DNA of 58,849 bases from Nitrospirota bacterium (GTDB taxonomy: Bacteria; Nitrospirota; Leptospirillia; Leptospirillales; Leptospirillaceae): positions 1-58,849 of the forward strand of contig DAHVAL010000011.1 of assembly GCA_027314645.1 (NCBI GenBank), read 5' to 3'. The notes beneath the pieces were generated by a model. The model was given only the letters and a program-made list of their open reading frames with translations, was not told the origin of the DNA and did not search any database. The translations under genes were made by a program, and so were the position numbers. Positions 1-58,849 of the stretch are shown one piece after another. Within the stretch, counting starts at the first letter, position 1; each line of letters begins with the position of its first letter.

Positions 1-568
1 ACTCCTGGTATTCGGTCCTGTCGAAGTATTTCTTCCCCGTGCGCCATTGCTCGTGGAACTCCGCCAGGAGAGCTCCGATGAAAGGAAGGGAGGGATACGG
101 GCCGTTCAGCCTCCGGGTTCTCCAGTGGTTGACCCGGGCCGAAAGACCCGTGGCCAGGGAACTCACCGGGACCTTCGAAGACTGGGCTCCACACAACTCT
201 TCTGTGATATGAGTGAGCTTGCGGGTCGAACCCCCTCGGACCACCATCTCCATCAGCGCCAGAACCAGGGCTTGTTCAGAGCGCCGGGTGCGTCGGAACA
301 AATCCGTCGAACAATTTCCGTTCCGGGTTTGGGGACCCCGAAGGATCAGCGTTCCCACCCGCGTCGCCAGCTGCCGTTCCCGATATCCGTTTCGGTCGCC
401 GGTCCGATCGCTCGACCATTCATGACGATCCGCCCCAAGATGCTCGGCCATCCGAGATTCCAGAACCTGGTTCAACACCGATCCGGGCAGATTTTTCATT
501 TCTTCGCCACCATCGGAGAGAAGATTTGGCAAAAGATCAGTATTCAGGGTAACGTTAATGTCGGCCAT
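1..568 (-). pseudogene. IS256/Mutator-family transposase remnant, internally deleted, runs off left edge
   Basis: The minus-strand frame is open from the ATG at 568 (Shine-Dalgarno GGAGGAATCG) to the window edge. Residues 1-160 match the N-terminal half of IS256-type transposases: the stretch around ALMEMVVRGGSTRK and ITEELCG is characteristic, followed by a segment ending NGPYPSLPF that normally leads straight into the first catalytic Asp. Instead the frame jumps at about 80-90 to IGALLAEFHEQWRTGKKYF, which resembles the family's extreme C-terminus. The whole DDE catalytic core, roughly 200 residues of a ~400-residue protein, is therefore missing although the frame stays open. I infer an in-frame internal deletion leaving a non-functional element. 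No terminal inverted repeats or target duplication could be confirmed. Confidence 0.75.
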
Positions 569-691
569 CGATTCCTCCAGGTTGAGAACGGGTTGTTTCG
601 GCAACGACCATTCTCAGGACGAGCGATGGCGTTTTCAATTTTCAGCCAGGACTGATTTACAGCATTTTACGGACTCAACCGGGGAATTTTC

Positions 692-3655
692 ATGGAAAAG
701 AACAAAACCAAAGAGAGTAAAACCGTATCCCGGGCCACGATACCCGTCAGACTAAAGAACGAGAAGCCTCATAAAGACGCCAAATTTGTGATCGCCGGTA
801 TGGGCGCCTCGGCAGGCGGGCTTGAAGCGTTTGAACAATTCTTTTCCAATATGAAAAAGAACCCCGGGATGGCATTCATCCTGATTTCTCATCTCGACCC
901 ACAACATGCCAGCATGCTTACTGAAATCCTTCAACGGGTGACCCAGATGACTGTGGTTGAGGTTCAAGACGGGATGAAGGTCAAGCCCAACTTTGTTTAC
1001 GTGATCCCCCCGAACCGCGAAATGATTATATTTCAAGGGACGTTGAAGCTAAGCATCCCCGAAGGTCCGCGAGGTCAGCGATTGCCGATCGACGTATTCT
1101 TTCGGTCGCTGGCCCAAGATCAGGGAGAGAATGCGATCGGCATTATCTTTTCTGGTACAGGAAGCGATGGAACCATGGGATTGCGCGATATATATGGTGT
1201 GGGCGGCGTTGCGATTATCCAGGACCCCTCCACTGCAAAGTACGACGGCATGCCGCTGAGCGCAATCAAAGCAGGATATTACTCATATATTTTGCCAGTT
1301 CAAAAAATGTCTGAAGCCATTTTAGAAATGATCACCCGTCAATCACTTCGCCGTGAACCCGCAATCTCAGAGGATGAGAGGATCGGCCTCAACCATATTT
1401 TGATGCTGTTGCGGACCAGAACCGGTCACGATTTTTTCCAATACAAGAAGAGCACGATTCAAAGGCGAATCGAACGACGAATGTTTCAGAAAAATATCAA
1501 TAAATTCGAACTTTATTTCGGCTATCTCAAGGAAAATGCTGAAGAGGTCCAGAACCTGTTCAAGGAACTTCTTATCAACGTCACCAGTTTTTTTCGAGAT
1601 CTCGAAGCCTTTCATATTCTTGCCACAGCAGTTCTTCCAAAGCTTTTAGCCGGCAAGCCGGAAACATATACGTTCCGAGCCTGGATACCGGGCTGCTCGA
1701 CGGGCGAGGAGGCATATTCCATCGCCATTCTTCTTTACGAATTTCTTGAGAAGTCCCATAAATTATTCAAAGTTCAGATTTATGGGACCGACCTCGATAA
1801 CGAGGCCATCTCCATAGCCCGCCAAGGCATCTACCTCCCCAACATTTCTCAAGACGTCAGCCCCGAGAGACTCCACCGTTTTTTCACAATGGAAAAGGAC
1901 CATTATCGAGTGAAGAAAGAGATTCGCGATATGGTCGTGTTTGCCACCCAGAACGTGATCAAGGATCCTCCCTTCACAAAGTTGGACTTGTTAAGCTGCC
2001 GAAACCTCATGATTTACCTAAATACGGACCTGCAAAAACGACTCCTTCTTCTTTTTCATTATTCACTCAAGCCGGGGGGGATTCTTTTTCTTTCTCCATC
2101 GGAAAATTTAGGAACCAATTCCGATCTTTTCGAGCCATTAAACAGAAAATGGAAGCTATTTCAAAGAAATCCTTTTTCCAATCTTCCTTATGAAATGTTA
2201 GACCAAGGATTTTCCTTTACCTCTCAACCCGCTGAACACATCAAAAAGGAGCCTACGACAAAAGTCGAAAAAATCAATTTTGTCGACTTGATACGACGGA
2301 TTCTCCTCACTTCCTACGTCCCCTCTTCGGTGGTGACCGACATGAAGGGCGATATCCTTTATGTCCATGGAGAGACAGGAAAATACCTTGAACTGATGTC
2401 CGGTCATCCGACCCTCAATATCGTCGATTTGGCTCGCGAAGGCCTGCAGCTTGAGATTCGCAATGCTGTTCAGAAGGCCGCAAAGAGCAAGGAGCCGACC
2501 ATAAATCGGGAGATTTCGATAAAAACCAACGAAGGGTCGCAATCCGTCAATTTGAGCGTTCGGCCCTTTTTGGATCCCCAGAAGAATCGGTCGCTTCTTC
2601 TCATTATTTTCCAGGATCTCATAAAATCAAAAGAAGTTATCACGACACCTCCTCAAAAAAGCGGAAAGAGCTCCGAAAATACCCGGATCGTGGAACTGGA
2701 ACGAAACCTGTCCCTGGCAAAGGAAAGTCTCCAGAACACGATCGAAGAACAACAAGCCTCCAACGAAGAACTCCAGTCCACCAATGAAGAGCTCCAGTCC
2801 ACAAACGAAGATCTTCAATCGACCAACGAGGAATTGGAAACTTCCAAGGAGGAACTGCAATCCATCAATGAAGAGCTTGTGACCGTCAATTCCGAATTGC
2901 AGGGAAAAATCGAACAGCTCGATCACATGCAAAATGATATGAAGAATCTCCTCGACAACATCAATATCGGAATCATTATTCTTGACGAACAGCTTCACAT
3001 CCGGCGATTTTCCCGAGATGCAGGAAAGATCTACCGCATCATCGACTCTGACATCGGCCGTCCGATCGTTGATATCAAGTCCAATCTCGTCGATATCAAT
3101 GACAATCTTTTAAAAGATGCCAAAAAAGTTCTGGAAACTCTCGTGTCCAGTGAGCGTGAAGTTCATACCAGCGACAATATCTGGTATCTGGCACGCATCC
3201 ATCCCTATCGAACAATTGATAATGTCATTGACGGGGTTGTCATCTCCTTTTCCGATATCACCCACCGGACCCTGACCGATCTGATGCAAGAGAAAAAAGG
3301 GGTTGTGGACGATATAATCAATACAGTCCTTGAGCCTCTTATCGTTCTGGACAAGGATCGGATCATCCTTTCGGCGAGTCACGCGTTCTATGATGAATTC
3401 AAGCTTAAGCCGGAAGAGACGATCGGTCGATCAATCTATGGTCTGGGCACTCAAGGTCGATGGAATATCCCTGAGCTCAAGGAATTGCTGGAGACTAACC
3501 TTCCCTTAAATCAAAATGTAACGGGCTATGAAATACAATATGAATTTCCTGACCTGGGCCGACAAAAGGTACTTGTCCATGCTCGCCGGGTCATCGATAA
3601 TAAAAAAGAATTGCAATTGATCTACCTTGCATTTGAAAAAAATAATAATAACTAA
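692..3655 (+). CDS. CheB-CheR fusion signalling protein with coiled coil and PAS domains
   Basis: A 987-residue cytoplasmic multidomain protein. Residues ~31-215 are a CheB methylesterase-type domain with Ser40 (GASAGG), His67 (ISHLDP) and Asp159 (SGTGSDG) in the expected places. Residues ~225-500 are a CheR methyltransferase, with the SAM-binding segment GCSTGEEAYS near 334-343. A long coiled coil built on SNEELQSTNEELQ-type repeats follows at ~670-750, then two PAS-like domains (~755-865 and ~875-980). Many family members continue into a histidine kinase; this one stops after PAS. It has no CheY-type receiver in front of CheB. It is the only CheR/CheB candidate in the window, because the che genes at 41616-46340 lack them, so it may serve receptor methylation or a stress-type sensing pathway. 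The upstream gap to the transposase remnant holds no clear promoter. Confidence 0.9.
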   Translation: MEKNKTKESKTVSRATIPVRLKNEKPHKDAKFVIAGMGASAGGLEAFEQFFSNMKKNPGMAFILISHLDPQHASMLTEILQRVTQMTVVEVQDGMKVKPNFVYVIPPNREMIIFQGTLKLSIPEGPRGQRLPIDVFFRSLAQDQGENAIGIIFSGTGSDGTMGLRDIYGVGGVAIIQDPSTAKYDGMPLSAIKAGYYSYILPVQKMSEAILEMITRQSLRREPAISEDERIGLNHILMLLRTRTGHDFFQYKKSTIQRRIERRMFQKNINKFELYFGYLKENAEEVQNLFKELLINVTSFFRDLEAFHILATAVLPKLLAGKPETYTFRAWIPGCSTGEEAYSIAILLYEFLEKSHKLFKVQIYGTDLDNEAISIARQGIYLPNISQDVSPERLHRFFTMEKDHYRVKKEIRDMVVFATQNVIKDPPFTKLDLLSCRNLMIYLNTDLQKRLLLLFHYSLKPGGILFLSPSENLGTNSDLFEPLNRKWKLFQRNPFSNLPYEMLDQGFSFTSQPAEHIKKEPTTKVEKINFVDLIRRILLTSYVPSSVVTDMKGDILYVHGETGKYLELMSGHPTLNIVDLAREGLQLEIRNAVQKAAKSKEPTINREISIKTNEGSQSVNLSVRPFLDPQKNRSLLLIIFQDLIKSKEVITTPPQKSGKSSENTRIVELERNLSLAKESLQNTIEEQQASNEELQSTNEELQSTNEDLQSTNEELETSKEELQSINEELVTVNSELQGKIEQLDHMQNDMKNLLDNINIGIIILDEQLHIRRFSRDAGKIYRIIDSDIGRPIVDIKSNLVDINDNLLKDAKKVLETLVSSEREVHTSDNIWYLARIHPYRTIDNVIDGVVISFSDITHRTLTDLMQEKKGVVDDIINTVLEPLIVLDKDRIILSASHAFYDEFKLKPEETIGRSIYGLGTQGRWNIPELKELLETNLPLNQNVTGYEIQYEFPDLGRQKVLVHARRVIDNKKELQLIYLAFEKNNNN

Positions 3656-3819
3656 ACTCTAGATAAGGATAATACTCGCCCATCCCTTTCAATGGGCAAC
3701 TCAAAGCACATTCATGAAGATTCAGGCCCGATGAAATATTTTTACGGGACCATCGAACGGGAACGCGTGCCGGTCTCATTCAGGCGTCCCGATTCACACT
3801 CTTTCAAGGGGGAGAGGTC

Positions 3820-6171
3820 ATGACCCATAACAATAAAGGGATCGGGCAAAACAAGCAAAACCTCCGGGCAGAGGCCGAACATCTTCTCCATCATAAAGAC
3901 CAGAAGATAGAGTCCCGATTCCCAAAAATTGTATTTTGGGAACCAGAAGAGAATTCTTTCTGCGCTTCAGATCAGGATGGTTCGCCCCCTTCTTCTGTTC
4001 TCTATAATGAACTCCTCAGCGAATTGCACCTCCACCAAATCGAACTTGAAATGCAGAACGAAGAATTGCTTCAAACGCAGCTATCGCTTGAAGAGACGCG
4101 TGATCGCTATTTAGATCTCTATGATTTTTCTCCGGTGGGCTACATCACTGTGACCCGCGAAGGAATGATCACGGAACTCAATCTTACCGGGGCGGCCATG
4201 TTCGGGGAGGACCGGAATAAACTGATCCGAAGACGCTTCTCCTCCTTGGTCAGCCTCACAGAGCGGGACCATTGGCACCGCCAATTTATTTACATCCTAA
4301 AACACGGGGGAAAGCATAGCTTCGAAATGACCCTGACGGGGGGAAAAAATAAACCTTTCCATGCGTTATTAAATTGCCTCAAGATTTCTGAGGGGGGGGT
4401 TCATTTTGTTCGAATCGCTATCGCCGATATCAGCGATAGAAAAAAAGCCATGGAAGAGTTGCGCGTTGCCGCGACCGCATTCGAATCCCAGGAAGCGTGT
4501 ATCGTCACCGATTCAAGAGGCCTCATACTCCAAGTCAACCAGAGTTTCATCAATCGGACAGGCTTCTCGAAGGAAGAAATTGCCGGAAATTCTCCCATGA
4601 TGCTTCAATCGGGCCGTCATGACTCCTCCTTTTTCCAAATTCAGCAGGAGGAGCTCCAAGAATCAAAATTTTGGCAAGGAGAGGTATGGAACCGACACAA
4701 GAATGGAATGATTTACGCGGACTGGGTCACCATTTCCGCCGTCATCGACTCATTGGGTTGTATCTCCCATTATGTGTACAACTTTTCTGATATTTCTAGA
4801 AACAAAGAGGCCGAAGCCGAGATCCATCGATTGGCGTATTACGATGCGCTCACCCAGCTTCCCAACCGCAGATTGCTTCTAGACAGAATTGAGCACGCCT
4901 TGACCAGCAGCAGCCGAAGTGGACATTTCGGCGCCATTTTCTTTTTAGATCTCGACAACTTCAAGACCATCAACGATGTGATGGGTCACGCCGTGGGGGA
5001 TGAGCTCCTGATCAGCGTGGCCCAGCGCCTTCATGACACGTTACGGGAAAGCGATACCATTTCCAGGATCGGCAGCACCGTATCACGAATGGGGGGAGAC
5101 GAGTTTGTGGTGGTGTTGGAAGACTTGAGCTCGAAAATCGTCGAAGCGGCCATTCGGGCAAGGCAGGTGGCGGAAAAGCTCCAGGAAGCCCTCTCTCAGC
5201 CCTACGCTCTCTCAACGGGAGATCTCATTTGCACAAGCAGTTTTGGAATCACAATTTTTTACAAGCACGAACTGAAAGTCAACAAGCTCCTGAAACAAGC
5301 GGACCTGGCCCTCTATAAGGCCAAAAAAAACAAAGGGAAAAGCTTTCATTTTTTTGATCCGACCATGCAGGCGGAAATGGATCGGAGAAGTGAGCAGGAG
5401 GTCTATTTAAGTCAAGCCTTAAATCGCAATCTGTTTCAAATTTATTATCAGGCCCTCACCGATATGGAGCAAAATATCATTGGCGTGGAAGCCCTGTTGC
5501 GTTGGAAAGAACCAAACCTCGGAATGAAATCCCCTCGCGATATCATCAACATCGCCGAAGAGACCGGATTGATTCTCCCGATCGGAGAATGGGTCTTGGA
5601 AAATGCCTGCTCTCAAATCAAAGCCTGGGTCGATCGAAATATCAACTTTCCTTTTCGTCTTTCAATCAATTTTAGTGCCCGCCAATTCAACCATCCGAGT
5701 TTTTCCAATAATGTGATGAAAACCTTGGAGAAAACAGGGATTCCCCCCTCCCTCCTCATGATCGAGATCACAGAAAATGTCGCCCTTAAAAACCTGGAGA
5801 GGACCATCACCGTCATGAAGGACCTCAAGAAGTTGGGCATCGGATTTTCCCTCGATTCCTTTGGAACGGGGGTCACTTCATTGACCTCTTTGAGACGGCT
5901 TCCGGTGGACCAATTAAAGATTGATAGCTCTTTGATTCGAAAAATCATGGCCAATCCCTCCGAGGCCGCGATCGTTTCTTCCCTGATTTCCATCGGAAAA
6001 ACACTCGGAATAAAAGTTCATGCCATGGGGGTGGAAAGACAGGAGCAGTTGGATTTTTTAAAAAATCAGGGATGTGATTCCTTTCAGGGGTACCTCATCA
6101 GCCATCCTTTACGATTGGAAGAATTTGACCAGGTGATGGCGCTGATGATCTCCCTCCAAAAAGGAGAGTGA
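3820..6171 (+). CDS. PAS-PAS-GGDEF-EAL cyclic-di-GMP signalling protein
   Basis: 783 residues, no membrane segment. A coiled-coil-like N-terminus (~60-95) leads into two PAS domains (~95-210, ~215-340), a diguanylate cyclase domain with intact GGDEF at 425-429, and a phosphodiesterase-type EAL domain with EALLR at 557-561. The ITE, LKID, GVE and QGYL motifs of EAL enzymes are present, but the metal-binding DDFGTG loop reads DSFGTG (Asp679-Ser680). Seven extra residues lie between the RxxD (RESD) and GGDEF. I infer a working cyclase side and a doubtful phosphodiesterase side. The start has a good Shine-Dalgarno (GGGGGAGAGG). It lies 165 bases behind the CheB-CheR gene on the same strand and may be co-transcribed; a weak GCCCAT/ATGGGC hairpin lies between them. 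Confidence 0.92.
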   Translation: MTHNNKGIGQNKQNLRAEAEHLLHHKDQKIESRFPKIVFWEPEENSFCASDQDGSPPSSVLYNELLSELHLHQIELEMQNEELLQTQLSLEETRDRYLDLYDFSPVGYITVTREGMITELNLTGAAMFGEDRNKLIRRRFSSLVSLTERDHWHRQFIYILKHGGKHSFEMTLTGGKNKPFHALLNCLKISEGGVHFVRIAIADISDRKKAMEELRVAATAFESQEACIVTDSRGLILQVNQSFINRTGFSKEEIAGNSPMMLQSGRHDSSFFQIQQEELQESKFWQGEVWNRHKNGMIYADWVTISAVIDSLGCISHYVYNFSDISRNKEAEAEIHRLAYYDALTQLPNRRLLLDRIEHALTSSSRSGHFGAIFFLDLDNFKTINDVMGHAVGDELLISVAQRLHDTLRESDTISRIGSTVSRMGGDEFVVVLEDLSSKIVEAAIRARQVAEKLQEALSQPYALSTGDLICTSSFGITIFYKHELKVNKLLKQADLALYKAKKNKGKSFHFFDPTMQAEMDRRSEQEVYLSQALNRNLFQIYYQALTDMEQNIIGVEALLRWKEPNLGMKSPRDIINIAEETGLILPIGEWVLENACSQIKAWVDRNINFPFRLSINFSARQFNHPSFSNNVMKTLEKTGIPPSLLMIEITENVALKNLERTITVMKDLKKLGIGFSLDSFGTGVTSLTSLRRLPVDQLKIDSSLIRKIMANPSEAAIVSSLISIGKTLGIKVHAMGVERQEQLDFLKNQGCDSFQGYLISHPLRLEEFDQVMALMISLQKGE

Positions 6172-6469
6172 GGGCGGACCCATCATATCTCCCCCGTGGA
6201 CCCGGGAATCACAAGGAACATTCGGCGAGAGGTTCAGCGTCTGCAAAAATGGCGAGCGGGGGGCCGAATCTCGGTGAACGATTGGAAAATGCCCTGAAAT
6301 CCTCTTTCCTCCGGGAGAAATGGATCTTCGTCACGGATCGATTGGATCGGCAAAGAGGGACGTGCTAAAACCCCTCCGAAAGGAGGGTTCCGGAGTCGAT
6401 ATATTCTGCGTTATCCTAAGTGTCCGCGGAGGGATTTTTCAAAATTTTCCTTCCGTCATTCCCTTCCGG
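6172..6469. other. Intergenic region between convergent genes
   Basis: About 300 bases between the convergent GGDEF-EAL gene and fliM. Apart from the hairpin at 6366-6389 I see no promoter, RNA gene or convincing reading frame. The only open frame (6168-6368, plus) has no Shine-Dalgarno and no recognisable protein character. Confidence 0.5.
6366..6389 (-). terminator. Probable intrinsic terminator downstream of fliM
   Basis: Read on the minus strand this is AACCCTCC-TTTC-GGAGGGG followed by TTTTAG: an 8-base-pair GC-rich stem with a tetraloop and a short U tract. It lies about 80 bases past the fliM stop. The T tract is short, so efficiency is uncertain. Confidence 0.55.
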
Positions 6470-7510
6470 TCACGAAATCGCCTTCCCTGAGGATTCATCC
6501 TCGCCTTCGCTCCGCTTGAAATCGGTCAGATCAGGAAAGACCCTTTCTTCGATCCGGACGGCACGGTTGGATCGGAAAACTCCCGGCCTTCCACGAAACC
6601 GCACCGCCTTCTCGACCGTCACATTGATGGGATCATCCACATGCTGATCCAATTGCAGGATATCTCCCGGCTTCCAGGCCATCACATCGGAAAGGCGGGC
6701 CCGCGTGTGTCCGAGTTCCGCAACCACTTTGACCACAACGGTGTCGAGCTGGGAGCGAAGGCGAAGGATCCACCGGTTATCCACTTCGTACTGGTCGCTT
6801 TGAAACCCGGTGTACAGCTTTTCCTTGATCGGCTCGATCGTCGAATACGGAATGCAGATATATACCGGGCGGCCCTGTCCGTCGATTTCAAGACGATACG
6901 TCAGTGAAATCACCATTTCCGTGGGGGCCACGATGGAGGCAAACTGAGGATTGATTTCCGAGCGTATACTCGTGATGCCGATTTGATGGACCGGCGCCCA
7001 GGCTTTCTCGAAGTCTCCCATGGCCAGGTTGAGGATGTTTCTGGTGATCCGGCTTTCGATGGGCGAAAAATCCCGCCCTTCCACTTTCACATGGCCCCGA
7101 CCCATGCCGCCAAAGAGATGATCGACAAGGAGATACACCATCCGCGCATCGATGACGAGTAGAAAATTCCTCTTCATGGGCTCGAGCCGGAGAATGTTGA
7201 TATTCGAGGGGAGAGACACCTTCTTGATGAACTCCCCGAACTTGATCATTTCCGTTGAAACGGGGGAGAACTCGACGGCTTTCCTGATGGTGGAGGAGAG
7301 GGTCACCTGGAAAAAACGCGAAAACCGCTCATTCACGATCTCAAGCGTGGGCATGCGCCCTCGGATGACGCGTTCCTGGCTCGCGAGGTTGTATTCCCGC
7401 AATTTCCTGGACTCTTCCTTGAATTCCGATTTCTGAGTCTCTACATCGCCTTCAACAATCCCCCGAAGAAGGGCATTGACCTCATCTTGGGACAGAATGT
7501 TTTCAGCCAT
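6470..7510 (-). CDS. fliM: Flagellar motor switch protein FliM
   Basis: 346 residues, the normal FliM length. The N-terminal peptide LSQDEVNALLRG (residues 6-17) is the conserved CheY-P docking segment. The middle domain (~45-230) is the FliM/CheC-like fold that contacts FliG, and the C-terminal ~80 residues are the SpoA-like domain that pairs with FliN. FliM sits in the cytoplasmic C-ring and reverses rotation when CheY-P binds. Here it stands alone, 48 kb from fliN, downstream of two metabolic genes on the same strand. The gap of about 100 bases to the hydrolase contains a TCCGATAA box resembling a sigma-28 -10, but no matching -35. Confidence 0.95.
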   Translation of the reverse strand: MAENILSQDEVNALLRGIVEGDVETQKSEFKEESRKLREYNLASQERVIRGRMPTLEIVNERFSRFFQVTLSSTIRKAVEFSPVSTEMIKFGEFIKKVSLPSNINILRLEPMKRNFLLVIDARMVYLLVDHLFGGMGRGHVKVEGRDFSPIESRITRNILNLAMGDFEKAWAPVHQIGITSIRSEINPQFASIVAPTEMVISLTYRLEIDGQGRPVYICIPYSTIEPIKEKLYTGFQSDQYEVDNRWILRLRSQLDTVVVKVVAELGHTRARLSDVMAWKPGDILQLDQHVDDPINVTVEKAVRFRGRPGVFRSNRAVRIEERVFPDLTDFKRSEGEDESSGKAIS

Positions 7511-7609
7511 CGAACGACGTCCTCCCCCTCATTGATCCGACAGTCGGATCCCTTTTCCTTATGACAAGCGTTCCCCTTGCAAGATCTTATCGGATAGGTC
7601 GCACGTTAA

Positions 7610-8338
7610 TCAAACCCCTTCCAAGAGACAGCCGGAAAAAAAGGCTTTCAACTCCTTTTCGGCGGCCTCTGCGGACTCCCGATGGTAGGAGGGGCGGTCT
7701 TCGCAAAAGAACCCGTGATCGGCGTGCGGGTAGGTCACCATCTTGAATGATTTTCCGGCGGATTCGAGGGACTTGGAGACGGCGGCTCTCTCTTCCGCCG
7801 GAATAAATCCATCCTTGGCCCCGTAAAAAAGAAGCAGCCGGGCCTGGATCGCCGGAACCCCGGAAAGAGGACCCTCGGTTTGGCCGGGGAACATTCCCTT
7901 CGGAGCGCCGATCCCGCCCCCATAAAAGGAGACGGCACAGCGAAAATCGGGTCCGTACCACTCTGAGGAGAGAAACGCCAGCCTCCCTCCCATGCAAAAC
8001 CCCACCACGGCCAGGCGGGACACATCGACGGAAGGGTCGGCCTTGAGGAGCCCCAGCGCTTTTCCGACATCGTCCTTCACCTCGGAATCCTTGATCCGGG
8101 ACAGGTTGTTCATGACCGTCTCACGGTCCCCATACTCGACAACGCGCCTGTCCTGGGGGAGCCGGTGGTAGAGATCCGGCGTGAGAACGGTCATCCCCCA
8201 GGACGCGAATCGTTCCGTCAGGGATCGGAAATGGTTGTTCACCCCGTAGGCTTCCATCAGGACAATCAGCCCCGGCCTCTTTCCCGTGCCTTTCGGGGAA
8301 GATTTGTACGCAAAACCACGGTCAATCCATTCACCCAT
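7610..8338 (-). CDS. Dienelactone hydrolase family protein
   Basis: 242 residues, alpha/beta hydrolase fold without signal peptide. The expected dienelactone hydrolase triad is visible: Cys115 in GFCMGG, Asp176 in YGAKDGFIP and His208 in HADHGF. The start ATG has a strong Shine-Dalgarno (AGGAGGAGAG). It follows the alcohol dehydrogenase gene by 16 bases, so the two are probably one transcript. Family members hydrolyse cyclic enol esters or other small esters; the substrate cannot be read from the sequence. A role with the dehydrogenase in detoxifying small carbonyl or ester compounds is inference only. Confidence 0.88.
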   Translation of the reverse strand: MGEWIDRGFAYKSSPKGTGKRPGLIVLMEAYGVNNHFRSLTERFASWGMTVLTPDLYHRLPQDRRVVEYGDRETVMNNLSRIKDSEVKDDVGKALGLLKADPSVDVSRLAVVGFCMGGRLAFLSSEWYGPDFRCAVSFYGGGIGAPKGMFPGQTEGPLSGVPAIQARLLLFYGAKDGFIPAEERAAVSKSLESAGKSFKMVTYPHADHGFFCEDRPSYHRESAEAAEKELKAFFSGCLLEGV

Positions 8339-8354
8339 GTGTTCTCTCCTCCTT

Positions 8355-9404
8355 TCAGGTGTTCAATGAGGCCATGTCGATCACGAAGCGGTAACGGACG
8401 TCGCCCCTCAGAGTCCGCTCATAGGCTTCGTTCACCTTCTGAATCGGGATCAGCTCGATGTCGGAAGCAATCCCGTGATGACCGCAAAAATCGAGCATTT
8501 CCTGGGTTTCCCGGAGCCCTCCGATGAGGGATGCGGTCAAATTCCTCCTTCTTGAAATCAGAAGGAAGGAATGGAATGAGAGCGGTGTCTCCGGCACCCC
8601 CAGGAGAACCATCGATCCCCCCAAACCCAGGGATCCCAGATAGGGGGCGAGATCGTGGTTTGCCGACACCGCATCCAAGATAAGATGGAAACGCCCCCCC
8701 ATCCCCTTTTCCCATCCTTCCTTTCGCGTCAGGACAAAGTCGTGGGCGCCCAGCCTCCGCGCATCCTCCTCTTTGGAGGGAGAGGTGCTGAATACGGTGA
8801 CGCGGGCCCCCATCGCACGCGCGAACTTGATGGCCATATGGCCCAACCCTCCAAGCCCGACCACCCCGACCTCCTGCCCTTCCCGGACCCCGAACCGGCG
8901 AAGGGGGGAAAACGTCGTGATTCCGGCGCACAAAAGCGGGGCCACCTGGGGAAGGGAAAGGCCGGAAGGAAGCCGCAATGCAAAATCCTCCCGGATGACG
9001 ATCACATCGGAATATCCCCCGTATGTCAGAGTCTTCCCGTCTCTTTCGATGGAGTTGTAAGTCCAGACGGGGCCGGATTCGCAGAATTGCTCCTCACCCG
9101 CCCGGCAGGAGGGGCAGGTGCCGCAGGAGTCCACCATGCACCCCACTCCCGCAAGGTCCCCCACGGAAAAGCGTGTGACCCCGGAGCCGGTGGAAACCAC
9201 CCTCCCTGCAATTTCATGGCCGGGAACCATGGGGAATTTGGCTCCTCCCCATTCGTCCCTGGCCTGGTGGATATCGGAATGACAAATTCCCGAATATAAA
9301 ATGCTGATCACGATGTCTTTCGGGCCCGGGTCCCGTCTATCAAACGCAAAGGGTTCGAGAGCACTTCTGGCGGCCTTTGCGGCATATCCGTGAGCCTTAA
9401 GCAT
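8355..9404 (-). CDS. Zinc-dependent NAD(P) alcohol dehydrogenase (cinnamyl-alcohol/YahK type)
   Basis: Medium-chain dehydrogenase of 349 residues. The catalytic zinc site is shown by GICHSD and GHEIAGRV near the N-terminus, the structural zinc site by the four-cysteine segment CGTCPSCRAGEEQFC, and the Rossmann cofactor loop by GLGGLGHMAIK. I choose the ATG at 9404 because the Shine-Dalgarno AAAGGAG lies 6-7 bases upstream; the in-frame ATG at 9419 would put that sequence inside the coding region. The family reduces aldehydes or oxidises primary alcohols; the exact substrate is unknown. It is the first gene of the pair with the dienelactone hydrolase and diverges from the pyrophosphatase gene across a ~230-base gap. 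Confidence 0.9.
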   Translation of the reverse strand: MLKAHGYAAKAARSALEPFAFDRRDPGPKDIVISILYSGICHSDIHQARDEWGGAKFPMVPGHEIAGRVVSTGSGVTRFSVGDLAGVGCMVDSCGTCPSCRAGEEQFCESGPVWTYNSIERDGKTLTYGGYSDVIVIREDFALRLPSGLSLPQVAPLLCAGITTFSPLRRFGVREGQEVGVVGLGGLGHMAIKFARAMGARVTVFSTSPSKEEDARRLGAHDFVLTRKEGWEKGMGGRFHLILDAVSANHDLAPYLGSLGLGGSMVLLGVPETPLSFHSFLLISRRRNLTASLIGGLRETQEMLDFCGHHGIASDIELIPIQKVNEAYERTLRGDVRYRFVIDMASLNT

Positions 9405-9578
9405 GGGAGCTCCTTTCATCGTCCTGACACGAAAAGTTCTGGGATAATCATTTTGTGCGGAAGGGGCCCCTGGAGTCTCCCCCAGGGAAAGAGGCTTGCC
9501 TTATGGACTGATCCTACCGCACGAATTGGGTGAAAACAACCCTTCCAGCCTCCTTTTTCGGCGTAATTTCCAAAAAAC

Positions 9579-9587
9579 TGTTATAAT
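9579..9587 (+). promoter_or_regulatory. Extended -10 promoter for the pyrophosphatase gene
   Basis: TGTTATAAT is an extended -10 (TG-N-TATAAT). No good -35 hexamer is visible at 17 bases upstream, which is usual for extended -10 promoters. It lies about 50 bases before the ppa start codon. Confidence 0.6.
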
Positions 9588-9637
9588 CCCCCGAATAGTT
9601 CTCGAGGAACGACCTCAATACGAAAACGGAGGCATGA

Positions 9638-10189
9638 ATGTTTAATCCTTGGCATGATCTTTCTTTGGGTGACGATGCTCCTCACGAGATCCAGGTCCTG
9701 ATTGAAATTCCCGCAAAGAGTCACGTCAAGTATGAGCTGGACAAGGACTCGGGTCTGATCCGTGTCGACAGGATCCTCCACAGCGCGGTGTATTACCCCA
9801 CCAATTACGGCTTGATACCTCAAACGTACTGCGAAGACAACGATCCCCTGGACGTTTTCGTATTTTCCTCCGAACCGTTGATCTCCAATTCCATCGTGGT
9901 TGTCCGTCCGGTCGGCATCATCCACATGGAGGATGGGGGGGAAAAGGACGATAAAATTATCGCCGTGATGGTCAAGGATCCCGAATGGGGCGAGTTCCGG
10001 CACATCAAGGACCTTCCACCCCACCGAATCCGTCAGCTGACACAATTCCTCAAGGACTACAAGATCCTGGAAAACAAACAGGTGGTGGTCAAAGACATCG
10101 AGGGAAACACCGTCGCCATCAATGCGATCGAAGATGCCCGCTCCCTCTATCAATCGAAAAAGACCCACCTCATAAAAAAAACGCGGTAG
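9638..10189 (+). CDS. ppa: Inorganic pyrophosphatase (family I)
   Basis: 183 residues, the usual length of bacterial family I soluble pyrophosphatases. It hydrolyses PPi to two phosphates in the cytosol, pulling biosynthetic reactions forward. The metal-binding signature DNDPLDVFVF is intact, as are the N-terminal IEIPAKSHVKYE substrate region and the YPTNYG segment. The Shine-Dalgarno is GGAGG eight bases before the ATG. The next gene, an ABC ATPase, starts six bases after the stop, so ppa may lead a four-gene transcript, although the functions are unrelated. Confidence 0.96.
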   Translation: MFNPWHDLSLGDDAPHEIQVLIEIPAKSHVKYELDKDSGLIRVDRILHSAVYYPTNYGLIPQTYCEDNDPLDVFVFSSEPLISNSIVVVRPVGIIHMEDGGEKDDKIIAVMVKDPEWGEFRHIKDLPPHRIRQLTQFLKDYKILENKQVVVKDIEGNTVAINAIEDARSLYQSKKTHLIKKTR

Positions 10190-10195
10190 GATCCC

Positions 10196-10891
10196 GTGGA
10201 GGAAGGCGATCGTCCTGGACTCTCCGTCCGGCTTGACGCCGTCACGAAAGTTTATGCCGTTTCCGGACAGGAATTGCCGGCGCTGCGGGGAATATCACTT
10301 GAGATCAATCCCGGTGAAGTCCTGGCCCTGGTCGGCAGTTCAGGGTCCGGGAAATCCACTCTCCTGCACCTCTCAGGCCTCCTCGATCGGCCGACCACGG
10401 GATCGATTTTCTACGAAAATCGTCGCGTCGATCAGCTGTCCCCTTCCGAAAGAGCCGTATTGAGGAGCCGCAGGGTGGGCTTCGTGTTCCAGAATTTTCA
10501 GCTGATTCCCCGGACAACCGCCCTCGAGAATGTCGAAATGCCCCTTCTCTATCAAGGAGTTCCCTCACGGGAGCGGCATGAACGGGCACGGATGCTTCTT
10601 TCTTCCGTGGGAATGAGCGACCGGGAAAGAAATTTCCCCTCGCAACTCTCGGGAGGTCAGCAGCAACGCGTCGCCATCGCCCGCGCCTTGGCGGCCTCCC
10701 CCGGTCTCCTTCTTGCAGACGAGCCCACCGGAAACCTCGACAGCCGGTCGGCCTCGTCGATCCTGGACCTTTTGCTGACACTCAAGGAACGCTCCGGCAT
10801 GACATTGGTCTTGGTGACGCATGACCAGGAGCTTGCCCGGGTCGCCAAACGCCTTGTCCGGGTTCGGGACGGGCTCCTGGAGGGGTCCTGA
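10196..10891 (+). CDS. ABC transporter ATP-binding protein (LolD/MacB-N type)
   Basis: 231 residues with a GTG start. Walker A is GSSGSGKST, the signature motif is LSGGQQQRVAIARAL, Walker B is LLLADEPTGNLD and the switch His is in VLVTHDQ. These, with the A(L/I)-x-(N)-V-E-x-P-L-L helical segment, place it in the LolD/MacB/FtsE subgroup, which works with permeases that do mechanotransmission rather than classical import. It overlaps the permease gene by one base (TGATG), indicating translational coupling. Confidence 0.93.
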   Translation: MEEGDRPGLSVRLDAVTKVYAVSGQELPALRGISLEINPGEVLALVGSSGSGKSTLLHLSGLLDRPTTGSIFYENRRVDQLSPSERAVLRSRRVGFVFQNFQLIPRTTALENVEMPLLYQGVPSRERHERARMLLSSVGMSDRERNFPSQLSGGQQQRVAIARALAASPGLLLADEPTGNLDSRSASSILDLLLTLKERSGMTLVLVTHDQELARVAKRLVRVRDGLLEGS

Positions 10892-12099
10892 TGGTTCTCA
10901 TCACCTTGGGCCTCCGGGCTCTACTGAGAAACCCTTTTCGCTCCCTCCTGACCTCCCTGGGAATCGTGATCGGCGTTCTTTCGGTCATCGTGCTTGTCAG
11001 TATCGGTCTTGGCGCCAAACTTCTCGTGCTTCGAAGCATTCAGAACCTGGGACCGAACCTTCTGGTCGTCATTCCCGGAAGCGTCACCGACTCGGGCGCA
11101 CAGGTAGGGGGCGGAACGGACACAACCATGACCTCCGAGGACGCCCGGGCGGTCCGGACAGATTGCCCCGATGTCTGGAACGCCTCCGGCGCGTTGCGGA
11201 CAGCCGCCCAAATCCAGTCTTCCCACGCCAATTGGTCCACCGTCGTTCTGGGAGCTGAACCCAACTACCTGCCTGTGCGGGACTGGCACCTTGCCCGGGG
11301 AGGGTTTTTCGGAAAGGAAGAGGAGGAAGGGGCCGCGCGTGTCGCCGTTCTTGGACGGCTTGTCGTATTGAGGCTTTTCGGACTCGAAAACCCCATCGGA
11401 CAATACATCCAAATCAACCACTCGCCTTTTCGGGTGATCGGGGTCCTCTCCTCAAAGGGGCAATCCCCCATGGGGATGAACCAGGACGACATGGTCGTCA
11501 TTCCCCTGTCGACCCTTCAGAGCCAGATCATGGGGGTCACCTACGTCGGCGTGATCCTGGCCGCCGCGATCTCTCCGGATCGTGTGGACGATGCCAAACG
11601 GGAAATCCGGGAGCTTCTGCTCCTCCGGCACCATATTCCCCCCGACGGACGCCCGGACTTCGACATCCAGGCCCTGTCCGACATCGCCCACACCGCCAAT
11701 CGGCTCTCCCTGATCCTCACGGTCCTCTTGGCCCTTATCGCCTCCATTTCCCTGATTGTCGGGGGCATCGGCATTTTAAACATCATGATGGTATCGGTCA
11801 GGGAACGCACAAGGGAAATCGGGATACGCATGGCCATTGGGGCCCGTCCCCGGGATATCCTCGTGCAATTTCTGACGGAAAGTGCCGCGCTCTCTTTTAT
11901 TGGGGGTTTGGGAGGGGGTCTTCTGGGGATCTTGTCGATCGTCGCCATCCGTTCAATGCTTGATTGGCCCGCCCCCATTCCATGGGAAGGGACGGCTGTG
12001 ACCGTGTTCGGAGCAACGGTGTTGGGGGTGCTTTTCGGACTTTACCCGGCATGGAGAGCCTCGCGGCTTGATCCCATGGACGCCCTGAGATACGAATGA
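10891..12099 (+). CDS. MacB-type ABC transporter permease
   Basis: 402 residues: one N-terminal membrane helix (~20-45), a large MacB periplasmic core-like domain (~50-270), then three C-terminal helices around 280-385 containing the FtsX-type motif VRERTREIGIRMAIGA. This is the topology of MacB/FtsX/LolC permeases. The ATPase is encoded separately just upstream. The membrane-fusion protein follows, so the set forms a tripartite-type efflux or extrusion system; no outer-membrane TolC-like gene is present in the window. The substrate cannot be read. Confidence 0.92.
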   Translation: MVLITLGLRALLRNPFRSLLTSLGIVIGVLSVIVLVSIGLGAKLLVLRSIQNLGPNLLVVIPGSVTDSGAQVGGGTDTTMTSEDARAVRTDCPDVWNASGALRTAAQIQSSHANWSTVVLGAEPNYLPVRDWHLARGGFFGKEEEEGAARVAVLGRLVVLRLFGLENPIGQYIQINHSPFRVIGVLSSKGQSPMGMNQDDMVVIPLSTLQSQIMGVTYVGVILAAAISPDRVDDAKREIRELLLLRHHIPPDGRPDFDIQALSDIAHTANRLSLILTVLLALIASISLIVGGIGILNIMMVSVRERTREIGIRMAIGARPRDILVQFLTESAALSFIGGLGGGLLGILSIVAIRSMLDWPAPIPWEGTAVTVFGATVLGVLFGLYPAWRASRLDPMDALRYE

Positions 12100-12125
12100 C
12101 CACGGCAGAGGGACAGAGAATCCTG

Positions 12126-12131
12126 TATAAT
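12126..12131 (+). promoter_or_regulatory. Possible -10 element before the membrane-fusion gene
   Basis: A perfect TATAAT hexamer sits in the 92-base gap between the permease and membrane-fusion genes. No good -35 is present 16-18 bases upstream. It may give a secondary internal promoter. Confidence 0.3.
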
Positions 12132-12191
12132 CCTTCCAGAGACCCCTCACAAAAGCCATGATCTCCTTTAGCCATCCTGGAGACAGAGTCC

Positions 12192-13337
12192 TTGAAGTCT
12201 TTAATGGGAAAAAAGAAAATCATCCCAGGCATTCTGGTCCTTCTTGCCGTGGGCGGAGCCTTTTTCGTGGTCGACATGAAGTCCACCCCCAAAGCCCCCC
12301 CTTTCATCACACGAACCCTTCATCGGGGGACGCTCCACCGGACAGTCACCGCCACCGGCCGGCTCAAGGCCCTCCGGACTGTCCACGTGGGGACACAGGT
12401 CAGCGGGATCATCACACGCATCGCGGTGGACTTCAACTCGAAGGTCCACACAAGGGAAATCCTCGCCCAGATCGACCCCGCCATCTATCAGACCCAAGTC
12501 TCCGAGGCCCAATCGAATCTCTCGAAGATGGATACAAAGATCACCCTTGACCGGATCCAGTTGAGCCGCGACAAGGACCTTCTTGCCCACCACATCATTG
12601 CCAGAAGCACCTATGACAGTGATCAAGCCCAGCTCATGATGGACCTCGCCACCCGAAAACAGTTGAAAGCCGCCTTGAAGCTCGCGGAGACCGACTTGTC
12701 CTACACGACAATCCGAGCGCCCATCGACGGCGTGGTCATCTCCAGAAAGGTCCAGATCGGGCAGACGGTCACCTCCGCCTTCAAAACGCCCCATCTCTTC
12801 ACGATCGCTCACGACCTTCGTGAGATGCGCCTCGACACCAGGGTCTCGGAGGCGGACATTGGATCGGTGGCCCCGGGACAGGCCGTCGCCTTTCAGGTCC
12901 CGGCCTATCCCGACAGGACCTTTCACGGGTCGGTCACAGTCGTCCGGGACCACCCCCGGACCGTCTCCCATGTGGTGACCTATGACGTGCTCTCCACCGT
13001 CCCCAATCCGGACAAACTCTTGAAGCCCGGAATGACCGCCATGGTCACGATTCATACCGGAGACCTTCCGAATGCCCTCCTGGTTCCAAACGGGGCCTTT
13101 GTCTATCGCCCGCCCCGAAAATATTTTCCTGATCTCGACTCTCTCCGGAAGAAACATGCCAATTTTGTCTTTCTCCTGAGAGAAGCCGGAGACAGATGGA
13201 AGATCGAGGCCGTTCCGGTGAATATTGGGCCAAGCGACGGGTTGGTTTCGACGGTCACGGGGAATCTGACGGACAAGGACAAGGTCATCGTTCGGGACAC
13301 AGGACGTCACAGCCACACGGGGGGACTTTTTCCGTAA
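12192..13337 (+). CDS. HlyD/MacA-type periplasmic adaptor (membrane-fusion protein)
   Basis: 381 residues: a short cytoplasmic start and one N-terminal membrane helix (IIPGILVLLAVGGAFFVV), then the barrel-sandwich/lipoyl half around VGTQVSGIITRIAVDFNSKV, a short alpha hairpin (~95-165), the second lipoyl half IRAPIDGVVISRKVQIGQTV, and beta-barrel domains. These are MacA/HlyD family features. The TTG at 12192 has GGAG nine bases upstream; an in-frame ATG at 12204 would be 21 bases from it, so I keep TTG with moderate certainty. It probably links the MacB-type permease to an outer-membrane channel encoded elsewhere. Confidence 0.9.
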   Translation: MKSLMGKKKIIPGILVLLAVGGAFFVVDMKSTPKAPPFITRTLHRGTLHRTVTATGRLKALRTVHVGTQVSGIITRIAVDFNSKVHTREILAQIDPAIYQTQVSEAQSNLSKMDTKITLDRIQLSRDKDLLAHHIIARSTYDSDQAQLMMDLATRKQLKAALKLAETDLSYTTIRAPIDGVVISRKVQIGQTVTSAFKTPHLFTIAHDLREMRLDTRVSEADIGSVAPGQAVAFQVPAYPDRTFHGSVTVVRDHPRTVSHVVTYDVLSTVPNPDKLLKPGMTAMVTIHTGDLPNALLVPNGAFVYRPPRKYFPDLDSLRKKHANFVFLLREAGDRWKIEAVPVNIGPSDGLVSTVTGNLTDKDKVIVRDTGRHSHTGGLFP

Positions 13338-13360
13338 CCCTCCCCGACGGTCATGACGAA

Positions 13361-13954
13361 TCAGGAGGCAGGAGAAACAGAATTTTCCTTGAATGCAAGA
13401 ATTTCGCGCTGTCTCAGGATCAGATACTGGACCAGGGATTCTTTCATCTCCCCTTCGAGGCCGATCCAGCGCCCCGTCACCGCGTGGCCATTTGCCGAGC
13501 CCGGAGCCTCCTCGCCATCCCATGGGACTGAGTGCACGATCGAGAGATCGCAATCGATTTCGCAGGCCGGAAGCGTGGGAAGCTCAAGGATCAAGGTTCC
13601 CCTCGTGCCGGAAGAGAGAGGTTCAGGGGAGTAAAATGTCAGCGCGCTTTCGGAGACTCTGACAGGAACAACCCGAGGGAGGCGCAAGGGCTCCCCCCGG
13701 GACAGCCGGTCGAGACTGTCGAGAATTTGGCCCATCCTCAAGTCCAAGGATTGGAAGAGGCTGACCCAGGGAACGTCCGTGTCGGGGATGGTGGATGCAT
13801 GGGGAAAGGCAAGCAAGGGACGACGCCGCCGGGAAAACGGGTGATCCACAGAACGCGCGGTCACTCCCGGAAGGAATAGAAGCGGAAGGTGGTCGTCGAC
13901 GTGCAAGGACGGATGAAAGGATTGATCGGAGAATTCCGTCCCGTTCAATGGCAA
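13361..13954 (-). CDS. Putative atypical PilZ-like domain protein
   Basis: 197 residues, soluble. The C-terminal ~100 residues have the rhythm of a PilZ beta barrel: VRVSESALTFYSPEPLSSG, then a LILELPTLPA strand, and an ending of SLVQYLILRQREIL, which resembles the last PilZ helix. The RxxxR c-di-GMP binding motif usually found before the barrel is not recognisable, so ligand binding is doubtful. The start is uncertain: TTG at 13954 or TTG at 13948, with GGAG just upstream. It ends the minus-strand block below the glycosyltransferases and converges on the membrane-fusion gene. A flagellar or surface-related role is inferred only from position. Confidence 0.6.
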   Translation of the reverse strand: MPLNGTEFSDQSFHPSLHVDDHLPLLFLPGVTARSVDHPFSRRRRPLLAFPHASTIPDTDVPWVSLFQSLDLRMGQILDSLDRLSRGEPLRLPRVVPVRVSESALTFYSPEPLSSGTRGTLILELPTLPACEIDCDLSIVHSVPWDGEEAPGSANGHAVTGRWIGLEGEMKESLVQYLILRQREILAFKENSVSPAS

Positions 13955-13984
13955 AGACTCCAGCGGGAAAAATAGAGAGGAAAA

Positions 13985-14200
13985 TCAGGAATATAAATTG
14001 ACCCGTCCACCTACTGAGGGAGAGTCGTCACTCCGTTCGTTTTGTTCGGTCTGCTCTCCCCGAACCCGGGAGCGCTCTTCCTCCCCACGGGCTTCTTCTT
14101 CCGACCGACGGGCGGCAGCTCGTTCCGCGGCCTGGTCGGAAGGTTCACTACGTCCAACGGGCTGGTCGAGGTTGGTGATATTATTGATGCCGAAGGCCAT
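13985..14200 (-). CDS. Small hypothetical charged protein
   Basis: 71 residues, unrecognised. A short start MAFGINNITNL is followed by a highly charged, probably helical or disordered Glu/Arg/Ala-rich segment. A modest Shine-Dalgarno (CGGAG, eight bases) precedes the ATG. It sits 30 bases after its upstream neighbour and 30 bases before the PilZ-like gene, in the same direction, which supports a real small gene in a three-gene unit. No function can be assigned. Confidence 0.45.
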   Translation of the reverse strand: MAFGINNITNLDQPVGRSEPSDQAAERAAARRSEEEARGEEERSRVRGEQTEQNERSDDSPSVGGRVNLYS

Positions 14201-14230
14201 GATCGAAACTCCGGTCCGAAGAGTGAAAGG

Positions 14231-14701
14231 TCAGGCAGTCTGGTTGAGTTTCATTCCCTGGAACATCATGTAGGCTTCCCGGGCGGCCGTCCGGCTTTCC
14301 TCGTAGGCCCCCACCCGGATTCCCGCCGCTCCGATACCGTCCGACACGGGCAGCGACGGCGTGGGAAGGGAGGTCTCCTCCCAATGGTTGCCGATTTTCT
14401 TCATCCCGTCGTTGCGGTCGGTCTGATGAATCACGACATCGGTCACGATACTGTGTCCGACCGGCTGGGAGTAAACCGACACTTCCGCCGGAACGGACCC
14501 GACGGTGTCGATCCCGGCCATCACGCGGGACACGACCCCCTCATCCGAGGAGGTCATTTCGCTCACGGGAGGGAGGGCATGAAAGGACGAATTCTTTTGT
14601 GAGTGGGAGACGGGCGCAACACGACCTTCCGAAAGGGACAGATCTCCACTTTCGGCCTTCGATTGGTCATATCCCCGGTTGCTCACCGCCTGGACAGCCA
14701 T
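14231..14701 (-). CDS. Hypothetical protein
   Basis: 156 residues, unrecognised, no membrane segment or signal peptide. The ATG at 14701 is chosen because AGGAGAAG lies directly upstream; an in-frame longer start at 14734 lacks one. The middle part is Ser/Val-rich. The C-terminal segment ending AYMMFQGMKLNQTA looks helical. It is the first gene after a good sigma-70-like promoter (14751-14778), probably leading a three-gene unit with the two genes downstream. Confidence 0.55.
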   Translation of the reverse strand: MAVQAVSNRGYDQSKAESGDLSLSEGRVAPVSHSQKNSSFHALPPVSEMTSSDEGVVSRVMAGIDTVGSVPAEVSVYSQPVGHSIVTDVVIHQTDRNDGMKKIGNHWEETSLPTPSLPVSDGIGAAGIRVGAYEESRTAAREAYMMFQGMKLNQTA

Positions 14702-14750
14702 TCCTCTTCTCCTGACAGGTGGACATCCACCCACAAACTACCACACCGTT

Positions 14751-14778
14751 AGTATAGCATGGAAATTCGCGTCGTCAA
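14751..14778 (-). promoter_or_regulatory. Sigma-70-type promoter for the 14701-13361 unit
   Basis: On the minus strand: TTGACG (14778-14773), 16-base spacer, TATACT (14756-14751), with TG one base before the -10. The match to the vegetative consensus is good. It fires toward the hypothetical gene starting at 14701. Confidence 0.65.
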
Positions 14779-14824
14779 GAATATTTGGCTGATGCAAGAC
14801 GGGGTTCCTGCTGGAAACACCCGC

Positions 14825-14849
14825 AAAAACCAGGGATTTTGCCAAATCC
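14825..14849 (-). terminator. Weak intrinsic terminator-like hairpin
   Basis: On the minus strand GGATTT-GGCA-AAATCC is followed four bases later by TTTTT. It lies ten bases past the stop of the 15542-14859 gene and before the next promoter, which fits transcript separation, but the stem is short and half AT. Confidence 0.35.
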
Positions 14850-14858
14850 TTCGGGCGC

Positions 14859-15542
14859 TCAAGCAACGATCAACGTCCCCTTTCGCTCCGCTTCCAGGAC
14901 CTGCCCGAGAACCCTGGATGTTTTGATTCGACCTTTTTGAAGAAGCGGCAGAATCTCGTATTCCACAAGATCGGCCAAAAGGATCCAATCCTGGGATTCC
15001 TGGGCTTTGAGCATCCCATCTAGCAAGGAGTCGATGCGGTCGGTTTCCTCGATGAAGGAGACGCTGAAGCCCTCCAGGCCGGATTGCTGTTCGATCCTCT
15101 CCACCTCTTCAACGAGGACCTGGGCGGTGACCATTCCCTCCAGCCCCTTGATGTATATTCCCCCATCGGCCTTTTCCCCATCGCGGGAGGAAAAAACGGC
15201 CTGAATATCTCCTTTTCTCAAGTTGTTCCCGATTTCCTGGAAGACAACCATGAGACTGTCCATATGGGCCACCAGATCGGACAGCACTCCCTTGAGGAGG
15301 GTATCGAGCGGTTCGGTCAGGATCTCCAGAAGAAAGGGTTCTTCCGGTCCGATCGCGATGATTTCGGAACGATTCGCGGGGGTGCCGTTCAGGGACACTC
15401 CGATCAGCGTCCGATCAGGCGTGATTCCTGCGATCACCCGATCCAAGGCGTCGGCAAGGGTTTCACCGTCCATCCGCGTCCATTCGGCGGACTTGCCGTC
15501 TATCATGATTGCTTGTGTCGCACCGTTTTCATGAGACCCCAT
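14859..15542 (-). CDS. Hypothetical protein at the end of the glycosyltransferase operon
   Basis: 227 residues, soluble, acidic, mostly helical, unrecognised. The ATG at 15542 has an ideal Shine-Dalgarno (AAGGAGG, six bases), so the in-frame ATG at 15557 is unlikely. The first third looks like a small beta-rich domain (IDGKSAEWTRMDGETLADAL). The rest is helical with segments such as LLADLVEYEILPLLQ. It follows the GT9 gene by 43 bases in the same direction, so it is probably co-transcribed with the glycosyltransferases. No function can be assigned. Confidence 0.6.
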   Translation of the reverse strand: MGSHENGATQAIMIDGKSAEWTRMDGETLADALDRVIAGITPDRTLIGVSLNGTPANRSEIIAIGPEEPFLLEILTEPLDTLLKGVLSDLVAHMDSLMVVFQEIGNNLRKGDIQAVFSSRDGEKADGGIYIKGLEGMVTAQVLVEEVERIEQQSGLEGFSVSFIEETDRIDSLLDGMLKAQESQDWILLADLVEYEILPLLQKGRIKTSRVLGQVLEAERKGTLIVA

Positions 15543-15585
15543 TTCATCCTCCTTCATTTAAGCTCGTTCACTCGATTGTGTCCGG

Positions 15586-17409
15586 TCATGCCCGAAGCGT
15601 CGGGAGCATTCCGTTCTCCGATTTCTCCACTCCTTGGTGGAAAACATTCAGCCGGTCCATGGTGGAGAACCATCGATCAGCCAGCCTGGTGAGGCGTTCG
15701 TTTCTTAAAAGGGCCGTTCTATACACCTGTTCCACCCCAACGATCATCTCCAGGAGGCGCATGGGATCGTCAATCGCCACCGCCTCCTTTTCGATTTCAA
15801 AAAGGGTTGCGACCGGGGACACGGTCGGCGCCACCCACCCAAGTTCCTGGATTTTCACGTCCAAGTCTTCGAGAGCCCGGGTGCGATCCTCCAAGTCCTG
15901 TCGATGTCCATCATTCTCGATTCCCTCCTCCACCCGGTCCCGAAGCGACCGGCAGAGACTTTCCCCTTCACGGAACAATCCCCCAAGTTCGAGGTGGGCA
16001 TTTCTGAGTTCTTCCCAAAGATTTCGGGAAAGACCACCGATATCGTAGTCCTTCGCCAACACGTCGCACTCCGTCGCCCAATCAAGAAGGTCCCGCCCCT
16101 CCTCGATCCCGAACACCTGCCGATAAAGGTTTCTGAAAAGGTCTGCCAACCCCAGGGGCGGACGGGAGACGGGGCGGTACCGAAGGCGTCCACGCCCATC
16201 CCAATCCGAAATGGCGACAAGCAGCTGAAATCCGGGGGGGTGATGCGACAGAAATTCGGTCAGGCTCTGCCGGAGCCCCTCCCCCTTCCGGTCTCTCGCT
16301 TCGAGAACGGAAAGGAGAAGTCCCAGCCATTCGGGATCAATGTCCTCCCTGCAGACAGGGTTGAGGCAATGGGCATCGATTCCGCAGGGGGCACAGGCTT
16401 TTCGCGTCTGAAGCACGATATGCCCATGCCCGTAAGGGGCGGTTTCCGGATAGAAAAGGTTGGCGAAGGAGAGTGCGATCACCGGCGTTCCCATGGCCGC
16501 CGCCACGTGCATCGCCCCCGTATCGTTCGACACTAGGCGCGACACCGAACGCAAGACTTGGGCAAGCCCCCGGATCGAAGTCTGTCCCGTCAGATCCAGG
16601 AGACGTCCGGCCGTCCATCGGTCTTCAAGCGCGGCGACAATTCTCCTGTTGCGCGCCGCATCCTCCTCCCCGGCACCCACCAGAACGACCCCCCAATCAG
16701 GACTTCGGGAAAGAAAATGGGAGATCATCCGGATGAAGGATTTTTCCGGCCACCGCTTGATGTCCACCGACGCTCCGGTCTGAACGGCGATCCAAGGCCG
16801 GTTTTCCGGGAGGCAAGGAACGGCATCGAACTCCATTTTTTCCGGGAGCACGAGCCCTTGGGGGGAAGGAACCCTGGCAATACGAAGGAAAAGGTCGACA
16901 AGGTTCGAGTCGTTATAGAGGCGGTTTCGGACCATCATTCCGAAATAGGCGATGGCGGGATCATTAAAGGCCCGGAATCCGTCCCGCGTCATGATGACCC
17001 CTCGAACCTCCCGGGCCTTCAGGAGATAGCCCAGAACCGTCCCGATCCGGTTCGGCGTCAGGTTGATCAGAAGATCGTACGGCTCCCTGTTCCAGTCCGA
17101 TGTCATGGCGCGGATGCGGCTGATCTTCCCGCTCCAGGAAATCGTGTCGTCGTAGACCATCCGACGAATGGCCTGCCCATCCACCAGGAATAGGTCGTCG
17201 AACAGGGACAGTCCCGCGGCCGTCTCCCCGAACTCCCGATAGGCCACCAGTCCGATTTTGCACCCGGGGTGCTGTTCTCTCAGCGATGCCGCCATCGGAG
17301 CCATCTGGAACAGATCCCCCATCCTCGTCATGGCGATCACGAGGATCGAGCGGACCGATTCTTCGGATTGGGCACGGGAATCCGGCGATCTGGAGCGGCG
17401 TCTCTTCAT
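15586..17409 (-). CDS. Glycosyltransferase family 9 (heptosyltransferase-like) with C-terminal extension
   Basis: 607 residues. Residues ~20-370 are a GT-B fold of the GT9/heptosyltransferase type: an N-terminal ILVIAMTRMGDLFQM segment, WIAVQTGASVDIKRWP at the donor side, and VSNDTGAMHVAAAMGTPVIALSF, the typical C-domain motif. A Cys-containing segment (CAPCGIDAHCLNPVC) follows. The last ~230 residues form a helical extension of unknown role. Its ATG overlaps the stop of the upstream CgeB-like gene (ATGA), so translation is coupled. The family transfers heptose or related sugars; lipopolysaccharide or flagellin could be the acceptor. Confidence 0.85.
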   Translation of the reverse strand: MKRRRSRSPDSRAQSEESVRSILVIAMTRMGDLFQMAPMAASLREQHPGCKIGLVAYREFGETAAGLSLFDDLFLVDGQAIRRMVYDDTISWSGKISRIRAMTSDWNREPYDLLINLTPNRIGTVLGYLLKAREVRGVIMTRDGFRAFNDPAIAYFGMMVRNRLYNDSNLVDLFLRIARVPSPQGLVLPEKMEFDAVPCLPENRPWIAVQTGASVDIKRWPEKSFIRMISHFLSRSPDWGVVLVGAGEEDAARNRRIVAALEDRWTAGRLLDLTGQTSIRGLAQVLRSVSRLVSNDTGAMHVAAAMGTPVIALSFANLFYPETAPYGHGHIVLQTRKACAPCGIDAHCLNPVCREDIDPEWLGLLLSVLEARDRKGEGLRQSLTEFLSHHPPGFQLLVAISDWDGRGRLRYRPVSRPPLGLADLFRNLYRQVFGIEEGRDLLDWATECDVLAKDYDIGGLSRNLWEELRNAHLELGGLFREGESLCRSLRDRVEEGIENDGHRQDLEDRTRALEDLDVKIQELGWVAPTVSPVATLFEIEKEAVAIDDPMRLLEMIVGVEQVYRTALLRNERLTRLADRWFSTMDRLNVFHQGVEKSENGMLPTLRA

Positions 17410-19208
17410 GCCTCCACCTCCCGGACGAACTCCTTCAATAGCAGAACGGCCGCCTCGGTGTCGGACAACGGCGACTCACCGAGCCTGATCCCCCGTTCAA
17501 GATCTTCGAGGTCGACCGTTCCGAGACTTCTGAAACGGTCAAAGAAGTCCGAAAGTTCAGGATCCCCCGAAGCCTCCCCGATGAGCCTGTCCACCGGATG
17601 ACGTCCCGGAAAAAATTGGTTTTTGGGACGAAATCCCTGTTCAAAGAGAACCGACAGCCAAAGGTCCATTCGCGCCTCGATCGTGTGCTCCCGGAGTGTC
17701 CGGACTTGGGCCCGATGGGCCATCTCCCGCCTCTCGGACTCACGGGAGCGGTAATGCTTGATGAGGCGGCGGCAGGTCGCCTCGTCCTCGAAAACGGCGA
17801 TTTCCTCCCCCGGGGAATAAAGCTCGCCTAAAAGACTTCGCCGGTCCGCCAGTTGAAATCCTCCGCATGCGGCGATTTCGAAGGTGCGGGGATTGACAAA
17901 ATCTCCATCGGGATTGACGCCGCGATGATAGACCGAAGAGTGGAGATTCAGATTGATCGGGGAGTTCCGGTAGATCTGGGCGGCTTCCTCCGGAAGGATC
18001 CGCCGGCCGTCTTCACGGACATACCGGAAAAGGGGATCGTGGGGATCCCAATCGGATCCCCAGATGGAAAGCCCGAGGTCAACAAGACTTCGCAGAAAGT
18101 GCTGGCGGTTGTAATAGCCGGCCCCCATGAAGGCAAGCGGCGCCCCGTAGCGGCCAGGCTCCTCTTCGGAGGCAGGCGTGGGGGTGAAGATTTCGGGATC
18201 GGCTCCGGTCGGAAGGTAGAGCACGTTGGTGAGCCCCCGGGATTCCAGGGCGGGAATCCACTCGTCCTTCTGGATCACCGCAAAACTCCGGACGAGGGGG
18301 GCGATACGCTCCCAATAGGTGACCAGGCGGAAATCCTCCACGAACCAGTAGGCGACCGGAACGCCCATTTCCGCCAGTTTCTCGAGGAGTTCGGGAGAAA
18401 GGGGAGATTGGGCGACCCCGACAACCAGGTCGGGTTTTTCAGCCAGCACACGAGCCAGGATCATTTCGGACAAGAACCCCTGAAACAGACCTCTCAGTTG
18501 AGCCCGGTGAAGATCGATCCGAGTCTGGGCGCCGATGGCCTTGAGCGACCCTTCAAACACGGCGGCATCAAAAAGGGAGGAGCGGTGGCCCAACCGAAGA
18601 AACGCCCGATGGGCCGATCGCGCGATCGGGTAAGAGCCTCCCGATACAGGGGAGATCACCAGAATTCTGAGAGAGTAGGCCCCGGAGGATTCTCCCCCTT
18701 CGACCAATCGGCGGATGGAGCGGAAGAGATCGGGCCGGACTTTTTCGGAGGGTGCATGGGACAGAATCGAATATCCTCCTGGAAGGCCCCGAGCCTCCGA
18801 TGGGTCGGTCAGAAAGGAGAGGCGCTCCTTGAAGCGATGCCACGGAAACAATCTGAAGGCGGCTCTTAAAATGTCCGGAGTCGGTTCGAACACAGCAACG
18901 GGAATAGAGGTCCGTTCGAGGAGGGAATAGACGTGGTATCCCAGGCCGAGCCCAAGGACCAGGACACCGGGAGGGGCGTCCGGAAGGGAGGCGCAGGCAC
19001 CGTCCGCCCATCTCTCTCCTTCCGCCACGGGATCGTACCGGCTGTGGAGGCTGATCGAATCCCACAGAAAGCTGGGGGACCCTTCCCGGGTGTCGAGAAA
19101 ATCCCAGCGATCCCGACTTCTGTCCGGCCGGACCAGCGTATCATTCAGCCTTCCCGTTCCGAACGATTCGAGATTTTTCCGAAATACCGATTCGTCAAAT
19201 TGCCACAT
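17406..19208 (-). CDS. CgeB-like glycosyltransferase
   Basis: 600 residues from the ATG at 19208, chosen for AAGGAG seven bases upstream; an in-frame codon at 19241 lacks one. The N-terminal region contains a Rossmann-like stretch (VLVLGLGLGYHVYSLLE) and a long middle part. The C-terminal ~330 residues match the CgeB/spore-maturation glycosyltransferase type: VAYWFVEDFR, the LPTGADPEIF donor-site segment, GAGYYNRQHFL, and INLNLHSSVYHRGVNPDGDFVNPRTFEIAACGG split over ~485-515. The first 14 codon positions overlap the preceding GT9 gene. It belongs to a tightly packed five-gene operon. Confidence 0.82.
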   Translation of the reverse strand: MWQFDESVFRKNLESFGTGRLNDTLVRPDRSRDRWDFLDTREGSPSFLWDSISLHSRYDPVAEGERWADGACASLPDAPPGVLVLGLGLGYHVYSLLERTSIPVAVFEPTPDILRAAFRLFPWHRFKERLSFLTDPSEARGLPGGYSILSHAPSEKVRPDLFRSIRRLVEGGESSGAYSLRILVISPVSGGSYPIARSAHRAFLRLGHRSSLFDAAVFEGSLKAIGAQTRIDLHRAQLRGLFQGFLSEMILARVLAEKPDLVVGVAQSPLSPELLEKLAEMGVPVAYWFVEDFRLVTYWERIAPLVRSFAVIQKDEWIPALESRGLTNVLYLPTGADPEIFTPTPASEEEPGRYGAPLAFMGAGYYNRQHFLRSLVDLGLSIWGSDWDPHDPLFRYVREDGRRILPEEAAQIYRNSPINLNLHSSVYHRGVNPDGDFVNPRTFEIAACGGFQLADRRSLLGELYSPGEEIAVFEDEATCRRLIKHYRSRESERREMAHRAQVRTLREHTIEARMDLWLSVLFEQGFRPKNQFFPGRHPVDRLIGEASGDPELSDFFDRFRSLGTVDLEDLERGIRLGESPLSDTEAAVLLLKEFVREVEA

Positions 19209-20778
19209 GGGTTCGCTCCTTGTTCTGGGCTGCCCTGCCATTCAACGGGACCAGGCTTCTTCCGGCTTCGCCGATTTCCGCCACGAGTCCTTCCGCCGCC
19301 GCGAGGAAAGAACGGAGGTCCCCAAGACCCCCCTCGACCCATTCGAGATGGTGAAGGAGGGGCCAGATCATAGGAAATTCCGCGGCCAGCCGGTCAACCA
19401 TCCGCTGTTTCTGGACACCCTGGATCTCTGCTTCGCGAAGGCGGATGTAGAGGCTGGCGCCCTGTTCGAGGCGACCCATCCACAGGGGATCGGGGGGGCT
19501 TCCCTCCTTCTCCCCCGTCCCTCCGGACCAGAGCGCTCCCTCCATGCCAAGCTCTTCCGAAAGGGAGGGCCCATCCCGGCTACCGCCGAGATACCTCCAG
19601 TAGAACCTTCTGAAAAGCCTGGCGAGCAGGCGTTCCCGGGTCAGAAGACGGGGCGTGACGACACGCTGGAGAACCCCCGAGGGTGTGTTGACGGCCTCCA
19701 TGAGGTCGACGTTCCCTCCGGTGTCTCCCAGAATGCCAAGAAGATCATTCGCCGCCGCTCCCCGCCTCACCGCCGCGATGAGGGCCGCCGTCCTTTCCGA
19801 CCCCAGCGCATCCCTGCAGGACCTGTGCGCACAGGAGGACCCTTCCCCCGCACAGGGATAGCACTCCATCGTCGTGACCAAGGAGAGCGCGCCTTCCCGA
19901 TAGGCTCCCGTTTCAAATGGGAGGGCCCCGGCGAAAAACAATCCAACGCTCGGGATGCCCAGGGAGGCCGCAAGGTGGAGGGGAGCGGTGTCTGGAGAGA
20001 AGACCACGCCGGCGGAGGAGATGAGATCCGACAGCTCACGGAATCCGGTTTTCCCGGCAAGATTGACCACGCCCTCTCCTGCCTCCCGCTCAAGACGCGC
20101 CCCCAAAGACGCGTCTTCCTGTCCTCCGGTCAGGAAGATCTGGCCTCCATCGACCCGTTTCAGCGCTTTGAGAAGGGCGAGAAGAACGTCGGGCTCAAGG
20201 CGACGAAAGGGGCTCCGTCCTCCCAAGACAACCACAACCGGACCGCCGCGATGCTCCCTTTTTGCGGGAAGTTGCTCCCGGGACGCCGGCTTCGGCCCCA
20301 CAAATCCTCTCCACATGTCCGACAGATGGATCCTGTTCAAGGCGCGGATACCGCGGGAGGAAGCGACCAGATACCCGGGCCAACCCGAAAGATGGGAGGG
20401 GCGTTCCGATTCGTTGGAGGGGGAAAACATTTCGGTGAACCCAAAGACCGGGACACCCAGGAGACGGGCCAGAACGATCCCGGTGCCATGATGGTTCAGA
20501 ACGACAACCCGATCGATCTTTTTTTTGCGCAGCTGCCCGACGAAATCCTTCGCCCCCGAAAGCCTGGAAAGCAATGGCTGACCCGATTCCGGATCTCCGA
20601 AAGAAGGCCATGACAGGACCTCGTCTCCGATCCCTAAGGAGCGCGCGAAAGAAGAGATTCCCGGCCGTACGAGAAGCACCGTCCTGGTGCCTGCCAGGGT
20701 CAAATCGTCCATCACCGGTTTGGACTGGATCAGGTCCCCCAGACGTGCTTCCTGAATGACCAGGCAGGTGCCCGCCAC
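19195..20778 (-). CDS. Glycosyltransferase family 9 (heptosyltransferase-like)
   Basis: 527 residues with a GTG start (GGAG eight bases upstream, inside the end of the previous gene). GT9 signs: N-terminal CLVIQEARLGDLIQSKPV, VVVVLGGRSPFRRLEPDV, and the C-domain motif FSPDTAPLHLAASLGIPSVGLFF. A Cys-rich loop (CYPCAGEGSSCAHRSC) and a helical C-terminal extension resemble the other GT9 protein at 15586-17409, suggesting paralogues. It starts one base after the GT-methyltransferase-TPR gene ends. The acceptor is unknown. Confidence 0.85.
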   Translation of the reverse strand: MAGTCLVIQEARLGDLIQSKPVMDDLTLAGTRTVLLVRPGISSFARSLGIGDEVLSWPSFGDPESGQPLLSRLSGAKDFVGQLRKKKIDRVVVLNHHGTGIVLARLLGVPVFGFTEMFSPSNESERPSHLSGWPGYLVASSRGIRALNRIHLSDMWRGFVGPKPASREQLPAKREHRGGPVVVVLGGRSPFRRLEPDVLLALLKALKRVDGGQIFLTGGQEDASLGARLEREAGEGVVNLAGKTGFRELSDLISSAGVVFSPDTAPLHLAASLGIPSVGLFFAGALPFETGAYREGALSLVTTMECYPCAGEGSSCAHRSCRDALGSERTAALIAAVRRGAAANDLLGILGDTGGNVDLMEAVNTPSGVLQRVVTPRLLTRERLLARLFRRFYWRYLGGSRDGPSLSEELGMEGALWSGGTGEKEGSPPDPLWMGRLEQGASLYIRLREAEIQGVQKQRMVDRLAAEFPMIWPLLHHLEWVEGGLGDLRSFLAAAEGLVAEIGEAGRSLVPLNGRAAQNKERTHVAI

Positions 20779-20779
20779 G

Positions 20780-23113
20780 TCATTGCTCCATCAAGGCGTT
20801 TGATAGCAGGGTCTCCTGGCGGGCAAGGATTTCCTGGGCAACCGTGTTCTTGGGATCTCTCGACAGGATTTCCTGGGCCAGGGCCAGAGCCTCCTTGGCA
20901 TGCCCCGCCTCGTCAAGAATCCGTGCATAGAGGGTTTTAAAACCGGTTTTGAAGGGATGGAGGGACAAATATTCCACCGTCCTCGCGAGAGCAAGATCTG
21001 GTTTTCCGATCGCCCGGGCGCAATCGATCATCAGTCTCAGGACATCCTCCTGGTTGATCTCAAGACCCAGGGATTGGTCATAGTAGTAAATCGCATCGTC
21101 ATAGCGCCCGACCTCCTGGCACACCATCCCGAACCCTGAAAGGGCTCCATAGGCGCGTGGATTCTTTTCGTGGGCCTTCTTGAAATCCACCAGGGAGTCG
21201 GAAAAGTCTTGTTTCAAGAGATGAATGACCGCTCTCCCCTGAAACGGGCGTTCGTCGTCCACCATGTCCACCGCCCGGGTAAATGCCGCCAGGGCCCCGT
21301 CAAAATCCCCCTTCTTGGACAGGATCTCCCCCAGCTTGATTTCGACCTCGCCACGCTCTTCGCGGGTCAGGGCCGAGTCTTCGAGCGCGGATTTGAGGAT
21401 GTCCTCGATCCCCTCGCTGATTCCCGATCCTATCAGGTCATCCACCTTTTCGATGATCCCATAGACCTTTCGACGGGCCGTCACCAAAAACTGCATGACA
21501 AACAGGTCCCGAATGTCTTCCGGAGATTGCCGCTTAAGGATGATCGGCCCAAGATCGATGTCCATCCTGGGTTGGGATCGTTCCGCCAATTCCCCGGACA
21601 TCCGCGTATATTCCGTCGAAACGTTGGCCGCAATGGCTTCCACTTGAAGTCCGGCGGACTCAAGAAGCTCCACCAACGATTTTCGGGTGAAAAAGCGCAA
21701 ATGGGAACGGTCAAGAATCCCTTGCTCCTGGTAGTCGAACCGCCCCTGGGCCAGTTCCTCCAGGACCTCGTGGTACCGGATGTTCGGAACGGAAAGCACC
21801 AGAACCCCATGGGAGGCGAGGTAAGGAACGTACCGCCTCAGAAGCGCGGACGGATTCTCGACATGCTCCAGAACATCGGCGAGGATGATCGCATCGAAGC
21901 TTTCGTCCTCGAAGTCCGGGATCCAGGCGCCGGCATCCGCTTCGATGACGCGGTCGTAATAGGCCCGAGCCTCGAAGGCCCGGGACGGATCCCGCTCAAT
22001 GCCGACAAGGTGCACCTCTCCCCAGCGGGTCCTGATCCCCCGCCCCATGGTCCCTTTTCCGCACCCGATGTCAAGGATCCTGTTGGCCCCCGCAGGGATC
22101 CGATCGATCACCTCACCCCGCTCTTTACGGTACACCTGTTTGGGTTTCCACATGGCCACCTTCCGATTGATGAGACGGTCCCATTCCTCAAGAAAACGGT
22201 CCATCGGAAATTCCCGCTCCACGGTTTCCCGCGCCTTCTGCCCCATTTGGGCGGCCTGATCCCGATCCGACAGGAGCTGTTCCACCCTCTCCCTCAGTTC
22301 CTCTTCCCGGGAGGAGAGGTAGCCGCTCACCCCCTCGATGACCGGGGACCCCGAATGAGAGAGGGCGACGACCGGCATCCCGGTCGCCATTGCCTCAAGA
22401 AGGGAGAGATTGTATCCGTCTTCCCAGGGTTCCACGGTGGTGTGAAGATAAAGACGGTGGCTGCGCATCTGTTCCATCAAATCGCCGACATTTTTGCTGC
22501 ACCGGGAGTCTGGAATGTTGGGATTGAGCCCCAGGACCGTTTGCGGCAACCCCTCAAGAACGCGGGACCCCAGCCTGGCGCCGAGCATCAGGTCGCGCTC
22601 CTCCAGGAAGTTCCCCACCCGTAGAGCCCGGGGAAGGTCTCCCACGTACCCGCTCCATTCCCGCGAATCGATTCCGGGAAGGATCACCGGCCCTGACAGC
22701 CCCCAGGACTCTTTTTTCCCCGGAGAGATGAACACGGTCGTCAAGTCCGCAATCGAACCCAGAAGGGTTTTCAGGCTTTCTAGATATTCACCGGCGTCCA
22801 CGCGATTGTGGCCAAGGGCCACCATCGTGTCGAGCCGATTGTGAAACACCAGAAACTGCGGGATCGGCGATCGCTGGGTCATGAGAAGGTCGCTGACATC
22901 GTGACAAATCACCGCATCGTATTCCTCGCGGGACAGATGGGCCATCGCCTCTTCGGCGCTGAGAATCCTCGATCCCCTTGGGCAGGGCCGGAATTCGTGC
23001 ATCCAGCGCTCGTACCCCCCCTTCTTTCGTTCGACGATATCAAAGGAGACCGGAAGTTTTCCCAGGAGGGCGATATAGCCTTCATGCCAGTTAAACGTGA
23101 GAATACGCAACAT
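20780..23113 (-). CDS. Glycosyltransferase-methyltransferase-TPR fusion protein
   Basis: 777 residues with three parts. Residues 1-~330 are a GT4-like glycosyltransferase whose C-domain carries EPWEDGYNLSLLEAMATGMP and an SGSPVIEG segment. Residues ~335-545 are a SAM-dependent methyltransferase with RILDIGCGKG (motif I) and IILADVLEH, followed by VLVLSVPNIRY. Residues ~590-775 hold several TPR-like helix pairs (GDFDGALAAFTRAVDM, GRYDDAIYYYDQSLGL). The combination suggests addition of a sugar and its O-methylation, with TPRs for protein binding. Protein-glycosylating transferases often carry TPRs, so flagellin is a reasonable target by location. It overlaps the upstream CgeB gene by 23 bases. 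Confidence 0.85.
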   Translation of the reverse strand: MLRILTFNWHEGYIALLGKLPVSFDIVERKKGGYERWMHEFRPCPRGSRILSAEEAMAHLSREEYDAVICHDVSDLLMTQRSPIPQFLVFHNRLDTMVALGHNRVDAGEYLESLKTLLGSIADLTTVFISPGKKESWGLSGPVILPGIDSREWSGYVGDLPRALRVGNFLEERDLMLGARLGSRVLEGLPQTVLGLNPNIPDSRCSKNVGDLMEQMRSHRLYLHTTVEPWEDGYNLSLLEAMATGMPVVALSHSGSPVIEGVSGYLSSREEELRERVEQLLSDRDQAAQMGQKARETVEREFPMDRFLEEWDRLINRKVAMWKPKQVYRKERGEVIDRIPAGANRILDIGCGKGTMGRGIRTRWGEVHLVGIERDPSRAFEARAYYDRVIEADAGAWIPDFEDESFDAIILADVLEHVENPSALLRRYVPYLASHGVLVLSVPNIRYHEVLEELAQGRFDYQEQGILDRSHLRFFTRKSLVELLESAGLQVEAIAANVSTEYTRMSGELAERSQPRMDIDLGPIILKRQSPEDIRDLFVMQFLVTARRKVYGIIEKVDDLIGSGISEGIEDILKSALEDSALTREERGEVEIKLGEILSKKGDFDGALAAFTRAVDMVDDERPFQGRAVIHLLKQDFSDSLVDFKKAHEKNPRAYGALSGFGMVCQEVGRYDDAIYYYDQSLGLEINQEDVLRLMIDCARAIGKPDLALARTVEYLSLHPFKTGFKTLYARILDEAGHAKEALALAQEILSRDPKNTVAQEILARQETLLSNALMEQ

Positions 23114-24059
23114 GTTCTTCTCCTTTTCTGAGGATCCCTGGGTGGTCCGCCAAGATTCGGATCAAGGAACGCGCCCGGTGACGGTAGGTGTGACGCGACA
23201 GAATCTTTTTTCTGCCGGACAATGCGATCTTTTCGCGAAGGTCAGGATGGTCGAGCAGAAAACGGATCTTGTCGATGAGGTCGCTGTCGTCGTAGAGCAT
23301 GAGATCGGTATCGGGAATGAACAAATCGGTGAGTCCCGGGACAGAATCGGTCAGGAGACATTTTCCGATCGCCAGGCTTTCGAAGACTCTCATGTTGAGA
23401 TCATCCTTGACGGCGGAGTTGAAGAGAATGCGGGATGATGAAAGGAATCTGGACATTTCCTCGAGAAAGATCCGGCGCTTTCCCACGGAATAGTGGATTT
23501 CGAGGCGTGCAAGCCTGCGGGAACGGCGGTCGGGAGTCTGGGAGGTCGAGGCGCAAATGCCGACATCGAAGACCTCCGGGACCTCCCAGGGGCGGTGGAT
23601 CTGGGGATCGGCGGCCAGGGGAAGCCAGAAAACGGGTTTGCCGAGACGTTCCCGGAACAGCTGCACATAGGCTTTTTGGGCCAGGAACACCACATCGAAC
23701 CGGCTGGCGATGCTCAGATGGTCCGCGGGAAAAAGATGCGTGTCGATCAGGTAGCACGCCTTGGGAATGGAGAGCTCGTCGATCACCGGCATCTCGAACC
23801 AGATTCCGCTTTCGACAAAGAGAATCCAGTCCGGCTTGAATCCGGGCAAGCCCTCCTGAACATCCCTCTCGGTCACCGCATTGGAAGACACTTCATGAGG
23901 ACGGACCCGGTCAGAGAGGGCTTCCAGGTTCCATATCCGCAGGAAATTCTCGCTGATTGTCGGTCCACAGGTTCCCACCGTTGCGACTTCCCGGAGGGCC
24001 CGTTCAAGGTACTGGCCGGTGGTATGGGGAATGGATGTATAGAGCATGAGAAGATGCAT
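23091..24059 (-). CDS. CgeB-like glycosyltransferase, first gene of the glycosylation operon
   Basis: 322 residues from the ATG at 24059, which has AGGAGG five bases upstream; a longer in-frame start at 24104 is unsupported. Compact CgeB-type enzyme: N-terminal LLMLYTSIPHTTGQYLE, central KACYLIDTHLFPADHLS and FWLPLAADPQIHRP, and the C-terminal segment LNMRVFESLAIGKCLLTDSVPGL, the usual acceptor/donor cleft motif. It is the shorter relative of the gene at 17406-19208. A palindrome containing a sigma-54-like -24/-12 element lies 23-62 bases upstream. Confidence 0.83.
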   Translation of the reverse strand: MHLLMLYTSIPHTTGQYLERALREVATVGTCGPTISENFLRIWNLEALSDRVRPHEVSSNAVTERDVQEGLPGFKPDWILFVESGIWFEMPVIDELSIPKACYLIDTHLFPADHLSIASRFDVVFLAQKAYVQLFRERLGKPVFWLPLAADPQIHRPWEVPEVFDVGICASTSQTPDRRSRRLARLEIHYSVGKRRIFLEEMSRFLSSSRILFNSAVKDDLNMRVFESLAIGKCLLTDSVPGLTDLFIPDTDLMLYDDSDLIDKIRFLLDHPDLREKIALSGRKKILSRHTYRHRARSLIRILADHPGILRKGEEHVAYSHV

Positions 24060-24081
24060 CGTCACCTCCTGGCCGTCATGA

Positions 24082-24121
24082 AGCATTTTTGATGCCAGAA
24101 CCAAAAATGGCAGAAAAATGC
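24082..24121 (-). promoter_or_regulatory. Inverted repeat with sigma-54-like -24/-12 element before the glycosyltransferase operon
   Basis: On the minus strand TGGCAT-N5-ATGCT (24097-24082) has GG and GC exactly ten bases apart, as sigma-54 promoters need, with two departures from TGGCAC-N5-TTGCW. The same bases form the left arm of an inverted repeat, GCATTTTTGATGCCA against TGGCAGAAAAATGC, around a ten-base loop. The predicted start of transcription is just before the Shine-Dalgarno of the gene at 24059. It could instead be an operator or a transcript-end hairpin. Confidence 0.4.
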
Positions 24122-24274
24122 GTGATTTGGACGGGAGCAGGAGGGGGATCAGGAAATTTCTTCAGGCCCGTGAGGGGGGACCGGGATTTTTTTTCCCTGT
24201 CAAAAAAATGTCACCGGGAGACGGGAGGAAAAACGGAGGGACCAAATCAAAGATGAGATTCGCTTGGGGAAATG

Positions 24275-24658
24275 TCAGGCCTGCCCGAGAGAATTTTGCC
24301 CAAACAGAGTCTGCGATTCTTTGGAGGCCTTCCGATAGGCTCCCTGGGGGCCCTGGCCTTTGAGGGAAGCGATCCGCAGGGCCAGGAGCCCGTCAGCTCG
24401 CCCAAACGGAGCCAGGGCACGGGTCAGGGCCTCGATCCGATGGGAAAGGACCAGGAGATCCGGGAGGGGAAGAGAGGAGAGGTCGAGAGGCCCGGAGGCA
24501 TCCAAGGCCTCTTGGGCGGTGAGGAGGGGCCCAAGATCGAGGGATTCGACCTCCGTAAGGGACAGCGGTCGGTGGACCCCGTCTTTATAAACACGCTCAT
24601 ACAGGCGGTCGACCTCTCCTCGAAACTCTTCGGCCACCGAAATCCGGGTCCCGTTCAT
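24275..24658 (-). CDS. Hypothetical protein at the fliT position
   Basis: 127 residues. Its ATG overlaps the fliS stop codon (ATGA), so it is translationally coupled to fliS. The sequence is helical and rich in Leu and Ser, with no membrane segment. Small helical chaperones such as FliT commonly follow fliS, which suggests an export chaperone, but I see no direct sequence match. It is the last gene before the ~215-base gap that precedes the glycosyltransferase operon. Confidence 0.6.
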   Translation of the reverse strand: MNGTRISVAEEFRGEVDRLYERVYKDGVHRPLSLTEVESLDLGPLLTAQEALDASGPLDLSSLPLPDLLVLSHRIEALTRALAPFGRADGLLALRIASLKGQGPQGAYRKASKESQTLFGQNSLGQA

Positions 24659-25104
24659 CCGCGCACCGACAGGGTTGGGCGAGGGAGTTCGGAGGGACCC
24701 GGACCGGCTTGTGGCGGGGTCGCTGGGGAAATCCGGACGGTGCTCGCGGCCGTTTTCCAGGTTCCGAGCAGGTCCGACAAGATCTCCCGGACCGGATCGA
24801 GACGGAGGGGTTCGTCGGCGATATTGGCCAGGGCCACCTCCTGGATCAGAAAAAGATAGAGCGAAACCAGCGAATCGGAGAGGTCCTTCGGCTCTTGACC
24901 GTCGACCGCTGAAGCCAGTTCCGAAAGAATCCCCGTCAGACGATTGACAGCATCGGCCCTTTTGGGAATATTTCCCGTCTTCATCGACTCTTTCATGATA
25001 TCCAGACACCGGATGGTTCCCTCATACAGCCGGATCAGAAGATCGGACGGACTCATGGTCTGTTCAAGCGTCTGTCGATACGTGGCAGCGGCAATAGGAT
25101 TCAT
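24655..25104 (-). CDS. fliS: Flagellin export chaperone FliS
   Basis: 149 residues. The N-terminal ~115 residues are typical FliS: YRQTLEQTMSPSDLLIRLYEGTIRCLDIM, then helices ending LSDSLVSLYLFLIQEVALANI. A Pro-rich tail of ~35 residues is added. FliS binds the C-terminal helix of flagellin in the cytosol, preventing early polymerisation and feeding it to the FlhA export gate. It follows fliD and precedes a fliT-position gene, the standard order. Confidence 0.92.
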   Translation of the reverse strand: MNPIAAATYRQTLEQTMSPSDLLIRLYEGTIRCLDIMKESMKTGNIPKRADAVNRLTGILSELASAVDGQEPKDLSDSLVSLYLFLIQEVALANIADEPLRLDPVREILSDLLGTWKTAASTVRISPATPPQAGPGPSELPRPTLSVRG

Positions 25105-25171
25105 CGACCAATCCTCTCAGGGTAGGAGTATGAAAGAGAGCCGGTGCTCCTTCTTTGGGTTCCCGGCGCCA

Positions 25172-26623
25172 TCAAATTACTCCTCGGGCGATTTGCTGGC
25201 TAACATAAGCCTGCTTCGCGTTCAGTCCCCCCAAGAGGGTCTGAAGCCCTGAATACTTGTCTTCAAGCTGCTCCTTCAGGGCAGCCAATTCATCCTGCTT
25301 CCGGGTCATCTGACGGACATTGACCTGCTCCTGCGCGTTGATGTCCGCCACCTCCCCCGCGATCGGGCCACTGGCAGGGTTGGCGAATTCGGTCAGGATA
25401 TCGTGAAGGGCCGCCGCCACCCCGGGGGTCTCCCCCTCCCCCGTCATCAGATGCACCACCGCTTCATAGTCGGAGGAGAGGGCTTTGTCAAACTTCCCTT
25501 GATCCAAGGAAAGGCGTCCATTCCGTTGGAAGGAGATCCCCACATCCGCCAGAGTCCTGAATTTTCCATGAACCTTATCGGGAAGGGCGCGTGTCAGGGC
25601 CATCCCAAGACGATTCCTGAGATCGACGACCGAATAGGCGCCCATGAGGGGTCCTCCCTGGCCGCTCGCGGGATTGAGCCGCGTCTCTTTATCGATATAG
25701 TCGATCAGGTCGTTGTAGGACTTGACGAAGGCACTGATATTGGTTTTGATCGTCTTCATGTTATGGACGATCGATACCGTGGTAGGGACGGGACCGGTGG
25801 GCTGGCGGAGATGGATCACGGATCCCGGAATCGCATCGACCACATCGTTGGAGTCCGACTGGACACGCACCCCGTTGACCAAAAGGCGCGCCACGCTTCC
25901 TTTCTGGACATCATTGAAGGAAAAATCGAGCCCTTCCTGCTCCATGACCCGGAAATTCACTCCGTTCTTCGTGGAGGAGATGGACAAGGAGTAAGGCGCA
26001 TCCGGAGCTCCCGTCCGCATGACCATGGCATGGAGCCCGATGTTGGCGTTGTTAATGGTCTGAGCGAGGTTTTCCATCGTAAATCCGGTGTCCCGGCTGA
26101 GCCGGACGGTATGCAGCGTCCCGCCCACCAGATGGTTGCCGATGAGAAAGGTGATGGAGGCGTGGGAAAATGCCCCATCCGGCGGAATATTCAGGACGGA
26201 AGTCTGGTCCTTGTCAGGGAATCCCGAGGACACCTGGACCCCCGGCTTGGCGAGGGATTCGACTGAAACGCTGTAGGACCCGAGGGAGGCCCCGGGACCC
26301 GGCGACACCGAAAAAGCGGCGTGAGGGGGAAGGACGCTTTTGAAGGCATTAAAATTTTGCTTCAGATTCAAATGGCCGGAGGTGTTGAGAAAATTGTCCA
26401 GTTTCTTCTGAACCTGACGCCATATTAAGGCTTTCGATTCAAGATCTGCTTGATGCTGCTCCATCTGTTCGAGAGGGATTGCGGCGGCCTGAAGGTTGGC
26501 CTGGACAAGCTTTTCCGTATCGAGTCCCTGCGATAGCGCCTCCATGTTGGTGATCCGCATGCGGTGGGGAGAAGGCCCTTCAGGGCCACCACCTCCCGGG
26601 ATCGATCCGGATATTCCACTCAC
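25172..26623 (-). CDS. fliD: Flagellar filament cap protein FliD (HAP2)
   Basis: 483 residues, GTG start with GGAGG seven bases upstream. The N-terminus (GLDTEKLVQANLQAAAIPLEQMEQ) and the C-terminal helices (MTRKQDELAALKEQLEDKYSGLQTLLGGLNAKQ) are the conserved FliD coiled-coil ends, with the variable cap domains between. It forms the cap that folds flagellin at the filament tip. It lies directly downstream of flagellin 1 but after a strong terminator-like hairpin, so it may need its own promoter or read-through; I could not identify that promoter. Confidence 0.94.
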   Translation of the reverse strand: MSGISGSIPGGGGPEGPSPHRMRITNMEALSQGLDTEKLVQANLQAAAIPLEQMEQHQADLESKALIWRQVQKKLDNFLNTSGHLNLKQNFNAFKSVLPPHAAFSVSPGPGASLGSYSVSVESLAKPGVQVSSGFPDKDQTSVLNIPPDGAFSHASITFLIGNHLVGGTLHTVRLSRDTGFTMENLAQTINNANIGLHAMVMRTGAPDAPYSLSISSTKNGVNFRVMEQEGLDFSFNDVQKGSVARLLVNGVRVQSDSNDVVDAIPGSVIHLRQPTGPVPTTVSIVHNMKTIKTNISAFVKSYNDLIDYIDKETRLNPASGQGGPLMGAYSVVDLRNRLGMALTRALPDKVHGKFRTLADVGISFQRNGRLSLDQGKFDKALSSDYEAVVHLMTGEGETPGVAAALHDILTEFANPASGPIAGEVADINAQEQVNVRQMTRKQDELAALKEQLEDKYSGLQTLLGGLNAKQAYVSQQIARGVI

Positions 26624-26695
26624 GTTGAACCTCCATCTTCCCTCTCAAGACCCCGAGAAAAATCGGGTCCAAAGAACAGAAGAAGCCATCACCCG

Positions 26696-26732
26696 AAATA
26701 AAAATAGGGCTGGCCGGCGTAATGCCGGCCAG
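26696..26732 (-). terminator. Strong intrinsic terminator downstream of flagellin 1
   Basis: On the minus strand CTGGCCGGC-ATTAC-GCCGGCCAG (26732-26710), a nine-base-pair perfect stem, is followed by CCCTATTTTTATTT. A second GC-rich hairpin (CCCGGC/GCCGGG, 26741-26758) lies just after the flagellin stop. Together they fit the end of an abundant monocistronic flagellin mRNA. Confidence 0.85.
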
Positions 26733-26758
26733 TTCCTAGGCCCGGCGGGCGGGCCGGG

Positions 26759-27586
26759 CTAAGGGAGAAGTTTGATCGCTGCTTGAGGAAGCAGGTTAGA
26801 CTGGGCCAACACGGCGGCCCCAGATTGCGACAGAATCTGCCGTTTCGTAAACTTGGCGGTTTCTCCGGCGAAGTCCACGTCCCGGATCTGGGCTCGGGCC
26901 GCCTGCACATTGGTTGTGGCGTTATTTAGATTCCGGATCGTCCATTCCATTCGGTTCTGGACGGCACCGATGTCACCCTGCAGGGCGTTGATCCGGTCCA
27001 AAGCGACATCGAGCCGGTTTACCGCATTCAGGGAGTTGGGGCGACTGAGAATATCGGTTCCGTTGATTCCCATTTCACCGGCGTCCATCTTCCCGATATG
27101 AACATGCAACCGGTCGCTCATTGTCGTGTAGATACCCACATGAAACTTGTATTCCGGATGGCTTCCGTCAAAAAGTTTCATCCCGTTGAAGTCGGTCGTC
27201 TTCGCGATACGGGTAATTTCCGACTTGAGATGCTGGTATTCCTGGTTCAGCACCTTGAGGTCTTTCGGTGAATACGTGCTGTTTGCGGCTTGGATGGCCA
27301 GCTGCCGCATCTTCAGAATAATGGTGTTATCCGTCAGAAGGGCACCGTTCGCCGTTTGAAGAAGACTCGACCCGTCATTCGCATTCCGGATGGCGGCCGC
27401 ATAAGATCTCACCTGACCGCCCATACGCTGGGAAATCGAATACCCGGCGGGATCGTCCGCAGGGGAATTCACGCGGTACCCCGAGGAAAGCCGGTTGACG
27501 TGTTTCGCTAGGGCATTTTGGGTCTGGTTCAGATGGAACTGCGCATTTAGCGACGCAATGTTGTCGTTGATAATCAAACCACTCAT
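26759..27586 (-). CDS. Flagellin 1 (short, D0/D1 only)
   Basis: 275 residues from the ATG at 27586, which has AAGGAGGGAACC upstream; the longer in-frame start at 27649 is in the leader. It contains the conserved N-terminal D0/D1 region (LNQTQNALAKHVNRLSSGYR, NSPADDPAGYSIS) and the C-terminal region ending LSQSGAAVLAQSNLLPQAAIKLL. The central variable D2/D3 domains are essentially absent. It is preceded by a consensus sigma-28 promoter and followed by a strong terminator, so it is probably the main filament protein made late in assembly. It is the immediate neighbour of csrA::fliW, the likely regulator of its translation. Confidence 0.95.
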   Translation of the reverse strand: MSGLIINDNIASLNAQFHLNQTQNALAKHVNRLSSGYRVNSPADDPAGYSISQRMGGQVRSYAAAIRNANDGSSLLQTANGALLTDNTIILKMRQLAIQAANSTYSPKDLKVLNQEYQHLKSEITRIAKTTDFNGMKLFDGSHPEYKFHVGIYTTMSDRLHVHIGKMDAGEMGINGTDILSRPNSLNAVNRLDVALDRINALQGDIGAVQNRMEWTIRNLNNATTNVQAARAQIRDVDFAGETAKFTKRQILSQSGAAVLAQSNLLPQAAIKLLP

Positions 27587-27674
27587 GGTTCCCTCCTTGG
27601 GTTTTCCGGCCTCATCCCTGGCCTTGTCCTTGCTAATCCGGCGATTCAACCGAAGTCACGGTCCTCACCGTTCC
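27587..27674 (-). promoter_or_regulatory. GGA-rich flagellin 1 mRNA leader, candidate CsrA target
   Basis: The leader between the sigma-28 promoter and the flagellin ATG holds eight GGA triplets on the coding strand (plus-strand TCC at 27590, 27594, 27605, 27615, 27627, 27637, 27662 and 27672). Two lie in the Shine-Dalgarno region. One follows a small hairpin, ACGGT-GAGG-ACCGT (about 27656-27670), placing GGA in or beside the loop. CsrA dimers bind GGA in leader hairpins and block ribosome access, as on Bacillus hag mRNA. That CsrA acts here is inference. Confidence 0.55.
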
Positions 27675-27681
27675 AAGGATC

Positions 27682-27708
27682 TTTTCGGCAGGGTGCCGAA
27701 AAACTTTA
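27682..27708 (-). promoter_or_regulatory. Consensus sigma-28 (FliA) promoter for flagellin 1
   Basis: Minus strand: TAAAGTTT (27708-27701), 11-base spacer, GCCGAAAA (27689-27682). The -35 matches the enterobacterial FliA consensus fully and the -10 differs at one base. The TAA of the -35 is also the stop codon of csrA::fliW. The spacer and -10 form a perfect palindrome, TTTTCGGCA-CCC-TGCCGAAAA, which could also act as a stop hairpin for the upstream transcript. Confidence 0.85.
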
Positions 27709-28422
27709 GGAGGTTGCCACCTCTCCCTGCTGCGGGGGAAATACCCGCATGCGGAGCCAGGAGTCCGACTCCGCCAGAACGACCTGTCGTCCCATCCGGT
27801 CCGTTTCCCGGACCAGGAGCGGTCCCTGAAGATTTGCAGTGGCCTCGTCCTTCCCCTTCTTGGGAAAGGTGACGATCGCCATCGCCGAAAGACCTTCGTC
27901 CCCGGGGGTTCCGAAAAATTCCCTGTCCCATTCCGGCAAGACAATCCGGCTCATATAGTCGGGAACGAGGAGAACCGGATCGATGACAACAAAGGCCAGA
28001 GCGGGATCGTCAAGGGACTGGAGCCAATAAAAAACGGTCTCCTCCATCGTCTCCAGCAGCAAGAATCGGCGGGTCTGGGGAAAGCCCAGGAGACCGTCGG
28101 AAAAATGGATCAGTCGAGTGTCATCCACGGGAATCTTCCCAAAACGGGTCGTCTCAAATGTCCCCATCTTCCCTCCCCCGTCCGCGGCCGGACGGAGCCC
28201 ACCCCCGTCAACGCGTCGGGGAGAGATCCCGGTCGCCTTCCTGTTCTCCTCCATGATTCTGGCCAGAACTTCGTCCCGGTGGATGAGTATCCCTTCGGGG
28301 GCCTCGATGCCGAGTCGCACGGAGCCTCCTTTCACCTCCAGGACGACAATTCGGACGGAGGGCCCGATCCGGAGTCCTTCACCGATTTTTCTGGTCAGGA
28401 TAAGAATGGTCGTTCCTCCCAT
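27706..28422 (-). CDS. CsrA-FliW fusion protein: translational regulator and flagellar assembly factor
   Basis: One uninterrupted frame of 238 codons. Residues 6-64 are a complete CsrA (LILTRKIGEGLRIG, VVLEVKGGSVRLGIEAP, and IHRDEV with the RNA-contact Arg). About 20 linker residues follow, then residues 86-238 are a full FliW (ETTRFGKIPVDD, IHFSDGLLGFPQTRRF). Usually these are two adjacent genes: FliW binds flagellin or CsrA, and CsrA represses flagellin translation. The conventional start is the ATG at 28422, which has no Shine-Dalgarno. GGGAGG lies seven bases before an ATT at 28407, where the canonical CsrA Met falls. An internal GGAGGGAAG-ATG at 28167 could give free FliW. The gene follows flgL by 15 bases and precedes flagellin 1. 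Confidence 0.92.
   Translation of the reverse strand: MGGTTILILTRKIGEGLRIGPSVRIVVLEVKGGSVRLGIEAPEGILIHRDEVLARIMEENRKATGISPRRVDGGGLRPAADGGGKMGTFETTRFGKIPVDDTRLIHFSDGLLGFPQTRRFLLLETMEETVFYWLQSLDDPALAFVVIDPVLLVPDYMSRIVLPEWDREFFGTPGDEGLSAMAIVTFPKKGKDEATANLQGPLLVRETDRMGRQVVLAESDSWLRMRVFPPQQGEVATS
28165..28178 (-). promoter_or_regulatory. Internal ribosome binding site and ATG for free FliW
   Basis: Inside csrA::fliW, in frame, GGGGGAGGGAAG directly precedes the ATG at 28167-28165, exactly where an independent FliW would begin (MGTFETTRFG). The spacing of GGAGG to ATG is four bases. It could drive a second, FliW-only product, or be a relic of when the genes were separate. Confidence 0.5.
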
Positions 28423-28437
28423 TCATGAACGGGCCTG

Positions 28438-29376
28438 TCAGTGAAAGAGCACGTTCTGGAGATTCTGCAGAAGGTTCCGGCTCGCTTTGGAGGAGACTTC
28501 GAGAAGATTTTGCGCCAGGGCCATTTTGGAGGCCGCCTTTGGAATATCGACGTCTTCCGTCCCGCTCCGAAGGACCTTGAGGTCCGTCCTGTATCGTTCA
28601 AGCTTCGAGATGGTGCTCCGGAGGGAGCGCTCGTAGGCCCCCAGAATGGCCGATCGCTCCGAAATGGACCGGACCGCCGTTTCGAATTCCCCGATCGCCC
28701 GGTTGATCGCTCCATCGTCGTTGGTTTTGAGTCCGATGACAAATCGCCTCAGGGCGGGAAATGCCAGATTGGCCTCTGGGGTTTTCATCGAATCGCCGAG
28801 AATGTCATCCCCGTTCACCGTCGTCTCTATCAGGCCGGCCTCCCTGAATTTCGGGGTAAAACCTTGCTGGATTGTGGAAACCCGATGGTTCCCCTGGTAG
28901 GAAACGGCGTAGGGATCAATCTTTGGATCTCCCAAGAGGAAGGGGGGGATGGTGACATTGGTCCCGCCGAACAGGTACTGTTCCCCGCCGCGGGTGTTGG
29001 CCAACGCGACTGTCTCCTTAAGCAGGAGCGCCGCTTCTTCGCTGGTGATCCGACGGCTCTCGGCGTCCGCCGTCCCGTTGGCCGAAGCAATGGCAAGGGT
29101 CTTTGCCCGGATCATCACATTATCGATCTGAGTGAGAATGCTCTCCATAAGGGCGATCCGCGTGGCCCCCTGGCGTGCGTTCCGGATGATTTGCCCCGTC
29201 ACCGCCAAGGAACGGTTGATGCGCAGGGCCTCGCTCATAGCCTCGGGGGCATCGCCCGGAGTGTCGTCCCTCTTTCCCGAAGACACCTGGCGTTCAGCCT
29301 CGTACAGGTTTTCCGTCGCCCGGTCATGGTTGGCCATGACGGAGCGGTCAGTCATCAATCCCGTGACCCGAATCAT
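28438..29376 (-). CDS. flgL: Hook-filament junction protein FlgL (HAP3)
   Basis: 312 residues from the ATG at 29376, preceded by GGGGGAAGG; this start gives the typical N-terminus MIRVTGLMTDRSVMANHDRA. The flagellin-like N-terminal helix (ENLYEAERQVSSGKRDDTPGDAP in part) and C-terminal helix (SKMALAQNLLEVSSKASRNL) are conserved. FlgL forms the second junction zone between hook and filament. It lies 11 bases after flgK and 15 before csrA::fliW, so FlgK, FlgL and the regulator are likely one transcript. Confidence 0.93.
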   Translation of the reverse strand: MIRVTGLMTDRSVMANHDRATENLYEAERQVSSGKRDDTPGDAPEAMSEALRINRSLAVTGQIIRNARQGATRIALMESILTQIDNVMIRAKTLAIASANGTADAESRRITSEEAALLLKETVALANTRGGEQYLFGGTNVTIPPFLLGDPKIDPYAVSYQGNHRVSTIQQGFTPKFREAGLIETTVNGDDILGDSMKTPEANLAFPALRRFVIGLKTNDDGAINRAIGEFETAVRSISERSAILGAYERSLRSTISKLERYRTDLKVLRSGTEDVDIPKAASKMALAQNLLEVSSKASRNLLQNLQNVLFH

Positions 29377-29387
29377 CCTTCCCCCTC

Positions 29388-31067
29388 TCACCCGCTATTG
29401 GGGAGGTGGACCAGCGTGTCCAAAAGCCGGTTCACCACCTGAATGAGGCTGGCCGAGGCCTGGTAGGCCTTCTCAAAGCGAATGATCTTTGCAGACTCAT
29501 GGGCGATCGACACTCCGGAAACCGCCAGGCGCTGATTCTCAAGACTCCTCGAAAGGGCGACCTGGGCCTTGTCATTGAGGCGGGCCTCGCGGGCCCACGT
29601 CCCGATCTTTGCCACTCCCGAAGCATAGTATTCATAGATGGAGGAGGGTTCGTCCTCGCCAGGGAAGCGCAAATGCTTTTGGGAAAGATAGAAGATCTGG
29701 TGGGCATTCCCGTTGTCCCCTTCATTCAACCCCGGTTTTGTGGGGAATACCGCGACCGCGACATCGTCGGGAGAAAGATTGGCCACATTGAGATGCAGCG
29801 CCGTCCCTTTCAGGTGATCTCCTCCGGAAACCAGGAAGCTCTCCGAACCATTCTTCGGAGCGAGCACACGAAGGGAATATCCTCCTGCAGAGACTTGAGC
29901 CACCCCGTCCTTGATCACTCCGCTTCCAAGAAGGACATGATCCTTTTGGGAATAGACCTTGACGGATTCTGGGTCCGCCTCGACCTCCACCGCGGGCACC
30001 ACGGCGGAAGGATCGTCCACATTGGCGACCACCGCTGCGGTCCCCCCTCCCGAAAGGCGGGTCACATCCACCGTGGGCTGGAAAAAATTCACCCCGGTCT
30101 GTCCCGACAATCCATACCCTTTGGCATGAATGGCATTGACACTGTTGGCGAGCTGGTAGGCCAACACGTCGAGGTGGTGCTGCAACGCCTTCATCTTGTG
30201 GTCCCTGACATCCAGATACCCCCCCAGATTTCCTCCCGTGACCCGGTCGGTGATGTCGATCGGGGGCCCGGAGTGGGAGGGCGGGAAAAACTCAATCCTG
30301 TAGCGGTCATGGACGGGATCGAACACGGCGGTCATATGACCGATTTCCTGATCGGAAAACGCGGATTGACCCCCGATGTGAAGATTGAGCGTGCCGTTCT
30401 TGTCATGAAAAAAGTGGGCATTGGTCAAACGGGAGACTTCCAGGGTCAGGCGCATCCGCTCGTCCAGAAAGGTGTTGGGGTCCTCCCCGCGACCCCGCGC
30501 GGCAAGAATGTCGTGATTGAGTCTCCCGATCCGGGCGATCCGTCTGTTGATTTTCTTGACCTCGTCGTCCACCGCGTGGCCAAGGCGATTCCTTGCTTCC
30601 TCATAAAGGCCGCTCATCTGATGGAAGTCCTGGGTAAGATTCTTCGCGTTTGTCACCAGGGTCGCGCGTGCGGCGCGATCTGCCGGATGGTTCGCCACGG
30701 TCTCCCAATGGTTGAAAAAATGGGACAGGTCGTGGGAGAGCCCTTCCGATTGTGCATGAAAGTAGTAGGAATCGATCTCTCCCAGAGAGATCCGCGAGGT
30801 CTCCCAGAAGCCGAGGCTCGTTTTCTGGCGGGCGGATTGATTTTCGAGGAAGTGATTGACCAGTCTGCGTATCCGAAAAGCGTCGACACCGTTCCCCATC
30901 ATTCCGGGATGGCCGATGTCGGGGATATGCTGTTCGAAATCGACCCGCTCCTGCGAATAGCCGGGAGTGTTCACGTTGGAAAGGTTGTGGCCGGCGGTCT
31001 TAAGGGCCGCCTCGTTGGCTTCGACCCCGGATTGTCCGATGTTCATGGCGCCGATGATGCCTGACAT
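29388..31067 (-). CDS. flgK: Hook-filament junction protein FlgK (HAP1)
   Basis: 559 residues from the ATG at 31067 (GGAGG six bases upstream; a TTG two codons earlier is less likely). It carries the rod/hook-type N-terminus (MNIGQSGVEANEAALKTAGH, then NLSNVNTPGYSQERV) and the C-terminal helix ending SLIQVVNRLLDTLVHL. FlgK forms the first junction ring on the finished hook. Length is in the usual range. It sits between flgN, its probable chaperone, and flgL. Confidence 0.95.
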   Translation of the reverse strand: MSGIIGAMNIGQSGVEANEAALKTAGHNLSNVNTPGYSQERVDFEQHIPDIGHPGMMGNGVDAFRIRRLVNHFLENQSARQKTSLGFWETSRISLGEIDSYYFHAQSEGLSHDLSHFFNHWETVANHPADRAARATLVTNAKNLTQDFHQMSGLYEEARNRLGHAVDDEVKKINRRIARIGRLNHDILAARGRGEDPNTFLDERMRLTLEVSRLTNAHFFHDKNGTLNLHIGGQSAFSDQEIGHMTAVFDPVHDRYRIEFFPPSHSGPPIDITDRVTGGNLGGYLDVRDHKMKALQHHLDVLAYQLANSVNAIHAKGYGLSGQTGVNFFQPTVDVTRLSGGGTAAVVANVDDPSAVVPAVEVEADPESVKVYSQKDHVLLGSGVIKDGVAQVSAGGYSLRVLAPKNGSESFLVSGGDHLKGTALHLNVANLSPDDVAVAVFPTKPGLNEGDNGNAHQIFYLSQKHLRFPGEDEPSSIYEYYASGVAKIGTWAREARLNDKAQVALSRSLENQRLAVSGVSIAHESAKIIRFEKAYQASASLIQVVNRLLDTLVHLPNSG

Positions 31068-31099
31068 TGTCAACCTCCAGGAACATTTGAGCCCGGATC

Positions 31100-31564
31100 T
31101 TACCCCCGGGTCGACACCATCGCTGGCGACGGCCGTGAAATATCGACGGTACCGCCCGCCCCGTATGTCCCCCCGCCTTCGGTTTCGTGCGAGATTTCGC
31201 GCAATACCTGTCCGACGAGCAGCGAGGATTCGCGAGCCAGGACCAAATTGACCGAGACAAGTTCGGAAAGATGGACGAGAGCGCTTCTAAAGGCCGTCAC
31301 GGCCTCCTCCGGACAGTCTTCTTCCATTGCGGACAATTCCGACAGAAGATCCGCCAGACGGCGGGAGCGCGCGTCCTTCTCCGCAAGGACCGCATCAAGT
31401 TTCTCCCAATCTCCCGAAACGAGAAGATCTCTCTCGGATTCAAGGAGGGACACAAGGAGCGAGATTTCCGCAAGTCCCCCCTGGAGAGCCTTAACGGCCG
31501 GTCCTTCCAAAGACTCTCCCGTCTTTCGGACGGGGTTGGTCGATTTTGCCTCGGTGCTGCCCAT
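31100..31564 (-). CDS. flgN: FlgN-family export chaperone
   Basis: 154 residues, helical throughout (LLVSLLESERDLLVSGDWEKL, then ELVSVNLVLARESSLLVGQVL) with a Gly/Ser-rich tail. The pattern and the place between flgM and flgK match FlgN, the cytosolic chaperone that keeps FlgK and FlgL unfolded for export. Sequence conservation in this family is low, so the position is half of the argument. Confidence 0.8.
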   Translation of the reverse strand: MGSTEAKSTNPVRKTGESLEGPAVKALQGGLAEISLLVSLLESERDLLVSGDWEKLDAVLAEKDARSRRLADLLSELSAMEEDCPEEAVTAFRSALVHLSELVSVNLVLARESSLLVGQVLREISHETEGGGTYGAGGTVDISRPSPAMVSTRG

Positions 31565-31585
31565 CTCCGATCCTTCCTCGTCGCA

Positions 31586-31930
31586 TCAGCTTCCGGAGGC
31601 CCCGCCTCCGTGCTCTTTGCTCCATGCGATGATTTTTCGGGCGACTTCGCTCGACGGAACCGAATAGGTCCCGTTTTTGACCCGTTCTCTCAATTCTGCG
31701 ATCTGCTCTTCACGAACCTCGGGTAACTTGTCGATCTCCTCGCGCAGCCGGGCGACTTGCCTGGCAGGGCCCGAGATTTCCAACACATCGGATTCCACAA
31801 GATGTGTCACCTGGTCGGGAGTTTTTTTGCTTTCACTTCCCGGGCCGGCGACACCCGGCTTCTTTGATAACTGTTCGGGGCGATCTGGTAACCTGCTCGA
31901 TCCCGAGGGTGTTACTTTTGGGTCGTTCAT
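31586..31930 (-). CDS. flgM: Anti-sigma-28 factor FlgM
   Basis: 114 residues. The disordered, polar N-terminus and the C-terminal sigma-binding part (LPEVREEQIAELRERVKNGTYSV split across ~70-95, then SSEVARKIIAW) are characteristic. FlgM holds FliA inactive until the hook is complete and then leaves through the export channel. It is preceded by a sigma-28 promoter (31973-32000), giving the usual feedback in which FliA activates its own inhibitor. Confidence 0.93.
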   Translation of the reverse strand: MNDPKVTPSGSSRLPDRPEQLSKKPGVAGPGSESKKTPDQVTHLVESDVLEISGPARQVARLREEIDKLPEVREEQIAELRERVKNGTYSVPSSEVARKIIAWSKEHGGGASGS

Positions 31931-31972
31931 CCTGTTCCTCCTGGATTCGGGAAAGAGATTCCCTCAAGTCTC

Positions 31973-32000
31973 CTATCGGAATTTCTTTCTTCAGACTTTA
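31973..32000 (-). promoter_or_regulatory. Sigma-28 (FliA) promoter for flgM
   Basis: Minus strand: TAAAGTCT (32000-31993), 12-base spacer, TCCGATAG (31980-31973). Seven of eight bases match in the -35 and six of eight in the -10; the spacer is one base longer than the enterobacterial norm. It lies 43 bases before the flgM ATG, in the gap after flagellin 2. Confidence 0.75.
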
Positions 32001-32037
32001 GCAGGGTCATTTCCTCAAATCCATCATCCACGACCTC

Positions 32038-32898
32038 CTACGGAATGAGCTTGACGGCCGCCTGAGGAATCTGGTTTGCCTGGGCCAGGACGGCCGTTCC
32101 CGACTGCTGAAGGATCCGGTCCCGCGTAAACCGGGCCGTTTCTTTCGCAAAATTCGCGTCCTTGATCTGGGATTTTGAGGCCGCGATGTTGACCAAGGCG
32201 GTGTTCAGGTTCCGAATCGTCCAGGTCATTCGCTGCTGGAATGCCCCCAGACTTCCCTGGATTCGGTTTAGCTTATCGAGGGCTCCGTCGATGGCCGAGA
32301 TCGCCGAAAGGGCCATTGTCTCGGTGATGACCGACGTCATTCCGAGGGGGATGATCAAGGTTTTTTCATCATAGAGTCCCAGAATGTCGCTGCTGATGGA
32401 GGGGACGGCAATGGACAGCCGGTTCTCCCCTTCCGTTCCGACATCCACCTGGAATGTCAAACCGTCCTCAAGGCTTCCATCGAGCACCTTTCTTCCATCG
32501 AAGTTCGCGACCTTGGCGATCCGGTTAATTTCGCTCATCAGGTGCTGATACTCGAACTGGAGTGTCGACAGATCGGTGGGACTGTACGTCCCGTTCGCCG
32601 CCTGAATGGCAAGCGAACGCATCTTGATCAAAATTTCGTTGTCGGTCAGAAGCGCTCCGCCGATGGTCTGGATCAGATTGGCGGCGTCGTTGGAGTTTCT
32701 GACGGCCTGCTGGACCGACTTCATATAGGAATTCATGACCTGACCGATCGCGTACCCGGCCGGATCATCCCCCGGTGAATTGACCCGATACCCGGAAGAC
32801 AGCCGGTTGATCGTCTGGCTGAGTCTGTTCTGGGTCTCGTTCAGATTGTATTGGGCTCCGAGAGACGCCGCATTTGTATTGATGACCAATCCACTCAT
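32038..32898 (-). CDS. Flagellin 2 (short, D0/D1 only)
   Basis: 286 residues with GGAGGTGAGTC before the ATG. Conserved ends: AASLGAQYNLNETQNRLSQT, LSSGYRVNSPGDDPAGYAIG, and the C-terminus LQQSGTAVLAQANQIPQAAVKLI. It is clearly paralogous to flagellin 1 but differs in the middle and is slightly longer. It follows flgJ by only 11 bases and I found no sigma-28 promoter of its own. It therefore appears to be transcribed with the rod and ring genes from the flgF sigma-54 promoter, which suggests an earlier or constant minor filament component near the hook. Confidence 0.94.
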   Translation of the reverse strand: MSGLVINTNAASLGAQYNLNETQNRLSQTINRLSSGYRVNSPGDDPAGYAIGQVMNSYMKSVQQAVRNSNDAANLIQTIGGALLTDNEILIKMRSLAIQAANGTYSPTDLSTLQFEYQHLMSEINRIAKVANFDGRKVLDGSLEDGLTFQVDVGTEGENRLSIAVPSISSDILGLYDEKTLIIPLGMTSVITETMALSAISAIDGALDKLNRIQGSLGAFQQRMTWTIRNLNTALVNIAASKSQIKDANFAKETARFTRDRILQQSGTAVLAQANQIPQAAVKLIP

Positions 32899-32909
32899 GA
32901 CTCACCTCC

Positions 32910-33278
32910 TCATACAGTGACCGACATGACCACCGGACGGACAGGGGAGAGAGACGGGACCTCTGGCAACCCTGCGCCTTTCCGGGCGTCATCGACAATC
33001 TGCCGGGCAAGACCGAATCCTCCCGCGCCCACCAGTTCCTTCGACAACTCCTTCTGATACAGATCCTGTGCAAGAGAGAATCCGGGTGTCCGGCTTTCCT
33101 CGTGCGAGACCGGAATCGTCTTCCACATCTCCCGAACCATCCTTTCCACCACCATGGCCTCAAAGCGCCGGGCGGACCGCTCGAGCTTGCTTTCCTTCCT
33201 GGCCGCAGGCAGGCGACCTTCTCCGGGTACATTGAACCTTTCCCGGGTCACCGCTTCCGGCAAACCTTCCGCCTGCAT
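32910..33278 (-). CDS. flgJ: FlgJ-like rod-binding protein (no muramidase domain)
   Basis: 122 residues. The conserved rod-binding segment is visible: ARRFEAMVVERMVREMWKTIP, then LAQDLYQKELSKELVGAGGFGLARQIVDD in two parts. The C-terminal peptidoglycan hydrolase half found in enterobacterial FlgJ is absent, as in many other phyla, so another enzyme must open the wall for the rod. GGAGGGGATCG precedes the ATG, ten bases after flgI. Confidence 0.88.
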   Translation of the reverse strand: MQAEGLPEAVTRERFNVPGEGRLPAARKESKLERSARRFEAMVVERMVREMWKTIPVSHEESRTPGFSLAQDLYQKELSKELVGAGGFGLARQIVDDARKGAGLPEVPSLSPVRPVVMSVTV

Positions 33279-33288
33279 CGATCCCCTC

Positions 33289-34374
33289 CTACCCGACGAC
33301 GCGGATCTCCGCCTCGAGCGCTCCCGAAGCCTTGAGCGCCTCTAAAATTGCAATCATGTCTTCCGTCCGCGTTCCGAGGGAGGACAAGGCCGACACAAGA
33401 GAGCGCAGCGTCACCGTTCCCGGCATATAGGTCAGCGGGACGCTCCGGTCGGGATTGGGTGCGGCCACACGCTTTCCCGTCACGACCACCGAGAGATCGC
33501 GGTGGCTGACGGCGCATTCGGAGACAACCACTCCTTCCCCGATCACGATCGTACCCGTCTGCTGATTAATCACCACCAACGGAGACCGGTCAGGCGTCAC
33601 GGGTACGTTCAAGATCCGGGCCATGTATCCCACCACATCTCCCCGGGATTCTTCCGGGATCGACACCTGGACGCTTCGTCCATCGGTGGCCACGGCGGGA
33701 CGGCCTCCCATGTCGGCGTTGATGGCCCGGGCAATCCGTGCCGCAGTGGTGAAGTTTTCCTTGACCAGGCTGATCCAGAGATGGTGGCGCCCGTTGAAGG
33801 GGACGGGCACTCCCCTCACGACCAACCCTCCTTCCAGAACCAAACCGCTCGTCCTCTTGCCTTCCGGCGGGTCGGTGTTTTGAATTCGCTCCCCGATGCG
33901 ACCCATCGTATCGGCATTGACCGGACCCTGAGCGGTGGCGTAAACCTTTCCGTTGGGGGCCTTCAAGGTTGCCAGGAGAAGCGTCCCTCCCTGAAGGGAC
34001 GTCGCATCACCCACCGAGGCCACGCGGATCGAAAAACGGGCCCCCTTCCGCAGAAAGGGGGAAAGTCGGGCCGTCACCATCACTGCCGCGACATTGCGTC
34101 CTTTGATTTGCGCGGAAAGGTCGCGCGCATTGACCCCCAGTCGGGCGATCGCGGAGACGAGAGACCGCCGGGTGAACGGGCTCTTGCTCGTGTCTCCCGT
34201 TCCGGGAAGCCCGACGACCAGTCCATATCCTACCAACGGGTTGTCGGTCACCCCTTGAACACGGGCGAGATCCCCGATCCGTTCCGCGCGGAGCCCATCG
34301 CGGGGGCCGAATGGGAGAAACAGAAATCCCGTCATGAAAACCGTCCCTATCCATCGGGCTGTTTTGGCGGTCAT
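33289..34374 (-). CDS. flgI: Flagellar P-ring protein FlgI
   Basis: 361 residues with an N-terminal signal peptide (TARWIGTVFMTGFLFLPFG). The conserved start of the mature protein, RIGDLARVQGVTDNPLVGYG, and the following LVVGLPGTGDT are clear, as is the end DMIAILEALKASGAL. FlgI assembles the periplasmic ring around the rod. The ATG overlaps the flgH stop by four bases. Presence of P- and L-rings implies a Gram-negative envelope. Confidence 0.95.
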   Translation of the reverse strand: MTAKTARWIGTVFMTGFLFLPFGPRDGLRAERIGDLARVQGVTDNPLVGYGLVVGLPGTGDTSKSPFTRRSLVSAIARLGVNARDLSAQIKGRNVAAVMVTARLSPFLRKGARFSIRVASVGDATSLQGGTLLLATLKAPNGKVYATAQGPVNADTMGRIGERIQNTDPPEGKRTSGLVLEGGLVVRGVPVPFNGRHHLWISLVKENFTTAARIARAINADMGGRPAVATDGRSVQVSIPEESRGDVVGYMARILNVPVTPDRSPLVVINQQTGTIVIGEGVVVSECAVSHRDLSVVVTGKRVAAPNPDRSVPLTYMPGTVTLRSLVSALSSLGTRTEDMIAILEALKASGALEAEIRVVG

Positions 34375-34961
34375 GGGCCTTTGCCTCTCGTCTTTGTCCC
34401 GGGGATGCCCCCGTTGACGACCGGCCGCTTGGGATTTTTCTGTGCTCCCGAAACGAAATTGGGCGATTCTCCCTTGTCCGAAGGACCGTCCGCTCGGAAC
34501 CGGAGCATCGATACAAGGGAGGCCGGAACCACATTGCCCGATTCGATGGATTCGGGGTACACCCGGCCGACGAGAACGACCTTGCGGACCCCCGAGATGT
34601 CCCGGATCGTGCGTTGCGCCGTCACCAGAAGCGACCCGTTGGAATCCACGCGGACCACCTGTCCCATGAGGAGCGTGACCCCCTTCTGAGGAACGCCTGG
34701 AAAGCCGTTCTCCGGGTCCAGCCGAATGACGATGGGATCTCCCGGGCCCAGGGCCACATAGTCGGCGGCGAGATTTCCAAGGCCGGCCTCTCCATAGAGC
34801 GATCCATCAAACGTCCTCTCCCTGAGAATCGGCGGGAGGGGGTGCGGGGCACGGTCCGCAAAGACCACCGGCTTCGAGGTTTGTGAGGGGACGCATCCGG
34901 CACACAGCATCGCTCCCATCACCGGCAAAAGGATCAGCAGGACATCTCGAGTCGTCTTCAT
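34371..34961 (-). CDS. flgH: Flagellar L-ring lipoprotein FlgH
   Basis: 196 residues. A lipoprotein signal ends in the lipobox LCAGC (Cys22). FlgH features: SLYGEAGLGNLAADYVALGPGDPIVI, then the ring strands NGSLLVTAQRTIRDISG and VVLVGRVYPESIESGN. The last ~45 residues are Pro/Gly/Lys-rich and do not resemble the usual FlgH C-terminus. It overlaps flgA by four bases and flgI by four, so the three are translationally coupled. The outer-membrane ring acts as a bushing for the rod. Confidence 0.88.
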   Translation of the reverse strand: MKTTRDVLLILLPVMGAMLCAGCVPSQTSKPVVFADRAPHPLPPILRERTFDGSLYGEAGLGNLAADYVALGPGDPIVIRLDPENGFPGVPQKGVTLLMGQVVRVDSNGSLLVTAQRTIRDISGVRKVVLVGRVYPESIESGNVVPASLVSMLRFRADGPSDKGESPNFVSGAQKNPKRPVVNGGIPGTKTRGKGP

Positions 34962-35602
34962 GAGCGCTCCTTTAGCCTCACTGTCACGCTGTCACGCCCC
35001 GTCACCTCACCCGAAAGGCTCCTTCCCGACGCCGGATTGACAATGAGAATCCGGTCTCCGGCGTCGCCTCCTCCTTCAGAGATTCCCGCAAACCGGATCC
35101 GGAACCCTGGTCCCTGGACAGTCACCCGCACGGTATCTCCCGATTGGACCAGCGCCCCCTCCCCCATGGGACCCTCGAGAGCCCTCCGTCCGGCCGACAG
35201 GTGTCCGGGGGCTTTTCCCCGGGGCCCTCTCATGACCCGCACGCGGAGGAAGAAGGATTCTCTGGCCACCCCTCCCTGGAGAAGATTCAGGCGATACAGG
35301 TACCGGCCTCCGTTGAGAGGGCCCTGGCGAGCGATTTCGGCCGTCACGTCCCTTCCATCCGGACCATGGATATGACGGGGGAGAGGGCCGACATCGATGC
35401 GGGTTCCGAACGGGAGGCCCAGATCCTTGCGAATGCGCTCGGCCAAGGCCGACCTGTCGACCGCCAGCGTTCCCGATCCTTCTCGGAGGAGCAGAAGTGT
35501 CCTGCCCGAGCCCTGCACCGGTCCAGGACAGAACATCCCGACCCATACAAGAACCGCAAGGGCCCCCGAAAGCCTTCTAGCCGACAAGGCGCTCAGCATC
35601 AT
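34958..35602 (-). CDS. flgA: Flagellar P-ring assembly chaperone FlgA
   Basis: 214 residues with an N-terminal signal peptide (LSGALAVLVWVGMFCPGPVQG). The C-terminal ~80 residues have the SAF-like pattern of FlgA: a RRALEGPMGEGALVQSGDTVRV segment and the ending NPASGRSLSGEVTGRDSVTV. FlgA is the periplasmic chaperone for FlgI, and the gene sits two places before flgI. Sequence similarity of the N-terminal half is low, as is common. Confidence 0.85.
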   Translation of the reverse strand: MMLSALSARRLSGALAVLVWVGMFCPGPVQGSGRTLLLLREGSGTLAVDRSALAERIRKDLGLPFGTRIDVGPLPRHIHGPDGRDVTAEIARQGPLNGGRYLYRLNLLQGGVARESFFLRVRVMRGPRGKAPGHLSAGRRALEGPMGEGALVQSGDTVRVTVQGPGFRIRFAGISEGGGDAGDRILIVNPASGRSLSGEVTGRDSVTVRLKERS

Positions 35603-35607
35603 CCCTC

Positions 35608-36393
35608 CTAAATGGTCGCGGTATATCCCAGCAGCCGGTTGACAGTCCGGATGATGGAGGTATCCATCTGATAGGCCCGCTGCCCGATCACCATGTTGAC
35701 CAGTTCCTCGGCCACATTGACATTGGACGCTTCGAGAAACCCCGATTGGAGATGTCCCGCCCCGTTGATCGACGGGTTTGAAAGGGTCGGCCTTCCCGAG
35801 GCTCCGGTTTCCATGAATATGTTGTTTCCGCGGCTTGTCAGACCCGCCGGATTGACAAATTGTGCGAGAACAATCTGTCCGAGATGGACCGGCTTCGTCT
35901 GCCCCGGAACGGTCGCCGACACTTCCCCGCTTCGAGAAACATGGATCGTTTTTGCGTTTTTGGGAACGACGATCCGGGGGTCCAGCGTCAGTCCGTCCGG
36001 ATTGACCAGCTGGCCTTTCCCGTCGATATTGAAGGTCCCATCCCTCGTATAGGCCTTTCTTCCATCCGGAAGCCTGAGAACGAAGAACCCGTTTCCTTCG
36101 ATGGCCAAATCGAGGGGATTCCCGGTGGACCGGAGGGACCCCTGGAGAAAGACTTTCTGAATCGACGCAAGGCGACTCCCCATGCCGACTTCGTACCCCG
36201 TCGGGACCTGGTTTCCTTCAAGAGAAGAGGCCTCTCCGGGAGGGATGATGGTCTGATACATCAGGTCCTGGAAATTGGCCCGCTGGCGCTTGTATCCCAT
36301 CGTGTTGACGTTGGAGAGATTGTTGGAGATGACTTCGAGATTGGATTGTTGCGACTCCATCCCGGATGCTGCACTCCAAAGAGCTCGGAACAT
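35608..36393 (-). CDS. flgG: Distal rod protein FlgG
   Basis: 261 residues, the standard FlgG length. N-terminus MFRALWSAASGMESQQSNLE followed by the rod signature ISNNLSNVNTMGYKRQR. The FlgG-specific segment LQGSLRSTGNPLDLAIEGNGFF and the C-terminus VNMVIGQRAYQMDTSIIRTVNRLLG are present. It forms the distal rod under the rings. It is 21 bases downstream of flgF in the same operon. Confidence 0.95.
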   Translation of the reverse strand: MFRALWSAASGMESQQSNLEVISNNLSNVNTMGYKRQRANFQDLMYQTIIPPGEASSLEGNQVPTGYEVGMGSRLASIQKVFLQGSLRSTGNPLDLAIEGNGFFVLRLPDGRKAYTRDGTFNIDGKGQLVNPDGLTLDPRIVVPKNAKTIHVSRSGEVSATVPGQTKPVHLGQIVLAQFVNPAGLTSRGNNIFMETGASGRPTLSNPSINGAGHLQSGFLEASNVNVAEELVNMVIGQRAYQMDTSIIRTVNRLLGYTATI

Positions 36394-36414
36394 CGCTTCC
36401 CCTCCTGTGACCGC

Positions 36415-37215
36415 TCAGGCGATCACGGTCATGTCATTGACAGTGCGGCTCGTAAGATCGTTCAGCGTGCGAAGGGCCTGAAGGTCTGTCTGGTACGTCC
36501 GCATTCCCTGGATCAGGCGAACCATTTCCGCGGCACTCTTGACATTCGATCCTTCCACGCCTCCCCGCCGGACTGTTGCAACGGCCGGACGCGTCCCGTC
36601 CGGAGAGTAAAAGAGTCCCTCCCCCACCTTGACAAGGCGGCCATCCCCCCCCACAGGGCCAAGAATCCCCAACTGGGCCACGTTCTTCTCTCCCATGAAT
36701 ATTTTTCCGGCACTGTCGATCCGAATCTTTTCACGGGGTCCTTCCGGCAGGACGATCTCGTTTCCTTCTTTAGAAAGGACGGGATGGCCCTCTTGGGTCA
36801 CAAGCCGGCCCGATCGATCCAGCGTCAGATGCCCGTCCCGGGTGAGGAACATTCCTCCGGCCGTCTTGACACTCAGAAAGCCGTCCCCCGAAAGGCCGAT
36901 ATCCAAAGGATTTCCGGTCCCCTGGAACTCGCCTTCCTCAAAGCGGACATAGACCCGATCAACCCCCGAATGCGGAATATCGGACCCCGCCATGCCCCAG
37001 GGTGTGGGGAAGTGTCCGAATGGGCTCGTCCGGACCTTGAGGCCCTCTGGAGGAGTCTTATGAAGATATTCCCGATGAGGAATATAGGTCCGGAACATCA
37101 CCCGGTCCTTTCGAAACCCGGGCGTATTCACATTGGCCAAATTATTCGAGAGAATATCGATCATTTGCTCCTGACCCTGGGCTCCCGAGACAAGGGCGAA
37201 TTCGGCGCGTCTCAT
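36415..37215 (-). CDS. flgF: Proximal rod protein FlgF
   Basis: 266 residues: N-terminal LVSGAQGQEQMIDILSNNLA plus NVNTPGFRKDRV, FQGTGNPLDIGLSGDGFLSV, and the C-terminal helix MVRLIQGMRTYQTDLQALRTLNDL. Similar to FlgG but less so, consistent with the FlgF rod component. It is the first gene of the flgF-G-A-H-I-J-flagellin 2 run, transcribed from a near-perfect sigma-54 promoter ~30 bases upstream. Confidence 0.92.
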   Translation of the reverse strand: MRRAEFALVSGAQGQEQMIDILSNNLANVNTPGFRKDRVMFRTYIPHREYLHKTPPEGLKVRTSPFGHFPTPWGMAGSDIPHSGVDRVYVRFEEGEFQGTGNPLDIGLSGDGFLSVKTAGGMFLTRDGHLTLDRSGRLVTQEGHPVLSKEGNEIVLPEGPREKIRIDSAGKIFMGEKNVAQLGILGPVGGDGRLVKVGEGLFYSPDGTRPAVATVRRGGVEGSNVKSAAEMVRLIQGMRTYQTDLQALRTLNDLTSRTVNDMTVIA

Positions 37216-37245
37216 CGATGGACTACCTCCTTGGAGCCTCTAAAT

Positions 37246-37261
37246 AGCAATCTCCGTGCCA
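37246..37261 (-). promoter_or_regulatory. Sigma-54 (RpoN) promoter for the flgF operon
   Basis: Minus strand TGGCAC-GGAGA-TTGCT (37261-37246) matches the -24/-12 consensus TGGCAC-N5-TTGCW at every defined base. The predicted start is about 20 bases before the flgF ATG. A dedicated enhancer-binding activator would be required; none is encoded in the window. Confidence 0.85.
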
Positions 37262-37743
37262 ACCATAAAAAACATCGATATGACAATAATGTTCACATCT
37301 TCGACCATGAAATCCGGCAAGAACTGCACCTCTGAGAGGGAAAAAAATTCCTGCCTAGGATCTCTTTGAAATCCAATCGCAAAACGGGAAGAGGGCCCTC
37401 AGGCTCAAGAAAAGTGCCATAAAAATGACGTTGGGGGGAAACCCGGGGCGGCCTCTTAAAAACCCGAGTCGGGGGGACGGCCGGAAAAGGGGAGCGGAGG
37501 ACCCGGACCGGAGGGCACCGGGGCCTCGAGGATGCGGCTTATCCTTCGGTGGGGTCAGGAAGGGCCAAGGGACATGAATCCGGCAGGAAAGGCTGGAAGG
37601 AGGAGAAATCCGGCATCTTCGGCCGGGGGTCCGGACCAATAGGCCCTAAGGACTCTGCGCCGATCCGGTAAGAAGGGAGAAGGGTCTTTTTCCATGGAGG
37701 GGTCTCACAGAAAACACGCGGGGGAAAAAATCTCCCGATCCGA
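37262..37743. other. Largest intergenic gap, between the flhX and flgF genes
   Basis: About 480 bases beyond the flgF promoter. It could hold the upstream activator sites for the sigma-54 promoter and the end of the fliK-to-flhX transcript, but I see no clear terminator, repeat or RNA gene. A 94-codon minus-strand frame (37639-37355) is Pro/Arg/Ser-rich, has no good Shine-Dalgarno and no recognisable domain, so I treat it as chance. Confidence 0.5.
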
Positions 37744-38058
37744 TCATGATCCCGGTGTCTCCGTCAAAAGCGTGGCAAGAATGACCGCCACCGCTTCGTA
37801 AAGCTCTTTGGGGATGGGATGGCCGGGAGGCACCCGGAGAAGATTTTCCGAAAGAGCCGCCTCCCGGACGATCGGAATGCGGAGGATCTTCGCCAGTTCA
37901 ACGATGGCCCGGGCAATCTCGCCCTGCCCGTTCACAAGGACTAAGGGCGCATCGTCGATTCCCGGAAGATACCGAAGCGCGATCGACAGTTGCACATTCT
38001 CCCGAACCTCCCCGTTCTTGGAGTCTTGGGAGCGATCGCTTGGAAGCGTGCCGCTCAC
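37744..38058 (-). CDS. FlhB C-terminal-like protein (FlhX type)
   Basis: 104 residues matching only the cytoplasmic C-terminal domain of FlhB: LSIALRYLPGIDDAPLVLVNG, then GEIARAIVELAKILRIPIVREAALSENLL and IPKELYEAVAVILATLL in pieces. The NPTH autocleavage site and membrane part are absent. Such stand-alone homologues occur beside full flhB in many bacteria and can support export specificity switching. The full-length flhB is at 51536-52630. The ATG overlaps the stop of the FliK-like gene (ATGA), which suggests the two act together. Confidence 0.85.
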   Translation of the reverse strand: MSGTLPSDRSQDSKNGEVRENVQLSIALRYLPGIDDAPLVLVNGQGEIARAIVELAKILRIPIVREAALSENLLRVPPGHPIPKELYEAVAVILATLLTETPGS

Positions 38059-38972
38059 CCTTCTCTCCTTTCCTCCTCGTTCCCGCCCCCCGTCTTGCCA
38101 AAGCGGACCGAGAGTTCGATTCCGGGAAAGACCTTCAGACTTTCTTCGAGCATAGTCCGCCGGCGGCTAAAGTAGTCGAGAAAGGTGTCGGGAAGATCCC
38201 TTCCCAGCAAGGTGATTTGGGTGGGTGAGAATAATCCGGCCACCCGGACCCTTCGGGGGAGAACATTTTTCGGAAGCCCTTCGCTCCAGGGGATCTCGAG
38301 AGAAAACGCGACTTCGGAGGGACCGGCGGACGTCCTTCGTTCTTCGGTGTCCTCTTCGCTCACCCAGCGGACCGTGAACTCGATCGTCTGGGCCGGGTGA
38401 AAAAATGGCCAGACCGCGACCGGGCCGGTCGGAGACGAAGAGAAGCCTCCCGCGGACAGCCCGCCTCCTTTGAACTCGACCGTTTCCTCCGGAGAAACAG
38501 GCCGTTCCAATATCGCGGCCGGACCGAGAAGGAAGGGGGCGGAGAACTCGGCGGGGGGAGGGTCCGCCGAAGGAGGGGGCTCCCCCTCAAGACGAATGGT
38601 GGAAGGACGGGAGAGGATGAGGGGAGAGGTGAGTTCGAGGGCCCCTCCCTTCCCGCGAATGGTCCAGAAAAGGGTGTTTTCTTTCTTCTGGATTTCCAAT
38701 GTCATGGGAGATCGGGGTCCGGAGGACGATTTCTCAAGGAGCCGTTCAAGGGCTTTCCGTAATCCAGGAGAGGCGATTTCAAAAACCACGGGGAGCTTTG
38801 CCTCGGCATCCAACGCGCGAGAAAGCGAGGACGGGGGAAAAGAGAGCGACAGCGAGGTTCCGGGGGACCCCCTTCTTGAAATGTCGATCAAATGGAGCAG
38901 GAATTCGAAGGAGAATCCGGACTCCGTAAAATGCGGCTCACCAGGGGACGCCTTTTGAGAAACCGGTTCCAT
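38055..38972 (-). CDS. Hypothetical protein paired with flhX, possibly FliK-like
   Basis: 305 residues, soluble, Pro/Ser/Glu-rich in the middle. No clear family match. The final third (VRVAGLFSPTQITLLGRD, then RRRTMLEESLKVFPGIELSVRFG) has the beta-beta-alpha rhythm of the FliK C-terminal domain, and stand-alone FlhB C-domains are often next to a FliK-like gene. GGGAGGAGG precedes the ATG. I infer a hook-length or export-switch role with low certainty; a bona fide fliK lies at the right edge. Confidence 0.55.
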   Translation of the reverse strand: MEPVSQKASPGEPHFTESGFSFEFLLHLIDISRRGSPGTSLSLSFPPSSLSRALDAEAKLPVVFEIASPGLRKALERLLEKSSSGPRSPMTLEIQKKENTLFWTIRGKGGALELTSPLILSRPSTIRLEGEPPPSADPPPAEFSAPFLLGPAAILERPVSPEETVEFKGGGLSAGGFSSSPTGPVAVWPFFHPAQTIEFTVRWVSEEDTEERRTSAGPSEVAFSLEIPWSEGLPKNVLPRRVRVAGLFSPTQITLLGRDLPDTFLDYFSRRRTMLEESLKVFPGIELSVRFGKTGGGNEEERREG

Positions 38973-39025
38973 CCTCCTCCCTTTCCGGGGGATACATCCC
39001 TTCTCTACGGCGTGTCAACGGAGGG

Positions 39026-39568
39026 TCAGGATCTTCCGACCCGTTCCATCGACAATATGAAGGCGACCTCCCCTTCCCCCCGTCCGATGGCCGACGCGAT
39101 TTCCTGAATTGAACGGCCTTCCCGGAAATGACGAAGGACCGTCTCCCTCAGAGGCTCCGCCACCGGAATCGGGGGGGGGATCTCGCCCTCTTCAGGCAAG
39201 GGGTACATCACCTCGTCCTCCCGGGACCACTCATTCTCCGAGGCATCCGAGGGCTTCCTCTCGGCCACCTCGTCCATAGATCGCTTGATATCGTAAAAAA
39301 GGACCGACAGGTCGGACCTGAGATTCTCCGCTTCCCGAATGAGGTCCTCAAGTCGTTGCCGTTTCTCATCTAAGATTTGGTGCGATTCCCCGAAAAGGGC
39401 ATCGGCGGAAATCCCCAGAGGGGCACCGTCCTTCAGACCCATCATTTTCGCGTTCAGGCGTTTCAGGGATTGTCTCAGGTTCCGGAACTCCACCAAAAGG
39501 ACCACCCCGATCAGGATCAGAACGGTCCCCACAATTCCTGTCAAGACTTCAAATCGTTCTAAAGGCAT
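39026..39568 (-). CDS. Membrane-anchored DUF2802/SwrB-like protein
   Basis: 180 residues from the ATG at 39568 (MPLERFEVLTGI); the frame upstream to 39808 overlaps the neighbouring gene and has non-native composition. One N-terminal membrane helix (VLTGIVGTVLILIGVVLLVEF), a cytosolic coiled coil (~30-100), an acidic Pro-rich stretch, and a C-terminal helix-turn-helix-like end (ILRHFREGRS region, IQEIASAIGRGEGEVAFIL). The plan matches DUF2802/SwrB-type proteins encoded in flagellar operons. SwrB promotes export-apparatus maturation in Bacillus; equivalence here is inference. Confidence 0.65.
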   Translation of the reverse strand: MPLERFEVLTGIVGTVLILIGVVLLVEFRNLRQSLKRLNAKMMGLKDGAPLGISADALFGESHQILDEKRQRLEDLIREAENLRSDLSVLFYDIKRSMDEVAERKPSDASENEWSREDEVMYPLPEEGEIPPPIPVAEPLRETVLRHFREGRSIQEIASAIGRGEGEVAFILSMERVGRS

Positions 39569-39587
39569 AGGGTCGGCTCCGGGGGTC

Positions 39588-39929
39588 TCAGGCTTCGATG
39601 TCCAGACGGTGCTCCTCTTGCTTTCCCGGCCTTGGTTCCACCTCTCCGGAAAGCGTTGGGGGATGTTCCCGCCTTTTCTCCTTCTTCCCCGGAGAATACT
39701 CCGATTTTTTCTCTTTCTCCAGACCTTCCTCCGGGCTTTCTCTCTGACCGATCCTGTGCACCGGCGTAATCCCTGTGGCCGGCGGAGGCACCTCCTCCTC
39801 ACGAACACCGGGAGGCTCTCCGGATGCGGAGGGTCCTTCCTCTTTTTTTTGCTCTCGGACTCTCTCCCCCATCAATGCCGGGGATTGCGCAATCACTTGC
39901 TCAAGATTCACGACCGGAAGGATTCCCAT
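39588..39929 (-). CDS. Small hypothetical charged protein in the mot operon
   Basis: 113 residues. A short hydrophobic start (MGILPVVNLEQVIAQSPAL) is followed by a disordered Glu/Lys/Pro-rich tail. GAGGAGCGTTCC gives a good ribosome site, and the gene fits between motB (ten bases upstream) and the SwrB-like gene. I do not recognise the family; the conserved-looking N-terminus suggests a docking peptide. Confidence 0.6.
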   Translation of the reverse strand: MGILPVVNLEQVIAQSPALMGERVREQKKEEGPSASGEPPGVREEEVPPPATGITPVHRIGQRESPEEGLEKEKKSEYSPGKKEKRREHPPTLSGEVEPRPGKQEEHRLDIEA

Positions 39930-39939
39930 GGAACGCTCC

Positions 39940-40761
39940 TCAGATGCGAGGTGCCGGAAGATCGGTGGACCCCGGAGACACCGGAGACGGAATCGAAGGA
40001 ACCGACTCGCCGCCCCCTTCCTGCATGGAAGGCGAGGAAATGACCGGGGCGGGCGTGGCGAGGGATTGATCGGGCTTCTTCAGAATCACGATTTCCACTC
40101 GGCGGTTCTTCTTCCGGTTTGCATCCGTGGTGTTGGGGACGATGGGCCGATAATGGCTATATCCCGCCGCGCTTGCATTGCGCGGGTCGATGGGACCAAG
40201 AGCCAGCAACTCCATGAGAACATTGACGGCCCGCATTGTTGACAGGGTCCAGTTGTTCTTGTAGCGGCCATGGATCGGAACATCGTCGGTATGCCCCTCG
40301 ATCCGGAAAGACCGCTTTGTCCTGGACAGAACCCCCGCGATCTGTTTGAGGAAGGGGATCGCTTCCTTTCGGACCTTGGCATGACCTGACTGGAACAGGA
40401 ATGCCGCCTGAATCCTGATCCGGATTCCCCTGTGGCTTTGAGTGGCCTTCATTGCCCCATGAGACGAGGAGCGCTCCTGGATCAGCTGCATCATCCGAAA
40501 AAGAACGGTATTGACATGGGGTGTCGCTTTGCCTGCCGTCACCCGGCTGTGGGGGATGATGATGTGGACGTTTGATGAGACGGGCTGATGGGAGAAGGTC
40601 AGGACGATGGCGTGGGACAGAACTTTGAACTTTCCCGTGTTCACCGTCGAAATGGCGTACAACATCACGAAGAAGGTGAAGAGGAGCGTGATGAAGTCTG
40701 CATAGGAAACGAGCCATCGTTCGAGGTTTTCGTGTTCCTCGTGCTTGGCCTTTTTGGCCAT
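39940..40761 (-). CDS. motB: Flagellar stator protein MotB
   Basis: 273 residues. N-terminal cytoplasmic stub, one membrane helix in ERWLVSYADFITLLFTFFVM containing the proton-binding Asp (SYADF), then an OmpA-like peptidoglycan-binding domain (FRIEGHTDDVPI, NWTLSTMRAVNVL, NRRVEIVILKK). A Pro/Ser-rich tail follows. The FVMLYAIS pattern places it with proton-type MotB. It pairs with motA, 15 bases upstream, and forms the torque-generating stator. Confidence 0.94.
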   Translation of the reverse strand: MAKKAKHEEHENLERWLVSYADFITLLFTFFVMLYAISTVNTGKFKVLSHAIVLTFSHQPVSSNVHIIIPHSRVTAGKATPHVNTVLFRMMQLIQERSSSHGAMKATQSHRGIRIRIQAAFLFQSGHAKVRKEAIPFLKQIAGVLSRTKRSFRIEGHTDDVPIHGRYKNNWTLSTMRAVNVLMELLALGPIDPRNASAAGYSHYRPIVPNTTDANRKKNRRVEIVILKKPDQSLATPAPVISSPSMQEGGGESVPSIPSPVSPGSTDLPAPRI

Positions 40762-40776
40762 GACCGCTCCCTTTGC

Positions 40777-41583
40777 CTAGAGGTTTGCCTTTTTGCCCTT
40801 CCGGTAGGTGTGCTCGTACTTGACCCGTTCGGATTCGTTCAGAAATCCCAGCAGCCGATCTTCGATCAATCGTGGATTTTCTCCCTGGCCGATCCCGACC
40901 AGGCCTTCCACGATGATGGCCCGGATTTTATCTTCGGTCCGGGACTTAATCTTGAGCTTTCCCCCGATAGGAAGATACACGAGATTGGCCGCGCCGACCC
41001 CATAGACCGTCGCGACGAATGCCACGGCGATCCCCTCCGCCAATTTGGCGGGATCCCCCATATTGCTCATCACGTGAATCAGCCCGAGCACGGCTCCCAG
41101 AATTCCGATCGTAGGCGAGAATCCCCCCGCCGACTCGAAGACCTTGAAGACGATACTCTCATCGTCCTCGATATAATGGGCTTCAACCTCAAGGGCTTCC
41201 CGGACCTTGGTGATTTCCGTTCCATCCATGACCATCCGGACCCCCCGGGCGAAATACGGGTCGGACTTAATTTCCCGATCCTCGAGATGCGCCTCGAGCT
41301 TCAACAGCCCTTCCTTCCGGCTGGTCTTGGACAGTTCCTGAATTTTCTGAATGATGGGTCCCGCGTCTCCCCCTTTGTTGAGAAGAATCTGGGGAAGGCG
41401 CCTGATGGCTTTCAGGACGACGTTCAAGGGATACTGAAGCAGCGTGGCACCGAAGGTTCCGCCGAACACGATCAAGGCGGCCGTCGGTTGAACGAGCGTT
41501 GAAATGGACAGCCCTTCGAGGATCGCACCCAGGATAATTCCACCGAATGCCACGGCCAGTCCGAGAATCGTTGTGATGTCCAT
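40777..41583 (-). CDS. motA: Flagellar stator protein MotA
   Basis: 268 residues, four membrane helices: the N-terminal pair at ~2-50 and the conserved pair around FSPTIGILGAVLGLIHVM and AVAFVATVYGVGAANLVYLPIG. The cytoplasmic loop between them contacts FliG. This is the MotA/PomA family at normal length. Expressed with motB in the chemotaxis-motility run. Confidence 0.95.
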   Translation of the reverse strand: MDITTILGLAVAFGGIILGAILEGLSISTLVQPTAALIVFGGTFGATLLQYPLNVVLKAIRRLPQILLNKGGDAGPIIQKIQELSKTSRKEGLLKLEAHLEDREIKSDPYFARGVRMVMDGTEITKVREALEVEAHYIEDDESIVFKVFESAGGFSPTIGILGAVLGLIHVMSNMGDPAKLAEGIAVAFVATVYGVGAANLVYLPIGGKLKIKSRTEDKIRAIIVEGLVGIGQGENPRLIEDRLLGFLNESERVKYEHTYRKGKKANL

Positions 41584-41615
41584 AAGAATCTCCCGACAGT
41601 CGGACTATTGATTCC

Positions 41616-42173
41616 CTAACATTTTTCCGCATCTTTTTGGATGGCCTCGAAGAGCTTCGGGAGGTCGAGCAACACAACCAGCTTGTCCCCCAGATGGGCC
41701 ACCCCGGCCATGACGGCGTCCAGGACGTTGACAAGCCCGAGCCCTTCGTTGATCTCAATCTTTTCACGGCCGATCCGTAGGACCTGAAAAACCTGATCCA
41801 CGGCAAGTCCCACCATAATTCCTTCATAAAAGACCACAATGGTTCGCGCCTCCTCGGCATCCGTCGTTGGAGGAGGGAAGCCAAACCTCTTTCGTAGATT
41901 GATGACGGGGAGGATCTTTCCCCGAAGGTTCATGACCCCTTCCACAAAAAAGGGCGCCTTCGGAACCCGGGTAACGTCCGATACCCGGTTAATTTCATGG
42001 ACATTCATGACATCAAGGGCGTATTCTTCCTCTCCGAGTTTGAAGCAGACCAGTTGAATGGCGCCTTCTCCAAAGTCGACGCTTTCATGGAGCCCCGAAA
42101 TTTCATTCGCCAACGTATGCGTCGATTCTTTCCGATGGCCAAGCGGTGCGATCGCTGTTCCTGTCATCTCCAT
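41616..42173 (-). CDS. cheW: Chemotaxis coupling protein CheW
   Basis: 185 residues; ~30 extra residues at the N-terminus precede the CheW fold (QLVCFKLGEEEYALDVMNVHEINR, VPKAPFFVEGVMNLRGKILPVINLRKRFG split, IVVFYEGIMVGLAVDQV). It couples receptors to CheA in the polar array. AGGAGCGAATCC precedes the ATG. It sits between mcp and motA. Confidence 0.95.
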   Translation of the reverse strand: MEMTGTAIAPLGHRKESTHTLANEISGLHESVDFGEGAIQLVCFKLGEEEYALDVMNVHEINRVSDVTRVPKAPFFVEGVMNLRGKILPVINLRKRFGFPPPTTDAEEARTIVVFYEGIMVGLAVDQVFQVLRIGREKIEINEGLGLVNVLDAVMAGVAHLGDKLVVLLDLPKLFEAIQKDAEKC

Positions 42174-42211
42174 GGATTCGCTCCTGTAGGGTGCCTCGAC
42201 ATGACCCCTTC

Positions 42212-43909
42212 CTAAACCTTGAACCGGGAAAGATATTCGTTGAGTTCCTCCATCTGCTTTTGGAGGCCTTCTCCCGCGTTCACTGCCCCACTCACGTTAT
42301 CGACCGTTTCGCGGGCATCACGAGCCGTCTGGTCGACCACTTTTCCAACCCGGTCGATCGCCTGAGTTTGCGCCCCGGTCGTTTCGGCGATCTGGTTCAC
42401 GCGCTTGGAGACGTCGGACGAGGAGGCGACGATTCGCGAAAAAACCCCTGCGGTTTTCTCTGTTTCACCGATCAAGACCTTCATCTCCTTGGATCCTCGA
42501 TCCATGACCTTCACCGACTGTTCCGTCAACCCTTGCAGGTGCGAGATGGTTTCCGATATCTCCCGGGTGGATCGGGTCGTCCGTTCCGCGAGCTTTCTCA
42601 CTTCATCGGCGACGACGGCGAACCCTCGTCCCTGCTCTCCCGCCCGGGCCGCTTCGATCGCGGCATTCAAGGCAAGGAGATTGGTCTGTTCCGCAATTTC
42701 ATTGATGATGTTGACGATTTGGGAAATTTGATCCGATCGCTTGCCCAGCTCCAGAATTTTTTCTCCGGCTTCGGAGATGACCTTTTCGATCCGGGAAAGT
42801 TCTCGGACCATGTCCGCCACTGATTCTCCCCCGGCATTGGCCTCCTCGCTGGCCTTTAACGAAATGTCCGACACCTGGCGGGTGACCTGCGCCACATCCG
42901 CCAGAGACCGTCCAAGTTCGTCCACCGCCTTCTTGGCCATCTCGATCTGCTGCATCTGAGCGGTGGATTTCCCGCGAATGGATTCGAGGGAGACGATCAT
43001 GTTCCGTGACCCTTCTCCCACGATTTCGGATTCATTGGCCACCATCTTGACCAATTCCCGCAGATTGTCGACCATCACTCCGAAATGGTTGACGAGATCC
43101 CCCACCTCATCCCCGGCCTGGCTCGTCATCCGCTGCGTCAGATTCCCCTCGGCGGTCTTCCCGATCACCTTGACAAGGTCCCCGAGCGGACGGACGGCGA
43201 TCGTCCGGACAAGGATGTAGATCAGGACCATGAGGATTCCGATCGTGGCGAGCGCATAAAGTCCGGCCTGCACCTTAAGCCTTGAGAGATCCCCTTCGAA
43301 TGAGGTCCGTTCCATGCTGACCCGCAACACCGCGAGTGTCTTGTCGTGGGAGGCGTACCCATGGCAAAGGGCGCAGCTTGCCTCGTACCGGATCGGAAAA
43401 AGACGTGTGATCACAGGTTTTCCGTCAAGAGTCTCCTTGAATGTGGCGGATCGCGCGTACTTCACCACATCCTTGAACCGAGGATCCTTGGAAAGAGCCT
43501 GCTCCTCGTGCTTCGGATGAAGCATGAACATGCGGGGAGAATAGGCATCATAATGACGCCATTCATTGACTTTGGCGATGGCCTCGTTGTCGTAAAAGGA
43601 CTGGATTCCGTCGCCCCGAAGGACCTGGACGCGCACGATTCCCGACAGGGTCTTCTGATCGGAGACCAGCTTCTGGGAAAGCGCGGGGGCGTTGATCGAG
43701 TACATGATTGTTCCAAGGCCGCGGACGATCGAATGGCCCATCATCGTCATCTTTCCGGCCTCGATTCGGGAAAGGTCTGACTTGGCGGATCGATAGAAGA
43801 GGGTATAGGTCGCTCCAAGGACGAGGATGAGTCCAATCGCAGACGATAACCCCAGCTTGGCCGACAACCGCCAGCGGATCGTTTTTTTACGTTCGAAGCC
43901 GCTCACCAT
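42212..43909 (-). CDS. Methyl-accepting chemotaxis protein with CxxCH haem-type sensor domain
   Basis: About 565 residues. First membrane helix ([20 protein letters not shown]), a periplasmic sensor of ~175 residues, second helix ([18 protein letters not shown]), HAMP, and a signalling tip with [20 protein letters not shown]. The sensor contains CALCH (encoded at 43375-43361), a c-type haem attachment motif, in a setting ([15 protein letters not shown]) like haem-bearing Tll0287/DUF3365-type sensors. I infer redox or gas sensing. The start is uncertain: GGAGG is only two bases from the ATG at 43909, five from a following GTG, and a TTG lies at 43933. It sits inside the che operon beside cheA and cheW. 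Confidence 0.92.
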
Positions 43910-43958
43910 TTCCTCCTTTATATAAGCCGCCAACCGGCCTCTCGCAGACCCAGGAATT

Positions 43959-45923
43959 CTAGACGCCGGCCTCCAAACGTTCAGAGGAGGCCGGATCGAA
44001 GGTGGGCGTCGCTTTCTTCATGCGCAGAGAAACATCCTGAAGAATCTCTCCCACGTCGAGAATGATGATCACCCGGCCATCTCCAGTGATGGTCGCCCCC
44101 GCCAGCCCACGGATTCCCGCAAGAAGCTGGCCCATGGACTTGATGACGACCTCCTCCTGGTATGGCAAATTGTCCACCACGAGCCCCAGGTTCTTTGTAC
44201 CGATCTGGACCACCACGACATACTGCCCTTCGGGGATCCCGTCGTCTCCCGAAAGAGGGGGCACCATGAATTCATCCCGAAGCCGGATCAGCGGCAGGAC
44301 CTGGTCCCTCAGGTTGAGCACTTCGCTTCCCGAAAGGAGCTTGATATCCTTTTCGGTAATTTTTACAGTTTCAATAACACTGGCTAGGGGAATGGCATAG
44401 GTTTCAGACCCGATGGACACCATCAACGCCTGAATAATGGCGATCGTGAGGGGAAGACGAATGTTGAATGTGGATCCGGCGCCCTTCTGGGTGACGATAT
44501 CCACCGACCCGTTGATTTTGTTGATATTGGTTCGGACGACATCCATTCCGACCCCTCGGCCGGACACGTCCGTGACATTCTCCGCGGTGGTGAAGCCGGG
44601 CAGGAAAATAATGTTGACCGCATCAGCCTCGCTCATGCGCTGAACATCGGCCTCGGTCAGGATTCCTTTCTCGACGGCCTTTCGTTTCACTTTTTCAACA
44701 TCGATTCCACGTCCGTCGTCGGAGATCTCGATGACGATGGAGTTCCCTTCCTGGTAAGCCGAGACCTTGACGACCCCCTCCGGATTCTTGCCTTGAGCCA
44801 TCCGGTCTTCCGGGGGTTCAATCCCATGATCGATGGAGTTACGGATGATATGGACCAACGGGTCCCCGATTTCCTCGATCACCGACTTGTCGAGTTCGGT
44901 CTCCTCTCCGGCCAGTTCAAGACGGATGGTCTTCCCCATTTTGCGGGAGAGGTCCCGCACCATTCTTGGAAACTTTCCGAGCACTTTCTTGATCGGCTGC
45001 ATCCGGGTCTTGATGACGGCGGTTTGGAGGTCGGTCGTCACCCGATTCAATTGGGAGATCGCTTCGGCCACCTCCTTGATCCGCTGCTCGAAGTTGGTCA
45101 CCCCGCCGATATCGCTTGACAGCTTCACCAGCCGGTTCCGCCCCAGCACGAGTTCCCCGACAAGGTTCATGACGCTGTCGAGGCGGGTGATTTCGACCCG
45201 AATCGTTTGATCCACCTCCACGCCACCTTCCGGGAGTTTCGCCCCGCCTGCCCCATCGGGACCATGACCTTCCTCGCGGGGGGAGGCGGGGCGAATCACC
45301 TTGGGAACGGGTGGCGGCTCGGGAGCGGACGCCTCCGGAGAGGAGGGAGAAGAAGGAGGGCCTGAAGGGGGCAAAGGGGGAGAAGTGTTGGGAAAAGACG
45401 GAACGGCGGCCTCCGGAACCTGAAGAGGCTGGTCAGGAGATTGCTCCTGGCGGGGACCATCGGACATTTCGGCCGCGGCACCCTCCTCTTCCTGGGGAGA
45501 AGACCCTTTGCCGCTGGTGTCTTCCCCCCACTGGAGAAGAAGATCAAGCTTCATGTTCATGCCGTCAATGTCCACGTCGGCCTGTTCGCCGGTACGCACT
45601 TCATTGACCAGGATCTTGAGGGTGTCCATCGCCTCCAGGATGATGTCGATCACCGCGGGCTCGGCCCGCATGTTTCCGGTCCGAAGCTGGTTCAAAACAT
45701 TTTCCGCATGATGGGCGACTTCCACGATCCGGGTCAGGCCAATAAACCCTGCCGACCCTTTGATGCTGTGGGCGGTACGAAAGATCTCATTTAAAATCCG
45801 GTCATCCGGATTGTGTTCGAGTTGAACGAAGTAGTTGTCGAGCCCCTCGAGCATCTCCGTGGCTTCCTGGAGAAAATATTGTTCAATTTCCTTCAACTCG
45901 TCGTTTTCGTCCCCTTCACTCAT
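43959..45923 (-). CDS. cheA: Chemotaxis histidine kinase CheA
   Basis: 654 residues from the ATG at 45923 (GGAGGAAGAACG upstream). P1 phosphotransfer domain with the His in [13 protein letters not shown]; a Pro/Ser/Glu-rich linker (~140-235) in place of a recognisable P2; P3 dimerisation helices ([19 protein letters not shown]); P4 kinase with [10 protein letters not shown] (N box), [11 protein letters not shown] (G1) and [13 protein letters not shown] (G2); P5 CheW-like regulatory domain. It phosphorylates CheY, encoded just upstream, under control of receptor-CheW arrays. Confidence 0.95.
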
Positions 45924-45956
45924 CGTTCTTCCTCCGACTTCCACTCCGGAACCGGG

Positions 45957-46340
45957 CTATTTCTCCTTGAAAATCTTCTTGATTTTCTCGTCGAGGGTTG
46001 CCACATTGAACGGTTTTACGATGTAATTCGACACACCGGCCTTGATGGCTTCGACGATATTCTCCTGCTTGGCCTCCGCGGTCACCATCAGGAAGGGAAT
46101 GTCTTTGGTCTGAGGGGTCGAGCGAACTTTCCGGAGGAGTTCGATCCCCGTCATGTTCGGCATGTTCCAGTCGCTGACAATGAAATCAAATTTTTCCACG
46201 ATCAACCGGGCATAGGCTTTTTGGCCGTCCTCCGCCTCCTCGATATTGGTGAATCCGATCTGGCGAAGTGTGTTCTTGATGATCCGGCGCATCGTTGAGA
46301 AATCGTCCACGACCAGAACCTTCATCCCAAAATTGATCAT
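45957..46340 (-). CDS. cheY: Chemotaxis response regulator CheY
   Basis: 127 residues, single receiver domain. Acidic pocket in VLVVDDFSTMRR, phospho-acceptor Asp in IVSDWNMPNM, Thr in MVTAEA, and Lys in YIVKPF. The AEAKQEN segment and length are typical CheY. AAGGAGTTCAA precedes the ATG. CheY-P binds the FliM N-terminal peptide to switch the motor. First gene of the che cluster, 185 bases after fliA. Confidence 0.95.
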   Translation of the reverse strand: MINFGMKVLVVDDFSTMRRIIKNTLRQIGFTNIEEAEDGQKAYARLIVEKFDFIVSDWNMPNMTGIELLRKVRSTPQTKDIPFLMVTAEAKQENIVEAIKAGVSNYIVKPFNVATLDEKIKKIFKEK

Positions 46341-46524
46341 TTGAACTCCTTCCTCCCGCGTTTCATCGGCACCAAAGCAGTTCGCCTCTGGTCGGAAACC
46401 GCCATGGACAGGTCATTTCCATAACCGACATGTTCTTATCGGACACTCGGTGGAATTTCACGAGCCCCCGCACTCGCTTTTCGACCATGCCCCTCACGGA
46501 TCAGGGTGGGCAGCTCTGTTGGAT

Positions 46525-47256
46525 TTAAGAAAATCGGGATTCCTCTCCCATGGTCTTTCCCAGGATGGATTTGATGACCCGGAGCGCCTGCGCATGAATC
46601 TGGGACACCCGGGACTCGCTGACCTCCAGAACCTGAGCGACTTCCTTCATGGTTAAGTCCTCATAGTAATACAGAGTCAGAACCAGTCTCTGCTTTTCCG
46701 GAAGGGTATCGAGCGCCTTGGTGAGGCGCTCCACGGCATCCCCACGGATCAGCTGACCGAGCGGATCCTCCTGGCGTGTTTCGGGAATCCTGTCTTTAAG
46801 AGAGTCGCCTTCCTGCTCGTCGGGCGAAAAAAACTCGTCCAAGGAAAGCGTGGGATGGGTATCAATTTCCCAGAGGAGTTGCGACATCGCGTCTAAAGAA
46901 AGCCCCATCCTTTCTGCCAGCTCCTCTTCGGACGGTTCGCGGCCGAGTTCTTCCTCGAGTCGGGAGCGAACCTGCTGCACTTCCGACTGTTTTTCCCGAA
47001 CCGACCGGGGGACCCAGTCCATGGCGCGGATCTCGTCAAGCATGGCCCCACGGATTCGATGTTCGGCCATGGTCTTGAATTTCAGCCCTCTCGACGGATC
47101 GAAGCGACGGGCACTATCAACAAGGCTCCGGAGGCCCACGCTGATCAGGTCCTCCACCCCTATTTCCGGGGGGAGGCGATGGGCGTAGCGCATCGCATGA
47201 TACTTGATGGTGCCGGCAAACTCCTTGATCATCGCATCGTCAAGTTCCAAGCACAT
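46525..47256 (-). CDS. fliA: Flagellar sigma factor 28 (FliA)
   Basis: About 243 residues. Region 2 (DLISVGLRSLVDSARRFDPSRG and KFKTMAEHRIRGAMLDEIR), region 3 (EELGREPSEEELAERMGLS), and region 4 (LPEKQRLVLTLYYYEDLTMKEVAQVLEVSESRVSQIHAQAL, in pieces) are those of FliA/WhiG. The start is uncertain: ATG at 47256 lies right after GAGGG, a TTG two codons later has better spacing, and a TTG exists at 47277. It has its own sigma-70-type promoter (47361-47389) and a tandem repeat in its leader. It should read the two sigma-28 promoters in this window. Confidence 0.94.
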   Translation of the reverse strand: MCLELDDAMIKEFAGTIKYHAMRYAHRLPPEIGVEDLISVGLRSLVDSARRFDPSRGLKFKTMAEHRIRGAMLDEIRAMDWVPRSVREKQSEVQQVRSRLEEELGREPSEEELAERMGLSLDAMSQLLWEIDTHPTLSLDEFFSPDEQEGDSLKDRIPETRQEDPLGQLIRGDAVERLTKALDTLPEKQRLVLTLYYYEDLTMKEVAQVLEVSESRVSQIHAQALRVIKSILGKTMGEESRFS

Positions 47257-47282
47257 TCCCTCGCCATAAAGCCACAAATAGC

Positions 47283-47310
47283 CCTACGGAGACAAGCCTA
47301 CGGAGACAAT
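47283..47310 (-). repeat. 14-base tandem duplication in the fliA leader
   Basis: Two adjacent 14-base units, CCTACGGAGACAAG and CCTACGGAGACAAT on the plus strand, identical at 13 positions. They lie between the fliA promoter and the fliA start, within the predicted untranslated leader. A chance replication slippage or a duplicated regulatory site are both possible. Confidence 0.75.
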
Positions 47311-47360
47311 ATGGCAGGCTCCCCCACCTCTTCCATCAACACAATTTTAAGTCTTTGTTC

Positions 47361-47389
47361 ATTCTACCGTGTTCATCAATAGTTCTCAA
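47361..47389 (-). promoter_or_regulatory. Sigma-70-type promoter for fliA
   Basis: Minus strand TTGAGA (47389-47384), 17-base spacer, TAGAAT (47366-47361): five of six matches in each hexamer at ideal spacing. It sits in the 120-base gap after flhG, so fliA can be transcribed apart from the export-gene run. The leader is about 95 bases. Confidence 0.65.
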
Positions 47390-47398
47390 CTAAAAAAA

Positions 47399-48283
47399 TC
47401 AAGTTTTCTCCATCCCTGCTTCGGCAAGCCTTTTCATCCATAACCCGATTCCTCCGTCGCCGCCGCTTCGCGGAGGTCGTGAAAGGATGGATCGGACCAC
47501 GACCTCCATCCCTTTCGAAAAAGGCGCCCCCGGAAGCATCTCCGCGATCGCCCTCTGAGAGCGGACCGCCTGGGTGAGAGAGGGGTCCGAGGGAAGATGG
47601 CCGACAAAGGAAAGGGCCAGTCCGGGGAGATACCTGTCGGCGACGCCGGACACGAGATCAAAGAGACCGATGGCCTCCTGCCGGTCTCGGACCATGTTGG
47701 CCAGAAAGAGAAAAGGCTTGTCCGCCTGCCGCCTAAACAAAACCTTCATGAGGGCGAACGCATCGGTCCGGCTCGTCGGTTCGGGCGTGACGACAACGAC
47801 GGTTTCCCGGCTCGCCATGTTGAAATTGAGGACGTTTTCGGAAATTCCGGCCCCGGTGTCGATCAACAGCACATCGAGATCCATCGACAGACTCTCAAAC
47901 TCTTCCAGAAGGCGAAGATTCTGTTCGCTGGTCAAGCTCGTCATTTCTTCGACCCCCGAGGCGGCAGGAAGGATCAGCATGCCCCCGGGGCCCCGGACGA
48001 GGATCTCCGACAGGGAGCGATCGCCCATCAGAACATCCTGAAGCGTATGGGATGGCCGGATATTCAAGAGGACATCCATGTTGCCAAGCCCCAGGTCGGC
48101 GTCCAGAACCAGAACTCTCAACCCGAATCGGGCGGCCATGATGAAGGCCATATTGGCCGACACATTGGTCTTTCCGACCCCCCCCTTGCCGCTGGTGATT
48201 GAAATCACCCGGGGAAGGTGAATCCGCCCGCCGTTATTGGCCGTGGCCCCGCCATCGGTTCTAAGACCTGATGCCTGATCCAT
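47399..48283 (-). CDS. flhG: Flagellar number regulator FlhG (FleN/YlxH), MinD-like ATPase
   Basis: 294 residues. It begins MDQASGLR, the DQA-x-x-LR activator motif that in FlhG proteins stimulates FlhF GTPase. The deviant Walker A is SGKGGVGKTNVSANMA, Walker B is VLVLDADLGLGNMD, and TGAGIS marks the third loop. A C-terminal amphipathic helix may dock to membrane. It limits flagellar number and location together with FlhF. Its first 23 bases overlap the flhF end. Downstream, a T tract follows the stop but no stem is evident. Confidence 0.94.
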   Translation of the reverse strand: MDQASGLRTDGGATANNGGRIHLPRVISITSGKGGVGKTNVSANMAFIMAARFGLRVLVLDADLGLGNMDVLLNIRPSHTLQDVLMGDRSLSEILVRGPGGMLILPAASGVEEMTSLTSEQNLRLLEEFESLSMDLDVLLIDTGAGISENVLNFNMASRETVVVVTPEPTSRTDAFALMKVLFRRQADKPFLFLANMVRDRQEAIGLFDLVSGVADRYLPGLALSFVGHLPSDPSLTQAVRSQRAIAEMLPGAPFSKGMEVVVRSILSRPPRSGGDGGIGLWMKRLAEAGMEKT

Positions 48284-49454
48284 CGCGACTCCATCCTTCT
48301 ATCATCCATTGCGCCAAGCGGCCTCCGTGGGCCAGTTCAATATCTTCCGGGACCTTTTGGCCGACGCCGACATAAGACACTGGAAGGCGGCTATGGGCCA
48401 GCATCGAATAAAGGGACCCCAGATTCTCTGTTTCATCGATCTTCGTGACGATCACGGATTCCGGGCGGACCTTGGCAAAGCGCTCCACGGTCTTTTCCAA
48501 ATCCTTTGACTTTTGTGTGGCCGAAACGACCAGAGCGGTCGAAAAATCCCAGGTCGCGCCGGCCGCTCCGAGGGCGGAGAAGAATGTCCCCATCTCCTCG
48601 ACGCCCCCCTCGGTGCGCCCGGCCGAATCGACTAAAATGACCTCGTTTTGGCGGAGATGACCGATCGCATCCGCGATTCTTGCGGCGCTTGTGACCACCT
48701 CCACCGGAACTCCCATCAGATCTGCATAGATTCGAAGCTGTTCAATGGCTCCGATGCGGTAGGTGTCGAGGTTGATCAACCCGACGGAGCGGCGGTTGCG
48801 GGCAATGAGCATTGCGGCGATCTTGGCGATGGTCGTCGTCTTTCCCACTCCCGTGGGGCCGACAAAAAGGATTACCCGGGGACGTCCGGTGGGCCGTGCG
48901 TCTGAAAACAGGGATCCGGTCACCTCTATTTTCTGAGAGATCAGGAACTGGAGGAGGGATTGGACCTGCCCGGAACTCCAATCCAACGGCTGATAGGAAA
49001 GAAGCCGGAACGCCTCCACGAGATCCTCGCAGTCTCCGGGGGGGAACCCGGACTCCGCAAGAATCCGGCGAGAGTCTTCAACCGGATCGAATGGAGGGGA
49101 AAGAGGGGCGGTGGAGGTCCCTGTCAACCGGCTCATCCTGACAAGAAGGTCCTGGATCTCCTGGGATGATCCTGCCCCCCACTCCCGTTCCATGCGGCTG
49201 ATCGTCTCCCGAATGGATTCCATATCGGACAGGCGGAGACCATCCTCCGTGGGAGGAGGAGGCCCCGGAAGATCCTGGGCCCAGGGAGGATCGATCTGCG
49301 GGAGGCCGGCGGTCACAACCACCCCGGGAACGCCGGATTTCGATCCTTGGTCCGACTTTCTCGATGAGAGGATGACCGCTTCCGGTCCGAGTTCTTTCTT
49401 GACCTTCTTCAGGGCGTCGTTCATGTCAACGCCTTCGAATGTCCTGATCAGCAT
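48261..49454 (-). CDS. flhF: Flagellar placement GTPase FlhF
   Basis: 397 residues: N-terminal basic/variable part (MLIRTFEGVDMNDALKKVKK, then ELGPEAVILSSRK), an N domain, and an SRP-type G domain with GPTGVGKTTTIAKIAA, LINLDTYRIGAIEQLR, DSAGR and TKIDET. FlhF marks the cell pole for flagellar assembly. It sits between flhA and flhG in the order seen in polar flagellates, so polar flagellation is likely. Confidence 0.95.
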   Translation of the reverse strand: MLIRTFEGVDMNDALKKVKKELGPEAVILSSRKSDQGSKSGVPGVVVTAGLPQIDPPWAQDLPGPPPPTEDGLRLSDMESIRETISRMEREWGAGSSQEIQDLLVRMSRLTGTSTAPLSPPFDPVEDSRRILAESGFPPGDCEDLVEAFRLLSYQPLDWSSGQVQSLLQFLISQKIEVTGSLFSDARPTGRPRVILFVGPTGVGKTTTIAKIAAMLIARNRRSVGLINLDTYRIGAIEQLRIYADLMGVPVEVVTSAARIADAIGHLRQNEVILVDSAGRTEGGVEEMGTFFSALGAAGATWDFSTALVVSATQKSKDLEKTVERFAKVRPESVIVTKIDETENLGSLYSMLAHSRLPVSYVGVGQKVPEDIELAHGGRLAQWMIEGWSRDGSGIRS

Positions 49455-49457
49455 CCC

Positions 49458-51539
49458 TTATGCCTCCTGATATCGCACGACATCCGACGCCTGGATCGAA
49501 ATATCCGCCGGAATCTCCTGAGGTGAAAGAACCGGCAGAGATGGAAAGTAGCGCTCCACCAGCCTCCGGATTCCGAACCGCGCTTGCGGGGCCACCAACA
49601 ATACCCCCTGTACTCCTTTCTTGCCTTGGGACTCCAACACCTTGCCAAGATTGGTGAGCAATTTTTGGACCAGCCCCGGATCAAGCGCCAGGGGACGTCC
49701 AGGCCCGCCACCCCCGCCGGAAAGAGCCTTCTGAAGCTGCTCCTCCCAGCGGCCGTCGAGACTGATGATGGAAAGCTGGCGCGCCCGTCCGGAAAGGTAG
49801 GGGTTCACGATCGTTCGTCCAAGGGCTTGCCGGACCCCCTCCGCCAGGAGTGTCACATCTTTGGCATCCCGACCCGCCGAGATCTGATCGGAGAGCGATT
49901 CGAGGATGGTCCGAAGATCCCTGATGGAGACCCGTTCGGCCAGAAGCGCATGGAGGACCGACACCAAGGTCCCCAGAGCAATCTGGCCGGGAACGAGGTC
50001 TTCCACGAGCTTTGGATAATCCCGGGAAAGCGCGTCGAGAAGCCGTTGTGTTTCTTGGCGCCCCACGAGTTCGGACGCATGGGTCCGAAGAATTTCGGTC
50101 AAATGGGTCGCCAGGACTGTCACCGGATCCACCACGGTCATTCCCGATCCTTCCGCGGACTCCTGGTTTTCCGGGGAGATCCAAATCGCCGGGAGACTGA
50201 ATGTCGGTTCCTTGACAGGAGTTCCGGGAATACTGTCAATTCCCCCGCTTGCATTCATCGCCAGCATGGATCCGGGCTTCAGCTCCCATCGTCCGACCGG
50301 ATTCCCCTTGAGAAGAATCATGTATTCTTCCGGCTTCAGCTGAAGATTGTCACGGATATGGATAGGGGGGACGATGATCCCGAGCTCTCCTGCAAGCTGT
50401 CTCCGGATTCCCTTGATCCGCTCTGTCAGATCTCCGCCCGAGCCCCCTTCCACGAGGGTGACGAGCCCATACCCCACATTGATCTCGAGAAGGTCGAGAG
50501 AAAGAAACTGCTCGATATTTTCCGGGGGGGGAGGCACCTTCTCTTCTTCCTGCTTCCGGGCCGATTCCGTCTGTTGTTGCGATCTTCGGACCGACCAGGC
50601 CGTCGCCCCCAGAAGTCCGCCCATCAGAAGAAACGCCAGATGGGGCAAACCGGGGACCGCCGAAAGAAAGAGCAGAATGGCAGAGGCTCCCCCCATTGCG
50701 CGGCTTCTGGAAAAAAGTTGATCGCGCATATCCATGCCCAGTTCATTCGTGGAAGAAGATCGGGTCACGACGATTCCGGCGGCCACGCTGACGATCAAGG
50801 CAGGAATCTGGGCGACCAGCCCTTCACCGATGGTCAGGAGGGTATAGACCTGCAGGGCCTCTCCCATCGCCATCCCCATCAAAAGGGTCCCGATCATGAG
50901 TCCGCCAATAATATTGATCAACAGGATGAGAAGAGCGGCGACCGCATCCCCGCGAACGAACTTGGAGGCCCCATCCATGGCGCCGTAGAACTCCGATTCT
51001 TTCGTGAGTTCCTTGCGCCGCTTCCGGGCCTCCTCTTCCTTGATGGACCCTGAGTTCAAATCGGCATCGATCGCCATCTGCTTTCCTGGAAGGGCATCTA
51101 ACGTGAAGCGGGCGGCGACCTCGGCGATGCGGCCGGCCCCTCGCGTCACCACGACGAAATTGATGACCACGAAGATCAGGAAGATGATCAGCCCAACCGC
51201 ATAGGACCCCCCGACCACGAACCGGCCGAAGGATTCAATGACATGGCCGGCGGCGACGGTTCCGTTTTGACCATGGAGGAGAATGAGCCGCGTACTGGCC
51301 ACATTGAGAGAGAGCCTGAAGAGTGTGGCCAGGAGAAGAATGGTCGGAAACAGATTGAATTCAAGGATCGTCCGCGTGGTGAGGGCCACCAGGAGAATGA
51401 TCAGAGAAAAGGCGATGTTTGTGGACAGAAGAAGGTCGAGCATCAGGGGGGGAAGCGGAACGATCATGATGGACAGCAAGCCCACCACTCCCACGAACAC
51501 GGACAGATCTGACGACCGGCCGGTGAACAATGATTTCAT
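49458..51539 (-). CDS. flhA: Flagellar export gate protein FlhA
   Basis: 693 residues. Eight membrane helices in the first ~330 residues, including the conserved cytoplasmic FHIPEP-type loop (RFTLDALPGKQMAIDADLNSG split across it), then a large cytoplasmic domain (LEINVGYGLVTLVEGG, DPVTVLATHLTEILRTHA). The soluble domain forms the nonameric ring that receives chaperone-substrate complexes such as FliS-flagellin. The ATG overlaps the flhB stop by four bases. Confidence 0.95.
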   Translation of the reverse strand: MKSLFTGRSSDLSVFVGVVGLLSIMIVPLPPLMLDLLLSTNIAFSLIILLVALTTRTILEFNLFPTILLLATLFRLSLNVASTRLILLHGQNGTVAAGHVIESFGRFVVGGSYAVGLIIFLIFVVINFVVVTRGAGRIAEVAARFTLDALPGKQMAIDADLNSGSIKEEEARKRRKELTKESEFYGAMDGASKFVRGDAVAALLILLINIIGGLMIGTLLMGMAMGEALQVYTLLTIGEGLVAQIPALIVSVAAGIVVTRSSSTNELGMDMRDQLFSRSRAMGGASAILLFLSAVPGLPHLAFLLMGGLLGATAWSVRRSQQQTESARKQEEEKVPPPPENIEQFLSLDLLEINVGYGLVTLVEGGSGGDLTERIKGIRRQLAGELGIIVPPIHIRDNLQLKPEEYMILLKGNPVGRWELKPGSMLAMNASGGIDSIPGTPVKEPTFSLPAIWISPENQESAEGSGMTVVDPVTVLATHLTEILRTHASELVGRQETQRLLDALSRDYPKLVEDLVPGQIALGTLVSVLHALLAERVSIRDLRTILESLSDQISAGRDAKDVTLLAEGVRQALGRTIVNPYLSGRARQLSIISLDGRWEEQLQKALSGGGGGPGRPLALDPGLVQKLLTNLGKVLESQGKKGVQGVLLVAPQARFGIRRLVERYFPSLPVLSPQEIPADISIQASDVVRYQEA

Positions 51540-52630
51540 GGGTTAGTTCTCCCTGCAAGAATCGTTTCTCCGGTGCGTTGATAGAGAACGGAGAGGATCC
51601 TGGCCACCGCCTCGTAGAAGGACACGGGGATTTCCCTGTCCAAGGCGCAATCCCGATAGAGCCCTCTTGCCAGGGGCGGATCTTCGACGACGGGAACTCC
51701 CATCTCCCGAGCCACTTCCCGGATACGGAACGCCACTTCGTCCGCTCCTTTCGCCACCACGACCGGGGCGGTCATGGTTTCGGGCACGTATTTGAGGACC
51801 ACGGCAACATGGGTGGGGTTGGTGATGACCACGGTCGCCCCCTTGATCTTTGACATCATGCGGCGTCTGGCCATCGCTCTCTGAATCGACCGGATTCTCG
51901 CACGGACCTGCGGGTCGCCTTCCGTCTCCTTCGTCTCTTCCTTGACCTCGGTGCGTGTCATCCGGAGGCTCCGCATCAGGACGAATCTTTGAAAAAGGTA
52001 ATCCCCGACCCCCAGCGCGAAATACAGCGGAAGAAAGGCGGCCAAGACGAGAAAGGTCATTGTGTACATGGCCGCGATCATGCGATGGGGGCCTGTCTCT
52101 ACCAGGGCCGGAAGAGTCAGCCAATGATTTTCGTACACGTAGAACACGATGACCAGGGAAAGGACGACCTTGAAAAGATATCGAACAAGCTCCTCAACGG
52201 AACGGATGGAAAAGAGTCTTTTGACCCCCTGCGACGGGGAGATGCGACTCCAGCGGATGGAAGCCGCCTTCGGGCTCCACACGGGTCCCCCCTGAACCAG
52301 GAACGACGTCACGCCGAACAGGAGAAATCCAAGCATCACAGGAACGGCGGACACCAATTCGTGCAACACGACGCGCTGAACAAAGGGGGAGACCGAGTCA
52401 ACCGTCAGTGGGGCCGGGCCCGCATGGCTCAGATAAAACCCCATATCGGCCTTCAGATTCAGGACAAGATTCGCCCCATAGGTCACCATCAGGAGAAGGG
52501 CGGCCAGTAAAAAGAAAAACGTTCCGACTTCCCGGCTCCGGGTGATCTGCCCTTCTTCCCGGGCTTTTTCGAGGCGCCGTGTGGTCGGCTCTTCCTGGCG
52601 AAGCTGCCCGTCGTTCGGATTATCCGCCAT
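51536..52630 (-). CDS. flhB: Flagellar export switch protein FlhB
   Basis: 364 residues. Four membrane helices (~35-215) and a cytoplasmic domain with the autocleavage site TNPTHVAVVLKY. The N-terminus (EEPTTRRLEKAREEGQITRS) is typical. Cleavage at NPTH and contact with FliK switch export from hook to filament proteins. The first 11 bases overlap fliR. A second, C-domain-only copy is encoded at 37744-38058. Confidence 0.95.
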   Translation of the reverse strand: MADNPNDGQLRQEEPTTRRLEKAREEGQITRSREVGTFFFLLAALLLMVTYGANLVLNLKADMGFYLSHAGPAPLTVDSVSPFVQRVVLHELVSAVPVMLGFLLFGVTSFLVQGGPVWSPKAASIRWSRISPSQGVKRLFSIRSVEELVRYLFKVVLSLVIVFYVYENHWLTLPALVETGPHRMIAAMYTMTFLVLAAFLPLYFALGVGDYLFQRFVLMRSLRMTRTEVKEETKETEGDPQVRARIRSIQRAMARRRMMSKIKGATVVITNPTHVAVVLKYVPETMTAPVVVAKGADEVAFRIREVAREMGVPVVEDPPLARGLYRDCALDREIPVSFYEAVARILSVLYQRTGETILAGRTNP

Positions 52631-53429
52631 GGCCGGCCATCACTTTGAGCAGATCGTCGAGGGTTTCGCCGAGCCCCCCCATCGAGCGGGCCAGGACGGC
52701 GGTGAAGAACGGGAGACCCAGAAGGGTCAGGATGAGTCCTCCCAACACCATCACGGGAAGCCCCAGGGAGATGAGATTCATCTGGGGCATCATCTTCGAA
52801 AGAAAGCCCAAAACGAGATTGAGGATGATCCCCCCCACGATGAAAGGGGCCGCAAGAACCAATCCCAGGGTCATCATTGAACTGAAGAGATGGGTGAATC
52901 CGGAAAAGTAATTCCCCGAAAAACTTCCTCCACCCACGAGAATCACTTCATAAGAGCGGGCGAGCGTCCACAAAAGGGCATATTGGGCATTGGTGGCGAG
53001 AAAGACGAGAAAAGCCACCTGGGCCTGGAAATTCCCCAGAAGAGGAAATTCGGCCACACCCAAGGGATTGATGGCATCCACGATCCCGAATCCTGCCTGA
53101 ACACCCGCCAATTGTCCTGCCAGAGCCACCGAGGCAAAAATCAGATACGCGCAGAACCCGATCGACACCCCGATCAGAAATTCCGAGAAAATGTCGAGAA
53201 GAAGATTTTCATAAGCGGTGTCGTGAAACGAGAGGTTGGCACGGATCAGAGGAAAAAGCAGGGCCGAGAGGGCCACGGCTGCGAGGGCCTTGATCCGGGT
53301 GGGGACAGCCCGTGCGTTGAACGCCGGCATGGCGATCAGAACGCCGCTCGTTCGCGAGAGGATCAGAACGAAAAGCTCGGGATCCCAGCGGGAGATGGAA
53401 AAGAGGTTCAGGAATGGACTTGGGCTCAC
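52620..53429 (-). CDS. fliR: Flagellar export protein FliR
   Basis: 269 residues from the GTG at 53429, which overlaps the fliQ stop as GTGA; the open frame extends further upstream but that part is the fliQ region read in another phase. Hydrophobic with about six membrane helices: LFVLILSRTSGVLIAMPAFN, the RIKALAAVALSALLFPL segment, and GGIILNLVLGFLSKMMPQMN. FliR, FliQ and FliP form the helical export gate. It is followed by flhB. Confidence 0.93.
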   Translation of the reverse strand: MSPSPFLNLFSISRWDPELFVLILSRTSGVLIAMPAFNARAVPTRIKALAAVALSALLFPLIRANLSFHDTAYENLLLDIFSEFLIGVSIGFCAYLIFASVALAGQLAGVQAGFGIVDAINPLGVAEFPLLGNFQAQVAFLVFLATNAQYALLWTLARSYEVILVGGGSFSGNYFSGFTHLFSSMMTLGLVLAAPFIVGGIILNLVLGFLSKMMPQMNLISLGLPVMVLGGLILTLLGLPFFTAVLARSMGGLGETLDDLLKVMAGHGG

Positions 53430-53695
53430 CGGGTCACTCCGGGAAGCTGTGCGAAAAGCCCATGGGTGTAGTCCACCATCATCCGGACCATCCACGGCAT
53501 CAGCGCAAGAAGGATCCCGCCGACGGCCGCGACTTTGGGCAAAAAGGAAAGGGTCATTTCGTTGATCTGGGTCACCGCCTGGAGAAGGCTGACGACAACG
53601 CCGACCAAAAGGCTGGCTAAAAGCACTGGGAGCGTCAGGACCAGGGCCATCCGCATGGCTTCGTGCGTCAGATCGACCGCTGTCTGGAGGTTCAT
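53426..53695 (-). CDS. fliQ: Flagellar export protein FliQ
   Basis: 89 residues, two membrane helices (ALVLTLPVLLASLLVGVVVSLL and LPKVAAVGGILLALMPWMV), and the motif LLQAVTQINEMTLSFLPK characteristic of FliQ. Lies 12 bases after fliP and is coupled to fliR by a GTGA overlap. Confidence 0.94.
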   Translation of the reverse strand: MNLQTAVDLTHEAMRMALVLTLPVLLASLLVGVVVSLLQAVTQINEMTLSFLPKVAAVGGILLALMPWMVRMMVDYTHGLFAQLPGVTR

Positions 53696-53707
53696 GGCGA
53701 GACTCCT

Positions 53708-54490
53708 TTAGTGAAAGCTTTGGACCAGTGAACCCACGATCAGATTCCATCCATCCACAAGCACAAAGAGAAGAATCTTGAAGGGCAGGGAGACCACCGT
53801 CGGGGGAAGCATCATCATTCCCATGGACATCAGGACCGAAGACACCACCACATCAATGACCAGAAAGGGCAGATAAATCATGAACCCCATCTCGAAGGCC
53901 GTGGAAAGCTCGCTGACAACAAAGGCCGGAATCAGCACGTACGTAGGAATATCCGCTTGCGCCCGGGGTGTTTCCGGCAAATGGGCAATCCGCTCGAACA
54001 ACGTTAAATCCTTGGTCCGAACCTGGCGAAACATAAAGGACCGGATGGGGGCAAGCCCTCGCGACAGCGCCTCGTCCGATCCGATTTTCTTGTCAAGATA
54101 CGGGGTGACGGCCTCCTTGTTCATGGTCTGCCATACCGGAGCCATGATGAAAAAGGTCAGGAAGAGGGACAGTCCAATCAGAACCTGGTTGGGCGGGACC
54201 TGGGCCGTTCCGAGCGCCTGCCGGAGGAAAGAGAGGACAACGACGATCCGGGTAAACGAGGTCATCATCACCAGAATCGCCGGAGCCAGAGAGAGGACGG
54301 TCAGAAGCAGGAAGAGTTCGACCGTCATCGCCACCTGGGAGGGTTCCGGATTCCCATTCCCGAAGGAAAGGTGAATGTCGGGAAGAGGGGCGACCGGAGC
54401 CACGGTCAAGTCCTTCGACCAAACCGGGGACGGGACGATTAAAAGCACGACCAGAAAAGGAAGGACGAAGGCACGGCCCCATCGCATCAT
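53708..54490 (-). CDS. fliP: Flagellar export protein FliP
   Basis: 260 residues. A cleavable signal peptide ([19 protein letters not shown]) then the conserved FliP core: [50 protein letters not shown], and [31 protein letters not shown], each cited in part. It forms the pentameric base of the export gate. The ATG overlaps the fliO stop by four bases. Confidence 0.95.
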
Positions 54491-54987
54491 ACAGTCCAGC
54501 GGCTTGAATTGTCGCCGGACATTTTTTCGCGGGAGACCGCTCCGATCCTGTTTAGGGCTTCCCGCACTGCGGCGTCGAAGGTTGTCGGCTCCGAGGAACT
54601 CCCTCCCTTGGCCGCATGGGACGAAATGGACACTGCCTCCGTGGGCCGGCCGTGAGAGGCCTGGGCAGGAGCCACCGAGGAAACGGCCCTGGAACCAGAC
54701 TCGTCAATGCGACCCAGAAGAGAGATGCCTGAGGGGGCAATCCCGACGAGAAAGGAATTGTGTCCGACGCTCACCACCGCGATCTGGGCGCGAGGTCCCA
54801 GGGAACGGGTCGAACGAATTTCGATCTCGTTCTCCGATTTCCGGAGGGCGAGGATCTTCTGGCGCTGAAGAAGCCGCACCACCCAGACCCCCAAAAGAAA
54901 GAGGGCCAAAACAAACAACAGCGAGCCGGCAAGCTTGACGCCGATCATCAAAAGGCTTGTATCGTGGCCTGAGGACGGGATAAGCAT
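54487..54987 (-). CDS. fliO: Flagellar biosynthesis protein FliO
   Basis: 166 residues. One membrane helix near the N-terminus ([19 protein letters not shown]) followed by a small cytosolic domain with the FliO pattern [35 protein letters not shown]. FliO assists assembly of the FliP ring. The C-terminal part is polar and variable. Confidence 0.88.
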
Positions 54988-55020
54988 CGGGAGACCTCCC
55001 TAGGAATGGATAAGTTGGGG

Positions 55021-55398
55021 TCACAATTTCTTGACACGATCGATGGGACTGACGATATCGGTCAGACGGATTCCGTACTTATCGTTGACGAGCACTACAT
55101 CGCCCCGGGCCACCAATTGGTCATTGATCAGGACCTCCATCGGCTCTCCGGCCAGCTTGTCAAGTTCCACCACAGACCCCTGCCCCAGCTGGAGAAGATC
55201 CTTGATCAGCATGCGCGACTCCCCCACTCTCACGGAGATGGTGAGCGGGACATCGAGGAGGTAGTCGAGACTCAACGGCGGTTCATGCGTCTTCGGAGGA
55301 GCGACAGGCTCTTCCCGGTCCTTTTCGATTTCATTCTTCGCAAGATCCTCTTCCCACGCCCTGGCCAGGGCGTCTTCGTCCAACGGTTCGTCTGCCAT
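55021..55398 (-). CDS. fliN: Flagellar motor switch protein FliN
   Basis: 125 residues. An acidic N-terminal part is followed by the SpoA-type domain: LLDVPLTISVRVGESRMLIK, DLLQLGQGSVVELDKLAGEP, and GDVVLVNDKYGIRLTDIVSP. FliN forms the base of the C-ring with FliM, whose gene is at 6470-7510. Lies between fliL and fliO. Confidence 0.95.
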   Translation of the reverse strand: MADEPLDEDALARAWEEDLAKNEIEKDREEPVAPPKTHEPPLSLDYLLDVPLTISVRVGESRMLIKDLLQLGQGSVVELDKLAGEPMEVLINDQLVARGDVVLVNDKYGIRLTDIVSPIDRVKKL

Positions 55399-55457
55399 TG
55401 TCCCTCCGGTGCTTTTGTCCGCGTATAGGAGCGTCCGTCCAGCTCTTGCCGGCGTTT

Positions 55458-55967
55458 CTATTGAATCACGAATTCCGTGATGTACACTTCCGTCACCTTG
55501 CCCGAGTCAAGCCTGGCGTTGATTCTGTGGCGAATCGCGTCTTTTAAGGCCAGCTTGCCCCCTGTCGACTGCAGATCGGGTAAGGACTGGGCTCCAAGGA
55601 GGATCAGAATCGCGCTCTTGATTTCCGGAAGACGGTAATCGACCTCCTTCGTCGTTTCCTTCCGGTCGAGTTTTAGCGCGAGCTGAATCTTCAGATACTG
55701 GGGAGTGCCGCCGGGGGGGACGGTAAGGTTGACGATAAAGGGCTTGAGGTCGACGATCGGATGATTCTTGATCATCTTCTCCATCTCCTTCGGGGTCAAG
55801 CGATGGTGGGCAGCCTCGTTGTCTCTATTGTTCTTATGATGAAAATAGTACAGGGCGCCTCCTCCGCCTAGCAGGAGCAAAAAGGCAGCCACCGCAATGA
55901 TCAGCCTTTTCTTCGACCCTCTATTCCCTTCCTCCTGGATTTCTTCGTCTTCTTCCTCTTCCGCCAT
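55458..55967 (-). CDS. fliL: Flagellar basal-body-associated protein FliL
   Basis: 169 residues from the ATG at 55967, which is preceded by AGGGAGAGGGAA; the in-frame ATG at 55991 has no ribosome site. Acidic cytoplasmic start, one membrane helix (RLIIAVAAFLLLLGGGGALYYF), and a periplasmic FliL domain (LKPFIVNLTVPPGGTPQYLKIQLAL, ending GKVTEVYITEFVIQ). FliL surrounds the stator and supports torque under load. First gene after a sigma-54 promoter, leading the fliL-N-O-P-Q-R-flhB-A-F-G run. Confidence 0.92.
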   Translation of the reverse strand: MAEEEEDEEIQEEGNRGSKKRLIIAVAAFLLLLGGGGALYYFHHKNNRDNEAAHHRLTPKEMEKMIKNHPIVDLKPFIVNLTVPPGGTPQYLKIQLALKLDRKETTKEVDYRLPEIKSAILILLGAQSLPDLQSTGGKLALKDAIRHRINARLDSGKVTEVYITEFVIQ

Positions 55968-56051
55968 TTCCCTCTCCCTGCTTATGGCCATTGATTCATT
56001 TAATCATCGGGAAGCCCGACATGGAAACATTTCTTCATATTGAACATATAA

Positions 56052-56067
56052 AGCAAAACATGTACCA
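56052..56067 (-). promoter_or_regulatory. Sigma-54 (RpoN) promoter for the fliL operon
   Basis: Minus strand TGGTAC-ATGTT-TTGCT (56067-56052): GG and GC ten bases apart, one departure (T for C) from TGGCAC-N5-TTGCW. It lies directly after the flgE terminator and ~85 bases before the fliL start. Confidence 0.75.
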
Positions 56068-56071
56068 AATC

Positions 56072-56106
56072 AAAAAAGGCCTTCCGAAGTTCCCCCCGGA
56101 AGGCCT
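56072..56106 (-). terminator. Strong intrinsic terminator downstream of flgE
   Basis: Minus strand AGGCCTTCCG, an 11-base loop rich in G, CGGAAGGCCT, then TTTTT: ten perfect base pairs and a U tract, 34 bases after the flgE stop. It separates the fliK-flgD-flgE transcript from the fliL operon. Confidence 0.88.
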
Positions 56107-56139
56107 GGCACATTTTCTTAAATTATTGTCGATGAATTG

Positions 56140-57516
56140 TTATCCAATTCTTGTCAACAAGGTGTTCAACAACGTGTTGTCGGTGGCAACGACGGAGGCG
56201 TTCGCTTGATACCCCCGTTCCGCCGAAATCATGTCAATCATTTGACGTCCAAGATCCACGTTCGACTGTTCAAGGGAATTGGCGAGCACCTGGCCCCGGC
56301 CTCCCTGGTTGGCCCTGCCCACATTGGCGATTCCTGAACCGATGCTTTCCCTGTAGAGATTTTCCCCGATGCTGATCAATCCATTGGGGTTATTGAAGGT
56401 CGAAAGGGAAATGGCTCCAAGGTTGTGCTCGGTCCCGTTCGAGAACGATCCGACAATTCGGCCGGCACGGTCGATCGCAATATTCGCCAGGTCCCCGGCC
56501 CTGTAGCCGTCCTGGGTCTCCTCGATGGTCGTGGAGGGTTCGGCATACTGGGTAAGATCCAGGACCTGCCGAGTAATCCCATCCTGCGAGTTTTCGCGAA
56601 TCTTCTGTCCCGGTTTGGGGATATACAACGAAAGGGTGACCGGGGTCGACGCCTTGTCGTTAAGGGCCACGGTGTAATTCACGCTCTGGACGCCCGAAGG
56701 ATCGACCTTGGTGGGCGATCCGCCATAATTCACGTTGGCCACGTTGCCGTTTCCGTCAAAGTTGATCATGGCCACCATGCCGTTTAAGGTGATATCCTTC
56801 CCGCCGGCGCTGGGTCGATAGGTCACGCTTCCTCCCCCCTTTGTCAGCTTGGCCCCGTCAAGCGTTGCCTCCACCGCCCACTGCCCGACAGCATTCGTGG
56901 GATGAAACTTGTAGGTCAAAAGGTGTTCGATTCCAAGGGAATCGAAGACATTGCTGGACTTGGAAAAGGTTTTGCCTGCCTTCAGGCTTTCCGTCATGTT
57001 GGCATCAAGGTTGATGCGGGAGTACACATTCTGCGTGGCCTTGGGCGGGATGGTGGTTTGCGGAACCGCCAGATCTCCCACTTTCGGAAGGATTTTTCCT
57101 GCAGCATCGGCCGAATATCCCTGGAGGACATGGCCGCCCTGATCGACGATCCGCCCACTTCGGTCGAGGGATAGGGCTCCGTTGCGTCCGTAAAGGACCG
57201 CCCCGTTCGCATCCCGAAATGAGAAGAACCCGTTTCCCTGGATCGCCAGATCGAGGGCGTTGCTGGTCGACTGGACCGACCCCTGGGTGAAAAGCGGTTC
57301 GATCGACTGGACGTAGACTCCCGATCCCGGTTGCGACGGACCGACCGCGTTCGATTTCCCTGCGAGCGTCTGTCCGTAGATATTGGCGAAGATCGTTCTC
57401 CCCGCCTTGAATCCCACGGTATTCATGTTACTGATGTTGTTGCCGATTACGGACATATCCGTTCCCATTGCGGAGAGACCGCTGTTTGCGACGTACATGG
57501 ACGAAAGAATTCCCAT
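56140..57516 (-). CDS. flgE: Flagellar hook protein FlgE
   Basis: 458 residues. N-terminal rod/hook helix (MYVANSGLSAMGTDMSVIGN, then NISNMNTVGFKAGRTIFANI), AIQGNGFFSFRD, the central hook domain, and the C-terminus VDLGRQMIDMISAERGYQAN, SVVATDNTLLNTLL. This is FlgE at a usual length. It polymerises on the rod under the FlgD cap until FliK stops it. Followed by a strong terminator. Confidence 0.95.
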   Translation of the reverse strand: MGILSSMYVANSGLSAMGTDMSVIGNNISNMNTVGFKAGRTIFANIYGQTLAGKSNAVGPSQPGSGVYVQSIEPLFTQGSVQSTSNALDLAIQGNGFFSFRDANGAVLYGRNGALSLDRSGRIVDQGGHVLQGYSADAAGKILPKVGDLAVPQTTIPPKATQNVYSRINLDANMTESLKAGKTFSKSSNVFDSLGIEHLLTYKFHPTNAVGQWAVEATLDGAKLTKGGGSVTYRPSAGGKDITLNGMVAMINFDGNGNVANVNYGGSPTKVDPSGVQSVNYTVALNDKASTPVTLSLYIPKPGQKIRENSQDGITRQVLDLTQYAEPSTTIEETQDGYRAGDLANIAIDRAGRIVGSFSNGTEHNLGAISLSTFNNPNGLISIGENLYRESIGSGIANVGRANQGGRGQVLANSLEQSNVDLGRQMIDMISAERGYQANASVVATDNTLLNTLLTRIG

Positions 57517-57587
57517 GGCTTTTCCTCCTCGACGATTAGGTGTGAACTACATGAACACTGCCGCGTCCGATCCCCAAGGACCGGTCA

Positions 57588-58412
57588 TCAAAGCATCTGG
57601 TGCATTGTCGGCGCGGGTCTTTCCACTGATTTCCCGTACCCTCCACTGACCGGCTTTGGCCCGGGAATGGAGGCCGGCCGGGGAAATACCGGAGCCGGAG
57701 GAGGCATGGATCTGTGATGTCTGTGAATTCCGACATGCGTGATGTCGGAGAGATCAATTTTTTCTCCGTCGACCTCCAGCCGGGGACGCGTCCCGGAAAA
57801 AACAACCCCCGTCACGATCCCGGTACGAAGCGGAGCGGCATTGACGGGACGATTCTTCGCATCCCGGGCCACCACCTCGAATTCATAGTGTCCCGCAGGA
57901 GCTTTGGTCCCATGATTCGTCAGTCCATCCCAGGCGACATGCTGATTGCCGGATGACAAGGGACCCACCTTTACTGTCCGGACCAACTGATGTTTGGCCC
58001 CATAGATGAAGACTGTTGACTGATTCGCTGGGCGGTCGAGATGGAAGACAAGATTGGCCCCCTGATGGGGATCCTTGACGAAGCGATTGCCTTTCATAAA
58101 CACCTCTCTGCCCAGGAAGCCGACCATTTGAAGCGAATCCGCCTCCTTGCCACGATTGGCCATTCCATCCATTTTTTTGTTCATGTGAACAAGCTGGTCC
58201 AATTGTGAGAATTGGGCAAGCTGGGAAGCGAACTTCCGGTTGTCCATCGGATGGAACGGGTCTTGATACTGAAGCTGGCGAATCATAATGTTCATATAAT
58301 CTCCCATCCCCAGCTTTTTCTTCTGAGGAGGCGGAAGCTTTGAGGGAGCGAGCCGTTTTTCCGACTCTTTCCGAATTGTCTTGATCTCGTTTTGTTCTGT
58401 TTTGACGATCAT
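57588..58412 (-). CDS. flgD: Flagellar hook cap protein FlgD
   Basis: 274 residues from the ATG at 58412 (AAAGGAGGGGTCC upstream); the open frame reaches further upstream but into fliK. The N-terminal export/cap motif MGDYMNIMIRQLQYQDPFHP and KFASQLAQFSQLDQLVHMN are diagnostic, followed by the FlgD tudor/Ig-like region (RTVKVGPLSSGNQHVAWDG, APAGHYEFEV). A Pro-rich tail ends the protein. It caps the growing hook. Lies between fliK and flgE. Confidence 0.94.
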   Translation of the reverse strand: MIVKTEQNEIKTIRKESEKRLAPSKLPPPQKKKLGMGDYMNIMIRQLQYQDPFHPMDNRKFASQLAQFSQLDQLVHMNKKMDGMANRGKEADSLQMVGFLGREVFMKGNRFVKDPHQGANLVFHLDRPANQSTVFIYGAKHQLVRTVKVGPLSSGNQHVAWDGLTNHGTKAPAGHYEFEVVARDAKNRPVNAAPLRTGIVTGVVFSGTRPRLEVDGEKIDLSDITHVGIHRHHRSMPPPAPVFPRPASIPGPKPVSGGYGKSVERPAPTMHQML

Positions 58413-58434
58413 GGACCCCTCCTTTCCAAAGGCA

Positions 58435-58849
58435 TCAGGCGATGCGATGGTACCCTGTCTTAAAAAATTCCTCCGGGCCGATCCCGGCCACATTCTGGAG
58501 CCCTTCCCTCTCGAGATGCTCTGAAGCCTGAGGATCCCGATACGTGGCCGACCCGGAATCCTGGCCGGTTGCCCCCGATCCCTGCCGGAAAAGGCTTCCA
58601 AGGTCCGGGTTTCCCCCTCCGCCGGTCATCGACAATCCCGTCCCTGATCCCCCCTGCCCGGAAAATCCGCCCGATCCATCGGTATCGGGACTCGCCGTTC
58701 CCATTCCAAACACTCCTTGAGGAGACACCGACTCCGGAGCGGGAGGGTTCTGAGAAACCACCTGGAAACGGTCAAGAACAAAGCCGCTCTGAGAGAGCGT
58801 CTCCTTGATCAGGTTTTCTTTTTCTCCCAGGAGATGCCGGATTCCGGGA
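58435..58849 (-). CDS. fliK: Flagellar hook-length control protein FliK, C-terminal part (cut by window edge)
   Basis: The minus-strand frame is open from the right edge to a stop at 58435. The first visible residues (LLGEKENLIKETLSQSGFVL, DRFQVVSQ) fit the end of the FliK C-terminal domain, which touches FlhB to switch export. A Gly/Ser-rich tail of ~100 residues follows. Position immediately before flgD is standard for fliK. The N-terminal ruler is outside the window. Confidence 0.75.
   Translation of the reverse strand, partial: PGIRHLLGEKENLIKETLSQSGFVLDRFQVVSQNPPAPESVSPQGVFGMGTASPDTDGSGGFSGQGGSGTGLSMTGGGGNPDLGSLFRQGSGATGQDSGSATYRDPQASEHLEREGLQNVAGIGPEEFFKTGYHRIA

Follow-up and report, generated by a model that had tools for sequence, protein, structure and literature searches.

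What controls a flagellin gene whose promoter has its first bases in the stop codon of a regulator gene? This question is raised by a 58,849-nucleotide stretch of DNA from the Leptospirillum family (the window), on the minus strand of which all window features described here lie. The gene for flagellin 1 (26759..27586; 275 aa; Pfam Flagellin_N 6.6e-38, Flagellin_C 8.9e-23) follows a csrA-fliW fusion gene, and between them a sigma-28-type promoter, TAAAGTTT-N11-GCCGAAAA (27682..27708), can be read directly. Spelled out over 27708..27682, it runs TAAAGTTT TTCGGCACCCT GCCGAAAA. The -35 element opens on the TAA (27708..27706) that ends the csrA-fliW frame (28422..27706, 238 codons), and the -10 element carries one mismatch relative to a TAAAGTTT-N11-GCCGATAA-type site. 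The pattern TAAAGTTTN{10,13}CCGAWRA has a single exact match in the 2.04-Mb genome, which is this promoter. Moreover, the window encodes a FliA-type sigma-28 factor (46561..47229; TIGR02479, 242.1 bits vs a curated cut-off of 189.6) and the anti-sigma-28 protein FlgM (31586..31930; Pfam PF04316, 7.6e-16). An earlier note on this DNA had placed a sigma-28 promoter on the TAA of csrA-fliW, and both its sequence and its coordinates are correct.

A perfect inverted repeat, TTTTCGGC-ACCCT-GCCGAAAA (27682..27702), overlaps the promoter, and relatives keep little of it beyond GGC/GCC. It was considered as a terminator or operator and rejected, being without a following T run and poorly kept in relatives; the repeat is judged to be a lineage-specific coincidence.

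The ATG of flagellin 1 lies at 27586, separated from the -10 element by 95 bases. This leader region (27587..27681) holds eight GGA triplets, at 27674-72, 27664-62, 27639-37, 27629-27, 27617-15, 27607-05, 27596-94 (within the Shine-Dalgarno) and 27592-90, which bears out the count in the earlier note. If transcription begins about 6 nt past the -10 element, the predicted leader is about 90 nt long and retains all eight, the first barely. The expectation of one or two GGA that accompanied the count agrees with window composition (1.6) but not with the leader's own purine-rich composition, from which 3.4 are expected (P = 0.003 for eight or more), or with a model in which dinucleotides are kept (5.5; P = 0.076). 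Because 3.4 to 5.5 triplets are thus expected, and eight or more occur in 0.9% of 95-base stretches on both strands of the window, the number of GGA by itself is weak evidence. A second flagellin gene (32038..32898) starts directly behind its upstream gene and has neither a GGA leader nor an adjacent sigma-28 promoter, so flagellin 1 alone is under the GGA leader.

Conservation is more informative than number when it extends past the genus. The search for relatives returned 13 more genomes from the genus, of which 12 had a match, and 11 leaders, the window's included, could be aligned. Each of the 11 has the promoter on the stop codon, with stop and ATG 122-124 apart. Among them, four GGA are invariant (27664-62, 27629-27, 27617-15 and 27596-94), including one in the sequence AAGGACA (27627..27629), and the other four vary. 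This invariance is not specific, since the whole leader is well conserved within the genus (86% mean column identity).

The order comprises 21 genomes in one family, and records of some of its other genera are also named Leptospirillum. Seven loci from these relatives (L017, L018, L020-L023 and L047) encode CsrA and FliW as separate proteins, from genes that overlap by ATGA or GTGA. In them, too, the -35 element begins on the fliW stop codon and the order is csrA, fliW, promoter, leader and flagellin; overall, 12 fused loci and 7 unfused ones have the promoter at the same place on the stop codon. Counted from the predicted start, the unfused leaders are longer (about 140-155 nt vs about 90 nt in the fused genus), and most of their sequence also differs. 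Directly before the ATG, however, all seven carry GGUCC-ANGGAU(U/A)-GGACC followed by CCAAGGAGGG, and the equivalent site in the fused genus is GGCC-AGGGAU(G/A)A-GGCC plus CCAAGGAGGG. The complementarity of the stem is kept, with the U-A pair of GGUCC/GGACC missing on both sides in GGCC/GGCC, and CCAAGGAGGG is invariant in 18/18 leaders read. (The genome bin G016 has two csrA-fliW loci, G016:C6 and G016:C40, listed as L047 and L048; downstream of L047 is a flagellin gene whose leader has this element too.)

Two GGA are therefore common to fused and unfused leaders: that in the ANGGAU hairpin loop and that in the Shine-Dalgarno. This comparison across the family provides the strongest evidence that both are functional, and it makes control of this flagellin leader by CsrA very probable. 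Eight CsrA sites would be an overcount, as four GGA are invariant in the genus (n = 11), two across the family, and the rest are absent from some sister species. Furthermore, the earlier proposal that the fusion forms a self-contained feedback module does not hold in that form: because unfused genera, too, have the promoter on the stop codon and the leader element, the module was not created by the fusion, and the layout is most simply read as older than it.

The main predicted CsrA site in the window is the hairpin GGCC-AGGGAUGA-GGCC (27608..27623), the loop GGA of which (27617..27615) has an unpaired probability of 0.97 and a counterpart across the family. Its ANGGAU loop fits the hexaloop class CANGGANG described in PMC4894983. 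The second predicted site lies within the Shine-Dalgarno AAGGAGG (27592..27598), with its GGA at 27596..27594 unpaired at a probability of 0.94. The two predicted sites, one in a hairpin loop and the other downstream in the Shine-Dalgarno, have their GGA 21 nt apart, within the 10-63 nt range that a CsrA dimer can bridge. Predicted folding, which had been proposed as a check, therefore favors exposure of both sites in the window, but folds differ among species and the loop GGA is predicted to be paired in four close relatives (G003, G005, G007 and G010).

Further upstream, hairpin 1 (27658..27671), ACGGU-GAGG-ACCGU, includes the conserved GGA at 27664..27662. Three of its stem pairs have changed on both sides between the two clades of the genus. 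These changes amount to essentially one evolutionary step and offer modest evidence for the putative stem, and the lowest-energy fold predicted for the window's sequence does not contain hairpin 1. RNAalifold run on the whole 125-column alignment paired the promoter with the leader, and that part was dropped because the promoter is untranscribed; a covariation count on alignment A3 was left unused, MAFFT having offset the fused and unfused stems by one column. The structural evidence is accordingly mixed, and the predicted role of the leader is carried by conservation.

The regulator upstream joins a CsrA domain, a linker and a FliW domain in one frame (27706..28422; Pfam CsrA 1.6e-17, FliW 3.6e-29). 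In the genus, csrA and fliW are fused in every member with an uninterrupted contig, and G012, in which the locus is split by contig ends, is presumed to be fused as well. The fusion is the sole CsrA in each fused genome, that of the window included. Numbered from the proposed start codon, residues L4, R44 and N55 of CsrA are invariant in alignment A2; L4 and R44 are RNA-contact residues. N55 is a FliW-contact residue of CsrA (PMC13407953). The FliW domain resembles a solved FliW (PDB 5dmb, 1.4e-18), and an AlphaFold2 model of the fusion (ten rows), with a pLDDT of 39.5, was set aside. CsrA of unfused relatives ends in a conserved tail (TPDQM...). In place of that tail the fusion has a linker of about 22 residues, and contact between FliW and CsrA may therefore differ from that in the relatives.

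Among 217 sampled genomes of the phylum, no second CsrA-FliW fusion was found outside the genus. One apparent further case, G073, was dismissed on checking, and two of the three distant matches L049-L051, namely L049 and L050, have csrA as a gene of its own. In many genomes of families f9 and f10 (G029, G037, G052 and others), csrA and fliW are in-frame and one stop codon apart, a state one step short of fusion. The accessible portion of the open-access literature contained no account of a CsrA-FliW gene fusion or of Leptospirillum CsrA, although the fusion may be noted elsewhere.

Translation of the regulator appears to begin in an unusual way. At the position of CsrA Met1 (in MLILTRK), the codon is ATT in 16/19 loci, ATA in 1/19 and ATG in 2/19 (the window, at 28405..28407, together with L003-L013, L017, L018, L020-L023 and L047). 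A Shine-Dalgarno stands right before this codon, which lies 27-33 nt past the flgL stop where that could be placed. In 18/19 loci, there is no in-frame ATG, GTG, TTG or CTG between the upstream stop and the Met1 codon, and in L018 and L020 a stop codon lies two codons before the Met1 position. The exception is the window itself, with an in-frame ATG at 28422, five codons upstream of the ATT and without a good Shine-Dalgarno; the ATT at 28407..28405 (233 codons) is the more probable start of csrA-fliW than this ATG (238 codons). Ordinary isoleucine codons in the window are chiefly ATC (ATC 183, ATT 71, ATA 8). Of ten csrA genes from other parts of the phylum, nine begin with ATG and one with GTG. 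Conservation and the upstream Shine-Dalgarno thus indicate that csrA appears to start at AUU across the Leptospirillum family. In E. coli, infC is known for its AUU start (PMC4245954), and infC in the window's genome likewise seems to begin at ATT.

The fused gene also retains an internal start codon for FliW, an ATG at 28165..28167 preceded by GGGGGAGGGA (28179..28170), in the same place as the separate fliW start of unfused relatives. This codon is ATG or GTG in 12/12 fused loci, inside a poorly conserved linker, and has a good Shine-Dalgarno in most of them and a weak one in L006. Since the start codon is retained, mostly with a Shine-Dalgarno, free FliW is likely to be produced, and it is probably a second product of the fused gene. 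A further proposal, offered tentatively and with somewhat less than even confidence, is that this two-product gene sets the ratio of repressor to antagonist on the adjoining leader, through an AUU-started CsrA-FliW and an in-frame, internally started FliW, and that the infC-like AUU ties the supply of CsrA to initiation fidelity across the Leptospirillum family.

Together, these observations suggest, with a probability of roughly 0.8, that the leader before flagellin 1 is the control region of a CsrA-FliW-flagellin homeostasis circuit and is repressed by CsrA. The reading is supported by GGA conservation, intact L4, R44 and N55, the presence of FliA and FlgM, and parallels with published flagellin leaders (PMC4894983, PMC7652899). 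From these, we infer transcription start, binding, repression and release by FliW in the following scheme. FliA (sigma-28) would transcribe flagellin 1 from the promoter, whose first bases are also the last of the regulator gene. A CsrA dimer, formed from the CsrA domains of the fusion, would bridge the loop GGA (27617..27615) and the Shine-Dalgarno GGA (27596..27594) and block ribosome binding on the flagellin 1 leader; the leader's additional GGA may strengthen binding or accommodate more dimers. Binding of FliW to CsrA would lift the block, and capture of FliW by unexported flagellin would restore it. The fusion would tie regulator to antagonist, with retained internal initiation adding free FliW. 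The mechanism sketched in the earlier note, direct repression of the abutting flagellin gene by the fusion protein, is probably right in outline.

Other explanations deserve consideration. Conservation of the leader might serve only to keep the mRNA stable and its Shine-Dalgarno strong, with the GGA a reflection of purine richness and CsrA inactive here. An ordinary GGA count given the dinucleotides would fit this explanation, as would the presence of GGA in every Shine-Dalgarno of this type, but neither accounts for an ANGGAU loop hairpin that is kept in place across five genera, unlike the remaining leader, or for the location of csrA and fliW directly upstream in all five; conservation of this kind alone is improbable. 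A CsrA-repressed leader could also, or mainly, serve as a sponge, holding more than one dimer so that flagellin mRNA titrates the fusion off other targets, as in C. jejuni flaA. Titration of CsrA by flaA mRNA is published (PMC4894983), and the four invariant GGA are two beyond the need of one dimer; however, fused and unfused relatives share two sites only, and a sponge is rather unlikely, if less so than a leader without CsrA control.

The remaining alternative concerns the protein. The fusion might be largely locked in a FliW-inhibited state in cis, with repression beginning only once flagellin captures the FliW domain. The antagonist is covalently present on every CsrA chain, whereas B. subtilis is reported to work near one FliW per CsrA dimer (PMC6529632). 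Set against this, the CsrA tail that is conserved in unfused relatives is missing, which may weaken docking in cis. Such a lock seems doubtful, although slightly more plausible than the sponge. Repression by the fusion through two bridged sites, reversed by FliW, remains the preferred reading.

If this reading is correct, the CsrA-FliW-flagellin circuit also operates in the Leptospirillum family. The comparison also points to a genus whose repressor and antagonist reside in a single protein that is its sole CsrA, allowing a clean test of the mode of FliW inhibition, including whether FliW acts in cis or in trans and whether one or two FliW are needed per dimer. Confirmation of AUU as the csrA start would, in addition, provide a rare case of a global regulator with a conserved non-AUG start.

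In B. subtilis, csrA and fliW adjoin the flagellin gene and a sigma-28-type promoter. The hag mRNA of that organism has two CsrA sites, one of them on the Shine-Dalgarno, and FliW is the antagonist (PMC7652899). The window's locus resembles this CsrA, FliW and Hag system in its two sites, here predicted, one on the Shine-Dalgarno, and in the adjoining position of csrA and fliW; unlike it, the locus has one fused gene in place of separate csrA and fliW, and would supply two FliW domains per CsrA dimer vs about 1:1. In C. jejuni, flaA has a 45-nt leader with two ANGGA-type sites, in a hairpin loop and at the ribosome-binding site, 21 nt apart, and is transcribed by sigma-28 with FliW as antagonist and with csrA and fliW not adjacent (PMC4894983). 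The predicted loop and ribosome-binding-site sites of the window share this arrangement and the 21-nt spacing, whereas the predicted leader is about 90 nt long and the regulators are adjacent and fused. Closest are the unfused loci of the Leptospirillum family, which share the promoter on the stop codon, the ANGGAU hairpin, CCAAGGAGGG and the AUU-type csrA start, and which differ in their longer leader and separate, overlapping csrA and fliW. The flagellin brake proposed here is of a type known from other bacteria, and its new part is the fused regulator.

Follow-up and report, generated by a model that had tools for sequence, protein, structure and literature searches.

What becomes of a partner switch when two of its partners are joined in a single polypeptide? 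In B. subtilis, Hag, FliW and CsrA form a partner switch with separate proteins, and the complex structures 5DMB and 5DMD belong to this Hag-FliW-CsrA system of B. subtilis and Geobacillus thermodenitrificans. Here we analyse a locus within the window (the whole 58,849-nucleotide stretch of DNA presented above) in which csrA and fliW share one frame beside a flagellin gene, and consider which proteins that gene is likely to yield and how flagellin would act on them.

The fused frame and its domains

On the minus strand, a single frame (27706..28422) stays open for 238 codons and encodes a full CsrA followed by a full FliW. The CsrA part matches Pfam PF02599 (residues 7-57, E 1.6e-17, over the curated cut-off) and TIGR00202 (75.6 bits against a cut-off of 70.1). 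The FliW domain is present over its full length, with Pfam PF02623 covering residues 105-225 (E 3.6e-29, over the curated cut-off, profile positions 1-120 of 122) and the solved FliW 5dmb_A matching over 142 residues; the NCBIfam FliW equivalog cut-offs were not reached by the fusion protein. Between EENRKAT, which closes the conserved part of CsrA, and the FliW start at Met86, the linker measures about 21 residues. The original prediction had placed CsrA and FliW in one polypeptide with a stop-free linker of about 20 residues, and this is borne out by both domains exceeding their cut-offs in one frame and by the agreement of 12 assemblies; of the frame that it assigned, 27706-28422, the end holds, and the start very probably lies five codons further inside. 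The features of the gene and its upstream neighbour are as follows.

27706..28407, minus strand: csrA-fliW fusion gene, 233 codons and a stop when read from the likely AUU, with its Pfam domains and 12 genus members as evidence
28408..28422, minus strand: fusion leader, with a GGAGG Shine-Dalgarno at 28419-28415, 7 nt before the ATT at 28407; the ATG at 28422 is a mechanical start only
28231..28407, minus strand: CsrA domain with its C-terminal helix; I51, N55 and R44 kept
28168..28230, minus strand: linker of 21 codons, including the FliW Shine-Dalgarno GGAGG at 28176-28172; probably disordered in the model
28165..28167, minus strand: retained internal FliW start codon ATG; ATG or GTG in 12 of 12 fusions
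27706..28167, minus strand: FliW domain (PF02623), the probable free FliW product
28438..29391, minus strand: flgL, directly upstream of the fusion; TIGR02550 over cut-off

Among 14 genomes of the window's genus, an uncultured group of Leptospirillaceae related to Leptospirillum, the window's own included, the fusion is uninterrupted in 12, and the 11 other proteins are about 63-73% identical to that of the window. In a 13th member (G086) the gene is split over two contig ends. Another (G100) gave no match to the fusion gene and none to flgL either, so that it provides no evidence for an unfused state. The fusion is, judged from these genomes, fixed in the genus. A whole-genome search of the window's assembly (95% complete, a 2.04 Mb draft in 69 contigs) found no second csrA or fliW; as no further copies were found, the fusion gene is the sole source of CsrA and FliW in the assembly, and CsrA appears to exist solely in fused form.

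Residues V51 and N55 of C. jejuni CsrA are needed for FliW binding (PMC7829508). In the C-terminal helix of all 12 fusions I51, the equivalent of C. jejuni V51, and N55 are kept, as is the RNA-binding R44 in the domain that matches the CsrA profile. With these three residues kept and a flagellin leader of the CsrA type beside it, the fusion has parts that look functional. A modest AlphaFold model (mean pLDDT 62.6, from eight sequences) resolves the strands of CsrA, a helix (44-59), a linker of low confidence (58-79) and, from residue 81 on, the strands of FliW; docking of the two domains is not shown by this single, uncertain model.

Translation starts of csrA and fliW

In this family the usual MLILTRK start of CsrA reads ILILTRK. 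The first codon of csrA is ATT throughout L004-L014, L027, L029, L032, L043, L045-L047 and L055, except for ATA in L012 and ATG in L008 and L009; the other Nitrospirota inspected start csrA with ATG. Of the 18 members with ATT or ATA, 17 lack any ATG, GTG or TTG from the upstream in-frame stop to the start, and in two of those 17 the stop and the ATT are one codon apart. In the remaining case, that of the window, ATG 28422 precedes the GGAGG that serves the ATT. We rejected this ATG as the true start, since it is absent from the relatives and the GGAGG lies 3' of it; the true start is very probably ATT 28407, giving a protein of 233 residues. An AUU is not essential for the arrangement, because L008 and L009 start csrA with ATG.

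AUU is a start type known to limit expression, and E. coli infC starts at AUU. As a separate observation, infC in the window's own genome (L073, 1440 onward) has no ATG, GTG or TTG after its in-frame stop and reads CTG ATT AAT at the expected place, which fits an AUU start like that of its E. coli counterpart. In S. aureus, the non-canonical starts of cvfC1 (AUU) and ccpN (AUA) lowered yield, and E. coli pcnB is a further precedent for a non-canonical start as cited in the same paper (PMC13009471). The csrA genes described here resemble infC, pcnB, cvfC1 and ccpN in combining a conserved non-canonical start with a preceding Shine-Dalgarno and no canonical alternative, and differ in that the AUU-start gene is csrA, a case on which our literature search returned nothing relevant. 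By analogy, the AUU may limit the amount of CsrA in this family.

A second start is retained inside the fused frame. In the alignment column that holds the first codon of separate fliW genes, 10 of the 12 fusions have ATG and two have GTG, amid neighbouring linker residues that vary, and residue 86 of the window's protein aligns with residue 1 of 5dmb_A. Predicted anti-Shine-Dalgarno pairing upstream of this codon averages -10.0 kcal/mol, compared with -4.8 kcal/mol at the remaining in-frame ATG or GTG codons in these genes (Mann-Whitney p = 2e-5, assuming the canonical 16S anti-Shine-Dalgarno sequence, a p-value that is optimistic because related sequences were pooled). GGAGG stands at a usable spacing before the internal start in most fusions, being weak in L007 and less well placed in L012-L014. 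Since both start codon and Shine-Dalgarno are kept, free FliW is a likely second product, probably made alongside the fusion. Both starts, AUU for csrA and the internal one for FliW, are present in the sequence and had been overlooked in the original prediction.

Were the internal start instead a silent relic, the gene would yield the fusion only, and flagellin would set a purely intramolecular switch. The continuous frame conserved in 12 genomes, the mild constraint on the linker and the weak internal Shine-Dalgarno of L007 all accord with that reading, but a start codon that stays invariant amid varying neighbours, preceded by a generally strong Shine-Dalgarno, makes it unlikely. The earlier proposal that an intramolecular switch replaces the two-protein equilibrium therefore survives in part: a covalent protein with functional-looking parts is supported, but the kept internal start speaks against a FliW that is purely intramolecular. 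Given the probable free FliW, a two-protein equilibrium would persist beside the tethered one.

Conservation and origin of the fusion

Apart from one in-frame indel, exactly three codons long, the linker has the same length in all 12 fusions. Linker dN/dS ranges from 0.24 to 0.78 (mostly 0.3-0.6), compared with at most 0.08 for CsrA and 0.07-0.20 for FliW, values from which the linker is weakly constrained as coding sequence.

In the sister genera (L027, L029, L032, L043, L045-L047), csrA and fliW overlap by exactly 4 bases, either ATGA or GTGA, the frame offset of fliW is 2, and a stop ends csrA at the fliW start. The N55 codon lies 113 or 116 nt from the fliW start in these genera, compared with 75 or 84 nt in the fused genus, where the frame offset between csrA and fliW is zero and the csrA tail has lost its TPDQM segment; the ATGA tetranucleotide is still present in six fused members (L004-L009). 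The simplest reading is that, in the ancestor of the genus, the csrA tail underwent a single net shortening, out of frame, which carried the frame past the overlapped stop into that of fliW. The sister Leptospirillaceae are otherwise alike in position beside flgL where checked, in the AUU start of csrA and in the fliW start codon, and differ in having two overlapping genes in different frames and a longer csrA tail. One sister genome (G037) has two csrA-fliW pairs, L052/L047 and L053/L046, both with a GTGA overlap and an ATT csrA start.

Across 396 Nitrospirota genomes, every full-length match outside the genus carries at least one stop, and the fusion is therefore limited to this genus among those seen. 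A candidate second fusion in another family (G060, a 254-aa frame) was rejected on account of a TGA between the domains. Because the sister genes overlap one frame apart and the other full-length Nitrospirota matches have a stop, the fusion probably arose once. Beyond Nitrospirota the survey was limited: in Bacillota (398 genomes searched) the best four loci, to which that verdict applies, have separate csrA and fliW genes. The phylogenetic spread of the architecture, which the original prediction had proposed to map, thus comes out as one fused genus within Nitrospirota, with shallow coverage outside it, and other CsrA-FliW architectures may exist in protein databases.

A further alternative is a neutral tether, in which the csrA stop was lost by drift, each domain keeps its earlier role and the link has no effect. 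Since the ancestral genes overlapped, co-translation was in place beforehand, and the parts of the ordinary switch are retained; we nevertheless consider this quite improbable, as members of the genus have diverged deeply without the frame closing and the linker has a dN/dS below 1 and a sole indel that is in frame. The fusion could also be a precursor whose linker is cut by a protease, yielding ordinary separate CsrA and FliW. A variable linker that is predicted to be disordered would suit this, but the linker alignment reveals no conserved cleavage motif and the linker is under mild purifying selection, so that processing of this kind seems improbable too. That a linker stop or frameshift was missed through sequencing or assembly error, conceivable in a draft genome of 69 contigs, has a negligible chance of being right and is rejected, because 12 assemblies of different species all share the open frame.

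The flagellin leader and a candidate switch

Directly downstream of the fusion lies the likely target of the switch, with two predicted CsrA sites in its leader.

26759..27586, minus strand: flagellin 1, the likely regulated target, directly downstream of the fusion; Pfam flagellin N and C domains; ATG 27586 is probably its true start
27608..27623, minus strand: leader hairpin GGCC-AGGGATGA-GGCC, whose loop holds a GGA; likely CsrA site 1, conserved in the genus
27591..27598, minus strand: flagellin 1 Shine-Dalgarno AAGGAGGG, likely CsrA site 2; varies little among 8 leaders from the family

The flagellin 1 leader thus has one GGA in a hairpin loop and another over the Shine-Dalgarno, as predicted sites of a CsrA-repressed flagellin mRNA. 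Its layout matches that of the C. jejuni flaA leader, where the ANGGA of SL1 and that of SL2, which lies over the ribosome-binding site, were footprinted and mutated (PMC4894983); C. jejuni differs in that csrA and fliW are separate and non-adjacent. Within the genus the four-pair stem is not unusual by itself compared with shuffles, and the hairpin as a statistically strong element on its own is unsupported there. The stem reads GGUCC/GGACC in the sister genera and reaches nine pairs in L047; the case for the hairpin rests on a GGA loop that is conserved while the stem changes. For the second flagellin (32038..32898) the leader is a plain AGGAGG one (window 32899-32950, minus strand) with no GGA-loop hairpin, which makes flagellin 1 the likelier target, and the two flagellins may differ in CsrA control. 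Elsewhere in the window, within the flagellar cluster, a 244-aa frame beside fliS (24275-25009, minus strand) has no Pfam match and overlaps the fliS frame at 24655-25009.

Together, the fusion, its single copy, its conservation, the retained internal start signals and the AUU start, all read from the sequence itself, are best accommodated by the known flagellin-FliW-CsrA partner switch operating from one gene with two translation starts, a model that we hold to be slightly better than an even bet. The AUU start would yield little CsrA-FliW, the cell's sole CsrA, and the internal start would yield free FliW, so that FliW would exceed CsrA; we infer both products and their ratio, as we do the release of CsrA by flagellin. 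While flagellin is exported through the filament, tethered and free FliW would hold CsrA off and flagellin 1 would be translated. Flagellin accumulating inside the cell would saturate free FliW first and then compete with CsrA for the tethered FliW, and the freed CsrA dimer would bind the flagellin 1 leader at its GGA sites, in the hairpin and in the Shine-Dalgarno, and block translation. More tentatively, and as a proposal that falls somewhat short of an even chance, stoichiometry may be hard-wired in one gene, the rare AUU start setting the tethered CsrA-FliW and the strong internal start a free FliW buffer for flagellin, to give a thresholded intramolecular switch in which the level of CsrA may respond to IF3.

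Compared with the switch of B. subtilis and G. thermodenitrificans, the locus is alike in both domains, in the FliW-binding N55, in a flagellin leader with GGA sites and in adjacent csrA and fliW, whereas it differs in having one frame, with csrA ahead of fliW, in place of separate proteins. A literature search, with subscription papers largely outside its reach, found no paper describing a CsrA-FliW fusion; within that scope, the parts and the switch are known, and the fused, two-start arrangement is new. The AUU start of csrA would add a further control point on a global regulator, apparently unreported. Furthermore, the partitioning of FliW, CsrA and flagellin is usually studied as a three-way equilibrium, and a natural fusion that removes free CsrA and seemingly keeps free FliW offers a ready-made test of the roles of diffusion, stoichiometry and allostery.
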